NCBI RefSeq assembly: GCF_001375535.1
Contig: NZ_LN831197.1
Span: forward strand, 3,042,383-3,106,382
Length of the DNA stretch: 64,000 nt
Direction: 5' to 3'
Origin: Bacillus niameyensis
Lineage (GTDB): Bacteria > Bacillota > Bacilli > Bacillales > Bacillaceae_C
A model generated the notes under the pieces. That model was not told where the DNA came from and made no database searches. It saw only the letters and a program-made list of their open reading frames with translations. The position numbers were made by a program, and so were the translations under genes. Positions 1-64,000 of this stretch are shown here, in pieces; the first letter of the stretch is position 1; the number at the start of each line of letters is the position of its first letter.

Positions 1-8
1 AGGTTTTA

Positions 9-40
9 GAAAAGCATGAGGAATGACCCTCGTGCTTTTC
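9..40 (+). terminator. Terminator of the gene upstream of the window
   Basis: A 13 bp stem (GAAAAGCATGAGG, loop AATGA, CCCTCGTGCTTTTC, with one G-U pair) is followed by a short T-rich stretch. No gene lies upstream inside the window, so this most likely ends the transcript of the gene to the left. The T tract is mostly inside the stem, so strength is uncertain. Confidence 0.6.
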
Positions 41-148
41 TTCTAGCCTTGGTTCAACGTGGGGAGCGCTTTTAGTTGCTAGCTCATATCGTAGGAAGAA
101 GCTGGAGTTTTGTACCATTGGGCAATGAGCTTCCGCTTTAATTATAAT

Positions 149-177
149 TTGTATTTTAAAAACTTAGTCACTATAAT
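149..177 (+). promoter_or_regulatory. Sigma-A promoter for ychF
   Basis: TTGTAT (149-154) and TATAAT (172-177) are separated by 17 bp. The predicted start would be near 184, giving a leader of about 75 nt before the ychF ATG. Confidence 0.5.
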
Positions 178-258
178 TGGTTAAGGATTTATCAAAATAA
201 ATGTAAAATAAAATATCGAGTATAGAAGAAGTAATAGCAGGAAAGAGGAGTGAATACT

Positions 259-1359
259 ATGGCACTTACAGCAGGAATTGTAGGATTACCAAATGTCGGA
301 AAGTCGACTTTATTTAATGCCATTACAAAAGCAGGGGCAGAAGCGGCTAATTATCCATTCTGCACGATCGATCCGAATGTTGGAATTGTTGAGGTTCCTG
401 ATGATCGGCTTCAACAATTGACAGAGTTAGTTCAGCCTAAAAAAACAGTTCCAACAGCTTTTGAGTTTACTGATATAGCAGGAATAGTAAAGGGTGCAAG
501 TAAGGGAGAGGGACTAGGAAATAAATTTCTTTCCCATATTCGTCAAGTCGATGCCATTTGTCATGTTGTCCGTTGTTTCGCTAGTGAAGATATTACCCAT
601 GTTTCCGGGAAAGTGGACCCGATTGACGATATAGAAACAATTAATCTTGAATTAATTTTAGCTGATCTTGAAACAGTAGATAAGCGAATTGGTCGAGTAG
701 AAAAAATGGCGAAACAAAAAGATAAAGAATCGATGGTTGAATTTGAGATATTATCGAAGTTAAAAACAGCTTTTGAAGCTGAAGAGCCAGCTAGATCAGT
801 CGAATTTTCAGAAGAACAAATGAAAATTGTGAAGGGGCTGCATCTATTAACGAGTAAGCCTGTTTTATATGTAGCAAATGTCAATGAAGATAACATTGCC
901 GATTCTGAAAATAACCCATATGTTCAAAAAGTTCGGGAATTTGCTGAAAAAGATCGAGCAGAAGTGATCGTTGTTTGTGCAAAAATTGAAGAAGAAATGG
1001 CTGAACTTGATGATGAAGAAAAAGCGATGTTTCTTGAAGAATTAGGAATTAAAGAATCAGGATTAGATCAATTGATCAGAGCGACTTATAGCCTTTTGGG
1101 ACTTGCCACATACTTCACAGCAGGTGTTCAGGAAGTTCGTGCTTGGACATTTAAAAAGGGGATGAAGGCACCGCAATGTGCTGGTATCATCCATACAGAT
1201 TTTGAACGTGGATTTATTCGGGCAGAAACTGTCTCTTACGAAGATTTGCTAAGCGCAGGTTCAATGACAGCAGCACGTGAAGCAGGAAAGGTAAGATTGG
1301 AAGGTAAAGATTATATTGTACAAGATGGCGATGTTATTCATTTTCGCTTTAATGTTTAA
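259..1359 (+). CDS. ychF: Redox-regulated ATPase YchF (Obg-related)
   Basis: The product is a 366-residue Obg-family P-loop ATPase of the YchF/OLA1 type, which prefers ATP to GTP and associates with ribosomes. The Walker A segment GLPNVGKSTL lies near the N-terminus, the switch motif DIAGIVKGASKG follows near residue 70, and a C-terminal TGS-like domain ends in GDVIHFRFNV. The start at ATG 259 gives the family N-terminus MALTAGIVGLP and has AAAGAGGAG eight bases upstream; the in-frame GTG at 250 lies within that ribosome binding site. The position just before rpsF-ssb-rpsR matches B. subtilis (yyaF). Function is known from the family; only the motifs are seen here. Confidence 0.96.
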   Translation: MALTAGIVGLPNVGKSTLFNAITKAGAEAANYPFCTIDPNVGIVEVPDDRLQQLTELVQPKKTVPTAFEFTDIAGIVKGASKGEGLGNKFLSHIRQVDAICHVVRCFASEDITHVSGKVDPIDDIETINLELILADLETVDKRIGRVEKMAKQKDKESMVEFEILSKLKTAFEAEEPARSVEFSEEQMKIVKGLHLLTSKPVLYVANVNEDNIADSENNPYVQKVREFAEKDRAEVIVVCAKIEEEMAELDDEEKAMFLEELGIKESGLDQLIRATYSLLGLATYFTAGVQEVRAWTFKKGMKAPQCAGIIHTDFERGFIRAETVSYEDLLSAGSMTAAREAGKVRLEGKDYIVQDGDVIHFRFNV

Positions 1360-1382
1360 GGCATCCAATTGGATGTCTTTTA
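1360..1382 (+). terminator. Short terminator after ychF
   Basis: GGCATCC, loop AATT, GGATGTC, then TTTT. The 7 bp stem (one G-T pair) starts at the base after the ychF stop codon. It is weak by stability but well placed. Confidence 0.55.
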
Positions 1383-1602
1383 TTACGTAATTAGGGTATT
1401 TCTTCAATTTTTAAGTGCTGCAAATTAAATATAAACGTTTCCGTAGCGAGCACTTTAGAATGTTAGTGACAATGGTTTTGTCACAACAGCCATTTTCTAT
1501 TTCTACATGACATACGCATATCTTATTTTTTCCATATGTATATTTCTACCCTTTTCTTCAAAAAATGAAAATGAATGATGAAGAAAGGGGTGCACATATT
1601 AA

Positions 1603-1941
1603 ATGAGGACTATGCACCGGATTGCTTTAGCTTTAGTTATTATAGGGGCTATAAATTGGGGATTGATCGGTTTATTTCAGTTTGATTTGGTCGCTTCTAT
1701 TTTTGGTGGACAAGCATCTTTAATTTCAAGGATTATTTATACATTAGTCGGTATAAGCAGCATACTTTGTCTACCTCTTTTCTTTGAACAAAATGAAGCG
1801 GAGCACTCAGAGCTAGAAGATAACCATAGTTTAGCTCATGCCGACTTCGCTACAGAGTTTGCAGAAGAGCCGGATATAGATCGATTATATAATCCTTCTT
1901 TAGAAGCATATGAGGGCGAAGATGAAGAAGAGGAATGGTGA
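1603..1941 (+). CDS. DUF378 small membrane protein (YuzA-like)
   Basis: This 112-residue protein has two predicted membrane helices (about residues 5-27 and 40-60) and the motif IIGAINWGLIGLF that marks the DUF378 family (B. subtilis YuzA). The function of the family is not established. The last 50 residues form a strongly acidic, unstructured tail ending in EGEDEEEEW, longer than the compact versions of the family. The start at 1603 has GAAAGGGG 12 bases upstream; an in-frame ATG at 1612 is an alternative. In B. subtilis ychF leads directly into rpsF, so this gene and the IS remnant after it are extra here. Confidence 0.8.
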   Translation: MRTMHRIALALVIIGAINWGLIGLFQFDLVASIFGGQASLISRIIYTLVGISSILCLPLFFEQNEAEHSELEDNHSLAHADFATEFAEEPDIDRLYNPSLEAYEGEDEEEEW

Positions 1942-1964
1942 AAAACATCCCAACGAGTGTGATG

Positions 1965-2122
1965 TGACCCCTAAAAGTTAGAGTTTTATATTATGCAGCT
2001 AACTGGCTGGTGTGAAGACGGTATTGAACCGGGCTCATGCCAGCCAATTTCTGTTTTATCCGTTTGTTGTTGTAGTACTCGATATAAGCTTCAATAGTCC
2101 GTTTGAGCTCCTCATATGTGTG
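1965..2122 (-). mobile_element. IS3-family insertion sequence remnant
   Basis: The fragment holds one terminal inverted repeat (TGACCCCTAAAAGTTAGAG, from 1965) and the last 40 codons of an IS3-family OrfB transposase reading leftwards. Everything upstream of about 2122 (the rest of orfB, orfA and the other inverted repeat) is missing, so the element cannot move. TGACCCC-AAAAGTTAGA ends are typical of this family. The breakpoint near 2122 is about 55 bp upstream of the rpsF promoter -35. Confidence 0.85.
1991..2120 (-). pseudogene. Truncated IS3-family transposase (OrfB C-terminus)
   Basis: Translating the minus strand gives TYEELKRTIEAYIEYYNNKR (first 20 residues) followed by IKQKLAGMSPVQYRLHTSQL and AA before the stop at 1991-1993. 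This is the usual C-terminal end of IS150-group transposases, including the YYNxKRIxxKLxGMSPxxYR signature. The catalytic DDE residues are upstream and lost. It has no start codon or ribosome binding site. Confidence 0.88.
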
Positions 2123-2177
2123 TATAGTATAAGACAGTTGCACTTTTTCTGATTGCAAAAAAAGAATGGGGGAAACA

Positions 2178-2206
2178 TTGCAACGGACAAGTTTATATGG
2201 TAAAAT
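2178..2206 (+). promoter_or_regulatory. Sigma-A promoter for rpsF-ssb-rpsR
   Basis: TTGCAA (2178-2183) and TAAAAT (2201-2206) are separated by 17 bp. The predicted transcript starts near 2213 and carries a leader of about 75 nt with the hairpin at 2231-2278. The promoter lies downstream of the IS remnant, so the operon keeps its own promoter. Confidence 0.6.
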
Positions 2207-2230
2207 GTATCATTGTGAGTAATGAAAATT

Positions 2231-2278
2231 GCTCCTTGTCCTTTATTTTTCGAAAAGGGCCGTATAGACCATAAGGAG
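2231..2278 (+). promoter_or_regulatory. Candidate S6:S18 autoregulatory leader of rpsF
   Basis: CTCCTT (2231-2236) can pair with AAGGAG (2273-2278), which is the rpsF Shine-Dalgarno. Inside it GTC pairs with GAC and CCTTT pairs with AAAGG, leaving an asymmetric bulge GCCGTATA on the 3' side. A bulge containing CCG next to the rpsF start is the hallmark of the described bacterial leader bound by the ribosomal protein S6:S18 complex. The pairing is seen; S6:S18 binding is inferred. Confidence 0.6.
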
Positions 2279-2289
2279 GTGACCAAACG

Positions 2290-2577
2290 ATGAAAAAGTA
2301 CGAAGTTATGTACATTATCCGCCCAAACATTGAAGATGAAGCAAAGCAAGCTGTAATCGAGCGTTTTGATAGCATTCTTACATCTAATGGTGCGGAAGTC
2401 ATCGAATCAAAAGATTGGGGTAAGCGACGTCTTGCATATGAAATTGAGGATTTCCGTGACGGTTTCTACCGGATTATCCAAACAAATGCAACTCCTGAAG
2501 CTGTTCAGGAATTCGATCGTCTTGCGAAAATCAGTGATGATATTATTCGTCATATTATTGTTAAAGATGAAAAATAA
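2290..2577 (+). CDS. rpsF: 30S ribosomal protein S6
   Basis: The 95-residue product begins [20 protein letters not shown] and has the S6 ferredoxin-like fold sequence throughout; length equals that of Bacillus S6. S6 binds 16S rRNA together with S18, whose gene is two positions downstream. The ATG at 2290 follows AAGGAGGTG with standard spacing. That ribosome binding site can be sequestered by the leader hairpin described separately, so S6 with S18 may repress its own translation. Confidence 0.98.
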
Positions 2578-2593
2578 TGTTTCACGTGAAACA
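2578..2593 (+). promoter_or_regulatory. parS site (ParB/Spo0J binding)
   Basis: TGTTTCACGTGAAACA is a perfect 16 bp palindrome matching the Bacillus parS consensus TGTTNCACGTGAAACA. It begins at the base after the rpsF stop codon, between rpsF and ssb. ParB loaded here spreads and recruits SMC for origin segregation. A second near-identical site lies within walK. Confidence 0.9.
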
Positions 2594-2632
2594 TTTTAAA
2601 AAAAGAAGTAAATCGGGAAGAGGTTGATGCTG

Positions 2633-3136
2633 ATGATGAACCGGGTTGTGCTGGTTGGTCGATTAACAAAAGATCCAGATTTGCGATATACTCCAAACGG
2701 AGTTGCTGTAGCAACATTTACTCTAGCTGTTAACCGTACTTTTACAAATCAACAGGGTGAACGTGAGGCTGACTTCATAAATTGCGTTATTTGGCGCCGT
2801 CCGGCGGAAAATGTCGCCAACTTCCTTAAAAAAGGTAGTCTTGCAGGTGTGGATGGCCGCATTCAAACTCGTAATTATGATGGACAGGATGGAAAACGCG
2901 TATACGTGACTGAAGTCGTTGCAGATAGTGTTCAATTTCTTGAACCGAGAAATGCTGCACCTACTGATCGAGGAGGAGACTTCGGAGGGTTTGGTGGTAA
3001 TCAAAGAAATCAAAGCCATTCTTTCGACCCAAATCAGAATCAGCGTAGCAACCATGAATACACCCGTACAAATGATGACCCATTTGCAAATAATGGGGAA
3101 CCTATTGATATATCGGATGATGATCTACCGTTTTAA
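2633..3136 (+). CDS. ssb: Single-stranded DNA-binding protein SsbA
   Basis: The 167-residue protein has the bacterial SSB OB-fold in about residues 1-105 ([20 protein letters not shown] at the N-terminus), a glycine/asparagine-rich flexible linker, and the conserved acidic tip DDDLPF that recruits replication and repair partners. Four possible starts lie within 12 bases; ATG 2633 gives the Bacillus N-terminus MMNRV and is nine bases after GGAAGAGG, so it is preferred over TTG 2624 and ATG 2627. The position between rpsF and rpsR is the conserved Gram-positive arrangement. Confidence 0.97.
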
Positions 3137-3246
3137 TAATGGTAGGACATCTTTTATATTGAACGAAAACATTAGCTAGAATGATAATCCATTAGCGGAT
3201 TTTAATGTCTAGTACGATAAAAATTAATGAATAGGAGGTCGTTATC

Positions 3247-3483
3247 ATGGCAGGTGGACGCAGAGGCGGACGTAAACGTCGGAAAGTTTGTTACTTTACT
3301 GCAAACGGTATTACACATATCGACTACAAAGATATTGAATTACTAAAAAAATTCATCTCTGAACGTGGAAAGATTTTACCTAGACGTGTAACAGGTACTA
3401 GCGCGAAATATCAACGTAAATTAACAGTTGCTATTAAACGTGCTCGACAAATGGCATTACTTCCGTTTGTTTCGGGTGAATAA
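3247..3483 (+). CDS. rpsR: 30S ribosomal protein S18
   Basis: The 78-residue basic protein has the S18 core ([17 protein letters not shown] and [16 protein letters not shown]). S18 binds as a heterodimer with S6 to the 16S rRNA platform. The ATG follows ATAGGAGGT with good spacing. It is the last gene of the rpsF-ssb-rpsR operon and is followed closely by a strong terminator. Single-cysteine S18 variants are common; here one Cys (in VCYF) remains, so this is a zinc-independent form. Confidence 0.97.
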
Positions 3484-3493
3484 TTAGATCTTT

Positions 3494-3535
3494 AAAAAGA
3501 GCAGAAGGGGAGTAATCCTTACTGCTCTTTTTTTA
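3494..3535 (+). terminator. Terminator of the rpsF operon
   Basis: AAAAAGAGCAG (3494-3504) pairs with CTGCTCTTTTTTT (3522 on), with an inner AAGG/CCTT pairing and a run of seven T residues. It is a strong intrinsic terminator. Confidence 0.9.
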
Positions 3536-3553
3536 TAAATATAGATTGTAAAG

Positions 3554-3582
3554 TTGAACGTATCTTAAATCCTCTGTAAAAT
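3554..3582 (+). promoter_or_regulatory. Sigma-A promoter for yybS-gdpP-rplI
   Basis: TTGAAC (3554-3559), 17 bp spacer, TAAAAT (3577-3582). It lies between the rpsR terminator and yybS. Confidence 0.6.
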
Positions 3583-3618
3583 GAGAAAGATATACGGATA
3601 ATAAAAAGAGGTGACAAA

Positions 3619-4557
3619 GTGGGAAAAACACGAATGTTGACAGAAGGAGCCCTTATGTTGGCCATTTTTATTGTCATGATCCTTGTGATGATATTTGTTC
3701 CAATATTAGGAGTTATTATACAGCTGTTTCTAATATTGCCGTTCCTTCTATATAGTAGTAAACATTCTGTTAAGTATTCCATTATTTTGGGAATCAGTGC
3801 TATGCTTCTATCCTTTATATTAGGATCCTTTGTTGGCTTGCTTTTTGCATTTCTTTATGGCACAACAGGGTTAATGATGGGATATTGTATTAAAAGGAAG
3901 GAAAGTAAACGGACTATTTATTTAGCCTCCAGTGTAGTATTTCTTTTTAGTCTGGTGCTAATTTTCGTAATATCAGCTTTATTTTTTAACTTGAATTTCC
4001 TTACTGAATATCAGCGGATTTTTCAAACATCTATTGATCAGTATATAGAAGCATTGAAAACGCTTGGGCAATCACCACCTCTTGAATTACAAGAACAATT
4101 AAGAGAAATGGTCCAAATTTTGAGCTTGATGGCGCCGACATTGATGGTAGGTACGGCCTTCATAAATGTCATTGTAATTATAGTTGTGAATTTCCCGATT
4201 GCTAAACGTCTTGGAGTTGAAGTGCCAAAGTTTAGTCCTTTTCGTAACTTGAATTTTCCAAAAAGTATAGTCTGGATTTATTTACTTGTTATTCTATTAT
4301 CGTTTATCGTAAATAACGATTCAGGTTCATTTTGGCAAATGGCTATTTTAAATGCTAGTTTTATTTTGCAAAGCTTACTTGTTATTCAAGGATTATCATT
4401 CATTTTCTACTTTGCTCACTTGAAAAAATGGTCAAAGGCTATTCCTATTATTGCTGTTGTATTAACGCTTTTTCTACCGTTTTTCCTTTCAATTGTTCGT
4501 GTGTTGGGTATAATTGATATAGGGTTTAATTTAAGACAGCGCCTTAGTCAAAGTTGA
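3619..4557 (+). CDS. yybS: DUF2232 membrane protein YybS
   Basis: The 312-residue protein is almost entirely hydrophobic, with about eight predicted membrane helices, and matches the YybS (DUF2232) family always found next to gdpP in Bacillaceae. Its biochemical role is not known; its fold resembles energy-coupling-factor S components and other small membrane domains, which is family knowledge only. It begins with GTG at 3619, placed a few bases after AAAAGAGGTG. It shares a transcript with gdpP and rplI. Confidence 0.9.
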   Translation: MGKTRMLTEGALMLAIFIVMILVMIFVPILGVIIQLFLILPFLLYSSKHSVKYSIILGISAMLLSFILGSFVGLLFAFLYGTTGLMMGYCIKRKESKRTIYLASSVVFLFSLVLIFVISALFFNLNFLTEYQRIFQTSIDQYIEALKTLGQSPPLELQEQLREMVQILSLMAPTLMVGTAFINVIVIIVVNFPIAKRLGVEVPKFSPFRNLNFPKSIVWIYLLVILLSFIVNNDSGSFWQMAILNASFILQSLLVIQGLSFIFYFAHLKKWSKAIPIIAVVLTLFLPFFLSIVRVLGIIDIGFNLRQRLSQS

Positions 4558-4618
4558 GATTAACATCTATAATTAAGGAAAGAAACACTGGCAAATGTAG
4601 GGAAAAGGAGCTGAAGGA

Positions 4619-6592
4619 ATGCCTTCATTTTTAAAGGAGCACAAAGTGCACTATCCGCTGTATGGTATAATAGCATTAACAGCTGTTTTACTTATATACA
4701 TTGGTTTTGAAAATCTATGGATAGCTTTGATTGGTGCCTTCTTGCTCTTGGCATTGTTCTTAATAACGGTTTATTTAGAGAGAGAGACGATAAAGGCTAG
4801 AAAAGAATACATTTCAACCCTTTCCCACCGAATAAAAAAGGTGGGTGAGGAGGCATTGCTAGAAATGCCAATTGGAATATTACTCATTAATGATGAAGGC
4901 TATATAGAATGGTCCAATCCATATATGGCAACATGTTTTAATGAAAGTAATCTCATTGGCAAGTCCTTATACGAGGTTGGAGAACAAATTGTTCCGCTTA
5001 TTAAGCAAGAGATTGAAACAGAAATTGTTACAATACATAATCATAAGTTTCGTGTTATTCTGAGGCCAGAAGAAAGGTTACTTTACTTTTTCAATATAAC
5101 CGAGCAAATTGAGTTGGAAAAAAGGTACGAGGATGAAAGAAATGTTCTTGCCGTTATTCTAATGGACAATTATGATGATGCTACGCAGGGAATGGACGAC
5201 CAAGCTCGAAGTGGGTTAAATAACCTTATTACTTCTATTCTAAATGATTGGGCGTTAGAACATGGAATATTCTTAAAGCGAACTTCTTCGGATCGGTTTA
5301 TCACGATATTAAATGAAAAGATATTTCGTGAGTTGGAAAAGAATAAGTTCTCCATTTTAGATGCGGTAAGGGAAGCAACGGCAAAAGATAATTTCCCACT
5401 GACTCTTAGTATTGGGATTGGATTAGGTGCTGAAACTCTACCAGAATTAGGGACACTTGCTCAATCCAGTCTAGATTTGGCTCTTGGCCGTGGAGGAGAT
5501 CAGGTTGCGATAAAACTTCCAAATGGTAAATTGAAATTTTATGGTGGTAAAACGAATCCAATGGAGAAACGGACTAGAGTAAGGGCTAGAGTCATTTCTC
5601 ATGCATTGAAGGATCTAATTACGGAAAGTGACAAAGTGATTGTTATGGGTCATAAGTTTCCTGATATGGACGCGATTGGTGCATCAATAGGCATTCGAAA
5701 GACAGCAGAGTTAAATCATAAAGAAAGTTACATCGTTGTTGATTTTACGAATATCGATACATCTGTAAAACGTCTAATAGAGGAAATGAAGGGATATCCT
5801 GAACTTTATTCGAGGTTGGTTTCACCAGAAGAAGCATTGGAAATTGTGACGGAAAACTCTTTAGTCGTTGTCGTGGATACTCATAAACCATCTTTCGTTA
5901 TTGAAGAGAAACTATTAACGAAAACAGAGCGGGTGGTTGTCATTGACCATCACCGCAGGAGTGAGGATTTTATTAAAAAGCCTCTGTTAGTCTATATGGA
6001 GCCGTATGCGTCGTCAACTGCTGAGCTTGTAACCGAATTATTGGAATACCAACCTAAGGCTGGAAAATTGAATGCATTAGAAGCTACAGCATTGCTTTCA
6101 GGAATCATTGTTGATACAAAGAGTTTTACACTTAGAACAGGATCTAGAACATTTGATGCTGCCTCTTATTTAAGGACGCAAGGGGCAGATACTATCATGG
6201 TCCAAAAGTTTTTAAAAGAGGATATTCATAAATTTATTAAGCGTTCAAAGTTGATTGAAACAACTGAATTATATCGAAATGGGATAGCTATTGCGAGTGG
6301 GCTGGAAGATGAATTATATGATCCAGTTACGATTGCACAAACAGCAGACACACTGCTCACAATGAATGGTGTTTTAGCCTCTTTTGTTATTTCTAGAAGA
6401 GATGATGATGTTGTCGGTATTAGTGCTAGGTCTTTAGGAGAAGTTAATGTCCAACTTATAATGGAAACTTTAGGTGGAGGAGGACATTTAACTAATGCTG
6501 CTGCACAGCTTGAAGGAGATAAAGTTGTAGAGGCAGAGTTAAAATTGAAACAGGTTATTGATCAATATTTGGAAGGGAGCGAGGAATCATGA
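4619..6592 (+). CDS. gdpP: Cyclic-di-AMP phosphodiesterase GdpP
   Basis: The 657-residue membrane enzyme hydrolyses c-di-AMP to pApA. Two N-terminal helices (about residues 13-55) are followed by a degenerate PAS domain (about 85-150), a degenerate GGDEF domain with SSDRF at about 222-226 in place of GGDEF, and a DHH/DHHA1 phosphoesterase with [16 protein letters not shown] near 343, IDHHRR near 441-446 and [12 protein letters not shown] near 618. All metal-binding motifs are intact. ATG 4619 follows AAAAGGAG. It overlaps rplI by 4 nt (ATGA), as in B. subtilis yybT-rplI. Confidence 0.97.
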
Positions 6593-7038
6593 AAGTTATT
6601 TTCTTAAAAGATGTAAAAGGTAAAGGGAAAAAGGGCGAAGTAAAGGACGTTGCAGTTGGTTACGCTCAGAACTTTTTATTCAAGCAAGGCTTGGCAATCG
6701 AGGCAACTTCGGGAAATATGAAGTCACTGGAAAATCAACAGAAGAAGGCAGAACAAGCAGCCCATGAGGAGTTGGAAGAGGCTAAAAAGCTTCAGAAAAT
6801 ATTAGAGAATTTAACAATCGAGTTAACGGCTAAAGCAGGAGAAGGTGGGCGTCTTTTCGGTTCGATTACGAGTAAGCAAATTGCAGATGAATTGAAAAAA
6901 ACTCACAACATTAAAATGGATAAACGGAAAATTTTATTGGATGATGCCATTCGCTCATTAGGTGTTACAAAAGTACCAATGAAGCTTCACCATGAAGTCA
7001 CTGCTACAGTGGATGTTCATGTAAAAGAAGGGAAATAA
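6589..7038 (+). CDS. rplI: 50S ribosomal protein L9
   Basis: The 149-residue protein has the two L9 domains, an N-terminal rRNA-binding part ([20 protein letters not shown]) and a C-terminal part, joined by a long basic and acidic helix (about residues 40-75). The start overlaps the gdpP stop codon (ATGA), which suggests translational coupling; the ribosome binding site AAGGGAGCGAGG lies inside gdpP. In B. subtilis the next gene is dnaC (dnaB); here about 9.4 kb of other genes intervene. Confidence 0.98.
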
Positions 7039-7064
7039 GTAAGATTTTAAATAGCAATTAAGAT

Positions 7065-7126
7065 AAATCGTCTTTTCTGTGAAATTGGAGTGACAAGCTC
7101 CATTTTGCTAGAATAGGCGGTTTTTT
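7065..7126 (+). terminator. Terminator after rplI
   Basis: A long imperfect stem: AAATCGTC (7065-7072) pairs with GGCGGTTT (7117 on, with G-U pairs), enclosing an inner hairpin TGGAG/CTCCA, and ends in TTTTTTGTCTTTTT. It separates the core operon from the inserted sugar-acid module. Confidence 0.65.
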
Positions 7127-7198
7127 GTCTTTTTAGAGTAATTAAACTCCTTTCCTTACTGTAAACTTAATTATTATAATATTTCGGAGATTAATTCC

Positions 7199-7227
7199 TT
7201 TATATACTAGATTGATATTTGTATAAT
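7199..7227 (+). promoter_or_regulatory. Candidate promoter of the sugar-acid module
   Basis: A perfect TATAAT (7222-7227) has TTTATA 17 bp upstream (7199-7204). The leader to the first gene is about 45 nt. No operator or cre-like site was recognised around it. Confidence 0.4.
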
Positions 7228-7276
7228 GAAATGAAAGGGGTTTCTTAAAGATTTTTAGAAGGAGAGGTTTTATTGA

Positions 7277-8545
7277 ATGGGTATACTCCAAGAATTATTA
7301 AAGGATATTCCAATTCCCAAATTAATAAAGGTAGAGCAAAAGTTTGATAGCTTTCAAATAGATAACACTTCTGATGCGTTACAAATGGAATTAAATAAAG
7401 AAGATATTAAAGCGATTATTCAACCTGGAATGGAGATAGCTGTTGCAGTTGGCAGTAGAGGATTGGATCGAGTTGTCGAAATGACGAAGGTGACGATCCA
7501 ATTTTTACAGAGTTTAGGAGCAAAGCCTTTTATTGTCCCATGTATGGGAAGCCACGGTGGTGCAACTGCTGAGGGGCAAAAAGCCGTCTTAGCCCATTTA
7601 GGCATTACGGAAGAAAGTGTAAATGCGGAAATACGCTCGTCAATGGATGTTATCAAATTAGGGGAACTGTCCAATGGATTACCCGTTTATATTGATAAAA
7701 TGGCATCAGAGGCAGATGGTATTATTGTGATCAATCGTGTGAAGCCACATACTGCATTTCGCGGATCGATTGAGAGTGGCATTATGAAGATGATTAGTAT
7801 TGGTCTTGGAAAGCAAAAGGGTGCTGAGGCATGCCATCAGTTAGGATTCAAACATATGGCGGAACATGTGCCAGCGATGGCAAGGCTAATTATGGATAAA
7901 ATGCCGATACTTTTTGCGGTAGCATCTGTAGAAAATGCCTTTGATAAAGTTGCTAAAATAGAAGTTTTAAAACCAGAAAATATAGAATCTAGGGAGATCG
8001 AACTTTTAAAGCTAGCAAAGCAATTATTGCCAAAACTGCATTTTGACAAAATTGATGTGCTTGTCATTGATAAGATTGGGAAGAACATTAGTGGAGATGG
8101 GATGGACCCCAATATAACAGGCCGTTATCCAACCCCGTATGCGTATGGTGGACCAGATGTGGCTAAAATGGTTGTACTTGATTTAACAGATGAAACAGAA
8201 GGAAATGCAAATGGAGTAGGGACGGCTGATTTCACAACCCAGCGTCTAGTGGACAAAATGGATAGAGAGGCTACATATGCTAATGGATTAACGTCAACTG
8301 TTGTTGGTCCTACTCATATTTCTACTACTCTACCAAATGATCAGCTTGCCATTCAGGCAGCTATTAAAACATGTAATATTCTTGATTTTACAAAGGTCAA
8401 ATTGGTCCGAATCAAGAATACATTAGAAATAGGTGAAATAGAAGTGTCCGAAGCACTTCTCGAATATGTAAAAGAACATGAACACCTTAAGCAAGCATCC
8501 GATTTATACGAGTTTAGATTTGATGAACAAGGTAATCTATTTTAG
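7277..8545 (+). CDS. LarA-superfamily nickel-pincer racemase/epimerase, probable D-gluconate 2-epimerase
   Basis: The 422-residue protein belongs to the lactate racemase (LarA, DUF2088) superfamily, which inverts the C2 of 2-hydroxy acids using the nickel-pincer nucleotide cofactor. By motif alignment to Lactobacillus plantarum LarA the key residues are kept: R61 (GSRG) for R75, H93 (GSHGG) for H108, H158 (KPHTAFRG) for H174, K171 (ESGIMK) for the cofactor-bound K184 and H187 for the Ni ligand H200, with the same 16-residue K-H spacing. The superfamily includes malate, lactate and other racemases and D-gluconate 2-epimerases. The neighbouring gluconokinase and SDR favour gluconate/mannonate interconversion; this substrate is inferred. 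ATG 7277 follows AAGGAGAGG. Confidence 0.85.
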   Translation: MGILQELLKDIPIPKLIKVEQKFDSFQIDNTSDALQMELNKEDIKAIIQPGMEIAVAVGSRGLDRVVEMTKVTIQFLQSLGAKPFIVPCMGSHGGATAEGQKAVLAHLGITEESVNAEIRSSMDVIKLGELSNGLPVYIDKMASEADGIIVINRVKPHTAFRGSIESGIMKMISIGLGKQKGAEACHQLGFKHMAEHVPAMARLIMDKMPILFAVASVENAFDKVAKIEVLKPENIESREIELLKLAKQLLPKLHFDKIDVLVIDKIGKNISGDGMDPNITGRYPTPYAYGGPDVAKMVVLDLTDETEGNANGVGTADFTTQRLVDKMDREATYANGLTSTVVGPTHISTTLPNDQLAIQAAIKTCNILDFTKVKLVRIKNTLEIGEIEVSEALLEYVKEHEHLKQASDLYEFRFDEQGNLF

Positions 8546-8563
8546 CGTAGGGAGGAGAAACAA

Positions 8564-9334
8564 ATGACGAACTTATTTGATTTGACAGGCAAGACAGCCG
8601 TTGCTGTTGGTGGTAATAGTGTCTTAGGTGGAGCAATGGCAAAAGGGTTGGCAGCCCATGGAGCGAAGGTAGCTGTTGTTGGGAGAAATATGGAGAAGGC
8701 TGAAGCTATAACGAAGGAAATTGAGAATAGTGGTGGGGTGGCAAAGTCTTTTCAAGCTGATGTAAGTGATTTAGAGTCTATTAAACAGGTAGCGGTTGCC
8801 ATTGAGGAGTGGGCTGGCGGTTGGGACATCGTCCTAAATGCACCGGGAAAAAACAGTACAACACCATTTTTTGAGTTAGAAACCGATGAGTGGGATGACA
8901 TCATGGATGTGAACCTAAAAGGATTAGTCTTTACTACACAGATTTTTGCAAAACGGATGGTTGAGCAAGGAAGAAAGGGAAGTATTATTAATATTTCCTC
9001 AGTTTCATCTACGACACCTTTATCAAAAGTATTTACATACTCGGCATCAAAGGCGGGGGTTAATAGTGTAACACAATTTTTGGCAAGAGAATTTGCTCCT
9101 TACGGGATTCGTGTTAATGCGATTATTCCTGGCTTTTTCCCTGCAGAACAAAATCGAAAAATTTTAAGTCCGGATCGGATTGAATCGATTATGAATCATA
9201 CCCCAATGGAGCGATTTGGGGAGCCGGAAGAACTGCAAGGAGCGGCTATTTATTTAGCGTCAGATAAGGCGTCGGGATTTGTCACAGGGACATTGCTCCG
9301 TGTTGATGGCGGATTTGGCAGTATGACAATTTAA
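8564..9334 (+). CDS. SDR-family oxidoreductase, probable sugar-acid dehydrogenase
   Basis: A 256-residue classical short-chain dehydrogenase: cofactor motif GGNSVLGGAMAKG near residues 16-28, NAPGKN near 90, catalytic Ser in NISSVSS near 145 and YSASK near 161-165. The opening (FDLTGKTAVAVGG) resembles Bacillus SDR-type D-mannonate oxidoreductases (UxuB/YjmF) and gluconate 5-dehydrogenases, but it is shorter than UxuB. Given the flanking LarA-type epimerase and gluconokinase, oxidation of a keto/hydroxy sugar acid such as mannonate to fructuronate, or reduction of 5-ketogluconate, is likely; the exact substrate cannot be read from sequence. It starts 19 bp after the epimerase with GGAGGAG upstream, so the two are co-transcribed. 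Confidence 0.85.
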   Translation: MTNLFDLTGKTAVAVGGNSVLGGAMAKGLAAHGAKVAVVGRNMEKAEAITKEIENSGGVAKSFQADVSDLESIKQVAVAIEEWAGGWDIVLNAPGKNSTTPFFELETDEWDDIMDVNLKGLVFTTQIFAKRMVEQGRKGSIINISSVSSTTPLSKVFTYSASKAGVNSVTQFLAREFAPYGIRVNAIIPGFFPAEQNRKILSPDRIESIMNHTPMERFGEPEELQGAAIYLASDKASGFVTGTLLRVDGGFGSMTI

Positions 9335-9357
9335 AGTTTCAGAGAGGAGAAAGAATC

Positions 9358-10158
9358 TTGCTTAACGAAAAATATGAAAAGTTAACATCGATTCTCCGCG
9401 AGCTAAAGAAAGTAGTTGTGGCCTTTTCAGGTGGAGTAGACAGCACCTTTTTGTTAAAAGCAGCAGTCGATACATTAGGGCAAGAAAATGTACTCGCTGT
9501 TACAGCTGATTCGGAAACATATCCGAGCAGAGAATTAGAGGAAGCCCGAAAGCTTGCTAAATTAATAGGTGCCCAACATTTGGTCGTTGAAACTTCTGAG
9601 TTAGCTATACCTGGGTATATTGAAAATGATCGAAACCGTTGTTATTTTTGTAAAAATAGTCTATTTGAACATTTGATCCCTATTATGGAAAGGCAAGGAT
9701 TTGAAAATGTTGTTTACGGTGTAATTGCAGATGATCTCAATGAGTATCGTCCAGGTATGAAGGCGGCAAAAGAGAAGGGTGTACGCGGGCCATTACAAGA
9801 GGCAAATTTATTTAAGGAAGAGATTAGGGAGTTGTCTCGGGAACGAAATTTGCCTACTTGGGATAAACCATCCTTTGCTTGTCTATCTTCAAGAATTGCT
9901 TACGGTGAGACTATTACGCAAGCAAAACTAACAAAGGTCGATAAGTCTGAAGCTTATTTAATATCATTAGGCATACGTCAAGTTCGAGTAAGAACCCACC
10001 AGGATATGGCTAGAATAGAAGTAGAGCCTAATGATATGGCTATTATTATGGAGAATCACGAGCAAATTTCCAAAAAATTACAGGAGTTCGGCTATCAATA
10101 TATTACATTAGATTTAGCGGGTTATAAAAGTGGAAGTATGAATAAGGTTTTATCTTAA
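9358..10158 (+). CDS. larE: ATP-dependent sacrificial sulfur transferase LarE
   Basis: The 266-residue PP-loop enzyme activates a nicotinate-derived dinucleotide with ATP and inserts sulfur to make the nickel-pincer cofactor used by LarA-type enzymes. The SGGVDS pyrophosphate loop is near residues 25-30. Three cysteines are at the sites used by the class: C95 and C98 (RCYFCK) and C175 (FACLSSR), the last corresponding to the sacrificial Cys176 of L. plantarum. A CxxC plus a third Cys is the arrangement of iron-sulfur-dependent LarE proteins, so sulfur supply here may be catalytic rather than sacrificial (inference). The TTG start at 9358 follows AGAGGAG. No larB or larC is in the window; they must be elsewhere. 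Confidence 0.92.
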   Translation: MLNEKYEKLTSILRELKKVVVAFSGGVDSTFLLKAAVDTLGQENVLAVTADSETYPSRELEEARKLAKLIGAQHLVVETSELAIPGYIENDRNRCYFCKNSLFEHLIPIMERQGFENVVYGVIADDLNEYRPGMKAAKEKGVRGPLQEANLFKEEIRELSRERNLPTWDKPSFACLSSRIAYGETITQAKLTKVDKSEAYLISLGIRQVRVRTHQDMARIEVEPNDMAIIMENHEQISKKLQEFGYQYITLDLAGYKSGSMNKVLS

Positions 10159-10167
10159 GGATATAAG

Positions 10168-10199
10168 GACTTTGGGGAATTATACTCCAAAGTCTTTTT
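10168..10199 (+). terminator. Terminator between larE and gluconokinase
   Basis: GACTTTGG (10168-10175) pairs perfectly with CCAAAGTC (10187-10194) and is followed by TTTTT. It ends 22 bp before the kinase start, so the kinase is either read through at lower level or has its own unrecognised promoter. Confidence 0.8.
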
Positions 10200-10221
10200 A
10201 CTCGATGAAGGATGTGAACTC

Positions 10222-11694
10222 ATGTTAAGAGAACTCGTCATTGGACTAGATATTGGTACAACAAGTGTAAAAGCGGTTGTATTTAGCAAAAATGGAAAGT
10301 TTATTGCAGAAGCAGAAAAATTAATTACTACATTTTATCCAGAATCAAATTGGGCTGAGCAGGATCCAAACGAACTTGAACAGTCTTGTAGATTTGTTCT
10401 TAAGGATGTCATCAAGAAGGCTGAAGTAAAAGAAGGAGAATTGCTGTCAATTGGCTTTTCCTCGGCTATGCACTCGCTTATTTGTGTTGATAAGAATGGA
10501 GCAACATTATCAAATATGCTTATTTGGTCAGATGGAAGAAGTAGTGATCAAGCTGATAAGCTTAAAAAGACAATTGGAAAGGAAATCTTCTTAAAAACAG
10601 GTACCCCTATTCACCCAATGAATCCATTTGTAAAGTTGTTATGGATGAAAGAAAATCAGTATGAGCCTTATAAAAAAGCAAGTTATTTTATGTCGATTAA
10701 GGAATATGTAATAAAAAAATGGTTTGGTCAGCATTGGATTGATTATTCAATGGCATCTGCGACAGGACTGTTAAATTTACAAACACTTGACTGGGATGAA
10801 GAGGTATTAAAGCTAGCAGGGGTTAAAAGAAATCAGTTATCGGAGATTGTTCCTCCCACAATGGTATTACCATGTTTGAAAAAAACAATTGCGGAGGAGA
10901 TTGGGATATCTGATTCAATTCCGTTTGTTCTTAGTGCATGTGATGGTCAATTAGCTAATCTTGGAGACGGAGCGATCTTACCTGGAGAAGTCGCTATTTC
11001 CGTTGGAACAAGTGGAGCGATAAGGCAATTTATTCAAGGAACAAATGTGAACGAAAGCGAGGAAACTTTTACATATTTATTTACGGACGATACTTCTATT
11101 ATCGGAGGGGCTACAAATAATGGCGGCATTGTCTTGCAATGGATAAAGGATTTATTCGAATACAAAGGTTCGCACGAGGAATTTCTTGCCGATGCTGAAA
11201 ATATTGAAATTGGGTCAGAGGGAATTTTATTTTTCCCATATGTGAATGGAGAAAGGGCACCTTTATGGAATCAACAAGCGAGAGGAAACTTTTTTGGCCT
11301 GAAAATCGGGCATAAGCGAGAACATGTTGTGAGGGCTGTTCTAGAAGGAATTGCCTTTAATTTATTCCAAATCGGAAAGTCTTTAGAACAATTAGCAGGG
11401 GAACCAAAGAGGATTTGCATAAATGGCGGTTTATCGAAATCTGATCTATGGGTACAAATTATGGCTGATCTTTTTGGGCGAGAAATTCAACTTTCTGAAT
11501 CACATCATAGTGCAGCTTGGGGTGCTGCATGGACATCGCTTGTTGGAATCGGTGCAGCAGAATCATTTTCCAAAATTAAAGAGAACATCCCAGTCGGTAA
11601 AGTTGTCCAGCCTAACCTAGAAAATCATAAAAAGTACCGAGAATTATTCTCTAAATATGAGAAGATCGCAAAAGGTTTAGCTGCATATTTTTAA
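10222..11694 (+). CDS. gntK: FGGY-family gluconokinase
   Basis: The 490-residue sugar kinase has DIGTTSVKAVVF near residues 9-20, the signature SSAMHSLICVD and GTPIHPMNPFVKLLW typical of Bacillus GntK, ACDGQLANLGDGA near 238-250 and the C-terminal ATP-binding motif INGGLSKSD. GntK phosphorylates D-gluconate to 6-phosphogluconate, which enters the pentose phosphate pathway. The gene lies directly after the epimerase-SDR-larE set, and together they would route mannonate or a related acid through gluconate. The start ATG 10222 follows GAAGGATGTG. It is slightly shorter than B. subtilis GntK. Xylulokinase is the alternative but fits the motifs less well. Confidence 0.87.
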   Translation: MLRELVIGLDIGTTSVKAVVFSKNGKFIAEAEKLITTFYPESNWAEQDPNELEQSCRFVLKDVIKKAEVKEGELLSIGFSSAMHSLICVDKNGATLSNMLIWSDGRSSDQADKLKKTIGKEIFLKTGTPIHPMNPFVKLLWMKENQYEPYKKASYFMSIKEYVIKKWFGQHWIDYSMASATGLLNLQTLDWDEEVLKLAGVKRNQLSEIVPPTMVLPCLKKTIAEEIGISDSIPFVLSACDGQLANLGDGAILPGEVAISVGTSGAIRQFIQGTNVNESEETFTYLFTDDTSIIGGATNNGGIVLQWIKDLFEYKGSHEEFLADAENIEIGSEGILFFPYVNGERAPLWNQQARGNFFGLKIGHKREHVVRAVLEGIAFNLFQIGKSLEQLAGEPKRICINGGLSKSDLWVQIMADLFGREIQLSESHHSAAWGAAWTSLVGIGAAESFSKIKENIPVGKVVQPNLENHKKYRELFSKYEKIAKGLAAYF

Positions 11695-11711
11695 ATAGTG
11701 AAGATACTCTG

Positions 11712-11750
11712 ATCTACCATAGTCATTTAGACTGTGGTAGATTTTTTTTT
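11712..11750 (+). terminator. Terminator after gluconokinase
   Basis: ATCTACCA-AGTC pairs with AGACT-TGGTAGAT (one bulge on each side), followed by nine T residues. Strong intrinsic terminator. Confidence 0.92.
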
Positions 11751-11976
11751 CGACAATAAAGGGATTACCCGAAATATTAGTACAAGTGGATAATATACTA
11801 TATAAATTAAAGTTTTATATCGCCATAGATTCTATAAGATCATTATTTCAATACAGATGGAATTTTTTTAAAGCGAGGTGATTTCGACTAGGATGATGAA
11901 AAAGGGAGTTAAGTTTAATGGGTTCGGTTGTTTTGTTCAAGTTAAGATCTAGTTTTCCAAGAGGAGTTGTTTCAGT

Positions 11977-12942
11977 ATGGAAGATCATAGTGTTTCCCAT
12001 CATCTTAACAAATTAGATCCTTCACCAAATTCAAGGAAAAAACGTCGTTATAATTGGAGAAGAATAAAGATAAATTGGCAACTATACGTTTTATTAACTC
12101 CAGCTATTATTTACTTTTTAATATTTAAATATTATCCAATGTATGGTGTACAAATTGCCTTTAAGGATTTTCGCGCGATAGATGGAATTTTAGGAAGTAA
12201 ATGGGTAGGATTTGAGCACTTTATTCGCTTTTTTAATACTCATTATTTTTGGGACTTAATAAAAAATACTCTAGGAATTAATTTATACGCTCTAGCGCTA
12301 TTTCCAATTTCAATCATTGTTGCTCTCTCTCTAAACGAATTGCGAGATGGCAAATTTAAAAAAACCGCACAAACGATAACATATGCCCCACATTTCATTT
12401 CCGTTGTTGTATTTGTTGGAATGATCATCGCTTTCTTGGATCCTTCAACAGGAATTATTAATAACCTGCTCGGAAAATTTGGTATTGAACCTATTAGTTT
12501 TATGACGATACCAGCTTGGTTTAAATCCATTTTTGTATGGTCCAACGAATGGCAAAATCTCGGGTGGGGAGCCATTATTTATTTAGCAGCACTAGCAGGA
12601 GTCGATCCACAGCTGCATGAAGCAGCAAAAGTGGATGGTGCGACTAGACTGCAACGTATTTGGCATGTGAATGTTCCGAGTATTTTACCGACGATTATTA
12701 TTCTATTAATTTTAAATATGGGAAATATGTTATCGATTGGATTTGAAAAAATATTATTAATGCAAAATCCTTTAAATCTAGAATCATCCCAAGTCATCCA
12801 AACATATGTGTATGAAGCGGGTTTACTACATGGGCAATATAGTTATTCTGCAGCTGTTGGTTTATTTAATTCGATTGTAAATTTCCTTATTTTAATATTC
12901 TTTAACCGCTTGGCAAGGAGGACGGGTACAAGTCTATGGTAA
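11977..12942 (+). CDS. ABC sugar importer permease, LplB/YteP type
   Basis: The 321-residue protein has six predicted membrane helices after a basic N-terminal tail and the permease EAA loop EAAKVDGATRLQRIWHVNVPSI near 210-230. The segment IAFKDFRAIDGI followed by WVGFEHFIRFF is typical of the LplB/YtcP/YteP subfamily of carbohydrate permeases for oligosaccharides and pectin or uronate fragments. It pairs with the next gene to make the channel. The ATG 11977 follows CAAGAGGAG. There is no ATPase gene nearby; members of this class use the shared MsmX-type ATPase. The specific ligand is unknown; a sugar acid or uronide oligomer is a contextual guess. Confidence 0.88.
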   Translation: MEDHSVSHHLNKLDPSPNSRKKRRYNWRRIKINWQLYVLLTPAIIYFLIFKYYPMYGVQIAFKDFRAIDGILGSKWVGFEHFIRFFNTHYFWDLIKNTLGINLYALALFPISIIVALSLNELRDGKFKKTAQTITYAPHFISVVVFVGMIIAFLDPSTGIINNLLGKFGIEPISFMTIPAWFKSIFVWSNEWQNLGWGAIIYLAALAGVDPQLHEAAKVDGATRLQRIWHVNVPSILPTIIILLILNMGNMLSIGFEKILLMQNPLNLESSQVIQTYVYEAGLLHGQYSYSAAVGLFNSIVNFLILIFFNRLARRTGTSLW

Positions 12943-12957
12943 AGAGGGGTATCCCAT

Positions 12958-13854
12958 ATGAATATAAAGGAAACTAGGTCTGATCAAATATTTAATTTAT
13001 GTAATAAACTTTTAGTTTTGTTTTTCATTATCATCATTTCCTATCCGTTGATTTATATTGTTAGTGCCTCAATAAGTGACCCTTTTTATGTAAATTCTGG
13101 TGCCATGTGGTTATTTCCAAAGGGGATTACGTTTGAAGGATTTGAACGGGTTTTTCAAAGCAGCGAAATATGGGTGGGCTATCGGAATACGATCTTCTAT
13201 ACACTGCTAGGAACATTCATTAATTTGGTTGTTACTTTACCATGTGCGTACGCCTTATCAAGACAAGATTTAATAGGGAAAAAATTAATCATGACTCTAT
13301 TTGTATTTACTATGTTTTTTGATGGAGGCTTAATTCCAACATACCTACTAGTACGTGATCTTGGGATGATTAATACAATTTGGTCGATGGTTATTCCAAG
13401 TGCAGCTGCAATGTGGAATATCATTGTGACGATGTCATTTTTTAAAGTAACGATTCCAAGAGGATTGGAGGAAGCGGCTGAAATGGATGGTGCTTCTCAA
13501 ATTAGAACCTTTCTCCAAATTGTTCTTCCGTTATCTGCACCTATTATTGCTGTAATGGCCTTATTTTATGGTGTTGGTCATTGGAATCAATATTTCGGAG
13601 CATTGATTTATTTACATGAAAGAAGCTTATTTCCTTTACAACTCTTTTTAAGGGAGATATTAGTTCAACAAAAAATCACGGCTGAATTATTGCAACAGAG
13701 TGGAGCGGCCGAGGCGATTAGTAAACATGCTCGTATAGCCGATATTATTAAATACGCTGTAATGATTGTTTCAGCTGCACCATTACTAATGATTTATCCA
13801 TTCTTACAGAGATTTTTTATAAAAGGGGTCATGATCGGTTCGTTGAAGGAATAA
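12958..13854 (+). CDS. ABC sugar importer permease, YtcP type
   Basis: The 298-residue second permease has six membrane helices, the EAA loop EEAAEMDGASQIRTFLQIVL near residues 174-193 and the subfamily C-terminus FFIKGVMIGSLKE. YtcP-type permeases pair with LplB-type partners. It begins 15 bp after the first permease with AGAGGGGT upstream, so the two are translationally linked. Substrate not readable from the sequence. Confidence 0.88.
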   Translation: MNIKETRSDQIFNLCNKLLVLFFIIIISYPLIYIVSASISDPFYVNSGAMWLFPKGITFEGFERVFQSSEIWVGYRNTIFYTLLGTFINLVVTLPCAYALSRQDLIGKKLIMTLFVFTMFFDGGLIPTYLLVRDLGMINTIWSMVIPSAAAMWNIIVTMSFFKVTIPRGLEEAAEMDGASQIRTFLQIVLPLSAPIIAVMALFYGVGHWNQYFGALIYLHERSLFPLQLFLREILVQQKITAELLQQSGAAEAISKHARIADIIKYAVMIVSAAPLLMIYPFLQRFFIKGVMIGSLKE

Positions 13855-13942
13855 TAGTCAATTGAAGCAGGGAGTTCAACCTGTACAGGTGTTCCTTTCA
13901 GAAAATCATAAAATAGCAAATATTAAAGAGGGGGAAAAGAAT

Positions 13943-15532
13943 ATGAAGAGGAGAATTTTACTATGTTTTGTCCTGTTGTTTGCTATGTTCCTTGTTGCGT
14001 GTTCAAATAGTGATCCTAGTGGAGGTGAAAAGCAAACAACTGATAAGGAGGAAGCTCCCGAAAACTTTCAATCAACAGGCTACCCAATTGTTAATGACTC
14101 AATAACATTACAAATAATGGGGAAGCGCTCTCCTATTCAACCGGAATGGGGAGATATGGGATTCTTTCAAGAGATGGAGCAACTGACGAATATTAAACTT
14201 GATTATCGAACGGCTACAGGGGATGATTTTACCCAAAATAAACAACTTGCGTTTGCGAGCTTAGAATTACCTGACTTTTTATATGGAGCGGATTTAACTA
14301 CTAGTGAAGAAGTTGATTTTGGAACTCAAGGGCTTTTAATTCCACTTGAAGATCTAATTGATAAGTATGCTCCTAACTTTAAAAAGTTAATGACTGAAAA
14401 TCCTGATTTAGCGGCATCGATTACAACTCCAGATGGCCATATATATGCTCTACCTGGTATTGATAGTTCACAGACTTCAAAAACTCCGATCATGTGGTTA
14501 AATGGCCCATGGCTTGAAAAGCTTGGGGTTGATAAACCGCAAACGATGGATGACTTTTATCAACTATTAAAAAGATTTAAAGAGGAAGATCCCGGAAATG
14601 TTGGAGATGTCATCCCATTAACTGCTAATAATCCCGCAGATTTACGTGTTGGTTTACTCCCAAACTTTGGTATTGTTCAACAGGATGGGATTTATGAAGA
14701 TAACGGTATTGTTAAATATGCTTGGATCCAGGATGAATTTAAAGAGTATCTGAAATACTTAAATAAACTTTATAGCGAAAAATTATTAGATAATGAGATG
14801 TTTGGTCATACTTGGGAGCAATTTATTGCAAAAGGAAAGCGAACGGGCGTATTTAGTACATGGCCGATTGTGCAAGTAGGGTTTGAAGATGTAACTGAAG
14901 CTTTAAACTATCCAGTATTGTCGCCTATGACAAGCAGTACAAATGATCAAAAGCTAACAATCTTAATGAGTGATATTCGTCGGGGTCGGGCAGCAATTAC
15001 GAAAGATAATCCATATCCAGAAGCGACCATGCGTTGGATTGATCATGCATATTCAGAAGAAGGAACGATTTTAGCACGACTCGGTATTGAAGGTAAGACC
15101 TTCAAATGGAATGATGATCATCAATGGGAACTATTGCAAGACCCTGGTTTAAGTACTACGGAAACAAATGCTAAACATGCTCCAGGAGTGGGAACGAACG
15201 TGCCGATGGTTTTAACAGAGGAATTTTTTAATAAAGAGGGAGGAAATCCAACAATATTAGAAATTTATAAATGGGTTTCTGAAGAATTAATTCCATATGC
15301 TAAGTCACCATATCCTTTAGTATATTTTACAGAAGAAGAACAAAAAAGGATTAGTGCTTTAAAACCAGATATTGATACTTATTTTGAGCAAGCAGAGGCG
15401 AAATTTATTACTGGAGCAGAATCTATTGATGCTGGTTGGGAAAAGCATTTAGAAACAATGGAGAAATTGGGAATTAATGAGTTAGTATCTATTCATCAAG
15501 CCGCATATGATCGTTGGGCTGAATCACAATAA
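13943..15532 (+). CDS. Solute-binding lipoprotein of the ABC sugar importer (YtcQ/LipO type)
   Basis: The 529-residue lipoprotein begins MKRRILLCFVLLFAMFLVAC, with the lipobox LVAC at about residues 17-20, and continues with a Ser/Asn/Asp-rich linker and a large family 1 extracellular binding domain. Proteins of this size next to LplB/YtcP permeases bind oligosaccharides. ATG 13943 is chosen because it starts the signal peptide and follows GAGGGGG; an in-frame TTG at 13862 would put 27 extra residues before it. It completes a permease-permease-binding-protein operon that ends in a strong terminator. Confidence 0.9.
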   Translation: MKRRILLCFVLLFAMFLVACSNSDPSGGEKQTTDKEEAPENFQSTGYPIVNDSITLQIMGKRSPIQPEWGDMGFFQEMEQLTNIKLDYRTATGDDFTQNKQLAFASLELPDFLYGADLTTSEEVDFGTQGLLIPLEDLIDKYAPNFKKLMTENPDLAASITTPDGHIYALPGIDSSQTSKTPIMWLNGPWLEKLGVDKPQTMDDFYQLLKRFKEEDPGNVGDVIPLTANNPADLRVGLLPNFGIVQQDGIYEDNGIVKYAWIQDEFKEYLKYLNKLYSEKLLDNEMFGHTWEQFIAKGKRTGVFSTWPIVQVGFEDVTEALNYPVLSPMTSSTNDQKLTILMSDIRRGRAAITKDNPYPEATMRWIDHAYSEEGTILARLGIEGKTFKWNDDHQWELLQDPGLSTTETNAKHAPGVGTNVPMVLTEEFFNKEGGNPTILEIYKWVSEELIPYAKSPYPLVYFTEEEQKRISALKPDIDTYFEQAEAKFITGAESIDAGWEKHLETMEKLGINELVSIHQAAYDRWAESQ

Positions 15533-15538
15533 TTTGAT

Positions 15539-15582
15539 ATAAAGGCTATCTTATAGTTTTCTCTTTATAAGATAGCCTTTAT
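15539..15582 (+). terminator. Terminator of the ABC importer operon
   Basis: ATAAAGGCTATCTTATA (15539-15555) pairs with TATAAGATAGCCTTTAT (15566-15582), a perfect 17 bp stem with a 10 nt loop. The A and T runs make it usable in both directions. Confidence 0.88.
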
Positions 15583-15656
15583 GAGATTATGGGGTTGGAC
15601 AAACTTCACCAATGTTTTTAATTTATGAAATAAGCAAAGTAAGCGAGGATTATAAA

Positions 15657-16268
15657 ATGTATGAAGAGGTTGTTTGGAAACTATATGGAATAGCCATCTG
15701 GGTAATGAGGTTACTCTATCTAAATATGTTATGGATTCTTTTTACATTGTTAGGTTGTGTTATCTTCGGTTTATTTCCAGCGACTACAGCGATGTTTGCT
15801 GTAACACGAAAGTGGATCGTTAAGGAGCAAATCTCCGTTTTTCCAATATTTTGGTCAACTTATAAAACAAGTTTTTTCCAAATGAATATGATAGGCGCAT
15901 TATTAACCTTTCTTGGCATTATTCTGTATGTTGATTTACGTTTTTTTCAAACAGCTAATCACATCGTATATATAACTTTAAGCTACTTTATTATTTTTAC
16001 CTTATTCATTTATTTTGTTGTAGTACTTTATATATTCCCTTTATACGTGCATTATCAATATCGAACATTTGAATATATTAAGCGGTCGGTCATTATTGTA
16101 TTAGGGAAACCACTTTATGCGATTATGATGATTGTAGGAAGTTATTTTGTATATCTAATAAGTACGACCTTTCCTATCCTTATCATTTTTATAAGTGGAA
16201 GTTCATTTAGCACGATCATAATGTGGATTTCGATGCATTCATTTAGGAAAAATGAAATAAGTGTGTAA
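15657..16268 (+). CDS. YesL-family (DUF624) membrane protein
   Basis: The 203-residue protein has about five membrane helices and the DUF624 signature MRLLYLNMLWILFTLLGCVI and FPATTAMFAVTRKWI. YesL proteins occur almost only next to LplB/YtcP-type sugar importers; their role is unproven. ATG 15657 gives the usual N-terminus and follows GCGAGG; an earlier in-frame ATG at 15612 has no ribosome binding site. It follows the importer terminator, so it is expressed by read-through or from its own promoter. It is the last gene of the block inserted before dnaB. Confidence 0.8.
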   Translation: MYEEVVWKLYGIAIWVMRLLYLNMLWILFTLLGCVIFGLFPATTAMFAVTRKWIVKEQISVFPIFWSTYKTSFFQMNMIGALLTFLGIILYVDLRFFQTANHIVYITLSYFIIFTLFIYFVVVLYIFPLYVHYQYRTFEYIKRSVIIVLGKPLYAIMMIVGSYFVYLISTTFPILIIFISGSSFSTIIMWISMHSFRKNEISV

Positions 16269-16338
16269 CTATAGAAAATATGGAAACTCACCAGATTACA
16301 AGAATATTTAAGCCAAGAGTAGTATAATAGAAATCGAT

Positions 16339-16399
16339 GGAATAGTGATCAGGGTAGAGAAAGTCTAAAATTCTACTCGGTCATTCTACTATTCCTTTT
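16339..16399 (+). terminator. Hairpin in the dnaB leader (terminator or attenuator)
   Basis: GGAATAGT (16339-16346) pairs with ACTATTCC (16388-16395), with an inner GTAGA/TCTAC pairing, followed by TTTT and later TTATTTTT. A TATAAT at 16323-16328 would start transcription just before it. It either ends the upstream YesL transcript or lies at the very 5' end of the dnaB mRNA. Confidence 0.5.
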
Positions 16400-16433
16400 C
16401 ACTCTTATTTTTAAGCGAAAGAGGAAGAGCAGA

Positions 16434-17798
16434 ATGAATGAATCATTAATTGATCGTACGCCACCGCAAAATATTGAGGCTGAACAGGCTGTCTTAGGAG
16501 CTATTTTTCTTGAGCCTACCTCTATTATGCTTGCATCAGAGCTACTCATTCCAGAGGATTTTTATAGAAGCTCGCACCAAAAAGTTTTTGAATGCATGCT
16601 TAAATTAACTGAAATGGGTAAGGCCGTCGATTTGGTGACAGTAGCAGAGGAACTCGCAGCTGCCCAATTGATCGAAGATGTTGGGGGCATTTCTTATTTA
16701 AGTGAATTGGCTGTCTCTGTCCCAACTGCTGCAAACATTGGGCACTATGCTCGGATTGTAGAAGAAAAGTCTTTACTCCGACGACTGATTCGAACAGCCA
16801 CGAATATAGCAAAAGAAGGATTTTCACGTGAAGATGAAGTCGGAGCTCTTTTAGATGACGCGGAAAAGCAAATTATGGAAGTTGCCCAAAGGAAAAATGC
16901 GGGTGATTTTCAAAATATAAAGGATGTCCTTGTTAAAACCTTTGATAATATTGAGCTTCTCCATAGTCGAAAAGGTGATGTGACCGGGATTCCAACCGGA
17001 TTTGCCGAGTTGGATCGTATGACAGCAGGTTTTCAGCGAAATGACCTAATTATTGTGGCTGCACGTCCTTCTGTAGGGAAGACGGCTTTTGCCCTTAATA
17101 TAGCTCAAAACGTTGGAACGAAAACGGCAGAAAATGTAGCTATTTTCAGTCTGGAAATGGGTGCGGAACAACTTGTTATGCGTATGCTTTGTGCGGAAGG
17201 GAATATTAATGCGCAAAACCTCAGAACAGGTTCATTAACGGAAGAGGACTGGGGTAAGTTGACGATGGCTATGGGAAGTTTGTCTAATACGGGAATATTT
17301 ATTGATGATACGCCTGGGATTAGGATAGGAGACATACGTTCCAAATGTAGACGATTAAAACAGGAGCATGGCCTTGGAATGATATTAATTGACTATCTTC
17401 AGTTAATCCAAGGGAATGGAAACTCCAAAGAAAACCGTCAACAGGAAGTATCTGAAATATCTCGTTCCTTAAAGGCTTTAGCTAGGGAATTAGAAGTTCC
17501 TGTTATTGCATTGTCCCAGCTATCTCGTGGGGTAGAGCAGCGTCAAGATAAACGACCGATGATGTCTGATATAAGGGAATCGGGAAGTATTGAACAGGAT
17601 GCGGATATCGTAGCCTTTTTATATCGTGATGACTATTATGACCACGATTCCGAGAATAAAAATATTATTGAAATTATCATTGCAAAGCAGAGGAATGGCC
17701 CAGTAGGTACTGTATCACTCGCCTTTGTGAAGGAGTACAATAAATTCGTCAATCTTGAAAGAAGATTTGATGACTCGGCTGTACCACCGGGAGCTTAG
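16434..17798 (+). CDS. dnaB: Replicative DNA helicase DnaB (DnaC in B. subtilis)
   Basis: The 454-residue hexameric helicase unwinds DNA at the replication fork. The N-terminal domain starts PPQNIEAEQAVLGAIFLEP, Walker A is ARPSVGKTAFALN near residues 209-221, Walker B is ILIDYLQLIQG near 320 and the arginine-finger region is QLSRGVEQRQDKRP. Length and sequence are very close to the B. subtilis protein. ATG 16434 follows AAGAGGAAGAG. In B. subtilis the gene follows rplI and precedes purA; here it is separated from rplI by the sugar-acid module and purA is absent. Confidence 0.98.
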   Translation: MNESLIDRTPPQNIEAEQAVLGAIFLEPTSIMLASELLIPEDFYRSSHQKVFECMLKLTEMGKAVDLVTVAEELAAAQLIEDVGGISYLSELAVSVPTAANIGHYARIVEEKSLLRRLIRTATNIAKEGFSREDEVGALLDDAEKQIMEVAQRKNAGDFQNIKDVLVKTFDNIELLHSRKGDVTGIPTGFAELDRMTAGFQRNDLIIVAARPSVGKTAFALNIAQNVGTKTAENVAIFSLEMGAEQLVMRMLCAEGNINAQNLRTGSLTEEDWGKLTMAMGSLSNTGIFIDDTPGIRIGDIRSKCRRLKQEHGLGMILIDYLQLIQGNGNSKENRQQEVSEISRSLKALARELEVPVIALSQLSRGVEQRQDKRPMMSDIRESGSIEQDADIVAFLYRDDYYDHDSENKNIIEIIIAKQRNGPVGTVSLAFVKEYNKFVNLERRFDDSAVPPGA

Positions 17799-17817
17799 AA
17801 TAAATCATATACGGAAT

Positions 17818-17851
17818 AATGGCTGGCCAGAGAAGTTACTGGTCAGCCATT
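17818..17851 (+). terminator. Hairpin after dnaB
   Basis: AATGGCTGGCCAG pairs with CTGGTCAGCCATT (one G-T pair), 8 nt loop. A T run is lacking, so it may act as an mRNA 3' stabiliser or weak terminator; the stronger terminator follows at 17957. Confidence 0.6.
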
Positions 17852-17956
17852 GATATTTCTGGCATATGGACAAGGTGGTCATATAAGGTTTTTGTCGAAA
17901 ACTGTTGCTAAAATTTAAAAGCCATGATAATATTACTTTTATTAACATTTTTCCTC

Positions 17957-17998
17957 AAAAAGTACTGCGATGACGTAGCCTCTCGCAGTACTTTTTTT
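17957..17998 (+). terminator. Terminator downstream of dnaB
   Basis: AAAAAGTACTGCGA (17957-17970) pairs with TCGCAGTACTTTTTTT (17983-17998). Strong stem and seven Ts. The rest of the 17.8-18.3 kb gap holds only this, the hairpin before it and the WalR box. Confidence 0.9.
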
Positions 17999-18037
17999 AT
18001 TTGAAAAACCCCTAAAATAATGGCGAAAACAAGTTAT

Positions 18038-18054
18038 TGTAACCAAATTGTAAT
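18038..18054 (+). promoter_or_regulatory. WalR binding site upstream of the M23 peptidase
   Basis: TGTAAC-CAAAT-TGTAAT fits the WalR direct repeat consensus TGTWAH-N5-TGTWAH at every position. It lies about 280 bp before the start of the M23 peptidase and two genes from walR itself. The WalRK system controls cell-wall hydrolases, which makes the target sensible; binding is inferred. Confidence 0.65.
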
Positions 18055-18331
18055 ATTTAATGTTGCTTTTTGTCATGGTATGAAACTATTGAAAAATGCC
18101 CATATACTGCTAGATACACTGATATGATAGGGTTTCCAATTAGTCGGAAGTCTCTCTTTATTACAGGTAATGACAGGTTTTATACATTTATATTACATTA
18201 TTTGATATTCTCTCAATTGCCTCCATTTATATGGTAAAGTAAATATCGAAATAATAACACAACTATTTACCTATAAAAAATAGAGAAATGCAAGCAAAGA
18301 CATGGGGAAACGATCTTGGGAGGATTTGAAC

Positions 18332-19762
18332 ATGGATTTGGAATACAGACGGCGCAAAAAGAAAAAAATGCCTGGATACCTTTCTGTATTGGTTGTAGCG
18401 TGTATGGTCTTTTTCAATACAACTTTAGCTGCGTCAGCCGATACAAAGCTTGAAACAGTCTATCATGTTTATATGGACGATACTTATCTTGGTAAAGTTT
18501 CTGACACAACTGTAGTGGAAAGTGCTGTTAGCGGAATTATTGATGAACAACTAAAGGAATATAGTGGTTATCAACTAGAATTAGACAATAAAATCTCATA
18601 CATACCAGAGCAAGTATTTCGCATTAACGAAGAAAATGACCTTGTTATTAAAGAGCTTAAGAATCATGCTCGCGTGAAAGCTAATGCAATTGCGATTACT
18701 GTGAATGATAAACCATTAATCTATTTAAAAAGTAGAGAAGATGCAGAGAAGGCTATTGAGGATTTAAAGAGAAAATATGTCTCAAAAAAAGAATGGAATG
18801 ATTTCAAAGGGCAACAAATAAACAAAGAATCACTTCCTTCACTACAGGCTGATCAATCTCGCGTAATCAATATCTCTATTAAAGAAGACATGGAATATAA
18901 ACAAATGTCAGTCAATCCCGATGAAGTTACGGCAGACAAAGATGCTGTTAATCTTTTACAAAAAGGGACGCTGGAAGAGAAAAAACATATTATTAAAGCA
19001 GGCGAAGCTCTAGAAAGCATTGCTCCCAAATATAATTTGACAACTAAAGAGTTGATGGAGTTAAACAAAGGAATTACAGAGGATTCGATTTTACAGATTG
19101 GCCAAGAACTTAATACAGTTGTAACTGTACCACTTCTTCGAGTTGTCGTTGAACGAGAAGCTTATCAAGAAGAAGTAGTACAATATGAAAAAGAAGTGAT
19201 TGAGAACGGCTCGATGCCAAAAGGTGAAACAAAGGTTAAACAAGAAGGAAAGAATGGTAAAAGCGGATTTCTATACAGTGTCATTGAGGAAAATGGCAAT
19301 CAAGTAAAAAAGGAAACAAAAGAAGAAACAATTATAGATAATCCTGTAAAGGAAATTGTTGAAAAGGGAACAAAAGTGATTCCTTCTCGGGGAACTGGAC
19401 AATTTGCTTGGCCAGCCAATGGTGGATATATTTCAAGTGGAGTAGGACAACGGTGGGGTTCACTTCATAAAGGAATTGATATTGCACGACCAAGTAACTA
19501 CACGATCAAAGCAGCTGATAATGGTGTTGTTGTTTCAGCAGGCTGGAATGGCGGTTACGGAAATAAAATTGTCATCGATCATCAAAATGGTTATCGCACA
19601 GTTTACGCACATTTGAAAACCATTAACGTGTCTGTTGGTCAGAAGGTAGAGAAAGGTTCTGCAATTGGGATTATGGGATCTACTGGTAATTCAACAGGGA
19701 TTCACTTGCATTTCGAAGTCTATAAAAATGGCAGTCTAAAGAATCCAAAAGATTACTTTTAG
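18332..19762 (+). CDS. Secreted M23 peptidoglycan endopeptidase with LysM and G5 domains
   Basis: The 476-residue protein has a basic N-terminus and signal peptide (KKKKMPGYLSVLVVACMVFF, cleavage likely after AASA), a LysM-like segment (HIIKAGEALESIAPKYNLTT), a G5 domain (PLLRVVVEREAYQEEVVQYE onward) and a C-terminal M23 domain with zinc ligands in HKGIDIA and HLHFEV. It should cut peptide cross-links in the wall. ATG 18332 follows GGGAGG by eight bases; the ATG at 18302 has no ribosome binding site. M23 proteins of this kind commonly precede walR in Bacillaceae, and a WalR box lies upstream. Confidence 0.92.
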   Translation: MDLEYRRRKKKKMPGYLSVLVVACMVFFNTTLAASADTKLETVYHVYMDDTYLGKVSDTTVVESAVSGIIDEQLKEYSGYQLELDNKISYIPEQVFRINEENDLVIKELKNHARVKANAIAITVNDKPLIYLKSREDAEKAIEDLKRKYVSKKEWNDFKGQQINKESLPSLQADQSRVINISIKEDMEYKQMSVNPDEVTADKDAVNLLQKGTLEEKKHIIKAGEALESIAPKYNLTTKELMELNKGITEDSILQIGQELNTVVTVPLLRVVVEREAYQEEVVQYEKEVIENGSMPKGETKVKQEGKNGKSGFLYSVIEENGNQVKKETKEETIIDNPVKEIVEKGTKVIPSRGTGQFAWPANGGYISSGVGQRWGSLHKGIDIARPSNYTIKAADNGVVVSAGWNGGYGNKIVIDHQNGYRTVYAHLKTINVSVGQKVEKGSAIGIMGSTGNSTGIHLHFEVYKNGSLKNPKDYF

Positions 19763-19783
19763 AAACATAGAAAAGTATAAAAG

Positions 19784-19826
19784 ACAGATCTAAGAGAGGT
19801 TTAGGCTCTTGCGGATCTGTTTTTTT
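19784..19826 (+). terminator. Terminator after the M23 peptidase
   Basis: ACAGATC (19784-19790) pairs with GATCTGT (19814-19820), with an inner AAGAG/CTCTT, then TTTTTT. Confidence 0.88.
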
Positions 19827-20100
19827 GTTGGTTACTAGGCAATTGTAAATTGAGAGACGTGAAAAGGTTAAAACGCATCATCCTCATGTTGCTGCGACGG
19901 ACAAAGTAACGGAAATAGTACTTCCGTTCTTCTTGACTAGCTGTGAGAGATAGACTCGCGTTTGTCTAGTATGATAAAATACAGTGAATCCCTTTTTTGT
20001 AGGGGGTTAAGTCTGTTTGTAAGGGATAACTAAGATAATCCATGAATATAATATCTGTTCAAATAAATATATGGGAATATTATTAAGGAGAGAGCGCTAC
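19827..20100 (+). other. Intergenic leader before walR
   Basis: The gap between the M23 peptidase and walR holds a small hairpin (AACGGAA/TTCCGTT, 19908-19928) and a TATGATAAAAT sequence at 19970-19980 that could be a -10, but no good -35 was found. Nothing else was recognised. Confidence 0.4.
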
Positions 20101-20808
20101 TTGGATAAAAAGATACTTGTTGTTGATGATGAAAAGCCAATTGCTGATATCCTCCAATTTAATCTAAAAAAGGAGGGCTTTACTGTCCAGTGTGCTTATG
20201 ATGGTGATGAGGCTTTACGTCTTGTTGAAGAAATGGCACCAGACATGGTCTTACTAGATATTATGCTTCCTAATCGCGATGGGATGGAAGTCTGTAAGGA
20301 AATAAGAAAAAAATATGATATGCCAATTATTATGTTGACAGCTAAGGATTCAGAAATTGATAAAGTTCTTGGACTTGAGCTTGGGGCAGATGATTATGTA
20401 ACGAAGCCTTTTAGTACGAGAGAATTGATTGCCCGTGTAAAAGCTAATTTGCGCAGACATACGCATATTGCTCAGCAGGCAGATGATAGTAATAATAATG
20501 AAATTTCGGTAGGCTCTTTAACGATTCACCCTGATGCTTATGTCGTTTCAAAAAATGGAGAAACAATCGAATTAACTCATCGTGAATTTGAATTGCTTCA
20601 TTATTTAGCAAAACACATTGGGCAAGTAATGACACGGGAACATTTACTTCAAACTGTTTGGGGCTATGATTATTTTGGTGATGTCAGGACGGTGGATGTT
20701 ACAGTAAGACGCCTTCGTGAGAAAATTGAAGATAACCCTAGCCATCCAACATGGATTGTAACGAGAAGAGGAGTAGGTTATTACTTGCGCACCCCTGAAC
20801 AGGAGTAA
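20101..20808 (+). CDS. walR: Response regulator WalR (YycF)
   Basis: The 235-residue OmpR-type regulator is essential in B. subtilis and controls cell-wall turnover. The receiver domain has D9/D10 (VVDDEK), the phospho-acceptor D53 (LLDIMLP) and K102 (VTKPFS); the winged-helix DNA-binding domain covers about residues 130-232. It starts with TTG 20101, nine bases after AAGGAGAG, giving the family N-terminus [18 protein letters not shown]; the ATG at 20071 precedes that ribosome binding site and is rejected. First gene of the walRKHIJ operon. Confidence 0.97.
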
Positions 20809-20813
20809 TCTAA

Positions 20814-22637
20814 ATGCAAAAAGTCGGTTTTTTCCGGTCAATACACATTAAGTTTGTACTTATTTATGTATTGTTAATTATGATTGCCATGCAGATCATA
20901 GGAGTTTATTTTGTTGGAAAACTTGAAGATCAGTTAGTTGAAAACTTCCAAAATGGTATTAAAGGGCGTTTACCTTTACTTGAGTATAATATTAAGGAAG
21001 AGTTTAACAAAGATCGAGCGGGAGAGGAAATTCCTTCTCTAGAAGAAGAAGTAAGACATTTGCTTTATGACTTTTCTGCAACGGATATTTCGGAAGTTCG
21101 GATTATTAATAATCGCAGTGTCGTTATTGGCACATCAGAACCAAGCAATCAAGGAATTGTTGGTCAAAAGTCTACAGATATAATGGTAAAAAGGTCTCTT
21201 TCTGGTGAGCATCTCGACAAAATCTATTACGATGAAGATACGAAAGGGCGTATTTGGGTACTAGCCTCTCCTATTAGTGCTAATGGTGAAGTGATTGGTT
21301 CGATTTTTCTTGTAGCCAAGATCGAGACAGTTTTTGAACAGCTAGAGGAAATAAATAATATTTTTATAACGGGCACTGTTATTGCTATGTTTATTACGGC
21401 ACTATTAGGGATTCTTCTCGCTAGAATGATCACAAAACCCATTTCCGACATGAAAAGACAAGCTACGGCAATGGCAAAAGGGAATTTTTCTCGAAAAGTC
21501 CGTGTATATGGAAATGATGAAATTGGTCAGCTTGCCCATTCCTTTAATCATTTGACGAAAAGGTTGCAAGAAGCTCAGGCAACTACCGAGGGGGAAAGAC
21601 GTAAACTCTCTTCTGTTCTTTCGTTTATGACAGATGGAGTCATTGCAACAGACCGAAAAGGTAAAGTCATTGTTATTAATGAACGAGCAGCAGAAATGTT
21701 GAATGTTTCACGTGAAACGGTTCTCTTACAACCGATTACAGAGCTATTGGACCTTCAAGAGGAATATAGCTTTGAAGATTTGCAAGCTGAGCAAGACTCT
21801 ATTCTTCTTGATTATAGTACAAGAGATAACCATTTTATTTTACGAGCTAATATGTCTATTATTCAGCGGGAGACAGGTTTTGTAAATGGACTTATCGTTG
21901 TTTTACATGATGTAACTGAACAAGAAAAATTGGATGCTGAAAGAAGAGAGTTTGTTTCAAACGTTTCCCATGAATTGCGTACTCCGCTTACGACGATGAG
22001 AAGCTATTTAGAGGCATTGTCAGATGGGGCAATTGAAGATAAGGAGTTAGGTCCGCGCTTTTTAGGCGTAACTCAAAATGAGACAGAACGAATGATTCGA
22101 TTAGTGAATGATCTTCTTGATCTATCTAAAATGGATAGTCGTAATTTTACGATTAATCCTGGCTGGGTCGACTTTGTCACCTTTTTCAATCACATTATTG
22201 ACCGTTTTGAAATGTCAAAGGAACGCAATGTCCATTTTAAAAGATTGTTACCGAAACATTCCATATTTGTTGAAATTGATGAAGATAAATTAACTCAAGT
22301 TATTGATAATATTATTTCAAACGCATTAAAGTACTCACCGGAAGGTGGGACTATAACATTCCGTGTTAAAGAATTTGAAGGGGAAATTGAAGTAAGCATA
22401 AGCGACCAAGGTATAGGAATTCCAAAAGAAAATTTAGAAAAGGTATTTGAACGTTTTTATCGGGTTGATCGAGCTAGGACAAGACAACTTGGTGGTACGG
22501 GTCTTGGCCTTGCTATAGCAAAGGAAATAATCGGAGTTCACGGCGGGGCAATTTGGGCGAAAAGCCAAGAAGGAAAAGGTACAACGATTTGCTTTACTCT
22601 GCCATATGACCCTGTTCAAGAGGATGATTGGTTGTGA
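20814..22637 (+). CDS. walK: Sensor histidine kinase WalK (YycG)
   Basis: The 607-residue kinase has an N-terminal helix (about 9-30), an extracellular Cache-like domain, a second helix (about 181-203), HAMP, PAS (about 265-365), a HisKA domain with phospho-acceptor H386 (VSNVSHELRTPLTT) and a HATPase domain (DNIISNALKYSPEGG, GGTGLGLAIAKEI). It phosphorylates WalR in response to wall-synthesis status. ATG 20814 follows the AGGAG that includes the end of walR. A near-perfect parS sequence is embedded at 21704-21719, encoding NVSRET within the PAS domain. Confidence 0.97.
   Translation: MQKVGFFRSIHIKFVLIYVLLIMIAMQIIGVYFVGKLEDQLVENFQNGIKGRLPLLEYNIKEEFNKDRAGEEIPSLEEEVRHLLYDFSATDISEVRIINNRSVVIGTSEPSNQGIVGQKSTDIMVKRSLSGEHLDKIYYDEDTKGRIWVLASPISANGEVIGSIFLVAKIETVFEQLEEINNIFITGTVIAMFITALLGILLARMITKPISDMKRQATAMAKGNFSRKVRVYGNDEIGQLAHSFNHLTKRLQEAQATTEGERRKLSSVLSFMTDGVIATDRKGKVIVINERAAEMLNVSRETVLLQPITELLDLQEEYSFEDLQAEQDSILLDYSTRDNHFILRANMSIIQRETGFVNGLIVVLHDVTEQEKLDAERREFVSNVSHELRTPLTTMRSYLEALSDGAIEDKELGPRFLGVTQNETERMIRLVNDLLDLSKMDSRNFTINPGWVDFVTFFNHIIDRFEMSKERNVHFKRLLPKHSIFVEIDEDKLTQVIDNIISNALKYSPEGGTITFRVKEFEGEIEVSISDQGIGIPKENLEKVFERFYRVDRARTRQLGGTGLGLAIAKEIIGVHGGAIWAKSQEGKGTTICFTLPYDPVQEDDWL
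21704..21719 (+). promoter_or_regulatory. parS-like site within walK
   Basis: TGTTTCACGTGAAACG differs from the perfect parS palindrome at 2578-2593 only in its last base. The core TTTCACGTGAAA is intact. It lies in coding sequence, as many Bacillus parS sites do. Two sites 19 kb apart match the scattered parS sites around a Bacillus origin. Confidence 0.8.
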
Positions 22638-23950
22638 GGTACGAAATCGGGAAATCTATAGTTTTGTCTATATTAATTGTCTTTAGCATTCTTTTGACAT
22701 GGAATTTATGGACGTATCAACCGAAATTAGATGCTATGGATCCTAATATGCATGAAATTTTAATCGCTGAACAACGGGATGTTTCAGAACTCATTAAGCC
22801 TAGCCATGTCCTTTATCATCTGGATGGGGAAGATTATGGTACAAACAATCCAGAAATTATGAATGAACTTATTAAAGAGATAGGTTCATGGGGTTTTTAT
22901 GATATTGGAACTGTCCAAATTTTAGATGACAGTAAGATAAAGGACTTATTAAATTCTGGAACTCGAGCAGTGATATTTTATCCTGATATTGTCCCTTTTA
23001 ATTTATATAAGGGCATCATTCAGATAGAAGACCATTTCCCACGTGATTCATTTGACCGCATTGTGATTCGTCAAGCAAATGATTCACAGGATGGATCCGT
23101 CGTTTACTTTATATCAACAGTAGAAGGCAAAGCCTATGAAACTCATATTAATCCAGAACGTGTTGAAGCCCTTTTTACGAAAGCAAATGGAAATAAGAAG
23201 CTCTATGATAAATACAAGGCGATGGAATTACCGGACAATAGATTTTTATACTTACCGGAGAAATCGATTGAAATGACGAGGTATCAATATATTTCCGAAA
23301 CAATTGATCCTGATAAATTTAAAAATGCTCTTTTCCGTGACCCAAATAAAGTGAGAAGAGACTTCCCTCCAAATGGTGTGCAATATACAGATGATAGAAG
23401 TTTTATGAACCTTGATTATTTGACGAATATGCTCATGTATGTAAATCCTGGACAAGACACATACAACCAGGTAGAAGAGGATCAGGAGGAGGTTCTGAAA
23501 CGGAGCATTAATTTTGTAAATGAACATGGTGGATGGACTGATGATTATCGTTATTCAAGTATTTCTGTTTATGAAAAGAAAATAGTCTTTCGATTATATA
23601 CGAAAGGTTATCCAGTTTTTAATGAACAGGGAATGACTGAAATTAGGCAAAGTTGGGGTGCAGAGGAGATTTATCAATATAAACGCCCTTATTTTTCTCT
23701 AGAGATCGATCTCTCTGATTCGAAAAAAGTGGAGTTACCATCTGGTGAAGATGCATTTCGTTATTTAACGTCAAGTCCAGAGTTTAACCCTAAGTTATTA
23801 CAGAATATGGTTATTGGCTATCGGCTTTCCAAGGATTCTACCAATTCTAAGGTTGTTATTTTGGAACCTTCATGGTATTACCTCTACGCAGGATCTTGGC
23901 TGCGGCTAGACACTGCAGATATAAGGGGGAATTTGAATGGATTGGAGTAG
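22634..23950 (+). CDS. walH: Two-component regulatory protein WalH (YycH)
   Basis: A 438-residue membrane-anchored extracytoplasmic protein. One N-terminal helix (IVLSILIVFSILLTWNLWTY) is followed by an extracellular domain of the YycH fold. In B. subtilis WalH and WalI bind WalK in the membrane and restrain its activity. GTG 22634 overlaps the walK stop (GTGA) and lies ten bases after AAGAGG; TTG 22628 is too close to that site. It overlaps walI by 14 nt. Confidence 0.93.
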   Translation: MRYEIGKSIVLSILIVFSILLTWNLWTYQPKLDAMDPNMHEILIAEQRDVSELIKPSHVLYHLDGEDYGTNNPEIMNELIKEIGSWGFYDIGTVQILDDSKIKDLLNSGTRAVIFYPDIVPFNLYKGIIQIEDHFPRDSFDRIVIRQANDSQDGSVVYFISTVEGKAYETHINPERVEALFTKANGNKKLYDKYKAMELPDNRFLYLPEKSIEMTRYQYISETIDPDKFKNALFRDPNKVRRDFPPNGVQYTDDRSFMNLDYLTNMLMYVNPGQDTYNQVEEDQEEVLKRSINFVNEHGGWTDDYRYSSISVYEKKIVFRLYTKGYPVFNEQGMTEIRQSWGAEEIYQYKRPYFSLEIDLSDSKKVELPSGEDAFRYLTSSPEFNPKLLQNMVIGYRLSKDSTNSKVVILEPSWYYLYAGSWLRLDTADIRGNLNGLE

Positions 23951-24734
23951 AATCAAAACCATCTTCATCATTGCCTTTTTAATCCTTGACCTTTTCCTAC
24001 TATCGCAGCTACTAACCAAAATGGAGCAATATGAAGTAAAGAATGATGCTCCAATAGATGAAAATTTTAAGGCGGATGGAATTAAATATGAAGGCTTGCC
24101 AAAAGAAGTTGAAAGCGATCATTATTTAAGTGCAAATATAAAGCGATTTACAAAGGAAGAACTACAGAAATTACAAGATCAACAGGTCCATCTTGAAAAT
24201 CAAACGATTGTACGCTCTGAATTAGAAACGCCGATCGTCATCAAGAACGAAGAGGATTTTAAGAAATTGGATGAGTTTGTGAAAGCCAATGTTTTGTATG
24301 GGGACGAGTATGAGTTTTGGGAGTATAACAAGGCTGATCGCACGTTTACCTATTATCAAAAGGTCGATGATAAATTTTTATTTAAAAATCAAAGTGCACA
24401 CCTCATTTTCCAAATGAATGAGCAAAATGAAATTATTTCCTACAATCAAACAAAGTTGGAAGAGATTGATCCGATTAGCGAGGAAGAAGATGTTCTTCAA
24501 CCACTTCGTGTGCTTGAGATCCTTTATGGCAAAGGGTTAATCAAGTCTAATAGCACGGTTAAGGCAGAACTTGGCTACTATACATTTGTTAATATGGAGG
24601 CTGCACAGGTTTTAACACCAACATGGTATTTTATTATAGAAAGAGACGATGGCAGGGAGAGTATGTTGGTTAATGCTTTAGAAGGAACAGTAATTCAGAG
24701 CCAACCAACAGAAGAGAATAAGTTACTGGAGTGA
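23937..24734 (+). CDS. walI: Two-component regulatory protein WalI (YycI)
   Basis: The 265-residue protein has one N-terminal helix (TIFIIAFLILDLFLLSQLL) and an extracellular YycI domain related in fold to YycH. It forms a heterodimer with WalH that regulates WalK. It starts inside the last codons of walH after AAGGGGGAA, which indicates translational coupling, and ends 6 bp before walJ. Confidence 0.94.
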   Translation: MDWSRIKTIFIIAFLILDLFLLSQLLTKMEQYEVKNDAPIDENFKADGIKYEGLPKEVESDHYLSANIKRFTKEELQKLQDQQVHLENQTIVRSELETPIVIKNEEDFKKLDEFVKANVLYGDEYEFWEYNKADRTFTYYQKVDDKFLFKNQSAHLIFQMNEQNEIISYNQTKLEEIDPISEEEDVLQPLRVLEILYGKGLIKSNSTVKAELGYYTFVNMEAAQVLTPTWYFIIERDDGRESMLVNALEGTVIQSQPTEENKLLE

Positions 24735-24740
24735 AAAGGA

Positions 24741-25535
24741 ATGTCAATGCAATTTAGTGTGCTGGCAAGTGGAAGTACGGGAAATGCCATTTATGTTGAG
24801 GCTGGAGAACAGGCATTTTTAGTTGATGCAGGACTTAGCGGCAAGCAAATGGATAAGCTTTTTCAACAAATTGATCGTGATCCTGCAAAATTGAACGGAA
24901 TTCTTGTCACACATGAGCATAAAGATCATATTCATGGTGTAGGCGTAATGGCTCGTAAATATAACTTGCCTGTCTACGCCAATGAGCGAACATGGAAGGT
25001 AATGGATCAGCAACTTGGGAAACTTGCCACTGATCAAAAGTTTATTTTTGAAATGGAAACAGTAAAGTCCTTTGGAGGGCTAGAGATTGAATCTTTTGGT
25101 GTTTCACACGATGCTGTGGAGCCGATGTTTTATATTTTCAGATCTGGTGGAAAAAAACTTGTTCTTATTACTGATACTGGTTATGTCAGCGACCGAATGA
25201 AGGGATTAATTTCGAATGCGGATATGTATGTATTCGAAAGTAATCATGATGTTCAGATGCTCCGAATGGGACGATATCCTTGGAATATAAAACGACGAAT
25301 TTTAAGTGATGTCGGGCATGTATCGAATGAGGATGCAGCATTAGCTATGTGTGATGTTATTGGTGACCAAACGAAACGGATTTATTTAGCACACTTAAGC
25401 CTTGATAATAATATGAAGGATCTTGCAAGGATGAGTGTAAAGCAAACACTTGAATCAAAGGATATGCCGATTGGCGATCAGTTTGAACTATTTGACACGG
25501 ATCCATATACACCAACGGTATTGACGGCAGTATAA
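24741..25535 (+). CDS. walJ: MBL-fold hydrolase WalJ (YycJ)
   Basis: The 264-residue metallo-beta-lactamase-fold protein has the metal motif THEHKDH near residues 55-61, a central H in [11 protein letters not shown] in ITDTGY and a later H in LAHLS. YycJ proteins are reported as DNA exonucleases with a mismatch-repair role and have been linked to coordination of wall and DNA metabolism. ATG 24741 follows AAAAGGA. It is the fifth gene of the wal operon and is followed by a terminator. Confidence 0.94.
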
Positions 25536-25542
25536 ATTGGTA

Positions 25543-25584
25543 GGGAGTGAAAGCAGTATTCGTACTTGTTTTCACTCCCTTTTT
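25543..25584 (+). terminator. Terminator of the walRKHIJ operon
   Basis: GGGAGTGAAA (25543-25552) pairs with TTTCACTCCC (25570-25579), then TTTTTATTT. Confidence 0.9.
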
Positions 25585-25670
25585 ATTTCAATATTTAATT
25601 GTCCAACATTATAATATAGACATGAACAGCCAAACTATAGATATGAGTTTTTTAGAAAGGAATGGTGTTG

Positions 25671-26879
25671 GTGGGATATTACGATGATCACAGCCCAAAT
25701 CGCAGCAATCGAAGGGGTGGAAAATCAGCATTCTTTACGGGGCTTATTGGCGGAATTATTGGTGCCTTATTAGTTGTTATGATTTATCCTAGTGTTGTAG
25801 GACGAGAAGTTAGTAATAAGCAAAATGAAAATGTCGAGGCTATACCAAATGAAGGAAATGCTCCTTCAAAAAACGTTTCACTTAATGTGAAAACAGATGT
25901 CACTGAGGCTATTGAGAGAGCTGGTAAATCTGTTGTAGGTATTACAAATATTCAAGCATCGAGTTTTTGGTCAAATTCCGAAAATCAAGAGGCAGGAGTC
26001 GGATCGGGAGTTATTTATAAGCAGGCGAATGATGTCGTTTATATTGTGACAAATCATCATGTTGTAGAAGGAGCTACACAGCTAGAAGTAACATTGTCCA
26101 ACGGAACAAAAGTGTCCGCAGAATTAAGGGGAAGTGATGTCTGGACGGATTTGGCAGTGGTGGAGGTCAAATCTAACGAAATTGAGGCAGACATGATTTC
26201 TGAATTTGGCGACTCTGATTCGCTAAAAATTGGAGAACCAGTGATGGCCATTGGAAACCCGTTAGGACTCCAATTCTCAGGATCTGTTACACAAGGAATT
26301 ATCTCCGGAGTAAATCGGACAGTGCCTGTTGATATTAATAACGATGGTATTCCAGATTGGCAAGCAGAAGTTATTCAAACTGATGCAGCAATTAATCCAG
26401 GAAATAGTGGAGGAGCACTCGTTAATATTGGCGGGCAAATTGTAGGGATTAATTCAATGAAAATTGCACAAGAGGCGGTAGAGGGAATTGGCTTTTCTAT
26501 TCCAATTAATTATGTCATTCCAGTTATTGAAGATCTTGAAAAGTTTGGAGAAGTAAGAAGGCCTGCAATGGGGGTAACGTTAAGGAATGTTTCAGAAATT
26601 GCTGCTTATCATCAACAACAAACATTAAAGTTACCAAAAGATATTCACGATGGGGTTATGATTGAATCTGTCGTTCCCAATTCACCTGCTGGTCGAGCGG
26701 GACTTAAAGAGTTGGACGTTATTGTAGAAATGGATGGAAATAAAATTGAGGATATACTTCAACTTCGTAAATATTTATATAATGAAAAGAATGTCGGAGA
26801 TTCGCTGACAATCAAATTTTACAGAAATGGAGAAATAAGTGAGGCTACTTTAAAGTTGGCAGAAGAAAATCGAATGTAA
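25671..26879 (+). CDS. htrC: HtrA-like serine protease HtrC (YyxA)
   Basis: The 402-residue membrane-anchored protease degrades misfolded envelope proteins. A cytoplasmic basic stretch is followed by one helix (FFTGLIGGIIGALLVVMIYP), a trypsin-like domain with catalytic H130 (NHHVV), D160 (TDLAV) and S246 (GNSGGAL), and a C-terminal PDZ domain (about 290-390). GTG 25671 gives the family N-terminus MGYYDDH and lies nine bases after AAAGGA; the ATG at 25662 directly abuts that site. Its place after walJ is as in B. subtilis. Confidence 0.95.
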   Translation: MGYYDDHSPNRSNRRGGKSAFFTGLIGGIIGALLVVMIYPSVVGREVSNKQNENVEAIPNEGNAPSKNVSLNVKTDVTEAIERAGKSVVGITNIQASSFWSNSENQEAGVGSGVIYKQANDVVYIVTNHHVVEGATQLEVTLSNGTKVSAELRGSDVWTDLAVVEVKSNEIEADMISEFGDSDSLKIGEPVMAIGNPLGLQFSGSVTQGIISGVNRTVPVDINNDGIPDWQAEVIQTDAAINPGNSGGALVNIGGQIVGINSMKIAQEAVEGIGFSIPINYVIPVIEDLEKFGEVRRPAMGVTLRNVSEIAAYHQQQTLKLPKDIHDGVMIESVVPNSPAGRAGLKELDVIVEMDGNKIEDILQLRKYLYNEKNVGDSLTIKFYRNGEISEATLKLAEENRM

Positions 26880-26887
26880 AGTGGATA

Positions 26888-26920
26888 AAGCAGGAAGGCT
26901 ATTCATTACTTCCTGCTTTT
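26888..26920 (+). terminator. Terminator after htrC
   Basis: AAGCAGGAAG (26888-26897) pairs with CTTCCTGCTT (26909-26918) and continues TTAATG. A DnaA-box sequence begins at 26923, just after it. Confidence 0.75.
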
Positions 26921-26922
26921 AA

Positions 26923-26931
26923 TGTGGATAA
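26923..26931 (-). promoter_or_regulatory. Isolated DnaA box
   Basis: TGTGGATAA on the plus strand is the exact complement of the DnaA box TTATCCACA. It lies between htrC and yyzF, about 220 bp before the larger cluster. Confidence 0.6.
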
Positions 26932-26977
26932 CGTGTATCCTATGGAGTAATGATAAAGCATGAAAGGAATGGAAGTA

Positions 26978-27136
26978 ATGGTTTATTGTTGTAAAGAACA
27001 TGTCGAATTAGCACTAGATGTTATTGTCGATGAATACGAAAAGGCACCTGTGTTAGAGGAAGTGAAAGAAGAGGGTAACTTATCAACAAGCTGTGAATAT
27101 TGTCAAAATCGGGCAGTATATATTGTGGGGAACTAA
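26978..27136 (+). CDS. yyzF: CxxH/CxxC small zinc-ribbon-like protein (YyzF)
   Basis: A 52-residue protein, MVYCCKEHVELALDVIVDEY and onward, with CKEH near the start and CEYC near the end, the two metal-binding pairs that define the CxxH/CxxC (YyzF) family. Function unknown. ATG 26978 lies nine bases after AAAGGA; ATG 26960 and 26969 are in frame but overlap that site. The location after htrC is conserved in Bacillaceae, where rlmH usually follows; here it does not. Confidence 0.88.
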   Translation: MVYCCKEHVELALDVIVDEYEKAPVLEEVKEEGNLSTSCEYCQNRAVYIVGN

Positions 27137-27152
27137 TATTCTTGCACCAAAA

Positions 27153-27241
27153 TGTGGATAGCATCTGTTAATATGTGGATAACTATTGTGTATAACTTGT
27201 TCGTAAAGTGTGAGTAAGCTGTTTATAACATTTGTGGAAAA
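27153..27241 (-). promoter_or_regulatory. DnaA-box cluster
   Basis: Five same-orientation matches to TGTGGATAA (complement of TTATCCACA) lie in 89 bp: 27153 TGTGGATAG (1 mismatch), 27174 TGTGGATAA (exact), 27187 TGTGTATAA (1), 27220 TGTTTATAA (2) and 27233 TGTGGAAAA (1). Two pairs are spaced 13 bp start to start. B. subtilis has origin-proximal DnaA-box clusters outside oriC that titrate DnaA, one of them next to yydA (rlmH), which follows yyzF there. This cluster is at the equivalent place. Binding is inferred. Confidence 0.75.
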
Positions 27242-27261
27242 CTTTAAATTAGTACGAAATG

Positions 27262-27287
27262 CCCCCGTTTTCTAATAAAAGCGGGGG
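27262..27287. terminator. Convergent hairpin between yyzF and the EamA gene
   Basis: CCCCCG (27262-27267) pairs with CGGGGG (27282-27287), with inner TTTT/AAAA pairs; followed on the plus strand by ATTTTCC. It can serve both converging genes. Confidence 0.65.
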
Positions 27288-27293
27288 ATTTTC

Positions 27294-28199
27294 CTATGCA
27301 TTTCCCGTGCTTATTTTTTTACGATTCCGAATGAAAGAGGTATTCCCAATAAAAATACCAAATAACACTAGTATGACGCCGAACCATTGTATGAGATCAA
27401 CCTGTTCTCTTAGAATAAGTGTTGACATAATAACAGCGACAGGAAGTTCAGATGCAGAAAGAATCGTTCCTAAGCTAGGTCCAACACGCGGCATTCCTAT
27501 GGAAAAAAGTAATGGGGGGAGCATAACTCCAAAAAACCCCAATACCAATCCATAAGGGCTAAGCTTCAAAAGAGTGGATGGATCTAGTAGAAAACTTGGT
27601 GGCAAAATAATCATTACAATAATTAAAGCTCCGGATGAGAGCAAAGCACTTTTGAAAATAGGATGGAGCTGATTACCAACTGCTCCACTGACTAAAATAA
27701 AGCTTGAGAAAGATAGTGCGGAGAGCATTCCCCAGCCTAGTCCACTTAAGGAAATAGTTTTTCCTCCTTCGATTATTAATCCTGTTGCAAAAAGGGAACC
27801 AATTAGTAAAATTGCAATGGAAAGCAGTTTACCTTTGTTAGGTTTATGTTTATAAAATATCCACTCAAGTAGAGTACCGATCCAAACAAATTGGAAAAGG
27901 AAGATGATGGCTAGGGAAGCATCTACTGTTTGCAGAGATTGATAATAGAAAATTCCCGTTAAACCCATTGGTAATCCCGAAATTAGAACTTTTATAAAGG
28001 ATAAAATGGAAAGTTTTTGCACTTGTTTCCCAATGAATAATGTACAAACCCAAATAAAAAGTGTTCCAAATAAATACTGACTTCCAGAAACTTCTGCCAT
28101 GGAGAAGCCCGCTGAGTAAGCCATTTTAACAAAAGTTGATAATATTCCATAACAGCATCCGCCGAAAAATACAGCGAGTGCGTATTGCCATGCTTTCAT
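27294..28199 (-). CDS. EamA-family (DMT) transporter
   Basis: The 301-residue protein has ten predicted membrane helices in two EamA repeats (about 5-140 and 150-285), typical of drug/metabolite exporters such as amino-acid or cofactor efflux pumps. The second repeat carries GPSLGTILSASELPVAVIMS. The ATG at 28199 follows AAAGGGG. It stands alone on the minus strand. Substrate cannot be told from sequence. Confidence 0.88.
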   Translation of the reverse strand: MKAWQYALAVFFGGCCYGILSTFVKMAYSAGFSMAEVSGSQYLFGTLFIWVCTLFIGKQVQKLSILSFIKVLISGLPMGLTGIFYYQSLQTVDASLAIIFLFQFVWIGTLLEWIFYKHKPNKGKLLSIAILLIGSLFATGLIIEGGKTISLSGLGWGMLSALSFSSFILVSGAVGNQLHPIFKSALLSSGALIIVMIILPPSFLLDPSTLLKLSPYGLVLGFFGVMLPPLLFSIGMPRVGPSLGTILSASELPVAVIMSTLILREQVDLIQWFGVILVLFGIFIGNTSFIRNRKKISTGNA

Positions 28200-28349
28200 T
28201 GTTACGCCCCTTTACTCTATTCTGCAGAACATGATAGTTACAAAAATTATTATATCGTAAACAGGTTTCACTTTATCAACATTTTTTGTAACTCTTTTCA
28301 ATTGTTTTCGTCAAATAGATTGTATAGATAAAATAAAGGGGAAAAGAAG

Positions 28350-28883
28350 ATGAAGAAATTAATTTTATTATCATTGACACTGTTTACACTTTTAGCTATG
28401 TCTGCTTGTGGGAAGGGGCAAAACAGCAATATATCTTTGGACGAGTTAGTTACCGAAATTAAAGATGCAATGGCTGAGGATCTTAAAGCTAATGGTGTTG
28501 ATGAACCAGTCGTTGATGGACAATTATTAGGTTTTCTAGAGGTTAATTTAACTGATCCTCAACCTGAAGATGAGTATTTCATTGATAAGCTTAAGCTTGA
28601 TAAAAATCTACTAGAAGCGGGTTATGCTATAGCCGCTATGATGAATGTAAATTCTGATGAAATTATTATTTTACAGGCGAAGGATTCATCAAATGTTCAA
28701 GCATTGAAAGAAGCACTTGAAAGTGAACTTGATGCTCAAGTACAAACTTGGGAACAATATTTGCCTGATCAATATGAAAAGGTAAAAAATAATATTATTA
28801 AAACAAAGGGAAATTATTTAATTTATATAACGTATGATCAACCCGAAAAAATTGAAGCGGTTTTTGATAGTAAATTGAAGTGA
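28350..28883 (+). CDS. DUF4358 lipoprotein
   Basis: The 177-residue lipoprotein starts with a signal peptide ending in LAMSAC (Cys at residue 20) and has the DUF4358 domain (about 30-175) with EIIILQAKD and the C-terminal YDQPEKIEAVF segment. Proteins of this family are repeatedly found upstream of MBOAT and DHHW genes, as here, suggesting a role in surface polymer acetylation. ATG 28350 follows AAGGGGAAAAGA. Confidence 0.8.
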   Translation: MKKLILLSLTLFTLLAMSACGKGQNSNISLDELVTEIKDAMAEDLKANGVDEPVVDGQLLGFLEVNLTDPQPEDEYFIDKLKLDKNLLEAGYAIAAMMNVNSDEIIILQAKDSSNVQALKEALESELDAQVQTWEQYLPDQYEKVKNNIIKTKGNYLIYITYDQPEKIEAVFDSKLK

Positions 28884-28892
28884 TGTGTGTAA

Positions 28893-28930
28893 TGGGCCTT
28901 ACATCTTTAGAGGTGTAGGGCACTCCTTTT
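28893..28930 (+). terminator. Possible terminator after the DUF4358 gene
   Basis: GGGCCTTACA pairs imperfectly with GGTGTAGGGC (G-T pairs) and is followed by ACTCCTTTTAGG. It is weak, so read-through into the MBOAT gene is likely. Confidence 0.4.
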
Positions 28931-28950
28931 AGGCATAGGTGGATTGGGAC

Positions 28951-30339
28951 ATGGTATTTAGCAGTTTATTTTTTTTATTTTATTTTCTGCCAGCTACATT
29001 AGCTATTTATTTTATTAGCCCCCAAAAGTTGAAAAATATTGTTCTACTTATTGTAAGTCTATTCTTTTATGCGTGGGGAGAACCTGTTTATATTTGTTTA
29101 ATTCTCTTTTCCGCATTAGTGGATTACATTCTAGGGCGCTTAATCGAGAAATACAGGAGATCACAAAAGTCGAAATGGCTTTTAGTTTCCTCGCTAATCG
29201 TGAATATTGCAGTTTTAGCTTTTTTTAAATATGCTAATTTTCTTATTGAAAATATAAATGTAATCTTTGGCATTGAACTTACCTATTTGAACTTACCTCT
29301 TCCAATTGGAATCTCCTTTTATACATTTCAAACGATGTCTTATATCATTGATGTCTATCGTGGCAGGGTGACTGCACAACGGAGTTTTATCTCTTTTGCC
29401 ATGTATGTTACGTTGTTTCCGCAATTAATTGCTGGTCCCATAGTCCGATATGAATTAATAGAGTCGCAAATGAAGGAAAGAATGATAAATTTCGCCCAAT
29501 TTTCTGATGGCGTAAGATTTTTTATAAAAGGACTTGGGAAAAAGGTGTTGCTTGCGAATAATATTGGATTACTATGGGTTGAAGTTGAAAGTACTGCATT
29601 GTCAGAATTAACATTGGCGATGGCTTGGCTAGGTATAATTGCCTTTTCCTTTCAAATATATTTTGATTTTAGTGGTTACTCTGATATGGCGATTGGGTTA
29701 GGGAAAATGTTTGGGTTTGAATTCCCGAGAAACTTCCATTATCCGTATATATCAAGAAGCATTGCAGAATTTTGGAGAAGATGGCATATAACGTTAGGAA
29801 GCTGGTTTCGAGAATATGTATACATTCCCTTAGGCGGAAATCGAAAAGGGCCGATAAGAATGTATATGAATTTATTACTCGTCTGGATGTTAACGGGATT
29901 TTGGCATGGAGCAAGCTGGAACTTTATTATATGGGGGCTATATTTTGGTATTCTGATTTCTCTTGAAAGGGCCTTTTTGCAAAAAGTATTAAACTATTGT
30001 CATCCGATTTTCCAGCATTTTTATTTTGCCTTCTTCATTTTAATCGGGTGGGTTTTCTTCGTCTTTGAAGATATAAAGATGGGCTGGCAGTTCCTCGGTG
30101 TCATGTTTGGCATTGGAGAAAATGGTTTAATTAATCCAAAGTTTTTTTATCTTTTATTCGCGAATGCAATTCTACTTTTTATTGCATTTGTTGGCTCATT
30201 ACCACGACCACAATTTATCGAGAACATTGTTCAGAGAAATACATTTATAGAAGCATTCATTTATTTTGTAATTTTATTATTTTCCACAGCCTATTTGGCT
30301 GGTGCATCATACAATCCATTTCTATATTTCCGATTTTAA
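28951..30339 (+). CDS. MBOAT-family polysaccharide O-acyltransferase (AlgI/DltB-like)
   Basis: The 462-residue membrane-bound O-acyltransferase has about eleven helices, the motif RRWHITLGSWFREYVYIPLG and the invariant His in GFWHGASWNF (about residues 318-327). AlgI-type MBOAT proteins move acyl groups across the membrane for transfer to exopolysaccharide. ATG 28951 gives the canonical MVFSSLFFLFYFLP N-terminus and follows AGGTGG; the in-frame GTG at 28939 is less likely. The next gene, 12 bp on, is its partner transferase. Confidence 0.9.
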   Translation: MVFSSLFFLFYFLPATLAIYFISPQKLKNIVLLIVSLFFYAWGEPVYICLILFSALVDYILGRLIEKYRRSQKSKWLLVSSLIVNIAVLAFFKYANFLIENINVIFGIELTYLNLPLPIGISFYTFQTMSYIIDVYRGRVTAQRSFISFAMYVTLFPQLIAGPIVRYELIESQMKERMINFAQFSDGVRFFIKGLGKKVLLANNIGLLWVEVESTALSELTLAMAWLGIIAFSFQIYFDFSGYSDMAIGLGKMFGFEFPRNFHYPYISRSIAEFWRRWHITLGSWFREYVYIPLGGNRKGPIRMYMNLLLVWMLTGFWHGASWNFIIWGLYFGILISLERAFLQKVLNYCHPIFQHFYFAFFILIGWVFFVFEDIKMGWQFLGVMFGIGENGLINPKFFYLLFANAILLFIAFVGSLPRPQFIENIVQRNTFIEAFIYFVILLFSTAYLAGASYNPFLYFRF

Positions 30340-30351
30340 AGGAGAAGGAAA

Positions 30352-31470
30352 ATGTTTACTTCAAATAAATGGTTAGTAGGAGTTTTTATAGGTTTTATTG
30401 TCCTGATTGGGATAGGGAATTTTCTATCTAGTGATATAACCTTTTCTGAACAGGAAAATAGAATTCTCACTCAAAAGCCGAGGATAACTTTAGAAAACAT
30501 ATTCTCAGGGAAATATATGATCAATTATGAAGAGTATTTATCTGACCAATTTGTCGGGAAAACAAGTTGGATGGCGATAAAAGCTAAGGCTGAACAGTTG
30601 TTGCTAAAAAAGGAAATCAATGGAGTTTATATTGGGAAGGGTGATTTTCTCTTTGAAAAACGAACAAGCTTAGAAGATCAATTTATTCAAAATCTCGAGC
30701 TTGTTTCTAGTTTTTCTAATTCGGAGAGGTCAGTAACATTGCTCCTTGCTCCGATCTCAGCGGAAATTTACCGAGAAAATCTCCCTAAATTTGCGCCGGC
30801 TTATACACCAGAAAAGGTGGCGGAAGCGATTGAAAAAAATCTTTCTTCAAGCGTAGAAGTAATAGATATCCGCCAGACACTTTTAGACCATAAAAAAGAA
30901 CCGATCTACTACAAAACCGATCATCACTGGACGATGAGAGGGGCTTATTATGCCTATTCGAAGGCTGGAAAAACACTGGGATATCAACCTTATCCTATTA
31001 GTGAGTTTAAAATAGAAACGGTCTCCAATGACTTTTTAGGTACCTATGCTTCTAAGGCACTCGGCTATCAGCTAAAATCTGATCAAATTGAAGTATTTAC
31101 TCCAGAATTTCCGACCTCATATTTCGTCCATTATAAGGATGAGCAAGTAACTAGTGATTCACTTTATGATTGGAGTGCATTGGAAAAGAGGGATAAATAC
31201 TCGTTATTTTTAAGTGGTAATCATAGCCTCATGACGATCCAATCCCATGTAAAAAATGGACGAAAGCTTGCTGTCATTAAAGATTCCTACGCCCATTCCT
31301 TTATCCCATTTTTAGCCAATCATTTTGAAGAAATTCATGTGATTGATTTACGTTATTACCATGCAAGTTTAAAGCAATATTTGCAGGAAAATGAACTAGA
31401 TGAAATTTTACTCTTGTACAATGTGTCGAACTTCGCAAGTGATCGGAATTTGATATGGTTGAAATCGTAA
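30352..31470 (+). CDS. DHHW-family (AlgX/AlgJ-like) O-acetyltransferase partner
   Basis: The 372-residue protein has one N-terminal helix and an extracellular SGNH-like domain with KTDHHWTMRG near residues 190-199 and a Ser in KDSYAHSFIPF near 310, which fit the AlgX/AlgJ catalytic Asp-His and Ser. With the MBOAT protein it would O-acetylate an extracellular polysaccharide. ATG 30352 follows AAAGGAGAAGG. Which polymer is modified is unknown; no polymerase genes lie beside it. Confidence 0.85.
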   Translation: MFTSNKWLVGVFIGFIVLIGIGNFLSSDITFSEQENRILTQKPRITLENIFSGKYMINYEEYLSDQFVGKTSWMAIKAKAEQLLLKKEINGVYIGKGDFLFEKRTSLEDQFIQNLELVSSFSNSERSVTLLLAPISAEIYRENLPKFAPAYTPEKVAEAIEKNLSSSVEVIDIRQTLLDHKKEPIYYKTDHHWTMRGAYYAYSKAGKTLGYQPYPISEFKIETVSNDFLGTYASKALGYQLKSDQIEVFTPEFPTSYFVHYKDEQVTSDSLYDWSALEKRDKYSLFLSGNHSLMTIQSHVKNGRKLAVIKDSYAHSFIPFLANHFEEIHVIDLRYYHASLKQYLQENELDEILLLYNVSNFASDRNLIWLKS

Positions 31471-31499
31471 AAGGTTAGGAGCGACTGGTCAATTGGATT

Positions 31500-31529
31500 A
31501 CTTTGCAAGTGATGCTTGCAAAGTTATTT
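31500..31529 (+). terminator. Terminator of the acetylation genes
   Basis: ACTTTGCAAG (31500-31509), loop TGAT, CTTGCAAAGT (31514-31523), then TATTTG. Stem perfect, T run short. Confidence 0.65.
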
Positions 31530-31621
31530 GTATATATTCAAGAATGACTTTATAGAAAAGGAATAGTTGATTAGATATACTGAGATCACGATGCATCGAC
31601 TATAAGAATCGAGGTTTAGAA

Positions 31622-32428
31622 ATGAGCGCGAAAATGGGAGAAAATATCATAGGAATAAATATTTGTATGTTACGTAAAAACTTAGGTATGACCCAAACAG
31701 CATTAGCAGAAAACATGAATGTTACCCATCAAGCTGTTTCTCAATGGGAACGGGGAGATACGATACCTGATGTGATGTCATTGCCGTTACTAGCAGAAGT
31801 CTTACAGGTTCCAATTAATAGACTTTTTAGTAAAACTGAAAACAATTATGAATCTGAATCAGAGTTAAAGAAAGAAGGCCAGGATAGGGGAATTTCAGGA
31901 AACTACGAGAAGGGCTATAAAGTTCAGCTCCTAAAAGACGGCGTTTTATTGAAAGAAGAAGAGGTCCCGGAAATGATGTCTAAAAGAATTGTTCTAGCTA
32001 TTGAAGGAAACGTAGATAGTGATATTACTTGTTGCGGGTCGGTAGAAGTCGCTGCTACTGTAAACGGCGATATAGTAACTTGCAGGGATGTTCAGGTACA
32101 TGGAGATGCTAACGGTGATATTGCATCACAAGGAATAGTGAATGTATCTGGAGATGCTAATGGGGATGTTGCAACACAGGCGACGGTAAACATATTTGGA
32201 AATGCCAATGGAGACATTGCGTCGGGCAATTCAGTAACAATTAGTGGAGCTGTGCAAGGTGACGTAAGTGCTGACACAGTATCTGTAGAGGGAAATATTA
32301 ACGGTGATTGTTCCGTAGCAAACAAGTTGGAGGTTAGTGGCGATATTATAGGTGATATTAGTTGCGCGACAAATACAACAGTTTATATTGAGGGTAACGT
32401 AGAGGGGGATGTAGAGAGACAGTATTGA
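31622..32428 (+). CDS. XRE-type HTH protein fused to a bactofilin-like beta-helix
   Basis: The 268-residue protein has an N-terminal XRE/Cro helix-turn-helix (about 8-65, MTQTALAENMNVTHQAVSQW), a linker, and from about residue 128 to the end a series of short repeats built on GD-NGDI and V-VSGDANGD, the pattern of polymer-forming bactofilin domains. At least eight repeats are visible. Bactofilins self-assemble into filaments, so this protein may bind DNA and polymerise; that is inference. ATG 31622 follows ATCGAGG. It is alone between terminators. Two Cys lie together in the first repeat (DITCCGS). Confidence 0.8.
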   Translation: MSAKMGENIIGINICMLRKNLGMTQTALAENMNVTHQAVSQWERGDTIPDVMSLPLLAEVLQVPINRLFSKTENNYESESELKKEGQDRGISGNYEKGYKVQLLKDGVLLKEEEVPEMMSKRIVLAIEGNVDSDITCCGSVEVAATVNGDIVTCRDVQVHGDANGDIASQGIVNVSGDANGDVATQATVNIFGNANGDIASGNSVTISGAVQGDVSADTVSVEGNINGDCSVANKLEVSGDIIGDISCATNTTVYIEGNVEGDVERQY

Positions 32429-32511
32429 CAACGATACCATCAGCCGAAATGCCGGAGCGGCGACCAATTGAATATGTGAAAATCAAGAAGCTGCTCAGTA
32501 AAAAGGAGCCT

Positions 32512-32551
32512 AAGGAAGCCGTTGATGGACCCTTTTGGGCTTCCTTTTTGT
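32512..32551. terminator. Terminator between the HTH-bactofilin gene and the DUF1836 gene
   Basis: AAGGAAGCC (32512-32520) pairs with GGCTTCCTT (32538-32546), followed by TTTGTTTTT. It sits between convergent genes. Confidence 0.82.
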
Positions 32552-32558
32552 TTTTATT

Positions 32559-33140
32559 CTACGCATTTCCCTCTTCATCTAAAATATCATCCACTAACTT
32601 CTCCGCTGCTCGTCGATATAAGTTACTCGTGCTGACAAGGGAAGCAATTAATAAAGTTCGCTCTAATTCTGTATTGTTTTTACTCTCAACCTTTCCCATT
32701 TCCTTTTTTACTTCCTCCATTTTGTGGAAGAGATCATCTTTAAAAGTATCTATCATCTTTGAATAAAGCTCTAAGTAGCCTTCATAAAATCCTTCCAAGT
32801 CCAATTTTGAACTAGAAACTCCCTTATTTAGTACCCGAAGTGAATCCTTAATATCATTAATTGATAAGGCACCTTTAAGCTGATAAATAAGACTAATTAA
32901 CATAATGTGTTCCCGGGAGTACTTTTTATTGCTAACGGGGAAAAAGAGTTTCCCTTTTGCGTAATTATTGATCATAGTCTTCGTTAATATTTTTTCCTTT
33001 TCGTTCCGTTTGGATTCACAAAAACTATTCTCAAAAAGCTCAATGACTTGATCGATATATAAATCCATTTTTGGAATATCAGCAAGGGATATATGATTGT
33101 CTAAGGCTAAGCTTTCAATTAGTTCATCGGTATTTTTCAA
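32559..33140 (-). CDS. DUF1836 protein (MerR-like HTH)
   Basis: A 193-residue protein of the DUF1836 family. A winged HTH-like part covers about residues 20-110 (YIDQVIELFENSF, MINNYAKGKLFFPVSNKKYS, HIMLISLIYQLKGALSINDI) and a helical C-terminal part follows. Members are thought to be regulators; no target is known. The start is uncertain: TTG 33140 lies eight bases after GGTGG, while TTG 33155 or GTG 33152 extend it by a few residues without a clear ribosome binding site. It shares its upstream region with the divergent TrhA-like gene. Confidence 0.75.
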   Translation of the reverse strand: MKNTDELIESLALDNHISLADIPKMDLYIDQVIELFENSFCESKRNEKEKILTKTMINNYAKGKLFFPVSNKKYSREHIMLISLIYQLKGALSINDIKDSLRVLNKGVSSSKLDLEGFYEGYLELYSKMIDTFKDDLFHKMEEVKKEMGKVESKNNTELERTLLIASLVSTSNLYRRAAEKLVDDILDEEGNA

Positions 33141-33206
33141 AATAAGTACCACCAATCTATACTCTTAATAATCTTATTTTATCGTAAAACTAATGATAGG
33201 TAAACA

Positions 33207-33235
33207 TTGACTACAAGAGGTAATGTGTGTATTAT
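33207..33235 (+). promoter_or_regulatory. Sigma-A promoter of the hemolysin-III family gene
   Basis: TTGACT (33207-33212), 17 bp spacer, TATTAT (33230-33235), both close to consensus. An inverted repeat follows immediately after the predicted start site. Confidence 0.75.
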
Positions 33236-33237
33236 AG

Positions 33238-33259
33238 TATGTAGTTATCGAAACTACGT
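33238..33259 (+). promoter_or_regulatory. Inverted repeat just downstream of the promoter
   Basis: ATGTAGTT-ATCGA-AACTACGT forms an 8 bp imperfect dyad directly after the -10, at the expected place of a repressor operator or 5' stem-loop. No regulator is assigned. Confidence 0.4.
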
Positions 33260-33280
33260 AAAGAGATAAGGGGATTTAAA

Positions 33281-33928
33281 ATGACACAATTTATTCGAGA
33301 ACCTTTTAATGCATTATCTCACTTGGCAGGGGCGCTTCTTTCGGTAGTTGGTTTGATTTTGATGGTTATAAAAGTTTCTTTAAATGGTGGCTCCGCCTTA
33401 CAATTAGGTGCAGCTATTATGTTTGGAGTAAGTTTGATTTTACTTTACTCGGCTTCAACGACCTACCATTTAGTCATTGCAAAGGACAAGGTTATCGCTT
33501 TTCTCCGAAGGTTTGATCATTCGATGATATTTGCCTTAATTGCTGGCTCCTATGCGCCATTCTGTCTAATTTCATTAAAAGGGAAAATGGGCTGGATTGT
33601 GTTTTCGATTGTTGCGGTTATTGCACTAAGTGGAATTTTATTTAAGATGGTTTGGTTCAATTGTCCAAGATGGCTTTCTACAGTTCTTTATATTGCTCTA
33701 GGTTGGGTGATCGTCATTGCGATTGTTCCTTTAAGTTCTAATTTAGGGCCTGGCGGATTATTCCTTCTTATCTTTGGCGGAATATTGTATACGATCGGCG
33801 GAGTTATTTATGGGCTTAAACCAAAATTTTTAGAAATGAAACATTTAGGCTTCCATGAAATTTTCCATTTGTTCATTCTTGCCGGCAGCTTGTGCCACTT
33901 CTTTTCTGTTTATTATTTTGTATTATAG
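33281..33928 (+). CDS. Hemolysin III / TrhA (PAQR) family membrane protein
   Basis: The 215-residue protein has seven predicted helices and the PAQR motifs: FNALSHLAGA near residue 8, TTYHL near 60, RRFDHSMIF near 75 and the C-terminal HEIFHLFILAGSLCHFFSVY. Members may act as zinc-dependent hydrolases and affect membrane-lipid and energy homeostasis; haemolytic activity was found in the first Bacillus homologue. ATG 33281 follows GATAAGGGG. Single gene with its own promoter and terminator. Confidence 0.92.
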   Translation: MTQFIREPFNALSHLAGALLSVVGLILMVIKVSLNGGSALQLGAAIMFGVSLILLYSASTTYHLVIAKDKVIAFLRRFDHSMIFALIAGSYAPFCLISLKGKMGWIVFSIVAVIALSGILFKMVWFNCPRWLSTVLYIALGWVIVIAIVPLSSNLGPGGLFLLIFGGILYTIGGVIYGLKPKFLEMKHLGFHEIFHLFILAGSLCHFFSVYYFVL

Positions 33929-33935
33929 TTTGACT

Positions 33936-33968
33936 AAAAAGGCTATTGTCCTGAACAATAGTCTTTTT
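33936..33968 (+). terminator. Terminator after the TrhA-like gene
   Basis: AAAAAGGCTATTGT, loop CCTGA, ACAATAGTCTTTTTT. Strong stem and T run. Confidence 0.9.
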
Positions 33969-34024
33969 TGCAGGGATTTATTTTTAGTTGTCAAATAAAT
34001 ATAAAGGAAAGGAAGGTGGATCCT

Positions 34025-35185
34025 ATGACAAGAAGGCTTACGATGAGTATCCAAAATACATTACATACTTATAAAATCGACCCAAATAAACAAATCGTTA
34101 TTGATCGAGAAAAGGGGCAATATTTAGGTCATCCAGACTCGGTCTTGTTGGATGATGACCAAACGATTCTTACAGTCTATCCAAAAGGGCACGGTTTAGG
34201 GGAAGCATTGCTAAATAAAAGTAATGACGGAGGGAAGACTTGGCAAGGAAGGACGTTTGCAAACGAAACATGGAAGGATTCACGAGAAACGCCTACCATT
34301 TATAAACTTGATTTTAATGATGGCCGTCAAAAGCTTATTTCTATCTCAGGAGGCCCTGGATGGGGAGATGATCAGTTTAAAGGTTGGAAAACATCTCTTT
34401 CTACGAATCAAGGAGAAACGTGGAGTGATTATAAAGTTTGGTATGAAGGTACCCAAACGATTGTCGCAATGTCCAGTCTAGTGCGATTAAAGGATGAGAA
34501 TGGGAATTGGTTGGATAAATGGTTAGGCGTTTATCACAATCAACAATTTATCAATTATAAAACGTACCTGAGTTTTTCGGAAAATGGAAGGGAACAGTGG
34601 AGTGTACCAGAGTCTTTATTAAAGGACTATCGCGATATTGAAGCTGCTGTTCAACTATGTGAAGCGTGTATTTTCCGCTCACCTGATGAAAAAGAGCTTG
34701 TTTTAATAGCTAGAAGTCAATCCCATCTGCATCAGTCAACGATTTCCTTTTCAAAAGATGAAGGAAATCATTGGACAGAACCAAGGGAACTTCCTGGTTC
34801 CTTAAATGGAGAGCGTCATAAAGCAGCCTATGACCCAATCAGTGGCAGACTCTTTATTTCTTTTCGTGAAATCATCCTTGATTACAACAATGATGGGAAG
34901 ATCGAAGAGGATGATTGGATGGCAGGAGACTGGGTTGCATGGGTTGGTACATATGAAGATCTAGTGAATGGAAGCGAAGGAGAGTATCGAATCTTGTTAG
35001 GTGAAGACTTCACACCATCAAGGAAATCGGGAGACTGCGGCTATGCTGGAATTGTTGTAATGCAGGACGGTACTTTCTTTTTAAATTCCTATGGGTATTT
35101 TGATAAAGAGGAAGTCGAGCGGTTAGGAACAGAGGCAAAACCGTATATTATGGGGGTTCGATTTAAATTATCGGAGATAAAGTAA
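34025..35185 (+). CDS. BNR-repeat sialidase-fold protein
   Basis: The 386-residue protein has a six-bladed propeller pattern with Asp-box motifs SNDGGKTW (near 67), STNQGETW (near 125) and SFSKDEGNHW (near 241), and a possible active-site RHKAAYDP segment. There is no signal peptide, so it would act in the cytoplasm. Sialidase-fold glycoside hydrolases have many substrates; no sialic-acid genes are near, so sialidase activity is not assumed. ATG 34025 follows AAGGAAGGTGG; the reading frame is open back to 33968 without a better start. It is followed by the large tandem array. Confidence 0.78.
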   Translation: MTRRLTMSIQNTLHTYKIDPNKQIVIDREKGQYLGHPDSVLLDDDQTILTVYPKGHGLGEALLNKSNDGGKTWQGRTFANETWKDSRETPTIYKLDFNDGRQKLISISGGPGWGDDQFKGWKTSLSTNQGETWSDYKVWYEGTQTIVAMSSLVRLKDENGNWLDKWLGVYHNQQFINYKTYLSFSENGREQWSVPESLLKDYRDIEAAVQLCEACIFRSPDEKELVLIARSQSHLHQSTISFSKDEGNHWTEPRELPGSLNGERHKAAYDPISGRLFISFREIILDYNNDGKIEEDDWMAGDWVAWVGTYEDLVNGSEGEYRILLGEDFTPSRKSGDCGYAGIVVMQDGTFFLNSYGYFDKEEVERLGTEAKPYIMGVRFKLSEIK

Positions 35186-35330
35186 AAACTGAAGGGGAGC
35201 CTACCTTCAACCTAATCAATAATGAAGTTTGTTTTTGCGAAATTTCCCTAAGGATTTTAAGAAATATAAAAAAGAGGAAATACGCGGATCAAGATTACCG
35301 ATATTCATATACAATGATCCCTTTTTGAAA

Positions 35331-35369
35331 CGAGAAAACGCCGTTCACTTGGTGAACGGCGTTTTCTCG
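35331..35369. terminator. 18 bp-stem hairpin at the edge of the tandem array
   Basis: CGAGAAAACGCCGTTCAC (35331-35348), loop TTG, GTGAACGGCGTTTTCTCG (35352-35369): a perfect 18 bp stem. It lies 146 bp after the sialidase-fold gene and its last four bases (CTCG) are also the first four of the first 20 bp repeat. Being symmetrical, with GTTTTCTC on both strands, it can end transcription from either side. Confidence 0.8.
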
Positions 35370-37165
35370 CTCATAAAATCCGAAACTCGCTCATAAAATC
35401 CGAAACTCGCTCATAAAATCCGAAACTCGCTCATAAAATCCGAAACTCGCTCATAAAATCCGAAACTCGCTCATAAAATCCGAAACTCGCTCATAAAATC
35501 CGAAACTCGCTCATAAAATCCGAAACTCGCTCATAAAATCCGAAACTCGCTCATAAAATCCGAAACTCGCTCATAAAATCCGAAACTCGCTCATAAAATC
35601 CGAAACTCGCTCATAAAATCCGAAACTCGCTCATAAAATCCGAAACTCGCTCATAAAATCCGAAACTCGCTCATAAAATCCGAAACTCGCTCATAAAATC
35701 CGAAACTCGCTCATAAAATCCGAAACTCGCTCATAAAATCCGAAACTCGCTCATAAAATCCGAAACTCGCTCATAAAATCCGAAACTCGCTCATAAAATC
35801 CGAAACTCGCTCATAAAATCCGAAACTCGCTCATAAAATCCGAAACTCGCTCATAAAATCCGAAACTCGCTCATAAAATCCGAAACTCGCTCATAAAATC
35901 CGAAACTCGCTCATAAAATCCGAAACTCGCTCATAAAATCCGAAACTCGCTCATAAAATCCGAAACTCGCTCATAAAATCCGAAACTCGCTCATAAAATC
36001 CGAAACTCGCTCATAAAATCCGAAACTCGCTCATAAAATCCGAAACTCGCTCATAAAATCCGAAACTCGCTCATAAAATCCGAAACTCGCTCATAAAATC
36101 CGAAACTCGCTCATAAAATCCGAAACTCGCTCATAAAATCCGAAACTCGCTCATAAAATCCGAAACTCGCTCATAAAATCCGAAACTCGCTCATAAAATC
36201 CGAAACTCGCTCATAAAATCCGAAACTCGCTCATAAAATCCGAAACTCGCTCATAAAATCCGAAACTCGCTCATAAAATCCGAAACTCGCTCATAAAATC
36301 CGAAACTCGCTCATAAAATCCGAAACTCGCTCATAAAATCCGAAACTCGCTCATAAAATCCGAAACTCGCTCATAAAATCCGAAACTCGCTCATAAAATC
36401 CGAAACTCGCTCATAAAATCCGAAACTCGCTCATAAAATCCGAAACTCGCTCATAAAATCCGAAACTCGCTCATAAAATCCGAAACTCGCTCATAAAATC
36501 CGAAACTCGCTCATAAAATCCGAAACTCGCTCATAAAATCCGAAACTCGCTCATAAAATCCGAAACTCGCTCATAAAATCCGAAACTCGCTCATAAAATC
36601 CGAAACTCGCTCATAAAATCCGAAACTCGCTCATAAAATCCGAAACTCGCTCATAAAATCCGAAACTCGCTCATAAAATCCGAAACTCGCTCATAAAATC
36701 CGAAACTCGCTCATAAAATCCGAAACTCGCTCATAAAATCCGAAACTCGCTCATAAAATCCGAAACTCGCTCATAAAATCCGAAACTCGCTCATAAAATC
36801 CGAAACTCGCTCATAAAATCCGAAACTCGCTCATAAAATCCGAAACTCGCTCATAAAATCCGAAACTCGCTCATAAAATCCGAAACTCGCTCATAAAATC
36901 CGAAACTCGCTCATAAAATCCGAAACTCGCTCATAAAATCCGAAACTCGCTCATAAAATCCGAAACTCGCTCATAAAATCCGAAACTCGCTCATAAAATC
37001 CGAAACTCGCTCATAAAATCCGAAACTCGCTCATAAAATCCGAAACTCGCTCATAAAATCCGAAACTCGCTCATAAAATCCGAAACTCGCTCATAAAATC
37101 CGAAACTCGCTCATAAAATCCGAAACTCGCTCATAAAATCCGAAACTCGCTCATAAAATCCGAAT
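35366..37165. repeat. Tandem array, about 90 copies of a 20 bp unit
   Basis: The unit CTCGCTCATAAAATCCGAAA is repeated head to tail without spacers for 1,800 bp. By line count there are 90 units; I saw no substitution except the final base of the last copy. After it the sequence runs into degraded unit-like copies (CCCGCTCGAGATATATCCCA). Because 20 is not a multiple of 3, TAA occurs in every plus-strand frame once per 60 nt, and TGA does so on the minus strand; no long ORF is possible. It lies between convergent genes. It is not a CRISPR array because there are no unique spacers. Confidence 0.97.
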
Positions 37166-37219
37166 CCCGCTCGAGATATATCCCACTCTACTCACTAATA
37201 AGATTTTAAACTACAATAT

Positions 37220-38773
37220 TTATACAGCTTCCGAAGCTTTTTCTTTCCTTCGTTTACCGACCTTTTCCTCTTTCACCTTTAATTGTCCAATTCCTAATTC
37301 TTTCGCTTCCTGATTTAATGCCTTGATTAAACTAAATGTCATTAACGCTATTATAATAGAGAATGGAAGAGCTCCAATAATCATTGTGTTTTGCAGAGCT
37401 TGAAGGCCCCCTGAATAAAGTAGAGTAACAGATGTCATTGAAAGCAGGACGCCCCAAATCACCTTAACTTTATTACTTGGATTTAGCGTTCCATTAGCTG
37501 TCATCATACCTAAGACAAATGTTCCTGAGTCAGCAGATGTAATAAAGAATGTTCCAACTAATATCATCGATAGAATGGATAGTAGTAAGCTAAATGGGAA
37601 ATTTTCAAGGACTCCGAAAAGGATCTCTTCTGGTAACAAACTAGTTAATGAAATTGATCCTGCCATTTCGGTTGTAATCGCTGCACTTCCAAAATTCGAA
37701 AACCACAAGAAACCAATTAATGTTGGGATAAGTAAAACACAAAAAACAAATTCACGAATAGTTCTACCTTTTGATACTCTAGCGATAAATACCCCTACAA
37801 ATGGTGACCAAGCAATCCACCACGCCCAGTAAAAGATGGTCCAATCATTAATCCAGCTTCGAATGTCTTCGTTGAATGGAGCAATTCGAAGACCCATATT
37901 AATAAAGTTTTGGAAATAAGCCCCTACCGAATCAACGAATAGATTTAAGGTAAAAATGGATGAGCCTAAAATAAATACTGCTAAGAAAAGGGCGGCAGCA
38001 AGGCCCATATTTACATTACTTAAAATTTTGATACCTTTGCTCAAACCAGTTAACGCAGATATCATAAATAGGATCGTAACAACAAAAATAATGACCGATT
38101 GGGTTGTAAAATTACTTGGTACATCAAATAAGTAGGATAGACCTCCATTTATTTGCATGGCACCAAACCCAAGTGATGTGGCAACACCTAAAACGGTAGA
38201 AACAACAGCTATCACATCAATTATTTTACCGACTAATCCATCAGCATGTTTGCCAATAAGCGGTCTCAATGTTCTGCTAATTAAGCTTAATTCACCTTTT
38301 CTAAAAGTAAAGTAAGCAAGTGCCAACGAAACTACCCCATAAATTGCCCATCCATGGATCCCATAATGGAAGAAGGTAAACCTCAGTGCGTCCTTGACAC
38401 CTTGAGTCGTGCCAATTTCTCCTGTAGGCGAACTTATAGCATAGTGACTAAGCGGCTCATAAGCACCATAAAATATTAAACCAATTCCCATGCCTGCACT
38501 AAAGAGCATTGAAATCCAAGTTGGTGTTGAAAACTCAGGCTTATCCTCTTGCTTACCGAGCTTAATTCGACCGATTGGACTGACAAATAAATAAATACAT
38601 ACGATTACAAATAGCACTACTAAGATTAAGTAATACCAACCAAATGAATTGGTAATAAAATTTTGTGCGCTGCTAGTGATGCTTTCTAATGATTTGGGCA
38701 TTGCGATTCCCATAATAACAAGACCTGCGACGATTGCTAATGATACGTAAAAGACGATTGAAGCTTTCTTCAT
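37220..38773 (-). CDS. BCCT-family betaine/choline/carnitine transporter
   Basis: The 517-residue transporter has twelve predicted helices and the BCCT signature with the substrate-binding tryptophans in FYWAWWIAWSPFVGVFIARV (near 310-330). BCCT proteins (OpuD, BetP types) take up glycine betaine or related osmoprotectants with Na+ or H+. The start at 38773 (MKKASIVFYVSLAIVAG) gives the usual length; the frame is open to 38848, and the ribosome binding site GGGAG is 13 bases upstream. No terminator is seen between its stop and the 1.8 kb array, so the array is probably in its 3' UTR. Confidence 0.9.
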   Translation of the reverse strand: MKKASIVFYVSLAIVAGLVIMGIAMPKSLESITSSAQNFITNSFGWYYLILVVLFVIVCIYLFVSPIGRIKLGKQEDKPEFSTPTWISMLFSAGMGIGLIFYGAYEPLSHYAISSPTGEIGTTQGVKDALRFTFFHYGIHGWAIYGVVSLALAYFTFRKGELSLISRTLRPLIGKHADGLVGKIIDVIAVVSTVLGVATSLGFGAMQINGGLSYLFDVPSNFTTQSVIIFVVTILFMISALTGLSKGIKILSNVNMGLAAALFLAVFILGSSIFTLNLFVDSVGAYFQNFINMGLRIAPFNEDIRSWINDWTIFYWAWWIAWSPFVGVFIARVSKGRTIREFVFCVLLIPTLIGFLWFSNFGSAAITTEMAGSISLTSLLPEEILFGVLENFPFSLLLSILSMILVGTFFITSADSGTFVLGMMTANGTLNPSNKVKVIWGVLLSMTSVTLLYSGGLQALQNTMIIGALPFSIIIALMTFSLIKALNQEAKELGIGQLKVKEEKVGKRRKEKASEAV

Positions 38774-39366
38774 ACTTACTAAACAACTCCCAATTTTGAT
38801 TTGTTCAGAAAGGGTTTTACTTCGATTGGAGAACATATAAAAAAGCAAAACGAAAATTCAGAGGATTTTTTAAAAGAAGCAATTGTAGATAACCCTATAA
38901 AAGTGTTAACTGAACATAATTAGCTATACCTAATACCTTCGAGGAAAAATACAAAATTCTTAATAACTTAATTTGTAGTTATCAACTATGACCATTTTGA
39001 TAAGCGATTAAGAATAAATGTAAGACAGAAACATTGAATAGGTGAAGTTTACTAGGATTTTTCGAATACTTTAATAGTCTAACGTAAAAATTGGCATGAA
39101 GCACATGCGATATTTTAGCTTTATTGGAGTTATGTAGTTATTATCCATCCTGAGACGAAGCTACCCCGGTGTATTCTTAATAATCCCCCATATTACGCTA
39201 AATACTTGTTAAACATGAAGGTATGTTAAATAAACAATTGAACGAAAAGTGGAGTGAATTTTATTAAAGTGCTTGTGAAGAGTCATATCCGTTTTATTAG
39301 GAAATGATCTTTAAAGCTATAAAGGAAGCAATGTGCTAAAATGCTGGAATAAAGGGGGGAATCTAA
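38774..39366. other. 593 bp intergenic region without a recognised gene
   Basis: The region lies between the divergent BCCT and SMR genes. A TGCTAAAAT sequence (39334-39342) may be an extended -10 for the SMR genes. I searched it for a guanidine riboswitch, because ykkCD-like genes often have one, and found no convincing match. Nothing else is supported. Confidence 0.5.
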
Positions 39367-39705
39367 TTGGCTTGGCTTTATGTCTTTTTAGCAGCGGTTG
39401 TTGAAGTGTTTTGGGTAATTGGCTTAAAGTATTCTGATTCGGCCATTGAATGGATTGGAACTGGAATCGTTATAATCCTTAGCTTTTATTTCATTATAAA
39501 GGCGTGTGAAAAACTGCCAGCTGGAACAGTATATGCTGTGTTTACAGGATCAGGAGCTGCAGCAATTGTCTTAATTGATTTTCTCATTTTCCACGCTGAG
39601 TTCGCTTGGGTGAAGGTTTTCTTTATCGGTTTGATTATTGTTGGGGTGATTGGTATTAAGGTGACGACAGGCGATCAAGAAACAGTTACAAAAGGAGGGG
39701 AGTAA
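39367..39705 (+). CDS. SMR-family efflux subunit, YkkC-like
   Basis: A 112-residue small multidrug resistance protein with four helices and the membrane Glu in AAVVEVFWVIGLKYSDSA (E13). The sequence follows B. subtilis YkkC closely (PAGTVYAVFTGSGAA). Such pairs work as heterodimers and export drugs or guanidinium-type cations by proton exchange. It starts with TTG after AAAGGGGGGAA. It is followed 1 bp later by its partner. Confidence 0.9.
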   Translation: MAWLYVFLAAVVEVFWVIGLKYSDSAIEWIGTGIVIILSFYFIIKACEKLPAGTVYAVFTGSGAAAIVLIDFLIFHAEFAWVKVFFIGLIIVGVIGIKVTTGDQETVTKGGE

Positions 39706-39706
39706 C

Positions 39707-40018
39707 TTGGCCTGGCTTTATTTAGTCATTGCAAGCTTCGGAGAAATATTTGGTGTTATGTGTATTAATTTATATTTACGAAATAAATCGCTAGGTTGGT
39801 TGCTTATGATTATTTTCACTTTTGGTGGCGGTTTTCTATTCCTTTCCCTTGCGATGCGTGATATTCCGCTTGGAACAGCTTATGCGATTTGGACAGGTTT
39901 AGGGGCAGCTGGTGCTGTTTTGCTCGGGATCCTTTTCTTCAAAGAGTCTGCTGGATGGAGGCGAATTCTATTTTTATTTTGTATCATTGCAGGGGCAGTT
40001 GGACTAAAGGTGTTATAA
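39707..40018 (+). CDS. SMR-family efflux subunit, YkkD-like
   Basis: The 103-residue second SMR subunit has four helices, the membrane Glu in SFGEIFGVMCIN (E13) and PLGTAYAIWTGLGAAGAVLLG, as in B. subtilis YkkD. It starts with TTG 39707 after GGAGGGGAG, placed inside the end of the first subunit gene. The two subunits probably insert in opposite orientation and form the exporter together. Confidence 0.9.
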   Translation: MAWLYLVIASFGEIFGVMCINLYLRNKSLGWLLMIIFTFGGGFLFLSLAMRDIPLGTAYAIWTGLGAAGAVLLGILFFKESAGWRRILFLFCIIAGAVGLKVL

Positions 40019-40069
40019 AAAATGAATGGGATTAACAGTAGTCTGACGAGACTTAAAACCTAATTCATC

Positions 40070-40111
40070 AAAATTGAGCAATTCACAAATGGGAGTGTAT
40101 TGCTCGATTTT
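40070..40111 (+). terminator. Hairpin after the SMR pair
   Basis: AAAATTGAGCAAT (40070-40082) pairs with ATTGCTCGATTTT (40099-40111), one mismatch. The remaining sequence to 40381 has no recognised gene; short open stretches there look like chance. Confidence 0.7.
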
Positions 40112-40381
40112 AGAACGGGGCTGAATGGTTGTAGTTAAATAGCTGTTTGGAATTTTGGAGGCTATGAGGAGAAGGCAAGATTGCGAGTTCGATTTGAGGA
40201 ATCAGCGATGGAGGCAATGAGTGAACTAGGAGGAGAACGTAACGCCCACCAACGGCAGGAAAAGTGGATGTGGATGGAGAATGTAGTGATTATTAATCAT
40301 ACCGTTGGATATAACCGAAATAGTCAGGGGCTAAAAAGTGTCCTAATTAGACGGAATATTTGAAATAAGTGGGAGGACAAT

Positions 40382-42451
40382 ATGGTTCAAAATTTATGGA
40401 ATGAAGAAAAGGCAAATAGTATTCGTTCAGCTTTAGATGAACTTGTATATCGTTCAAATTTATTAGGATGCGACCGCTCTGTATGCAATTGGGGTGGCGG
40501 TAATACATCGATGAAGACAATTGAAACAGATTTCCGCGGGCGTGAAGTTGAAGTAATGTGGGTGAAAGGGAGCGGTTCTGATCTAGCCACAATGAAAGCG
40601 CACCATTTTACTGGCTTACGATTGGCTGATATTAAGCCCCTTATCGAAAGGGAAGAAATGACCGATGAAGAAATGGTCGAATACTTATCCCATTGTATGA
40701 TCGATAGCCGACATCCGAGACCATCCATCGAAACACTGCTTCATGCCTTTTTGCCTTTTAAACATGTTGATCATACTCATCCAGATGCGATTATTAGTAT
40801 ATGTTGTGCAGACAATGGTCAGGAGCTTGCAAGGGAGATTTATGGGGACCGCTTTGTCTGGGTGCCGTATATTCGCCCAGGCTTCACTTTATCAAAAATG
40901 ATCGCTGAAGGTGTTGCGAATAACCCGGATGCGGAATTAGTGTTAATGGAGAAGCATGGACTAGTTGTTTGGGGAGAGACAGCTCAGGAAAGCTATGAAC
41001 GAACGATCTCGGTCATTAATGAAGCGGAACAATATATTCAAGCTCAATGTAATCCGTCTACACTGTTTGGGGGCCAAAAATATCAATCCCTATCTGAAGA
41101 GAGTGGGAAGGGAATTCTTGCAAAGATCATGCCAGTTATTCGCGGGCTTGTAAGTCAGGAAAAGCAAATGATTATTACATATGACCGTGGTGACGATGTA
41201 TTGGAGTTTGTGAATAGCCGTGATGCATTTAAACTATCACAAATTGGCGCAGCATGTCCTGATCATTTAGTTCATACGAAACGAAAACCTTTATATATTG
41301 ATTGGGATCCAGCCACTTTGGATATTGAAGAGTTAGTAAAAAGGATCGAAACAGGTATTGCTCACTTTAAGGAGGAATATCAGGCTTATTTTGAAAAAAA
41401 TAAAGTGGAAGGAGATCGAATGTTTGAGCCTGTTCCGCGGATTATTTTAGTTCCCGGTATCGGAATGGTGAATGTCGGTAAAAGCTTGGCAATGGCACAT
41501 GTCAGTGGCGGTCTATATCAACGGGCTATTGCTGTTATGAAAGGTGCGACAACAGTTGGAAACTTTGTTTCTCTCAATGAAGAAGAATCTTATCAAATTG
41601 AGTATTGGCCATTAGAGCTTTATAAACTATCATTAGCACCGCCTGAATCCGAGTTTTCAAGAAAGGTAGCCTTTGTAACAGGTGGAGCAGGGGGAATTGG
41701 AAGCGCTGCCTGCCGTAGGCTTGCTTCGGATGGGGCTCATGTAGTAGTGGCTGATTTAAATATAGAAGGGGCGCAAAAGGTAGCGACTGAGCTCAATAAT
41801 AAATATGGAGATGGCTGTGCGATCGCTATTAGGATGGATGTCACAAGCGAGGAGCAGGTACAGGAAGCATTCATTGAAACAACGCTCGCCTATGGAGGAG
41901 TAGACATTATCGTCAATAACGCTGGTTTGGCAACATCCAGTCCTTTTGTTGAAACATCATTAAAGGAATGGAATTTGAATATAAATGTTTTAGGGACAGG
42001 TTATTTTCTTGTTGCGAGGGAAGCGTTTAAACTTATGCAAACCCAAGGAACAGGTGGGAATATGGTATTTGTTGGTTCGAAAAATTCAATTTATGCTGGA
42101 AAAAATGCGGCTGCATATAGTTCGGCAAAAGCACTTGAGGTCCATCTTGCCAGATGTATCGCTACTGAAGGCGGGGAACTTGGCATCCGTGTCAATTCCG
42201 TTCTCCCTGACGCTGTTTTGCAAGGATCGGCTATTTGGGATTCAAAGTGGAAAGAGGAACGGGCAGCCGCTTACGGTATTGAAACAAACGAACTAGAAGA
42301 ATATTATCGAAAGCGAACGACGCTTCAGGTTAATATTTTCCCAGAAGATTTGGCTGAAGCTATTGCTTTCTTCGCCTCTTCCAGGTCGGAAAAGACTACG
42401 GGATGCATGCTAACTGTTGATGGAGGAGTACCAGCCGCATTTACACGATAA
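40382..42451 (+). CDS. rhaEW: Bifunctional rhamnulose-1-phosphate aldolase / lactaldehyde dehydrogenase (RhaEW)
   Basis: The 689-residue fusion has an N-terminal class II aldolase domain (about 1-390; metal ligands in HVDHTHPDA near 127-135, plus EKHGLVVWG near 190) and a C-terminal SDR domain (GGAGGIGSAACRRLA near 432-446, YSSAKALEVH near 580). The first part splits rhamnulose-1-P to DHAP and lactaldehyde, and the second oxidises lactaldehyde to lactate. This matches B. subtilis YuxG/RhaEW. ATG 40382 follows GTGGGAGGAC. First gene of the rhamnose cluster. Confidence 0.95.
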   Translation: MVQNLWNEEKANSIRSALDELVYRSNLLGCDRSVCNWGGGNTSMKTIETDFRGREVEVMWVKGSGSDLATMKAHHFTGLRLADIKPLIEREEMTDEEMVEYLSHCMIDSRHPRPSIETLLHAFLPFKHVDHTHPDAIISICCADNGQELAREIYGDRFVWVPYIRPGFTLSKMIAEGVANNPDAELVLMEKHGLVVWGETAQESYERTISVINEAEQYIQAQCNPSTLFGGQKYQSLSEESGKGILAKIMPVIRGLVSQEKQMIITYDRGDDVLEFVNSRDAFKLSQIGAACPDHLVHTKRKPLYIDWDPATLDIEELVKRIETGIAHFKEEYQAYFEKNKVEGDRMFEPVPRIILVPGIGMVNVGKSLAMAHVSGGLYQRAIAVMKGATTVGNFVSLNEEESYQIEYWPLELYKLSLAPPESEFSRKVAFVTGGAGGIGSAACRRLASDGAHVVVADLNIEGAQKVATELNNKYGDGCAIAIRMDVTSEEQVQEAFIETTLAYGGVDIIVNNAGLATSSPFVETSLKEWNLNINVLGTGYFLVAREAFKLMQTQGTGGNMVFVGSKNSIYAGKNAAAYSSAKALEVHLARCIATEGGELGIRVNSVLPDAVLQGSAIWDSKWKEERAAAYGIETNELEEYYRKRTTLQVNIFPEDLAEAIAFFASSRSEKTTGCMLTVDGGVPAAFTR

Positions 42452-42467
42452 TATGGAGGGAGGAAGC

Positions 42468-43868
42468 ATGAGTTATAGTTTAGCTGTTGATCTTGGGGCT
42501 TCTAGTGGGCGAGTGATGCTTGGTCATGTAGAAAAGAACCATTTGAAATTAGATGAGGTCCATAGGTTTGACAATCAAATGGTAGAAAGTTCTGGCCAGC
42601 TTTGCTGGGATATCGAAGATCTTTTTCAAGAAATAAAAAGGGGAATTCACAAATGTAAGGAATTAGAAATTAGACCCGTTAGCATCGGGATTGATAGCTG
42701 GGCAGTCGATTTTGTTTTATTAGATGAAAATGATGAGCTTCTGACAGATGCCGTTACCTATCGAGATCCAAGAACAGTTGGTGTAATGGAGGAAGTCGAC
42801 CTTTTAATTTCAAAAGATCAGTTATATGAAAAAACGGGTATTCAGTTTTTGCAATTTAATACGATCTATCAATTATTTGCTTTACAAAAAGCAAATCCAG
42901 AAGTAATGAAAAAGGCAAAGTCCTTTCTCATGATCCCAGATTATTTACATTTTTTATTAACAGGAAAAAAAATAAATGAATATACGAATGCTACAACGAC
43001 ACAGCTAGTGAATGCATCTACAAAGGAGTGGGATCAAGAAATAATCCGTACTCTAGGATTCAATGAAGAAATGTTTCTTGCAATCCAGCATCCGAAAACG
43101 AAGTTGGGAGGCTTGAGAGCAGAACTTGTTCAGGAGTTTGGCTTTGATATGAATGTGATATTGCCTGCAACCCATGATACAGCGTCAGCAGTTTTGGCTA
43201 TCCCGGAAATAGGGAAAACGATTTATCTTAGTTCTGGTACATGGTCTTTAATGGGAATTGAGAATGACAGACCAATCTGTAAACCGAAAGCAAAAGCTTA
43301 TAACTTTACGAATGAAGGTGGAATGGATGGTCGTTTCCGCTTTTTAAAAAATATTATGGGGCTTTGGATGATTCAGGAGGTCAGACGAAATTATGATGAC
43401 CACTATTCATTTGCTGATTTAGTTGAATTTTCACGTCATGTTAAGGACTTTCACTCAATCGTTAATGTGGATGATCCAAGGTTTTTAAAACCGCAACAGA
43501 TGGTGCAGGAAATTCAACACTATTGCCGCGAAACAAATCAACAAATACCAAATACAGCTGGAGAAGTCGCGAAATGTATTTTTGATAGTTTAGCTAATAG
43601 TTATTTACAAACGATTGATGAAATAGAAGAAATTCTAGAAACGTCCTTTGAACAAATGAATATTATTGGCGGCGGATCGCAAAATGATTTACTTAACCAA
43701 CTGATTGCTGATGGGACGAGGAAGGTTGTTTATGCAGGTCCTGTTGAAGCGACTGCCATTGGAAACTTAATTGCCCAGTTTATTGCATTAGGTGTGATCC
43801 GTAATTTGAATGAAGCTAGGTCAATTGTCCAACATTCTTTTGAAGTGAAAAAATTTGTTCATTCTTGA
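42468..43868 (+). CDS. rhaB: Rhamnulokinase
   Basis: The 466-residue FGGY kinase phosphorylates L-rhamnulose. Motifs: [12 protein letters not shown] near residues 7-18, [15 protein letters not shown] near 70, SSGTWSLMG near 253 and [14 protein letters not shown] near 400. ATG 42468 follows GGAGGGAGG and gives the usual start; the frame extends upstream into rhaEW without need. It overlaps nothing and leads to rhaA with a 16 bp gap. Confidence 0.95.
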
Positions 43869-43884
43869 TACAGGAGGAATTTCG

Positions 43885-45156
43885 ATGAAGAACCATGCAT
43901 TTGAATTGGCCAAAAAGGAATATGAACGCTGGGGAATTGATGTTGAAAATGTACTGGGTAAATTGCAATCTATTCCAATTTCAATTCATTGTTGGCAAGG
44001 GGATGATATTAGCGGTTTTGAAGTTAACAAGAGTGAATTGTCAGGCGGGATTGAAGTCACTGGTAATTATCCAGGAAAAGCGAGAACTCCTGAAGAGCTT
44101 CGTGCTGATCTTGAGAAGGCGCTCTCCCTCATTCCAGGGAAACATCGTATAAATCTGCATGCTATTTATGCTGAAACAGATGGGGACGCAGTTGATCGCG
44201 ATAAATTAGAGCCAAAGCATTTTCAAAAATGGGTAGACTGGGCGAAACAGCACCGAGTTGGACTTGATTTTAATCCTACTTTATTTTCTCATGAGAAATC
44301 AGCAGATGGGTTGACATTATCTCATCCTAACCGAGAAATTCGTCAATTTTGGATAGATCATTGTAAAGCTTGCAGAAAGATAGGCGAGTATTTTGGTAAG
44401 GAACTAGGAACACCATGTCTAACAAATGTTTGGATACCTGATGGATATAAAGATATACCAAGTGATCGTCTGACACCGCGGAAGCGCCTGAAGGAGGCCC
44501 TCGATGATATTTTCTCGGTGGAAATTGGTGGAAAATACAATCTTGATTCGGTGGAAAGTAAATTATTCGGGATTGGGTCTGAAGCATTTGTCGTTGGTTC
44601 TCATGAATTTTATTTACAGTACGCCCAAGCAAATAATAAAATTTGCTTATTGGATACTGGACACTATCATCCGACAGAAATGGTTTCCAATAAAATTTCG
44701 GCACTTGCTTTATTTAATGAGAAACTAGCCCTTCATGTTTCAAGGCCAGTTCGCTGGGACAGTGATCATGTTGTTACATTTGATGATGAATTAAAGGAAA
44801 TTGCCTTAGAAATTGTCAGGAATGATGCATTGGACAATGTTTTAATCGGTCTTGATTTTTTCGATGCGAGCATTAATCGTGTTGCAGCTTGGACGATTGG
44901 TACCCGTAATATGATTAAAGCTTTACTCTATGCTTTGCTAATGCCCCACCAGCAATTAAAAGAATGGCAGGAAAAAGGGGATTATACGAAAAGATTGGCT
45001 ATCATGGAAGAGTTTAAAACCTATCCATTTGGGGCGATATGGGATTATTATTGTGAACAAATGGGTGTACCGGTAAAAGAAAATTGGCTGACTGCCGTAG
45101 AAGAATATGAGAAGAAAATACTCCTAAAACGCGATGCTACATTTGTAAAAGTTTAA
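43885..45156 (+). CDS. rhaA: L-rhamnose isomerase
   Basis: The 423-residue enzyme converts L-rhamnose to L-rhamnulose. The family motifs [37 protein letters not shown] (metal ligands, about 255-270) and [12 protein letters not shown] are present, and length matches Bacillus RhaA. ATG 43885 follows CAGGAGGA. The order aldolase-kinase-isomerase differs from the B. subtilis operon, and the mutarotase gene rhaM and a regulator are not seen. Confidence 0.96.
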
Positions 45157-45228
45157 ATGGAGGCGTTTTCTACCATTTAATGATTGTGTATATAAGTGAT
45201 GAACGAGAAGAAGGGAGCTCTACTCTTT

Positions 45229-48099
45229 ATGGGGAATAATGATTGGAATGCACAATGGATTTGGGGCGGAGAGAAGGAATCACCCAGAAATGAATGGCGA
45301 TTGTTTCGTAAGTCTTTTGAAATGAGCGGTGAAGATTATGAGCAGGCACTATTTAAGATTACCGCTGACTCTAGATATCTTTTGTTTATAAACGGGCAAA
45401 AGGTGGGAAGAGGACCAGTTCGTTCTTGGCCCTTTGAACTCCGCTATGATACTTATGAAGTCGGACATTTGTTAAAGAAAGGAAAGCAAAACACGATTGC
45501 CATTTTGGTTCAGCATTATGGAGTATCGAATTTCTATTATATTCGGGGAAGAGGCGGGCTTCTTGCTCAATTAGACATCCAAAATGGGAAATCAACCTCC
45601 ATCTATACTGATTCTAGTTGGTTAACGACACCCCATCCTGGCTATGATCCTCGTTCGCCGCGAATGTCCTGTCAACAAGGTTTCGTAGAATCTATGGATG
45701 CTAGATTATTAGCTGGGGAATGGACGGATAGAGAATATGATGATAGCGATTGGTCGAAAGCGAAGGCAATTGGCGATATAGGGATGGAACCATGGACGAT
45801 GTTAAAGCCAAGGGATATCCCGTTTTTAACAGAAGAGCCCGTCTATCCGAAAAAAGTAGCGACCCTTGCTTATACAAAGTCATATGATTGGACTACAGCG
45901 TTGGATCTTCGGAATCATATGGTTCCTGACAGTGTCAATCATGCAAATCCTGTGAGTTATCTTGGGATGATTGCAACGGTGATGCAAATGGAAAATGCAA
46001 GCAAGGTGACATTAGGGTTTGTTCAGGAATTCGGGAATATTTTTATTGATGGAGAGCGTTATTCAAGGGATGATTTTACGGGGATTTCTCCTGAGCGCTA
46101 CCTGGAAGTATTTCTTGAAAAAGGCGATCATCTGATTGTATTGGATGTATCCGGGTGGAGTCATGGTGAGGCATTTGGGATGGGAATATCCTGTGATGCT
46201 TCTTTTACAATGAAATCACCATATGGGGATTCTTCTCCTTTTATTGCTATTGGTCCATTTGATGCAAAAGTGCACATTGATCATCAACCCGAAAGAGATC
46301 TTGATCATCAACATTCTATTTATAATAAGCTGCGGGAAAATGGAATTAAGAATGTAGCTGAGTTACAGAATTATCAGCAATGGATTCAACCCATTTCCTT
46401 AGATTTGGTTAGTGAAGAAGATCCATTTAGTTTGTCAGTATGGAAGAAGGAGTCTCATCCAATTCCGATACCACATTCCTTGCAAGGGGCGATTATCGCT
46501 CATGCGGATGCTGGCGAAGTACCAATGAAGGAAGGGTATGATACGGAATGGATCATTGATTTTGGGAAAGAATGGTCCGGATTTCTTGAATTCGATATCG
46601 ACGCTTCTGAAGGAACAATCATCGATTTTTATGGATTTGAATATATGAAAGATGATTATATCCAGCATACGTTTCGACTAAATAATACATTACGATATGT
46701 CACAAGCAATGGAAGGCAATTTTATAACTCCCCTGTACGTCGAGGACTAAGGTATGTGATGGTGACGATACGTCATGCAACAAGACCGGTGAAATTTTAC
46801 TCGATTAAAATGTTGCAAAGCAATTACCCTATTGCGGAGATCGGCAATTTCCATAGTTCAGATGCGAAGCTCAATGATATTTGGGAAATAAGTAAACATA
46901 CAACAAGACTCTGTTTAGAAGATACATTTGTTGATTGCCCGGCTTATGAACAAGTATTCTGGGTCGGGGATAGTCGGAATGAGGCATTGATCCATAATTA
47001 TTTGTTTGGAGATTCAAAGATTGTCGAGCGTTGCTTGAAACTTGTCCCACCATCCAATGTCCAGACGCCATTATATGTGAATCAGGTTCCTAGCGGTTGG
47101 AACAGTGTGATTCCAAATTGGACATTTTTCTGGGTAATTGCTTGTTACGAGCATTATCAACAGACGGGGGATCAAGATTTTCTGCAAGAAATGCGGCCAC
47201 ATATTAAACATACAATTGATCATTATCTTCAACACATAAATAGTAAAGGGCTATTTGAGATAAAGGCTTGGAATCTATTAGATTGGGCATCTATTGAGCA
47301 GCCTAATGATGGTGTTGTGAGTCACCAAAACTTCTTTTTTATGCAAATTTTACGACTAAATGCAAAGATTGCTATGATGACTGGCCATGAGGATGAAAGT
47401 GATCATTATTTGCAAAAGGCTCAGCAGTTAGAAACAGCTATTAATACACATTTATGGAGCGAACATAAGCAAGCTTATCATGATTGTATTTATACTGATG
47501 GGCAGAAATCTAAAGGGTTTAGTATGCAAACACAAGTAGTTGCGTACTTGACGGATGGGGCGAAAGGAAGTAGAAAAGGTCGGTTGGTGGAGATGATACA
47601 CAACCCTCCTGAGGATTTTGTGAAAATTGGTAGTCCGTTTATGTCATTCTTTCTTTATGAAGTATTGGAGAAACTAGAGGAATACGATCAATTGGTAGAT
47701 GATATACGGATGAATTATGGTCAAATGATTGATCATGGAGCAACGACTTGTTGGGAAATGTATCCTGATTCCCCAATTAACCGAGCTAATCCTAACATGT
47801 TAACCCGGAGTCATTGCCATGCTTGGTCTGCAGCTCCCGCTTACTTTTTCGGTAGAGTTTTATTAGGTGTAAAAGCTGTTGATCCGGGTTGGAAGAAGGT
47901 AATCGTTCAACCTCAGCCATGCGGGATAGAATGGGCAAGCGGCTCTGTGCCAGTTCCAGATGCAGGTCAAATTGATGTTGCATGGCATGTTAGCGATTCA
48001 AATGAAATGGTAATCAAGGTAACACATCCTGTTACAATAGAAGTTGATGTTGAATTCCCTGAAGGGTATAACGGAGAGATACAACGAGTCTTTATATAG
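45229..48099 (+). CDS. GH78 alpha-L-rhamnosidase
   Basis: The 956-residue enzyme releases L-rhamnose from rhamnosides. It has N-terminal beta-sandwich domains (NAQWIWGG at the start), an (alpha/alpha)6 catalytic domain with DCPAYEQVFWVGD near residues 568-580 (general acid Glu) and a C-terminal sandwich. No signal peptide is seen, so it likely acts on imported rhamnosides. ATG 45229 follows AAGGGAG; in-frame GTG 45196 and ATG 45199 would add an N-terminal stretch not matching the family. It feeds the three rha genes upstream. Confidence 0.92.
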   Translation: MGNNDWNAQWIWGGEKESPRNEWRLFRKSFEMSGEDYEQALFKITADSRYLLFINGQKVGRGPVRSWPFELRYDTYEVGHLLKKGKQNTIAILVQHYGVSNFYYIRGRGGLLAQLDIQNGKSTSIYTDSSWLTTPHPGYDPRSPRMSCQQGFVESMDARLLAGEWTDREYDDSDWSKAKAIGDIGMEPWTMLKPRDIPFLTEEPVYPKKVATLAYTKSYDWTTALDLRNHMVPDSVNHANPVSYLGMIATVMQMENASKVTLGFVQEFGNIFIDGERYSRDDFTGISPERYLEVFLEKGDHLIVLDVSGWSHGEAFGMGISCDASFTMKSPYGDSSPFIAIGPFDAKVHIDHQPERDLDHQHSIYNKLRENGIKNVAELQNYQQWIQPISLDLVSEEDPFSLSVWKKESHPIPIPHSLQGAIIAHADAGEVPMKEGYDTEWIIDFGKEWSGFLEFDIDASEGTIIDFYGFEYMKDDYIQHTFRLNNTLRYVTSNGRQFYNSPVRRGLRYVMVTIRHATRPVKFYSIKMLQSNYPIAEIGNFHSSDAKLNDIWEISKHTTRLCLEDTFVDCPAYEQVFWVGDSRNEALIHNYLFGDSKIVERCLKLVPPSNVQTPLYVNQVPSGWNSVIPNWTFFWVIACYEHYQQTGDQDFLQEMRPHIKHTIDHYLQHINSKGLFEIKAWNLLDWASIEQPNDGVVSHQNFFFMQILRLNAKIAMMTGHEDESDHYLQKAQQLETAINTHLWSEHKQAYHDCIYTDGQKSKGFSMQTQVVAYLTDGAKGSRKGRLVEMIHNPPEDFVKIGSPFMSFFLYEVLEKLEEYDQLVDDIRMNYGQMIDHGATTCWEMYPDSPINRANPNMLTRSHCHAWSAAPAYFFGRVLLGVKAVDPGWKKVIVQPQPCGIEWASGSVPVPDAGQIDVAWHVSDSNEMVIKVTHPVTIEVDVEFPEGYNGEIQRVFI

Positions 48100-48115
48100 T
48101 CTTAAAATTATATAA

Positions 48116-48158
48116 AAAAACGGAGAACGGCAGGCAAGCAGCTGTCGTTCTCGTTTTA
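48116..48158. terminator. Terminator after the rhamnosidase
   Basis: GGAGAACGGCAG pairs with CTGTCGTTCTC (one G-T pair), flanked by AAAAAAA on the left and TTTT on the right, so it can serve both converging transcripts. Confidence 0.82.
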
Positions 48159-48168
48159 CTCAAATTAA

Positions 48169-48594
48169 TCAGTTCTCTTGCTCATGGCCACTTTTCTTAA
48201 TAAGTGATATTTGTCCAGAATGGATACCCGCATGATACATAAGCCTTCCCACTGCTTCTAATGGGGTCGATGCTCCTAGCGGGGAGTTTATACTCTTTTG
48301 CCAGTCATTCTCAGGAAGCTGCTCCATGGCTTTTAGGAAATGTTCATTAGAGGCTTTTAGCAATCTCGTATATTCTTCAATGCCTTCGGTAGGTCTTGTT
48401 AATTCTCCCGGTGATTTTTTTCCGAAAAACCATTCAGCAAACATATACTCAACTTCTGCAGTATGATAAAGTAAGTCCCCAATCGTTGTTTTACTTATTT
48501 GCAGGTTTAAACTTTCCTCAGGTAAGCCTTCAACCGTCTTTTGGAATCGCTCTCTTAAGGCGCTCCAGACAGGTAACAAAGTATGGTAAGTCAT
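48169..48594 (-). CDS. DinB-family protein
   Basis: The 141-residue four-helix-bundle protein has the three-histidine metal site: LLYHTAEVEY near residue 43, and YHAGIHSGQI near 120-129. DinB/YfiT-like proteins include thiol-dependent metalloenzymes; a specific role is not assigned. ATG 48594 follows AATGGAGGATA. It lies 15 bp after the HugZ-like gene and probably shares its transcript. Confidence 0.85.
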   Translation of the reverse strand: MTYHTLLPVWSALRERFQKTVEGLPEESLNLQISKTTIGDLLYHTAEVEYMFAEWFFGKKSPGELTRPTEGIEEYTRLLKASNEHFLKAMEQLPENDWQKSINSPLGASTPLEAVGRLMYHAGIHSGQISLIKKSGHEQEN

Positions 48595-48609
48595 TGCTAT
48601 CCTCCATTA

Positions 48610-49125
48610 TTATGCTTTTCTAACAGCATCTTTTTCTTTATCGATGACAACATGAGTGAATGTACTTCCATCTAAATCTACGTCAAAGGCAAGTCCAAAT
48701 CCAACGACATAACGACCTTGTAAAGGTGTTAATTCAAATAAGGAGAAATCGAGTCCACGAAGCATCTCAACCATCTTTTCACCGCAAGTTTCATTAAACA
48801 ATGTAAAAATATCTTCATGTCCATCATTACCAATGTTTTTCGGAATACAACTCCAACGAGCTCGTTCTGTTGCAAATTTATTATTTGTAGTTGCTTCATC
48901 TGCTATGATGAGGGCATCTGCAAATTTACTGTTTTCCAAAAGGCGATAGTGGTCTGCGACACGGCTAATATATACATAGAGTTTTCCGTCCTTTTCTACA
49001 AACGGGGCACAGCTGCTAAAGGGCTTACCTTCATCATCGAGCATGCTTAAAATGAGAGTATTACGACCCTTTTTGAACTGCCTATATTTATCTCTATGTT
49101 TCTCTAAATCAATTGTTTTTTTCAT
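48610..49125 (-). CDS. HugZ-family heme utilisation protein
   Basis: A 171-residue FMN-binding split-barrel protein (pyridoxamine-phosphate-oxidase fold). The segment KGRNTLILSMLDDEGKPFSS and the C-terminal GRYVVGFGLAFDVD fit HugZ/HutZ proteins, some of which bind and degrade heme. ATG 49125 follows GGGAGTG; an in-frame start at 49134 is less likely. It is next to an iron-siderophore importer, which supports an iron-release role. Ordinary flavin reductase activity is the alternative. Confidence 0.82.
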   Translation of the reverse strand: MKKTIDLEKHRDKYRQFKKGRNTLILSMLDDEGKPFSSCAPFVEKDGKLYVYISRVADHYRLLENSKFADALIIADEATTNNKFATERARWSCIPKNIGNDGHEDIFTLFNETCGEKMVEMLRGLDFSLFELTPLQGRYVVGFGLAFDVDLDGSTFTHVVIDKEKDAVRKA

Positions 49126-49159
49126 TCTACACACTCCCAGGTTATATGATTGATAGCTT

Positions 49160-49939
49160 TTATTTCGCTGTACTTAACAGATGGATTCTTGGCCCTTTTT
49201 CTAACGGAATATATTGGACTTCAGCGTTCATTTGATAAACATCTTTTATCATTGCCCTTGTCATGACCAATTCGGGTGTACCATGCATGACTTTCTCCCC
49301 CGATTGTACAACGACAACCTGATCACTGTAGCGAGACGCCTGATTAAGGTCGTGTAAGACCATCACGATAGTCATGCCCATTTCCTGATTTAATTCCCGA
49401 ACAAGTTCTAAAACTTCATGTTGATGAGAAATATCTAGATAAGTTGTTGGCTCATCCAACAATAGAATTTTGGGACGCTGAGCAAGTGCCATAGCGATCC
49501 AGGCACGCTGGGATTCACCCCCTGATAATGATTTGACTAATCGATCTTTATAATTTGATAAATGTGTCTTTTCAAGTGCCCAATGTACGATGTCCATATC
49601 GTCGTTATTTAATTTTTCAAGCCATTTTTTATGTGGGTATCTTCCAAAGGAGACAAGATCGATGACATTCATATCACTTGGCGTTTGATTTTTTTGACTT
49701 AACATACACATTGTTCGGGCCAATTGTTTAGACTTTATCGATCTCAACTCTATCCCTTCAAGCTTAACGCTTCCCATATGGTAGGGGATAAACTTCGAAA
49801 TGGCTTTTAATAATGTCGATTTTCCTGACCCATTAGGTCCAATAATAGATACGATTTCACCCTTTTGAACAGAGAATGAAAAGTTGCGAATAATATCATT
49901 TTTTTCATACCTAATCGAAATGGAATCAACCGTAATCAT
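49160..49939 (-). CDS. Iron-siderophore ABC importer, ATPase (FecE/FhuC type)
   Basis: The 259-residue ATPase has Walker A GPNGSGKSTLLKA near residue 35, Q-loop, signature LSGGESQRAWIAMALAQ and Walker B ILLLDEPTTYLD, with the D-loop/H-loop VLHDLNQA. It drives the FecCD-type permease encoded 1 bp upstream. The ATG at 49939 lies 11 bases after AAGGAG; a GTG at 49951 is adjacent to that site and rejected. One permease gene only, so the permease is a homodimer. Confidence 0.92.
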   Translation of the reverse strand: MITVDSISIRYEKNDIIRNFSFSVQKGEIVSIIGPNGSGKSTLLKAISKFIPYHMGSVKLEGIELRSIKSKQLARTMCMLSQKNQTPSDMNVIDLVSFGRYPHKKWLEKLNNDDMDIVHWALEKTHLSNYKDRLVKSLSGGESQRAWIAMALAQRPKILLLDEPTTYLDISHQHEVLELVRELNQEMGMTIVMVLHDLNQASRYSDQVVVVQSGEKVMHGTPELVMTRAMIKDVYQMNAEVQYIPLEKGPRIHLLSTAK

Positions 49940-49940
49940 A

Positions 49941-50930
49941 TTAAAATACACTCCTTCTCATCAGGTAGAGAAAATACGGTGCCCCAATAACAGACATTAG
50001 GATTCCAGCTGGAATTTCCAATGGAGAGAATAATGTTCGTCCCCCCGTATCCGCTACAAGCAGGATTAAGGCACCGAGCGCCATGCTCATTGGTAATAAA
50101 TATTTATAATTTGACCCAACTAATAATCTAGCAATATGGGGAACTACTAAGCCGACAAATCCAATCATACCAATAGCTGCGACAGAAATAGCTGTTAAAA
50201 AGACAGCTAATAAAGATAAGAGAATGCGAATTCGACTTACATTTTCACCAAGGTTTGCTGCGACTTGATCGCCCATACGAATAACATTTGCTTTCCGTAT
50301 CGCAAATATGAGTAAAAACCAGCCAATAATTGCGTACGGTAAAACCATAAAAAGTGAATTATTTCCTTTAGCAGCCAAACTTCCATTTAACCATTGGAGA
50401 GCGGAGGGAAGGCGGTCACTATACAGGATCGATAAGTAACCAATTCCCCCGCCGCAAAGGGCATTGACCGCAACACCAGATAAAATAATCGTAATCGGGG
50501 ATATTCCATTCTTCTTCCAAGCAAGCAGATAGACAATTGTAGCGGCTATAAGACCTCCTAAAAAGGCGGCAAGTGGGATGAATTCCGTATATTCGGGTGC
50601 GACGAGAAAGATGATTAGCACACAGACGGCTGCTCCACTTGTTACTCCTGTCAATCCAGGGTCTGCTAATGGATTCCCCATCACGGCTTGCAACAATGCA
50701 CCTGAAACAGCAATATTTGCACCAATAATCATCGCTAATAGGACGCGAGGAAGGCGGATATCCAATATAATCGTATCATTCACAGAAGTGGAGGATGAGC
50801 CGAAAAGTGTTTGGAATATCTCCGGAATCGGGATTTTCACACTGCCTAAACCAATTGCTATAATGGCTGCTGTAAAAGCTAATAAAAATGTCAAAATGAT
50901 GATTGTTCCATTTCGTGATTTAACTGTCAT
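49941..50930 (-). CDS. Iron-siderophore ABC importer, permease (FecCD family)
   Basis: The 329-residue permease has about ten membrane helices and the FecCD signatures RLPRVLLAMIIGANIAVSGA, GNPLADPGLTGVTSGA and GFVGLVVPHIARLLVG. It moves iron-chelate across the membrane. ATG 50930 follows GAGGGTCTATAG. It is separated from the binding-protein gene by a strong hairpin without a T run. Confidence 0.92.
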   Translation of the reverse strand: MTVKSRNGTIIILTFLLAFTAAIIAIGLGSVKIPIPEIFQTLFGSSSTSVNDTIILDIRLPRVLLAMIIGANIAVSGALLQAVMGNPLADPGLTGVTSGAAVCVLIIFLVAPEYTEFIPLAAFLGGLIAATIVYLLAWKKNGISPITIILSGVAVNALCGGGIGYLSILYSDRLPSALQWLNGSLAAKGNNSLFMVLPYAIIGWFLLIFAIRKANVIRMGDQVAANLGENVSRIRILLSLLAVFLTAISVAAIGMIGFVGLVVPHIARLLVGSNYKYLLPMSMALGALILLVADTGGRTLFSPLEIPAGILMSVIGAPYFLYLMRRSVF

Positions 50931-50976
50931 CTATAGACCCTCATTCATGAATGCTATTTTCAGAGATTGTCAGATG

Positions 50977-51016
50977 TTTGAATAGATACAATCAGCGCCG
51001 ATTGTATCTACTCAAA
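50977..51016 (-). promoter_or_regulatory. Intercistronic hairpin between binding protein and permease
   Basis: TTTGAATAGATACAATC pairs with GATTGTATCTACTCAAA over 17 bp with one G-T pair. No T run follows on the minus strand. This resembles hairpins that protect the upstream mRNA of a binding-protein gene and reduce permease expression. Confidence 0.7.
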
Positions 51017-51021
51017 CTATA

Positions 51022-52023
51022 TTAGTAAAGGTAGTCAGCTATTCGTGTCATAGCTTCCTCCACATTCATAATAGAAGTAACACCGAATATGTCATGTTCT
51101 AGAATATGGATCTGCTCATTTTTATAAGCGGAGAGCTTAGTCCAAATATCGTTGCTTTCCACTTCCTTTTTGAACATATCCTCTGATGCCCCATGATCCC
51201 CAGAAGCTAGTACGAAAATGATGTCGGGATCTGCAACGGCCACATCCTCCATATTGATTGGAGAATACGTATCTTCCACTTTCAGTACAGAAGTAGCTAT
51301 ATTATCCGCGCCTGCCCTTTTCACAATACTACCTAAATATGAATTTTCACTCATTACCATAAATGAATCAGAAGTTCCGATAATAAGCATGACTCTCGGT
51401 AATTCCTGGCCTTCAGCTTTTGTAACTAATTCGTTTTCCTCATCCAAAATTTTACTTAATACTGAGTTCATTTCCTCTGTTTTATTAAAATATGTTCCTA
51501 GAACCTTGAAGCTAAGTTTTAAGTCCTCAAGAGAATCGGTTTTTAAGTAGGCCGTTTCTAACTCAATGCCTTCTAAACTTTTTTCTAGTGAACTTTGTAA
51601 AGATTTTGCACCAATCAGGAGATCTGGTTGGAGACTTGTCACTACTTCTAAATCGGGTTGCATAGGTGAACCAATTCGATCAATTTCATCAAATTCACTT
51701 GGTATTGGATTTGTAGATGTAGGGACACCTACTGGAGTAATATCGAGTAAATATAACATTTCCGTTATCGGGACGGATGTTGTAATAATCCGTTCTGGTA
51801 TCTCAGTAGGAAATGGTGTTAATGCTTCCTTATAGGCTGATTCATCTACCCCATCATTTTCTAACGTATATGTTTTATCTGGCTCTTTAGTCTCCTTAGA
51901 ACTTGTATCATCTGTTTTGTTCACTTCAGGCTCTTTCCTCTGTTCTGCTTCTGATGGGCTTGATGAGCATGCAGATAGTAATGCTAAAGCAACAAGGCAA
52001 AAAATATATAAGCCTTTTTTCAA
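51022..52023 (-). CDS. Iron-siderophore ABC importer, binding lipoprotein
   Basis: The 333-residue lipoprotein has a signal peptide ending LALLSAC (Cys near residue 19), an acidic/Ser linker and a type III (FhuD/FepB-like) binding domain with PERIITTSVPITEMLYLLDI near 75-94. It captures the ferric siderophore. The gene is led by a consensus promoter with a perfect Fur dyad just downstream. Ligand type is not readable. The ATG at 52023 follows GGGGGGAA. Confidence 0.92.
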   Translation of the reverse strand: MKKGLYIFCLVALALLSACSSSPSEAEQRKEPEVNKTDDTSSKETKEPDKTYTLENDGVDESAYKEALTPFPTEIPERIITTSVPITEMLYLLDITPVGVPTSTNPIPSEFDEIDRIGSPMQPDLEVVTSLQPDLLIGAKSLQSSLEKSLEGIELETAYLKTDSLEDLKLSFKVLGTYFNKTEEMNSVLSKILDEENELVTKAEGQELPRVMLIIGTSDSFMVMSENSYLGSIVKRAGADNIATSVLKVEDTYSPINMEDVAVADPDIIFVLASGDHGASEDMFKKEVESNDIWTKLSAYKNEQIHILEHDIFGVTSIMNVEEAMTRIADYLY

Positions 52024-52060
52024 AAAGATTCCCCCCTGTATAAAAGTGATTTTTATTTTG

Positions 52061-52097
52061 TGATAATGATATTAATTGAGAATGAATATCATTATCA
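52061..52097 (-). promoter_or_regulatory. Fur box of the iron-import operon
   Basis: TGATAATGATATT (52061-52073) and AATATCATTATCA (52085-52097) are exact inverted repeats with an 11 bp spacer, containing overlapping 7-1-7 Fur boxes (TGATAAT-N-ATTATCA type). The dyad covers the predicted transcription start, so iron-loaded Fur would block transcription. Confidence 0.9.
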
Positions 52098-52100
52098 GTA

Positions 52101-52129
52101 ATAATAGTTGGGAATATTATCCATGTCAA
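52101..52129 (-). promoter_or_regulatory. Sigma-A promoter of the iron-import operon
   Basis: On the minus strand TTGACA (52129-52124), 17 bp, TATTAT (52106-52101). It matches consensus in all but one base and directly precedes the Fur dyad. Confidence 0.88.
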
Positions 52130-52246
52130 CCCCTTTGTTAAAATATTTTTACTACTCTACTAGCTAAATAAGAAAATGATCATGCAGAAAGGACGGAGAA
52201 TAGTTAAACGATGAGGGGGTAAATATATGAGGTTGTACTTTATGTT

Positions 52247-52282
52247 AAATATAAAAAATCACCCCTCAAACATTTGAGTGAT
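52247..52282 (-). terminator. Terminator of the secreted phosphoesterase gene
   Basis: On the minus strand ATCA-CTCAAA pairs with TTTGAG-TGAT, followed by TTTTTTATATTT. It lies 12 bp after the stop. Confidence 0.8.
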
Positions 52283-52293
52283 GATCGTTTCCT

Positions 52294-55200
52294 TTAAAGC
52301 TTCTGCCACTTCTCCAGCAATTGGTTTGTCTTTTGCACGAGTGTGGCTTTTGCTTCAGGAGAGATGTGTTTTTGCATTTGTTTCTTATTTAAAGTTTCGA
52401 TAAACTTGTCTAAAAATTTATTCGCTTGTTTTTTATTTCCTTTTTGATAATGATGTTCTGCCTGTCTTGCTGTATTAGCTAATTGATTAGTGAGCGGGCC
52501 TTCAATTTCACCAGATTGAATATATTCATCTACTAAGCTGCGAATCAGACTAATTTCAACTATTTCATCTTCTGCTTTCGCTGTTGTAAAATGCCACATG
52601 TCTGATACCGCGACTTCCCCGGCTTCATTTTGAACAGTAGTAAACCAATAGTATGTTTGGTCAGGATTAAGATTTTCCCAAAGTAATGTCGCATCATCGC
52701 CATTTTCTACATTGTTAACTGTGCCAATTTCCTTTTCCGTATATACATTAACTTCGAAGAAATCTGTCGAGACACTCTTCTTCTTTGGAGTTAAATCTAG
52801 CTCAAGTGTATATGGCGGGAATAAATCATAAGAATCTAATTCAGGTGAATACGTATTGACGTAAATCATATTGTTGCTGACATCAATATTCATTACATTC
52901 ATATACCCGTCGCCACCACGGTGGGCGTCTTGAAAGTTCCCTAACAATTGGTGAACGACACGATCTGGCTTCCCATCTCCCGTATCATCAATTCGCTCTG
53001 TTGCTACACGAACAAGATTTTCATCTGCTTCAGCCATCATCCGAGTTTGGTGGATACTTCCATGGTAGTGACCGCCCAATACCATTTTTACATTTTCATT
53101 AGGAAGGATAACTTCTTGATAAACTCTTTCTGCAATGTTTGAGCGTTGCCCATTGGCAAGTAAATATTCATGGAAGTTTAAAATAGCAAAGCGATCAGGA
53201 TACTGCGCTAGAACTTCATTCATCCATGCTATTCCTTCCGTTGTTGGTTGCCACCCCATATAGATCATGATGAAATCTGTTCCGTGTGAGGAGATTAAAT
53301 CATAGTGTCCTCGGTTATTTAAGTAAGACTCTCCATAATATGGCTGATTGATAAAGCGATCTTCGCCAAAATAGCGGTAATAATTGGCGTAATCGATTTC
53401 TGGCTGTAATTGGACATCATGATTACCAGCGAGTACACCGTAAGGGATATTAGCATCCTCTAATCTCTGCATATACTGATCTGCAAATTCCCACTGATAC
53501 ATTTGGTTATACGTATTAACAATATCTCCAGTGTGGAAGACGTATTTGATATCCATTTCCTCTTTGTTTTGAACAATCCAATCAACTTGTGACTCATATA
53601 ATTCAGGGAATACTTCCGTATAAAATTGAGTGTCTGATAACCATACAAACGTGTAGTCATACTCATCCCTTGGTGGAATTTCGTCTTGAACAAGGATATT
53701 AACCATTCCATCACGAGTAAAGTTTGAGACAGCTACTTCCCCTATAAGACTGAAGCCTTCTTCTGTTTTAGCGATATGTTTGTCAACTAGTATCCATTGG
53801 ACGGCCTCATAATCCCAGGCATACATACTAACCTTGCGCCCTTCAAGTGAAGAGCCATGCCATTTAAGCTCGACCTGATCAGCTGAAAGAGCTTCTTTAT
53901 CAAGAGTTACTTCAAATCGATGATAGGGAAATTGCTCTTCAGATTCTGTTGTAATTTTTTCATTATTAATAGCCCTTAATTTAAGATATTCCTCTTCTGT
54001 TAATTCCTCTTCTCCGTCAGGAACCCTGCTGGAAGGAGGTTCAATATCTGCCGCACCGTAGAAAACTTTAATTTGCTCTTGTTTAGACGTGTTAGTAGAC
54101 CAGCCTTGATAAAAATGGACATCCAACTTTCCACCTTCACGATTAGAGGCTTTCACACTCAATTCGGCTTGGGTCTCTATATCACTTGCCCCAGTTTCAG
54201 GAGCTTGAAGCTCTGGTTTGTCTGGTTTATTTTCAACTTCAAGTGTAACTTGGAAATGCTCGCTTTCCGTTTCGCCAAATCCATTAGAGGCGACGAAGTA
54301 GTATTCTAAATTACCAGCATGGCTATCTTCTGAAAGTATGACAGGGTGATGAAATAAACCGTCTTGTCCATTTTTTGTTAAAGTAATAGATTGATATTCT
54401 TGATCTTGTGCTTGTTTATAAAATACTTTCATGTTGGTCACTAAGAAATCATCTTGAGCATCTGCAAGTAGAACAACACTTTCTCCAGGTTTAGCCATTT
54501 TTTCCTTTGTCTTATTAGTGATCGATGGTCTTGTATTTGGATTAACGACCACGCGCTCACTTGGAATAAGTTCGCTCTCTGCTGTGCCAGGTGTAGCAGG
54601 CTCTCCAAATTTATAATGAATCATTTGATTAGAGCCGATTGGGAAATGGTAGAAGATTCCCATATTTTTAAATACGTCCTTTTCGCCCTTGTAATAACCG
54701 GCGCTGACAATTTCTTCTCCTGTTTTCGTAGCAATCACTAAGTCACGTTCTGCCGTGTTCGCCATTCCGCCACCAGCAGGGGCCTTTACGATATCAATAT
54801 TCTCTATGAGATCTGTTCCATAGTTTGTATTAAAATCATCGACTGTTGCTTCTAAGTTTTTGCCGTTATCAACCCAAAGCACGAAAGCTTTACCAGGTTG
54901 AATAGTAATATGGTCTAAACCTTCAAACCAGACGGCGTGGGAACCGGAAGGATAGCGATAAAGAATATGATAGTTCCCGAAGTTTATCGGCTGATCTGTA
55001 TTATTAAAAACTTCAATATACTCATAAGCGTTTGCCCCATTCAAATTCGATGAATCTGGTACAACTTCTGTTATAAGCAGCGGGGGGATATCTGTACTTG
55101 TTGCTTCGGTGATTTGCATTTTAAAAATATCCGTTTTAGCAATGTTCAATCCATTAGATGCTTCTAGATAGTACTCTAGTTCATCTGTCTTTAAGACATC

Positions 55201-56073
55201 TTGAACGGGAACAGTATGATGATAAAGACCGTCTTCAGGATTAAGTTGCAAACTTAACGTATTAAATTCCGTGGCATTAACATCCTTATAATACAAAGTC
55301 ATGGAGCTTAAAAGAAAATCATCTTTTCCACTCGCAATAATCTCTACACGATCCAGTGGTTGAGACGATGGAGTTTTGTTCTCAATGGTTGGAGTAAGGT
55401 TAGGGTCTAAATCGATTGGTTCTACTGGTACTAATTCAGGCTCTGCTATTCCCGGAGTTGCCGCTTTTTCCCCCGCACTTACCTTTACCATTTCATTAGA
55501 TCCATCCTGTGGGTATTGATAAAAGATTCCCATATTTTCTTGGACATCCCATGTTGCTTTATTATATTGGGCCATAACAATCTCTTCACCCGTATTCGTA
55601 CGGATCAATATATCCCTCATCCGCTGGTTAGACATTCCACCCGGCATTTTAACTATATTTACATCCTCAATTAAGTTCGACCCATAATTCGCATTGAAGT
55701 CTTCAACGGTGGAATTTAAATTATCTGCGTTTTCTATCCATAGAACTAGGGTTTCTTTAGGGTTTATGTCGACATCCCTAGTTTTTGGTATCCAATAAAG
55801 GTCATTTTCCGGACCAACCGGATATCGGTAAATGATCTGGTAATCCTGAAAGTTTAAAACTTGATTCGTATTATTATAGATTTCAATAAACTCAAATCCA
55901 TCAGCATTTCCAATGTCGGTAGAATCCGGAACAATTTCTGTTATTAGCAGCGGAGGAACACTTTTATTTACCTCTTGATGGCTATTGGCTAAACTATGTA
56001 ACGCGGATGTAGGGAAAACTAGTAAAATAATCATAATTGCTGACAAAATACGCAGGTAAGCTACCTTATTCAT
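52294..56073 (-). CDS. Secreted calcineurin-type phosphoesterase with two lamin-tail domains
   Basis: A 1,259-residue protein: signal peptide (about 1-35), lamin-tail (LTD) domain 1 from residue 43 (LLITEIVPDS), a beta-sandwich domain from 226, LTD 2 from 333 (LLITEVVPDS), a second copy of the sandwich from 514, a linker domain, a metallophosphatase domain from about 802 (WLSDTQFY, HTGDIVN, GNHDVQ near 883, GGHYHGS near 1000) and a C-terminal FIMAH-like helical domain (about 1175-1259). The N-terminal half is an internal duplication. ATG 56073 follows GAGGAG. Extracellular phosphate-ester or nucleotide hydrolysis is likely; substrate unknown. Confidence 0.88.
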   Translation of the reverse strand: MNKVAYLRILSAIMIILLVFPTSALHSLANSHQEVNKSVPPLLITEIVPDSTDIGNADGFEFIEIYNNTNQVLNFQDYQIIYRYPVGPENDLYWIPKTRDVDINPKETLVLWIENADNLNSTVEDFNANYGSNLIEDVNIVKMPGGMSNQRMRDILIRTNTGEEIVMAQYNKATWDVQENMGIFYQYPQDGSNEMVKVSAGEKAATPGIAEPELVPVEPIDLDPNLTPTIENKTPSSQPLDRVEIIASGKDDFLLSSMTLYYKDVNATEFNTLSLQLNPEDGLYHHTVPVQDVLKTDELEYYLEASNGLNIAKTDIFKMQITEATSTDIPPLLITEVVPDSSNLNGANAYEYIEVFNNTDQPINFGNYHILYRYPSGSHAVWFEGLDHITIQPGKAFVLWVDNGKNLEATVDDFNTNYGTDLIENIDIVKAPAGGGMANTAERDLVIATKTGEEIVSAGYYKGEKDVFKNMGIFYHFPIGSNQMIHYKFGEPATPGTAESELIPSERVVVNPNTRPSITNKTKEKMAKPGESVVLLADAQDDFLVTNMKVFYKQAQDQEYQSITLTKNGQDGLFHHPVILSEDSHAGNLEYYFVASNGFGETESEHFQVTLEVENKPDKPELQAPETGASDIETQAELSVKASNREGGKLDVHFYQGWSTNTSKQEQIKVFYGAADIEPPSSRVPDGEEELTEEEYLKLRAINNEKITTESEEQFPYHRFEVTLDKEALSADQVELKWHGSSLEGRKVSMYAWDYEAVQWILVDKHIAKTEEGFSLIGEVAVSNFTRDGMVNILVQDEIPPRDEYDYTFVWLSDTQFYTEVFPELYESQVDWIVQNKEEMDIKYVFHTGDIVNTYNQMYQWEFADQYMQRLEDANIPYGVLAGNHDVQLQPEIDYANYYRYFGEDRFINQPYYGESYLNNRGHYDLISSHGTDFIMIYMGWQPTTEGIAWMNEVLAQYPDRFAILNFHEYLLANGQRSNIAERVYQEVILPNENVKMVLGGHYHGSIHQTRMMAEADENLVRVATERIDDTGDGKPDRVVHQLLGNFQDAHRGGDGYMNVMNIDVSNNMIYVNTYSPELDSYDLFPPYTLELDLTPKKKSVSTDFFEVNVYTEKEIGTVNNVENGDDATLLWENLNPDQTYYWFTTVQNEAGEVAVSDMWHFTTAKAEDEIVEISLIRSLVDEYIQSGEIEGPLTNQLANTARQAEHHYQKGNKKQANKFLDKFIETLNKKQMQKHISPEAKATLVQKTNQLLEKWQKL

Positions 56074-56345
56074 TGATCTACTCCTCATCTTTTAGTTATT
56101 TCAACTCTCCCATTTTGCGGGAGGCTTAACTTTAAACTTTCAAGCACCTCCTAAGACTATCTTTTTTATAATCATGATAAGCTGAAAATAAAATCTAAGA
56201 TGCTTGATAAAAGATAGAGTTTTGATACATGCCACCTCATAATATCCAATTAATGGTAAAACATCAATAAAAATGCTGAATTTTTTGAAAGATTAGTAAG
56301 TATGAAGCATGACCTTTAGAGTAGATTATCGCAAGGCTTTATCCA

Positions 56346-56387
56346 TAAAAAACAAGAAGGACAAGAATGATTTCCTCTTGTCCTTCT
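56346..56387 (-). terminator. Terminator of the MFS gene
   Basis: AGAAGGACAAGA (56355-56366) pairs with TCTTGTCCTTCT (56376-56387), perfect 12 bp. On the minus strand it is followed by GTTTTTTAT and begins within the stop codon of the gene. The rest of the gap to 56074 shows nothing. Confidence 0.92.
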
Positions 56388-57603
56388 ACGAATTTGATTC
56401 TACTTTTTGAAAAGAATTGAGTAACGTAGCTCTTTTTTTACGTTTTACATTCATGACCATATGAATAGAAAAGTAAAGTACAAGCATAACGGCGGCCATC
56501 AAGGCAGCTATTCCATACATGGAGTTATATCCTATAACACCTACAGCCTGACCTAATGCTAAGGCGCCGATCGCTTGACCTAAATCCATAAAGCTTAAAG
56601 ACATAGCATTGGCTGTAGCCTTTTTGTCTGGGTGAACTTGGCTAACAGCCCAAGCTTGAAAAGTAGGCTGCATGACACCATAGGCAATTCCATAAAAAAT
56701 ACCCGCAATGATTAATGTATAGAAGTTTTCCAATTTGGCCAAAAGGATGAGTCCTACAATCGCTGCCAAGCCTGCGGGATATATAAGATATTTATGACCT
56801 AATCGATCAAAGATGACTCCAGAAAATGGTCGGGTTATAACAAGCATCACAGCAATGACAAGGAAGAAAATTGATGTTTTTCCGCCTAAGCCAGTTGAGT
56901 CTCCCAGGCCATCTAAGAAATTCACAACTCCAGCAAAGGTAATGTAAAATAGCATAACTAGGAAACAAGGTAAAAAGGCTTTTCGATCAAAAGCTGATTG
57001 AATAAAGGAATTTTTGGCTTCACTATTTGTTGGTTGCGAAGGGGGCATAGTGTTTTTTACAAGGAGGCTTCCAAGTAGAACTAAACTTAGTATGATAAGG
57101 GATACCCATATAACTAAATGAAAAGAAAAGGAATGAATCATTGAAATGGCAATCATCGGCCCAATGGTGGACCCAATACTTGTAGACATTCCGAAATAGC
57201 CGATCCCCTCACCAATTCTAGACATTGGAATTAGGTTAGTTGCGAATGTCGCGAATAAAGTGGTGATGAATCCAAATCCGATCCCTTGCAAAACTCTCGC
57301 GATTATTAAAAGTGAAAGAGATTCGATAAAGTAACTAAAAAATACTGTTAAAATGGTGAAACAAAGAGATATTCCTAACCATTTTTTCATATTTATTCTT
57401 GGCATCATGACTCCTATAAACGGCCTTGATAAAACAGCCGCAAGCATAAAGGAAGTTGTCATTAAGCCACCGCTAGCAGGATTTTGAGTTACATTAGCCA
57501 CATAAATAGGAAAGCCTCCTAAAAGGGACTGCATACTAAGGAAAAATAAAATAGTCATACTCACAATTAAAATATATTGCTTCGTCCATAACTTTGGTTT
57601 CAA
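56386..57603 (-). CDS. MFS transporter
   Basis: The 405-residue transporter has twelve predicted helices; the first-half motif GLMTTSFMLAAVLSRPFIGV and loop VIFDRLGHKYL fit the major facilitator superfamily, in the drug/arabinose-efflux-like group. It begins with TTG 57603 seven bases after AAGAAGGA. It is alone between terminators. Substrate cannot be told. Confidence 0.88.
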   Translation of the reverse strand: MKPKLWTKQYILIVSMTILFFLSMQSLLGGFPIYVANVTQNPASGGLMTTSFMLAAVLSRPFIGVMMPRINMKKWLGISLCFTILTVFFSYFIESLSLLIIARVLQGIGFGFITTLFATFATNLIPMSRIGEGIGYFGMSTSIGSTIGPMIAISMIHSFSFHLVIWVSLIILSLVLLGSLLVKNTMPPSQPTNSEAKNSFIQSAFDRKAFLPCFLVMLFYITFAGVVNFLDGLGDSTGLGGKTSIFFLVIAVMLVITRPFSGVIFDRLGHKYLIYPAGLAAIVGLILLAKLENFYTLIIAGIFYGIAYGVMQPTFQAWAVSQVHPDKKATANAMSLSFMDLGQAIGALALGQAVGVIGYNSMYGIAALMAAVMLVLYFSIHMVMNVKRKKRATLLNSFQKVESNS

Positions 57604-57715
57604 ATAAATCCTTCTTTCTAAATAAAAATTGGCCCATCCCTTTATTATAGCATATAATTCGCATGAATAAGGTGGGGATTAACTGGAAGTTCTACCAAGT
57701 CCTCAAAATATAAAT

Positions 57716-57741
57716 AGTCCTCTGCTCAAGAGCAGAGGACT
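57716..57741 (-). terminator. Terminator of the acidic lipoprotein gene
   Basis: AGTCCTCTGCTC-AA-GAGCAGAGGACT is a perfect 12 bp palindrome with a two-base centre. On the minus strand it is followed by ATTTATATTTTG. Confidence 0.75.
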
Positions 57742-57761
57742 ACAGTCGTTATATTATTTAA

Positions 57762-58457
57762 TTAGTCGTTAACGACAACGGATTTAGTAATATCTTCAAA
57801 AACAGGTAGGAATTCATCATAGCTACCATCAGAACTAGCAAAAGAGAAAATATAAGCTTTATCGTCGACAACGAAAGTTCTTTGATTTAATTTGTATCCT
57901 TCGTTCTTACTAATAGCTTCATTCCATTCCATACCATTGGAACTATAATTCTCTATACTTTCATAATCGAAACCAGTTTGGGCTGTTGCTAATTCAATGT
58001 AAGTATCTAAACTTAATGCACTTGGTAAAGTTTCAACAATTACATTAAAGTTAGTGCCGTCTTCTTCGTTAAGAATATAGGCTTCTGCTGGCATTCCTTG
58101 ATCAGGAATATCAATTTGTTCAGCAATTTCAGGAAGAGCAAAAGAAATTCCTTCAAACGTAGTGTTTGCGTCCGTATTTGCATTTTCTGTATCGGATTTA
58201 CTATCATCTGTATCTTTATTTGCTTCATCATCTTGATCTTTCGCTGCATTTTCATCGTCTTTTGCCGCATCTTCGTTCGCGTCTGTATCATTTTTCTCTG
58301 TATCTTCTTGATCTTGTTCATTTTGACCATTAGCTGCTTCTTCTTGCTTTTTGGTATCATTATCGGGCTCTTTATCTTTTGAAGAACTTAAGGAGCATCC
58401 TGATAATAAAATCATACCGAATACGATAAACAAAATAAAATGTTGTTTGAGTTTCAT
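57762..58457 (-). CDS. Lipoprotein with acidic low-complexity linker
   Basis: The 231-residue protein begins with a lipoprotein signal (MKLKQHFILFIVFGMILLSG then Cys), continues with about 70 residues of Asp/Glu/Lys/Asn-rich low-complexity sequence and ends in a compact domain (about 98-231) with FEGISFALPEIAEQIDIPDQ and VDDKAYIFSFASSD. The C-terminal part resembles PsbP/DcrB-like domains, but I cannot name a function. ATG 58457 follows AGAGGTG; the frame is open to 58523 without a signal peptide there. Confidence 0.82.
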   Translation of the reverse strand: MKLKQHFILFIVFGMILLSGCSLSSSKDKEPDNDTKKQEEAANGQNEQDQEDTEKNDTDANEDAAKDDENAAKDQDDEANKDTDDSKSDTENANTDANTTFEGISFALPEIAEQIDIPDQGMPAEAYILNEEDGTNFNVIVETLPSALSLDTYIELATAQTGFDYESIENYSSNGMEWNEAISKNEGYKLNQRTFVVDDKAYIFSFASSDGSYDEFLPVFEDITKSVVVND

Positions 58458-58552
58458 GCTTGCACCTCTTTTTAGCAATATAAAGGCTATTATATGGAGA
58501 AAGTATCTGGGAAACCATCCCACTTTGTCACTAAAAACGAGGGCGAGAATAA

Positions 58553-59500
58553 TTAGGCCTTTTGAAACGTACCAGTTGCCATGTAATGAACGGTTTGTTT
58601 TAGTCCTTCTTGATATGATGTTCGGGGCAGGGGACCAATTTCTTTTTCATATTTAGCCCCGTTGAGAATAACTGGTTCCTCATTTAGATAGAACATTTCC
58701 ACAACTTCCCGCATGGTAGGGTTAGCCAAGCCTAACATTTTAATCATTCCTTTTGTAACTGTAAAAACAGGCTTTTTATACCCAAGCAAGTTTCGCAAAA
58801 TTGCTACGAGTTGATCGCCTGTAATCACGTCATAACCGGGTATATTCCAATTTTGACCGTATGCTGTATCTTCCAAAGCGAGATTGACAAGAGCCTTTGC
58901 TCCATCTGGTGTATAAATAAATTCTCTAGCAATTCGTTGGTCACCAACAAAGTATGCCGTTTTATGTTGAATAACATTTTTCAAGGTATAGTGTAAAATT
59001 GAATTTTCAGCGTTTGGCCCGTAAAAGTCAGGAAAATGGGCAATGATCGTTTCCACATTCGTCTTTTTTACAAGCTCTTCAACTTGTAGGCGAATTTTCC
59101 CCTTTTTAGTATGAGGGTTTTTTTTCATTGTTTCCGTGACTTTTTTACTAGCGGATTTTCCATAGGCATAAATATTCTCTACAAAGGCTAATTTAGCTCC
59201 GGTTACCTCCGCAGTCTGAATGACATTTTTATAAAAGGGAATCAGTTTCTCACTCCATTGTTCATAAGGGAGATTAGCTGATTGGAAAATAATATCTACC
59301 TGACTTGCTGCAGTAACTAATTGGTTCATATCAAAAATATCGCCACTTTGTATGGTAACTAAATTCAATCCTTTAAATAATTTTTGCAACTTTTCCTCTG
59401 AACGTGCAAATGCGGTGACTTTAATTCCACGATTCACAAGCTCATGAACGATGGAATATCCCATCCCTCCAGAAGCTCCTAATACAAGTGCATGTTTCAT
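58553..59500 (-). CDS. NAD(P)-binding epimerase/reductase family protein
   Basis: The 315-residue Rossmann-fold protein starts MKHALVLGASGGMGYSIVHE (GxxGGxG cofactor motif) and belongs to the NAD-dependent epimerase/NmrA-like group of extended SDRs (YAYGKSASK holds a Y-x(3)-K pair). Substrate unknown. ATG 59500 follows AAAGGGG; an in-frame upstream start at 59530 lies in the operator region. A TetR operator copy lies 23-37 bp before the start. Confidence 0.85.
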   Translation of the reverse strand: MKHALVLGASGGMGYSIVHELVNRGIKVTAFARSEEKLQKLFKGLNLVTIQSGDIFDMNQLVTAASQVDIIFQSANLPYEQWSEKLIPFYKNVIQTAEVTGAKLAFVENIYAYGKSASKKVTETMKKNPHTKKGKIRLQVEELVKKTNVETIIAHFPDFYGPNAENSILHYTLKNVIQHKTAYFVGDQRIAREFIYTPDGAKALVNLALEDTAYGQNWNIPGYDVITGDQLVAILRNLLGYKKPVFTVTKGMIKMLGLANPTMREVVEMFYLNEEPVILNGAKYEKEIGPLPRTSYQEGLKQTVHYMATGTFQKA

Positions 59501-59522
59501 TATAAAACCCCTTTTTATTTTA

Positions 59523-59537
59523 TTGACCACTGTTCAA
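59523..59537. promoter_or_regulatory. TetR operator copy 1 (upstream of the epimerase gene)
   Basis: TTGACCACTGTTCAA, a 15 bp near-palindrome (TTGACCA-C-TGTTCAA, one mismatch), is identical to the sequence before the tetR gene. It overlaps the likely promoter of the epimerase gene. Confidence 0.8.
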
Positions 59538-59545
59538 ATTAAGAG

Positions 59546-59577
59546 AAAAAAGTAAGCTGAGGACAAGCCTCATACTT
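59546..59577 (-). terminator. Terminator of the tetR gene
   Basis: On the minus strand AAGTATGAGG, loop CTTGT, CCTCAGCTTACTTTTTT. It overlaps the last codons of the tetR gene, so the epimerase gene has its own promoter. Confidence 0.6.
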
Positions 59578-60154
59578 TACTTTTTAAAGAAAGACTTTTC
59601 AAAAGGAAATCCACATGTAACTGTGCTAACGATTTTACTTCATCAAATCCTACGACATGTCGTAAATAATGAGTGACGAAGCCATGTAAAGAGAGGAAGA
59701 TCGACCAAATCTCTTGGACTGTCAATTGTTTGTTGCACAAGCTTTGGACGCTTTTGGCAAACAATTCATACGTATTATTAGGACCTTGGTTAATAAAATT
59801 GCGAACTTCCTCATCTTTAATTAAAAACATAATCTCGTAATGACTTTGGTGGGTAAGACCAAATTTAATGTAGCCAAGTAAAATACTTTGTAATTTTTCA
59901 TGTGGTTTTAATGATTCTTCCATAATTTGTTTTAGCTCAAGTTCAAGCATATTAAAATGTTCCTCAACTAATGCGTAAAACAATTCGGCTTTATTTTTAT
60001 AATGGTAATAAATAGCGCCATGACTATAGCCTAACACCTTGGCAATTTGCCTCATTGAAACTTGCTGATATCCCTTTTCAATAAATAAATCCCGTGCTGC
60101 ATCCATAATCATGTCTCGAGTTAATTCCTGCTGTACAGATTTACGCGGTGACAT
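59570..60154 (-). CDS. TetR-family transcriptional regulator
   Basis: A 194-residue repressor. The N-terminal HTH (about 10-55, with DAARDLFIEKGYQQVSMRQI and YHYKNKAELFYALVEEHF) is standard TetR; the C-terminal ligand domain is of unknown specificity. ATG 60154 follows AGGAGGATGAA. Its own promoter and the epimerase promoter both carry the same 15 bp palindrome, so it likely represses both genes. Confidence 0.92.
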   Translation of the reverse strand: MSPRKSVQQELTRDMIMDAARDLFIEKGYQQVSMRQIAKVLGYSHGAIYYHYKNKAELFYALVEEHFNMLELELKQIMEESLKPHEKLQSILLGYIKFGLTHQSHYEIMFLIKDEEVRNFINQGPNNTYELFAKSVQSLCNKQLTVQEIWSIFLSLHGFVTHYLRHVVGFDEVKSLAQLHVDFLLKSLSLKSKV

Positions 60155-60168
60155 TTCATCCTCCTAAT

Positions 60169-60183
60169 TTGACCACTGTTCAA
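60169..60183. promoter_or_regulatory. TetR operator copy 2 (upstream of tetR)
   Basis: TTGACCACTGTTCAA, identical to 59523-59537, placed just downstream of the tetR -10 and before its ribosome binding site. Confidence 0.82.
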
Positions 60184-60187
60184 TTAA

Positions 60188-60217
60188 ATGATATTACTTT
60201 CCTAACCTATTTGTCAA
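60188..60217 (-). promoter_or_regulatory. Sigma-A promoter of tetR
   Basis: On the minus strand TTGACA (60217-60212), 18 bp, TATCAT (60193-60188). The operator lies directly downstream. Confidence 0.7.
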
Positions 60218-60245
60218 CATGAACTATTTCGACAAATTTCGGGTC

Positions 60246-60373
60246 GTGCCAGGCACCAAACACTTGGCACCAAACACTTATCTCGTCAGAAGCTAGGAAG
60301 TTTGTACGTCGCTAAACGCTGCCTTCTGCTTTTCTGTGTGCCAGGCACCGATCACTCAAGGCACCAATCACCA
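60246..60373. repeat. Pair of GTGCCAGGCACC repeat modules
   Basis: Two related 34-36 bp modules, 60246-60279 and 60338-60373, each have GTGCCAGGCACC (perfect GTGCC-A-GGCAC palindrome at the centre) followed by a degenerate copy of GGCACCAA-CAC. They lie in the gap between tetR and the GH15-like gene. Similar small palindromic repeats are scattered in Bacillus genomes; function unknown. Confidence 0.65.
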
Positions 60374-60431
60374 TTTGTCCATTCGTGAATATTGTATAAG
60401 GGAAGGTTTATAAAAGGCGGGAATGTTAACA

Positions 60432-61481
60432 ATGAGAATAGATGAATACTCATTGGAGGTGCTTGTTCACATGAATTTGGAAAAAGCAGTTCACGTGTTG
60501 GATAAGATGCGTCTCCCGAGCGGGGCGTATACGGCTAGCCTTTCAGACGATTATAGTTATGTATGGATTCGAGATATTTTTTATACGGTATTGCCGTTTT
60601 TATATAAGCGATCAGAACGTTATGAGGCAGCTTACCATGCGTTGTTTGACCTATTTAAAAGCTATGAATGGAAAATTGATATTCATATAGAAAAGAAACC
60701 AGTTTATTTATATGAGTATATACACTCACGATATTCGACAGAACTTGAGGAAATCCATGTTGAATGGGGGCATGCCCAAAACGATGCTATTGGTGCTTTT
60801 CTTTGGGGAGTAGGGGAAGGTGTCAGGCATGGGCAAAGGGTAATTAGAGATTCATCTGATTTGCGAATCGTTCAAAAGCTAGTTGAATATCTCGAAAACT
60901 TGCAATATTGGCAGGCGGAAGATAACGGGATGTGGGAAGAAAATATTGAAGTGCATGCATCCAGCGTAGGAGCCTGTGTAGCGGGGGTAAGAGCTGTTCG
61001 AATGCTTGTGAATGTAAAAGAGGAGCTAATTCAAAAAGGTGAGGAAACGTTACGGGGCCTTTTACCATGTGAAAGCGAGACAAAGGAAGTGGACTTGGCT
61101 CTTCTTTCTTTAATCTTTCCGTATCGCATCGTTGACCGAGAGATGGCCTTACAAATTATTAATCGTGTAACTAGCCGGCTTGAACGTGAAAGAGGCTGTA
61201 TTCGTTATGAACACGACCAATATTACAATGAAGGAAGAGAAGCAGAATGGTGCTTTGGCTTCCCGTGGTTAGGGCTTTGCTATCGAGAGCTAGGGATGGA
61301 TGAAGTAGCAGAAGCATATGTAGAAAAAACTATGCGAAATATTCCTGATAACTGGGAGATTCCTGAACTGTATATTGGTGGGAAAAATATCGCTAATGTT
61401 AATACACCACTCGCATGGTCAGTCTCACTTTCTTATTTATTTTTAAGTGTTATGGAGCTGGAACAAAAACAAATACATTAG
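60432..61481 (+). CDS. GH15-like (glucoamylase-related) protein
   Basis: The 349-residue (alpha/alpha)6 protein has glucoamylase-type motifs: YSYVWIRDIFYTVLPFLY near residue 42, GMWEENIEVHASSVGACVAG near 170 (candidate general acid Glu) and EAEWCFGFPWLGLCYRELG near 280. It lacks a signal peptide and is shorter than full GH15 enzymes. Its place before glgB-glgC suggests trimming of glycogen or related glucans. ATG 60432 lies ten bases after AAGGCGGG; ATG 60423 abuts that site. A strong terminator separates it from glgB. Confidence 0.8.
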   Translation: MRIDEYSLEVLVHMNLEKAVHVLDKMRLPSGAYTASLSDDYSYVWIRDIFYTVLPFLYKRSERYEAAYHALFDLFKSYEWKIDIHIEKKPVYLYEYIHSRYSTELEEIHVEWGHAQNDAIGAFLWGVGEGVRHGQRVIRDSSDLRIVQKLVEYLENLQYWQAEDNGMWEENIEVHASSVGACVAGVRAVRMLVNVKEELIQKGEETLRGLLPCESETKEVDLALLSLIFPYRIVDREMALQIINRVTSRLERERGCIRYEHDQYYNEGREAEWCFGFPWLGLCYRELGMDEVAEAYVEKTMRNIPDNWEIPELYIGGKNIANVNTPLAWSVSLSYLFLSVMELEQKQIH

Positions 61482-61499
61482 GATCGTTTCCTAACAACG

Positions 61500-61534
61500 G
61501 CATGTGAAATAGAGATTTCACATGCTGTTTTTTT
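61500..61534 (+). terminator. Terminator between the GH15-like gene and glgB
   Basis: GCATGTGAAAT (61500-61510), loop AGAG, ATTTCACATGC (61515-61525), then TGTTTTTTT. Confidence 0.92.
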
Positions 61535-61722
61535 GATCTGCTACGTTGGTGGCAAAGCCTAGAAATCCACTCCCCCTAATAATTGACAAAACTAGTGTTT
61601 TTTCATCGAAGGATTCGCATTTTTCACACCGAAATATGAATATTACATGATTTAAAAAAGAATCAAATTGTAAATTATGAATAATTTTGTAAGTAAATAA
61701 ATAAGATAGTGGAGGTGTCGAG

Positions 61723-63669
61723 TTGCAGGTCATGGTAGATAAACTAGAAAAGATCCTCCCGAGTGAGTATGATCGCTATCTTTTTCACGAGGGAACCCTT
61801 TACGAGTCTTATAAAATGCTCGGTGCTCATATCATGAATATGAATGGCAAAAAAGGTGTCCGCTTTATAGTTTGGGCACCCAATGCGTTAAACGTATCAG
61901 TAGTTGGAGATTTTAACGAGTGGCAACATTCACATGACAGGATGAATCGTGTGAGTAATTCAGGATTATGGACGTTATTTATTCCAGGGTTAAAAGAAGG
62001 AATGCTTTATAAATATGCGATTGAAACGGCAACAAAGGAAGTTGTGCTCAAAGCGGACCCATATGCATTTTACTCTGAAAAGCGTCCAGAAACAGCCTCG
62101 ATCATTTATCAATTGGATACATATAAATGGAAAGATGAAAAATGGATGAAGCGTAGAAAAACGTGTGATCACTATCACCAGCCTATGCTCATTTATGAAC
62201 TGCATCTCGGATCGTGGAAAAGGAAGGAAGGTGGAGACTTTTATACCTATCGTGAATTAGCTGATGAGGTGATTGATTATGTAAAATCATTTGGATATAC
62301 CCATATTGAATGTATGCCGCTAATGGAACATCCTTTTGATCGATCATGGGGATACCAAATTACAGGATTCTATTCCGCGACAAGTCGTTACGGAACTCCT
62401 GAGGATTTTATGTATTTTGTAGACCGCTGTCATCAAAAGGGAATAGGTGTCATTCTAGATTGGGTTCCTCTTCACTTTTGTAAAGACGCACATGGTCTAG
62501 GTCGATTTGATGGAACTCCTCTATATGAACCAATTTATCCGGAAAGGGCTGAACGATTAAACTGGGGTACTTATAATTTTGACTTCAGCAAGCCAGAAGT
62601 TATAAGTTTCCTTATTTCCAATGCTCTGTTTTGGTTAGAAAAATATCATATTGATGGGTTTCGAATAGATGCAGTCTCTTCCATGATTTATTTAAATCAT
62701 GATAATGCTGGGGCGCAATTAATAAAAAATCATCTTGGAGGAGAAGAAAATATTGAAGCAATTGCTTTCATTAAAAAGTTAAACGAAGTTGTTTTTGAAA
62801 AGTATCCGCACGTTTTGATGATGGCTGAAGAGGCAACAGATTATCCACTAGTAACCTCTCCAACCTATAACGGCGGGCTTGGATTTAATTATAAGTGGAA
62901 TATGGGTTGGACGAATGACGTCTTAAAATATATGAAAATGGGTTTTGAAGAACGGTCTGACCATCATCAGTTATTGACCTTTTCCTTCCTTTACGCATTT
63001 TCCGAAAACTTTGTTTTGGCGTTTTCGCATGATGAAGTCGTACACGGAAAACGGTCATTGCTCAATAAAATGCCAGGAGATTATCTGGAAAAGTTTGCTC
63101 AGCTTCGCTTATTAATTGGTTACTTCTTCACTCATCCAGGGAAAAAGCTGTTGTTTATGGGAAATGAATTGGCTCAATTTGACGAATGGAAGGATTTAGA
63201 GGAGCTTGATTGGAATCTTTTAGACTTCGATTCTCACAGTCAATTTCATATATATTTCAAAGCGTTAAGTCAATTTTATAACAATACAAGTTGCTTATGG
63301 CGAGTGGATCATGAACAGGATGGATTTGAGTGGATTGATCCGCATGATTCAAAACAGAATGTCATTACATTTATGCGGAAGGGCAGGAGAAAAGGGGATT
63401 ATTGTCTCATCATTTGTAACTTTAGCGTCAATGTTTACGAACAATATCGGATTGGTGTCCCATCTCTCGGATCTTACATTGAGGTTTTTAACAGTGATCT
63501 CGGAATATACGGAGGTTCAAATCAAATTAATTCAAAAACGATTAAAGTGGATAAAGAGCCTTATCATAATCAACCTTATAGTATGAAGGTTACCGTTCCC
63601 CCACTTGGAATGACTATATTGATGAAACAAACAAAAAAAAGACGGAGGAGTGGTATTAAATATGTCTAA
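61723..63669 (+). CDS. glgB: 1,4-alpha-glucan branching enzyme
   Basis: The 648-residue GH13 enzyme adds alpha-1,6 branches to glycogen. An N-terminal CBM48 domain ([20 protein letters not shown] near residue 50) precedes the catalytic barrel with [13 protein letters not shown] (nucleophile Asp near 309), MAEEATDY (acid Glu near 366) and [11 protein letters not shown]. Sequence follows B. subtilis GlgB. TTG 61723 is five bases after GGAGGTG; ATG 61732 is an alternative further from it. It overlaps glgC by 8 nt. Confidence 0.96.
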
Positions 63670-64000
63670 AAAATGGATCGCTATGCTACTTGCGGGCGGG
63701 CAAGGAACGCGGCTAAATGAATTAACAACAGAAATCGCAAAGCCAGCCGTTCCATTCGGCGGAAAATATCGAATTATTGACTTTACATTAAGCAATTGCA
63801 CTCATTCAGGCATTGATACTGTAGGAGTTTTAACACAATATGAACCTCATGTTTTGAACGATTATGTTAAAGGTGGAAGGGCCTGGGACTTAGATCGAAC
63901 TTATGGTGGAGTTTCCGTGCTTCCTCCATATAAGGCAAAAGATGGCGGACATTGGTATAAAGGCACAGCTAATGCAGTATTTCAAAACATCCAGTTCATT
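63662..64000 (+). CDS. glgC: Glucose-1-phosphate adenylyltransferase (3' cut by window)
   Basis: The first 113 codons are present and open to the window end. The N-terminus [20 protein letters not shown] has the nucleotide-binding GGxGTRL, followed by [20 protein letters not shown], as in GlgC. The enzyme makes ADP-glucose for glycogen synthesis. ATG 63662 overlaps the end of glgB and follows GACGGAGGAG, showing one operon. glgD, glgA and glgP would be expected next. Confidence 0.95.

Follow-up and report, generated by a model that had tools for sequence, protein, structure and literature searches.

An array of 90 tandem 20-bp units in the genome of Bacillus niameyensis, here called array A, is a hyper-expanded and homogenised member of a direct-repeat family that is scattered over the Bacillales and lies mostly between genes. 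In this family the presence of a flanking palindrome is associated with uniformity of the array, and whole arrays at fixed loci differ between species in unit and in copy number. These observations lead us to propose that the family is a non-coding satellite and that its turnover is driven from the flanking palindrome, probably by slippage or recombination; we give this reading a probability of roughly 0.55. Array A was found in a window of 64,000 nucleotides (NZ_LN831197.1, positions 3,042,383 to 3,106,382), to which the coordinates below refer.

Results and Discussion

Splitting the array directly into units confirmed most of what the first-pass annotation had read from the letters: about 90 copies of a 20-bp unit (90 at 35366-37165, 89 of them identical), a single base change in the last copy (it ends in GAAT, the others read CTCGCTCATAAAATCCGAAA), no spacers (all units are spaced by exactly 20), no ORF (no frame of at least 80 aa overlaps the array) and a degraded unit-like copy at the right edge (Table 1). 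Tandem Repeats Finder (TRF) delimits the repeat to 35366-37172, with a period of 20, 90.3 copies and 99% matches. At its left edge the array overlaps a perfect inverted repeat of 18 bp, absent from that annotation, and the right arm of this palindrome covers the first 4 nt of unit 1. As single-stranded DNA the palindrome region folds with z = -6.2, and none of 200 shuffled sequences folded as well. The array lies between the converging 3' ends of the genes for a BNR-repeat protein and a BCCT transporter. The idea that the array may be bent DNA can be kept tentatively: its unit shows stronger AA/TT phasing than 95% of shuffles (p about 0.05), and each of 13 related units, picked by hand, exceeds the mean of its own shuffles.

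Table 1. Features of array A and its surroundings
Feature	Position	Strand	Basis
BNR-repeat (sialidase-like) protein, left neighbour, points at array A; start codon uncertain	33968..35185	+	ORFs, Pfam
Putative lacZ-type gene remnant, last 15 codons and stop (YADQDYRYSYTMIPF*)	35281..35328	+	40/47 nt identical to intact lacZ 3' end
Palindrome, 18-bp perfect arms, TTG loop, terminator-like	35331..35369	.	Identical at array B
Array A, 89 identical 20-bp units CTCGCTCATAAAATCCGAAA	35366..37145	+	Tandem Repeats Finder, direct split
Unit 90, one base changed (GAAT), end distal to palindrome	37146..37165	+	Direct split
Degraded unit-like edge CCCGCTCGAGATATATCCCA	37166..37185	+	Sequence reading
BCCT betaine/carnitine/choline transporter, right neighbour, points at array A; start codon uncertain	37220..38848	-	ORFs, Pfam

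A search for the unit over the rest of the genome, as proposed with the first-pass annotation, returned one exact copy elsewhere and so led us to array B. This array consists of 93 units, 92 of which differ from the array A unit at one base while the last is the array A unit itself. It is located 1.09 Mb from array A on the opposite strand, between the 3' end of an intact lacZ (Pfam GH2/Bgal_small_N) and an isochorismatase-family gene (Pfam). The palindromes of the two arrays show no difference, and both loci share the order lacZ end, palindrome, array. At array A, the 48-bp stretch 35281-35328 reads as all that is left here of a second, diverged lacZ-type beta-galactosidase gene: it matches the lacZ end at array B at 40 of 47 nt, and the substitutions are conservative. 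Since the last 15 lacZ codons and the palindrome stand as they do at array B, array A can be placed at the end of a former lacZ-type gene, and the palindrome is apparently the lacZ terminator. A third array in this genome, array C, has 26 degenerate copies and lies between the gene for an MFS/PAS protein and a moaA-like gene (Pfam). Array C (L050 3288-3952) contains two open frames, 199 and 208 aa long, that overlap and consist mostly of repeat units; if annotated, they would probably be spurious genes.

Within the genus these features are rare. Among 16 genomes, that of B. niameyensis included, the inner 31 nt of the palindrome (up to 3 mismatches) occur only at arrays A and B; neither two exact tandem copies of the array A unit nor the array A palindrome was found in the 15 others, and a related array is present in two of the 16 (B. 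niameyensis and G014). We surveyed 17 lacZ loci of at least 67% identity in relatives, and all 16 with readable sequence have other downstream sequence and no array; one of them has a lone core. Five of the 15 relatives contain two lacZ loci of at least 67% identity. In a search for an empty site, the BCCT orthologs in G005 and G009 were found in other contexts.

The Bacillales repeat family

Members of the family share a period of 20-21 bp, a core GCTCRT/TCGCTCAT and a variable remainder; array A conforms, with the core TCGCTCAT, this period and more than the three units needed for inclusion. Scanning public genomes for three TCGCTCAT cores at 19-21 bp spacing gave at least 114 stretches; among the matches listed are 80 loci, 47 of which were kept as Bacillales. 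The hosts include Neobacillus, Metabacillus, Fictibacillus, Cytobacillus, Rossellomorea, Pontibacillus, Tenuibacillus, Pallidibacillus and Bacillus, among others. The other 33 listed loci include 27 with periods of 7, 21 or 42 and four in other phyla that have the core in 20-bp units. Outside the Bacillales, 20-bp TCGCTCAT arrays occur at L083, L087, L100 and L158, by chance or by wider spread. Also outside the order, L105, L108, L110, L118, L122-L124, L130, L135, L136, L139 and L146 contain 7-bp repeats (TCGCTCA or similar); these are another kind of repeat that has the core in common by chance or otherwise.

Across the order, arrays were detected in 17 of 397 sampled genomes and 9 of 135 genera, and at the level of the family in 2 of 34 genomes; these figures are lower bounds because exact three-core patterns miss degenerate arrays. 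Successive cores are spaced by 20 or 21 or near a multiple, apart from 12 spacings of 18-19, with the first two spacings at each locus being fixed by the search pattern. In 87 unit-sized windows beside the search match, which were thus not selected for the core, the frequency of the commonest base is 0.41-0.67 at positions 1-12, compared with 0.32-0.50 for positions 13-17. Most of the family arrays that we read are heterogeneous; A and B exceed all the others in length and rank with the most uniform.

Only one of 52 arrays lies inside a predicted frame (94 aa). Arrays are found between converging genes in 12 of 41 classifiable cases (18 of 133 background gaps, p = 0.03) and between divergent genes in 4 of 41 (33 of 133, p = 0.05), a weak placement signal, given that some loci are orthologous and the gene calls simple. 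Their position beyond gene ends suggests that the arrays are mainly tolerated. An RNA element was considered and rejected: there is no Rfam match at the arrays (the interval 33900-38000 gave one match below the gathering score, with 23.1 bits vs 58, E = 0.19; at 10 array loci there were two matches, neither at an array), and between co-directional genes the arrays are unbiased in strand (10 vs 15).

TRF revealed higher-order repeats in Metabacillus arenae, where different 18-21 bp units are combined in blocks of 102 bp (L133) and 225 bp (L106). Fictibacillus also has a second family of units, GCTCGTATTTTTCRTATGGC and near variants, with the same palindrome caps at L338, L340, L341, L344-L346, L348 and L353-L355. 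The core pattern may overlook arrays with other remainders, which may be common.

Palindromes and array uniformity

Many arrays in Fictibacillus (the genus as identified here) end on the right in a palindrome GCTCRTSCAGC...GCTGSAYGAGC, the arm of which starts with the core of the unit itself. We defined a cap as a palindrome with an effective stem of at least 9 that overlaps the terminal unit. Array A falls under this definition, with a palindrome that differs from the Fictibacillus type in sequence and in side. Uniformity was quantified as the divergence between adjacent units. The input of 88 loci included 40 of the 47 scan loci, with L109 excluded and six Fictibacillus loci replaced by re-fetched copies. 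Three loci were removed as letter-identical (L241, the same place as L111; L148 and L295, from other genomes) and two more for having fewer than three units. From the remaining 83 we excluded six uncapped arrays that were truncated by N or a contig end, and we retained three truncated capped arrays.

Of 18 capped arrays, 17 have a divergence of at most 0.013, and the value of 0.033 in L294 is owed only to masked bases. Among the 59 uncapped, uncut arrays the median is 0.283 and the lowest value 0.008 (p = 1.1e-10 against the 18 capped); this lowest value belongs to L285, which has a degraded cap and was classed as uncapped in this array-level test, as was L291, which has a broken one. The difference persists in Fictibacillus only (16 capped vs 13 uncapped arrays, p = 3.7e-6). 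When Fictibacillus arrays are grouped by locus, with L291 and the newly fetched arrays described below excluded and L285 classed as capped, the four capped and seven uncapped loci do not overlap in uniformity (p = 0.003).

Since the cap rule was set after the Fictibacillus flanks had been inspected, we carried out a new search by palindrome alone. This search found 38 palindromes in 11 of 18 genomes of the Fictibacillus genus, 18 of them at arrays already known. Among the 20 newly fetched palindromes, 19 have one or more 20-bp units next to them, some of these being of the second family GCTCGTATTTTTCRTATGGC; at L352 the palindrome is flanked by degenerate units only. Ten of the new arrays have at least three units: six are wholly uniform and two vary in the farthest unit alone, while L343 and L351 are capped yet heterogeneous and thus are counterexamples. 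These arrays are not fully independent of the first set because many are at already known loci. L291, with its broken palindrome arm, shows mild heterogeneity (0.027), and the uncapped L281 is about as low (0.030). At one position of the palindrome stem the paired bases covary (C-G in 27 and G-C in 5 of 33 distinct palindromes, with 1 mismatch; p = 2.5e-5); the signal at another position is weaker (6 A/C mismatches and one G/T among 33; p = 0.05).

The position of variant units is also associated with the palindrome. Ten capped arrays of at least three units contain any variant, counting A, B and the degraded-cap L285, and in eight of them variants occur only towards the end away from the palindrome (L343 and L351 are the exceptions); A and B count as one origin. 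The mean relative distance of variant units from the palindrome is 0.90 (permutation p = 1e-5), compared with 0.45 in 11 uncapped controls (11 of 13, since L285 was classed as capped here and L291 excluded). Decay at the far end is hidden from the unit walk, which ends as soon as it meets a poor core.

Concerted change at orthologous loci

The first-pass annotation had taken the homogeneity of array A as a sign of recent expansion or ongoing homogenisation. This view finds support, and at orthologous loci the arrays of other species change in concert. By their flanks, the first Fictibacillus arrays fall into seven uncapped loci and four capped ones. Four species have a unit ending in GTCTAGAA at capped locus i and two have one ending in GTCTGGAA; each array is uniform, and 3 to 25 full units precede the cap (one array is cut by Ns). 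Three unit types occur at capped locus ii, where five species have 3 to 12 units in uniform or nearly uniform arrays and a sixth (L351) has a heterogeneous one. At capped locus iii an intact palindrome accompanies a uniform or near-uniform array in four species; in the ortholog L291, where one palindrome arm has been destroyed, the units form a two-variant mosaic. The newly fetched loci show that even the unit family can differ at one place. At locus iv, units of the GCTCGTATTTT...TATGGC family are present in L340, matched on both flanks, and in L346, matched on the right flank alone, and other species contain units of the ...CCCTGGGAA or ...CCTTGGGAA type. In a further pair, matched on both flanks, L345 contains one second-family unit and L357 contains 15 units of the ...CTTGAGAA type. 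At uncapped locus v, at least two unit variants are common to all three arrays compared.

In two Fictibacillus genomes (G301 and G433), 14 placed arrays among the matches listed, from at least nine locus groups, carry their core on a single strand with respect to the replication fork. The rule holds for capped and uncapped arrays, and a cap would be met first; one G301 array, at 1.73 Mb, lies where GC skew changes sign. By GC skew, arrays A and C of B. niameyensis fit this rule and B does not; in Neobacillus OS1-33, where the position of the origin was unchecked, the strands are mixed. A replication-strand signal for the whole family was therefore not adopted. The fork reaches array and palindrome in one order at A and in the reverse order at B, so that slippage on a single strand cannot account for all arrays.

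Comparison with known repeat systems

Bacterial VNTR/MIRU minisatellites are tandem non-coding units of variable copy number, as are the arrays here. With one genome per species, copy number differs between species at orthologous Fictibacillus loci. To our knowledge, VNTR/MIRU loci are defined neither by a core common to several genera nor by a capping palindrome. BOX, REP/BIME and REPIN elements are intergenic, contain palindromes and lie at gene ends, and in BOX the palindrome is joined to a repeated part; the unit described here differs in not being palindromic and in being reiterated up to 93 times. CRISPR arrays likewise have old, degraded units at their far end. Array A contains no unique spacers between repeats, its units being contiguous and 89 of 90 identical. 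Plasmid iterons are bound by a cognate Rep at an origin; array A lies on a contig of chromosome size.

The family works like the STAR elements of staphylococci, the closest known kind, but it is not one. Those elements are defined by a 14-bp motif, T(G/A/T)TGTTG(G/T)GGCCC(C/A) (PMC3532100), which does not occur in the array A unit CTCGCTCATAAAATCCGAAA. Both systems have a short, conserved and directly repeated motif in intergenic DNA, spacers particular to locus and lineage, variable copy number and patchy occurrence among species, and at the gapR locus the last STAR spacer is distinct from the inner ones (PMC3532100). The intergenic direct repeats found here likewise have recurring, locus-specific spacers. 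STAR differs in its motif TNTGTTGNGGCCC, its 40-bp spacers and its maximum of 7 motifs, and the main text of that report does not contain the words hairpin or inverted (PMC3532100). In the open-access literature searched (subscription papers lie mostly outside it), we found no description of the core or of palindrome-capped bacterial arrays. Within this literature the statement of the first-pass annotation that it recognised no described element of this form holds, but array A is one of a Bacillales family that behaves like STAR.

Alternative explanations

The arrays could instead be binding sites, with a DNA-binding protein on the core TCGCTCAT at intervals of two helical turns; selection would then maintain core and phasing, and the remainder would be free to drift. 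A core kept across genera with varying linkers, positions 1-12 better kept than 13-17, the spacing of 20-21 and its multiples and, weakly, the phased A-tracts agree with this explanation. We nevertheless consider it unlikely, given the patchy occurrence (17/397 genomes, 2/34 in the family), the 16 lacZ loci in relatives without arrays, and a second Fictibacillus family that keeps only GCTCGT and replaces the first at some loci. Similarly doubtful is a simple young expansion of A and B by ordinary slippage or unequal crossing-over, with the palindrome as a mere gene terminator. Unit and palindrome are indeed missing from the 15 other genomes of the genus, and many arrays, judged by eye, follow hairpins that resemble terminators at the ends of genes. 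Youth could explain uniform arrays, but the capped Fictibacillus loci are not young, since they are common to several species, and most arrays at these loci are uniform; the location of variants away from the palindrome also speaks against a simple expansion.

Movement of palindrome and array as one mobile element, by which B would have given rise to A, appears highly improbable. It would account for the lacZ end, palindrome and array that A and B have in common at different places and in different orientations. However, there are 7 differences in 47 bases between the two lacZ ends, which makes the flank of array A look like a separate gene remnant and not a fresh copy of B, and Fictibacillus arrays recur at fixed loci. 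Plasmids, phages and viral contigs gave no match, though in some of these searches the low-complexity filter of BLAST may hide repeats; with this reservation, a phage or plasmid origin was likewise rejected. It is also very improbable that the copy numbers are an assembly artefact. Both A and B are close to 1.8 kb, and their copy numbers are those of the assembly, but one 4.67-Mb contig passes through both arrays, the lone variant unit of each is the last one, far from the palindrome, and a 3.93-Mb contig of another species (G301) contains arrays of 25 and 20 full units.

A possible mechanism

On the preferred reading, turnover driven from the palindrome, the array would change as DNA and would need no product. 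Replication or repair machinery would pause at the flanking palindrome, and the nascent strand would slip, or break and re-pair, by whole units, so that units on the palindrome side would be repeatedly copied and lost. Unequal recombination after breakage at the palindrome would have the same outcome. We infer that the palindrome is the cause of uniformity and that slippage is the step rather than unequal recombination. More tentatively, and with somewhat less than even confidence, we picture the palindrome as a polar pump that adds or replaces adjacent units, such that arrays are rewritten in concert, at times with quite another unit, and older units are displaced distally, all without a dedicated enzyme. 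Human minisatellites with a flanking hotspot and the leader end of CRISPR arrays exhibit similar polar turnover.

Steps of this kind have precedents. Where direct repeats lie on both sides of a hairpin, a polymerase that pauses at the hairpin base and re-anneals with the next repeat produces a deletion; such slippage between direct repeats has been reported in vitro and in vivo, and Bst polymerase does not slip (PMC4134008). Mycobacterial DNA is destabilised by direct and inverted repeats (PMC3519483). If hairpin slippage is extended to an array that lies on one side of the hairpin, an extension of our own, then uniformity, polarity and copy-number change would all follow from it. As the palindrome of A and B is unrelated to that of Fictibacillus and lies on the other side of the unit, the parallel for array A rests on one case.

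Implications

Being inverted and 1.09 Mb apart, arrays A and B are possible sites of chromosome inversion in B. niameyensis. How tandem repeats remain uniform is an old question. With capped and uncapped arrays, orthologous loci and a naturally broken cap, a single genus offers a ready test of the idea that a short palindrome is enough to drive concerted evolution.
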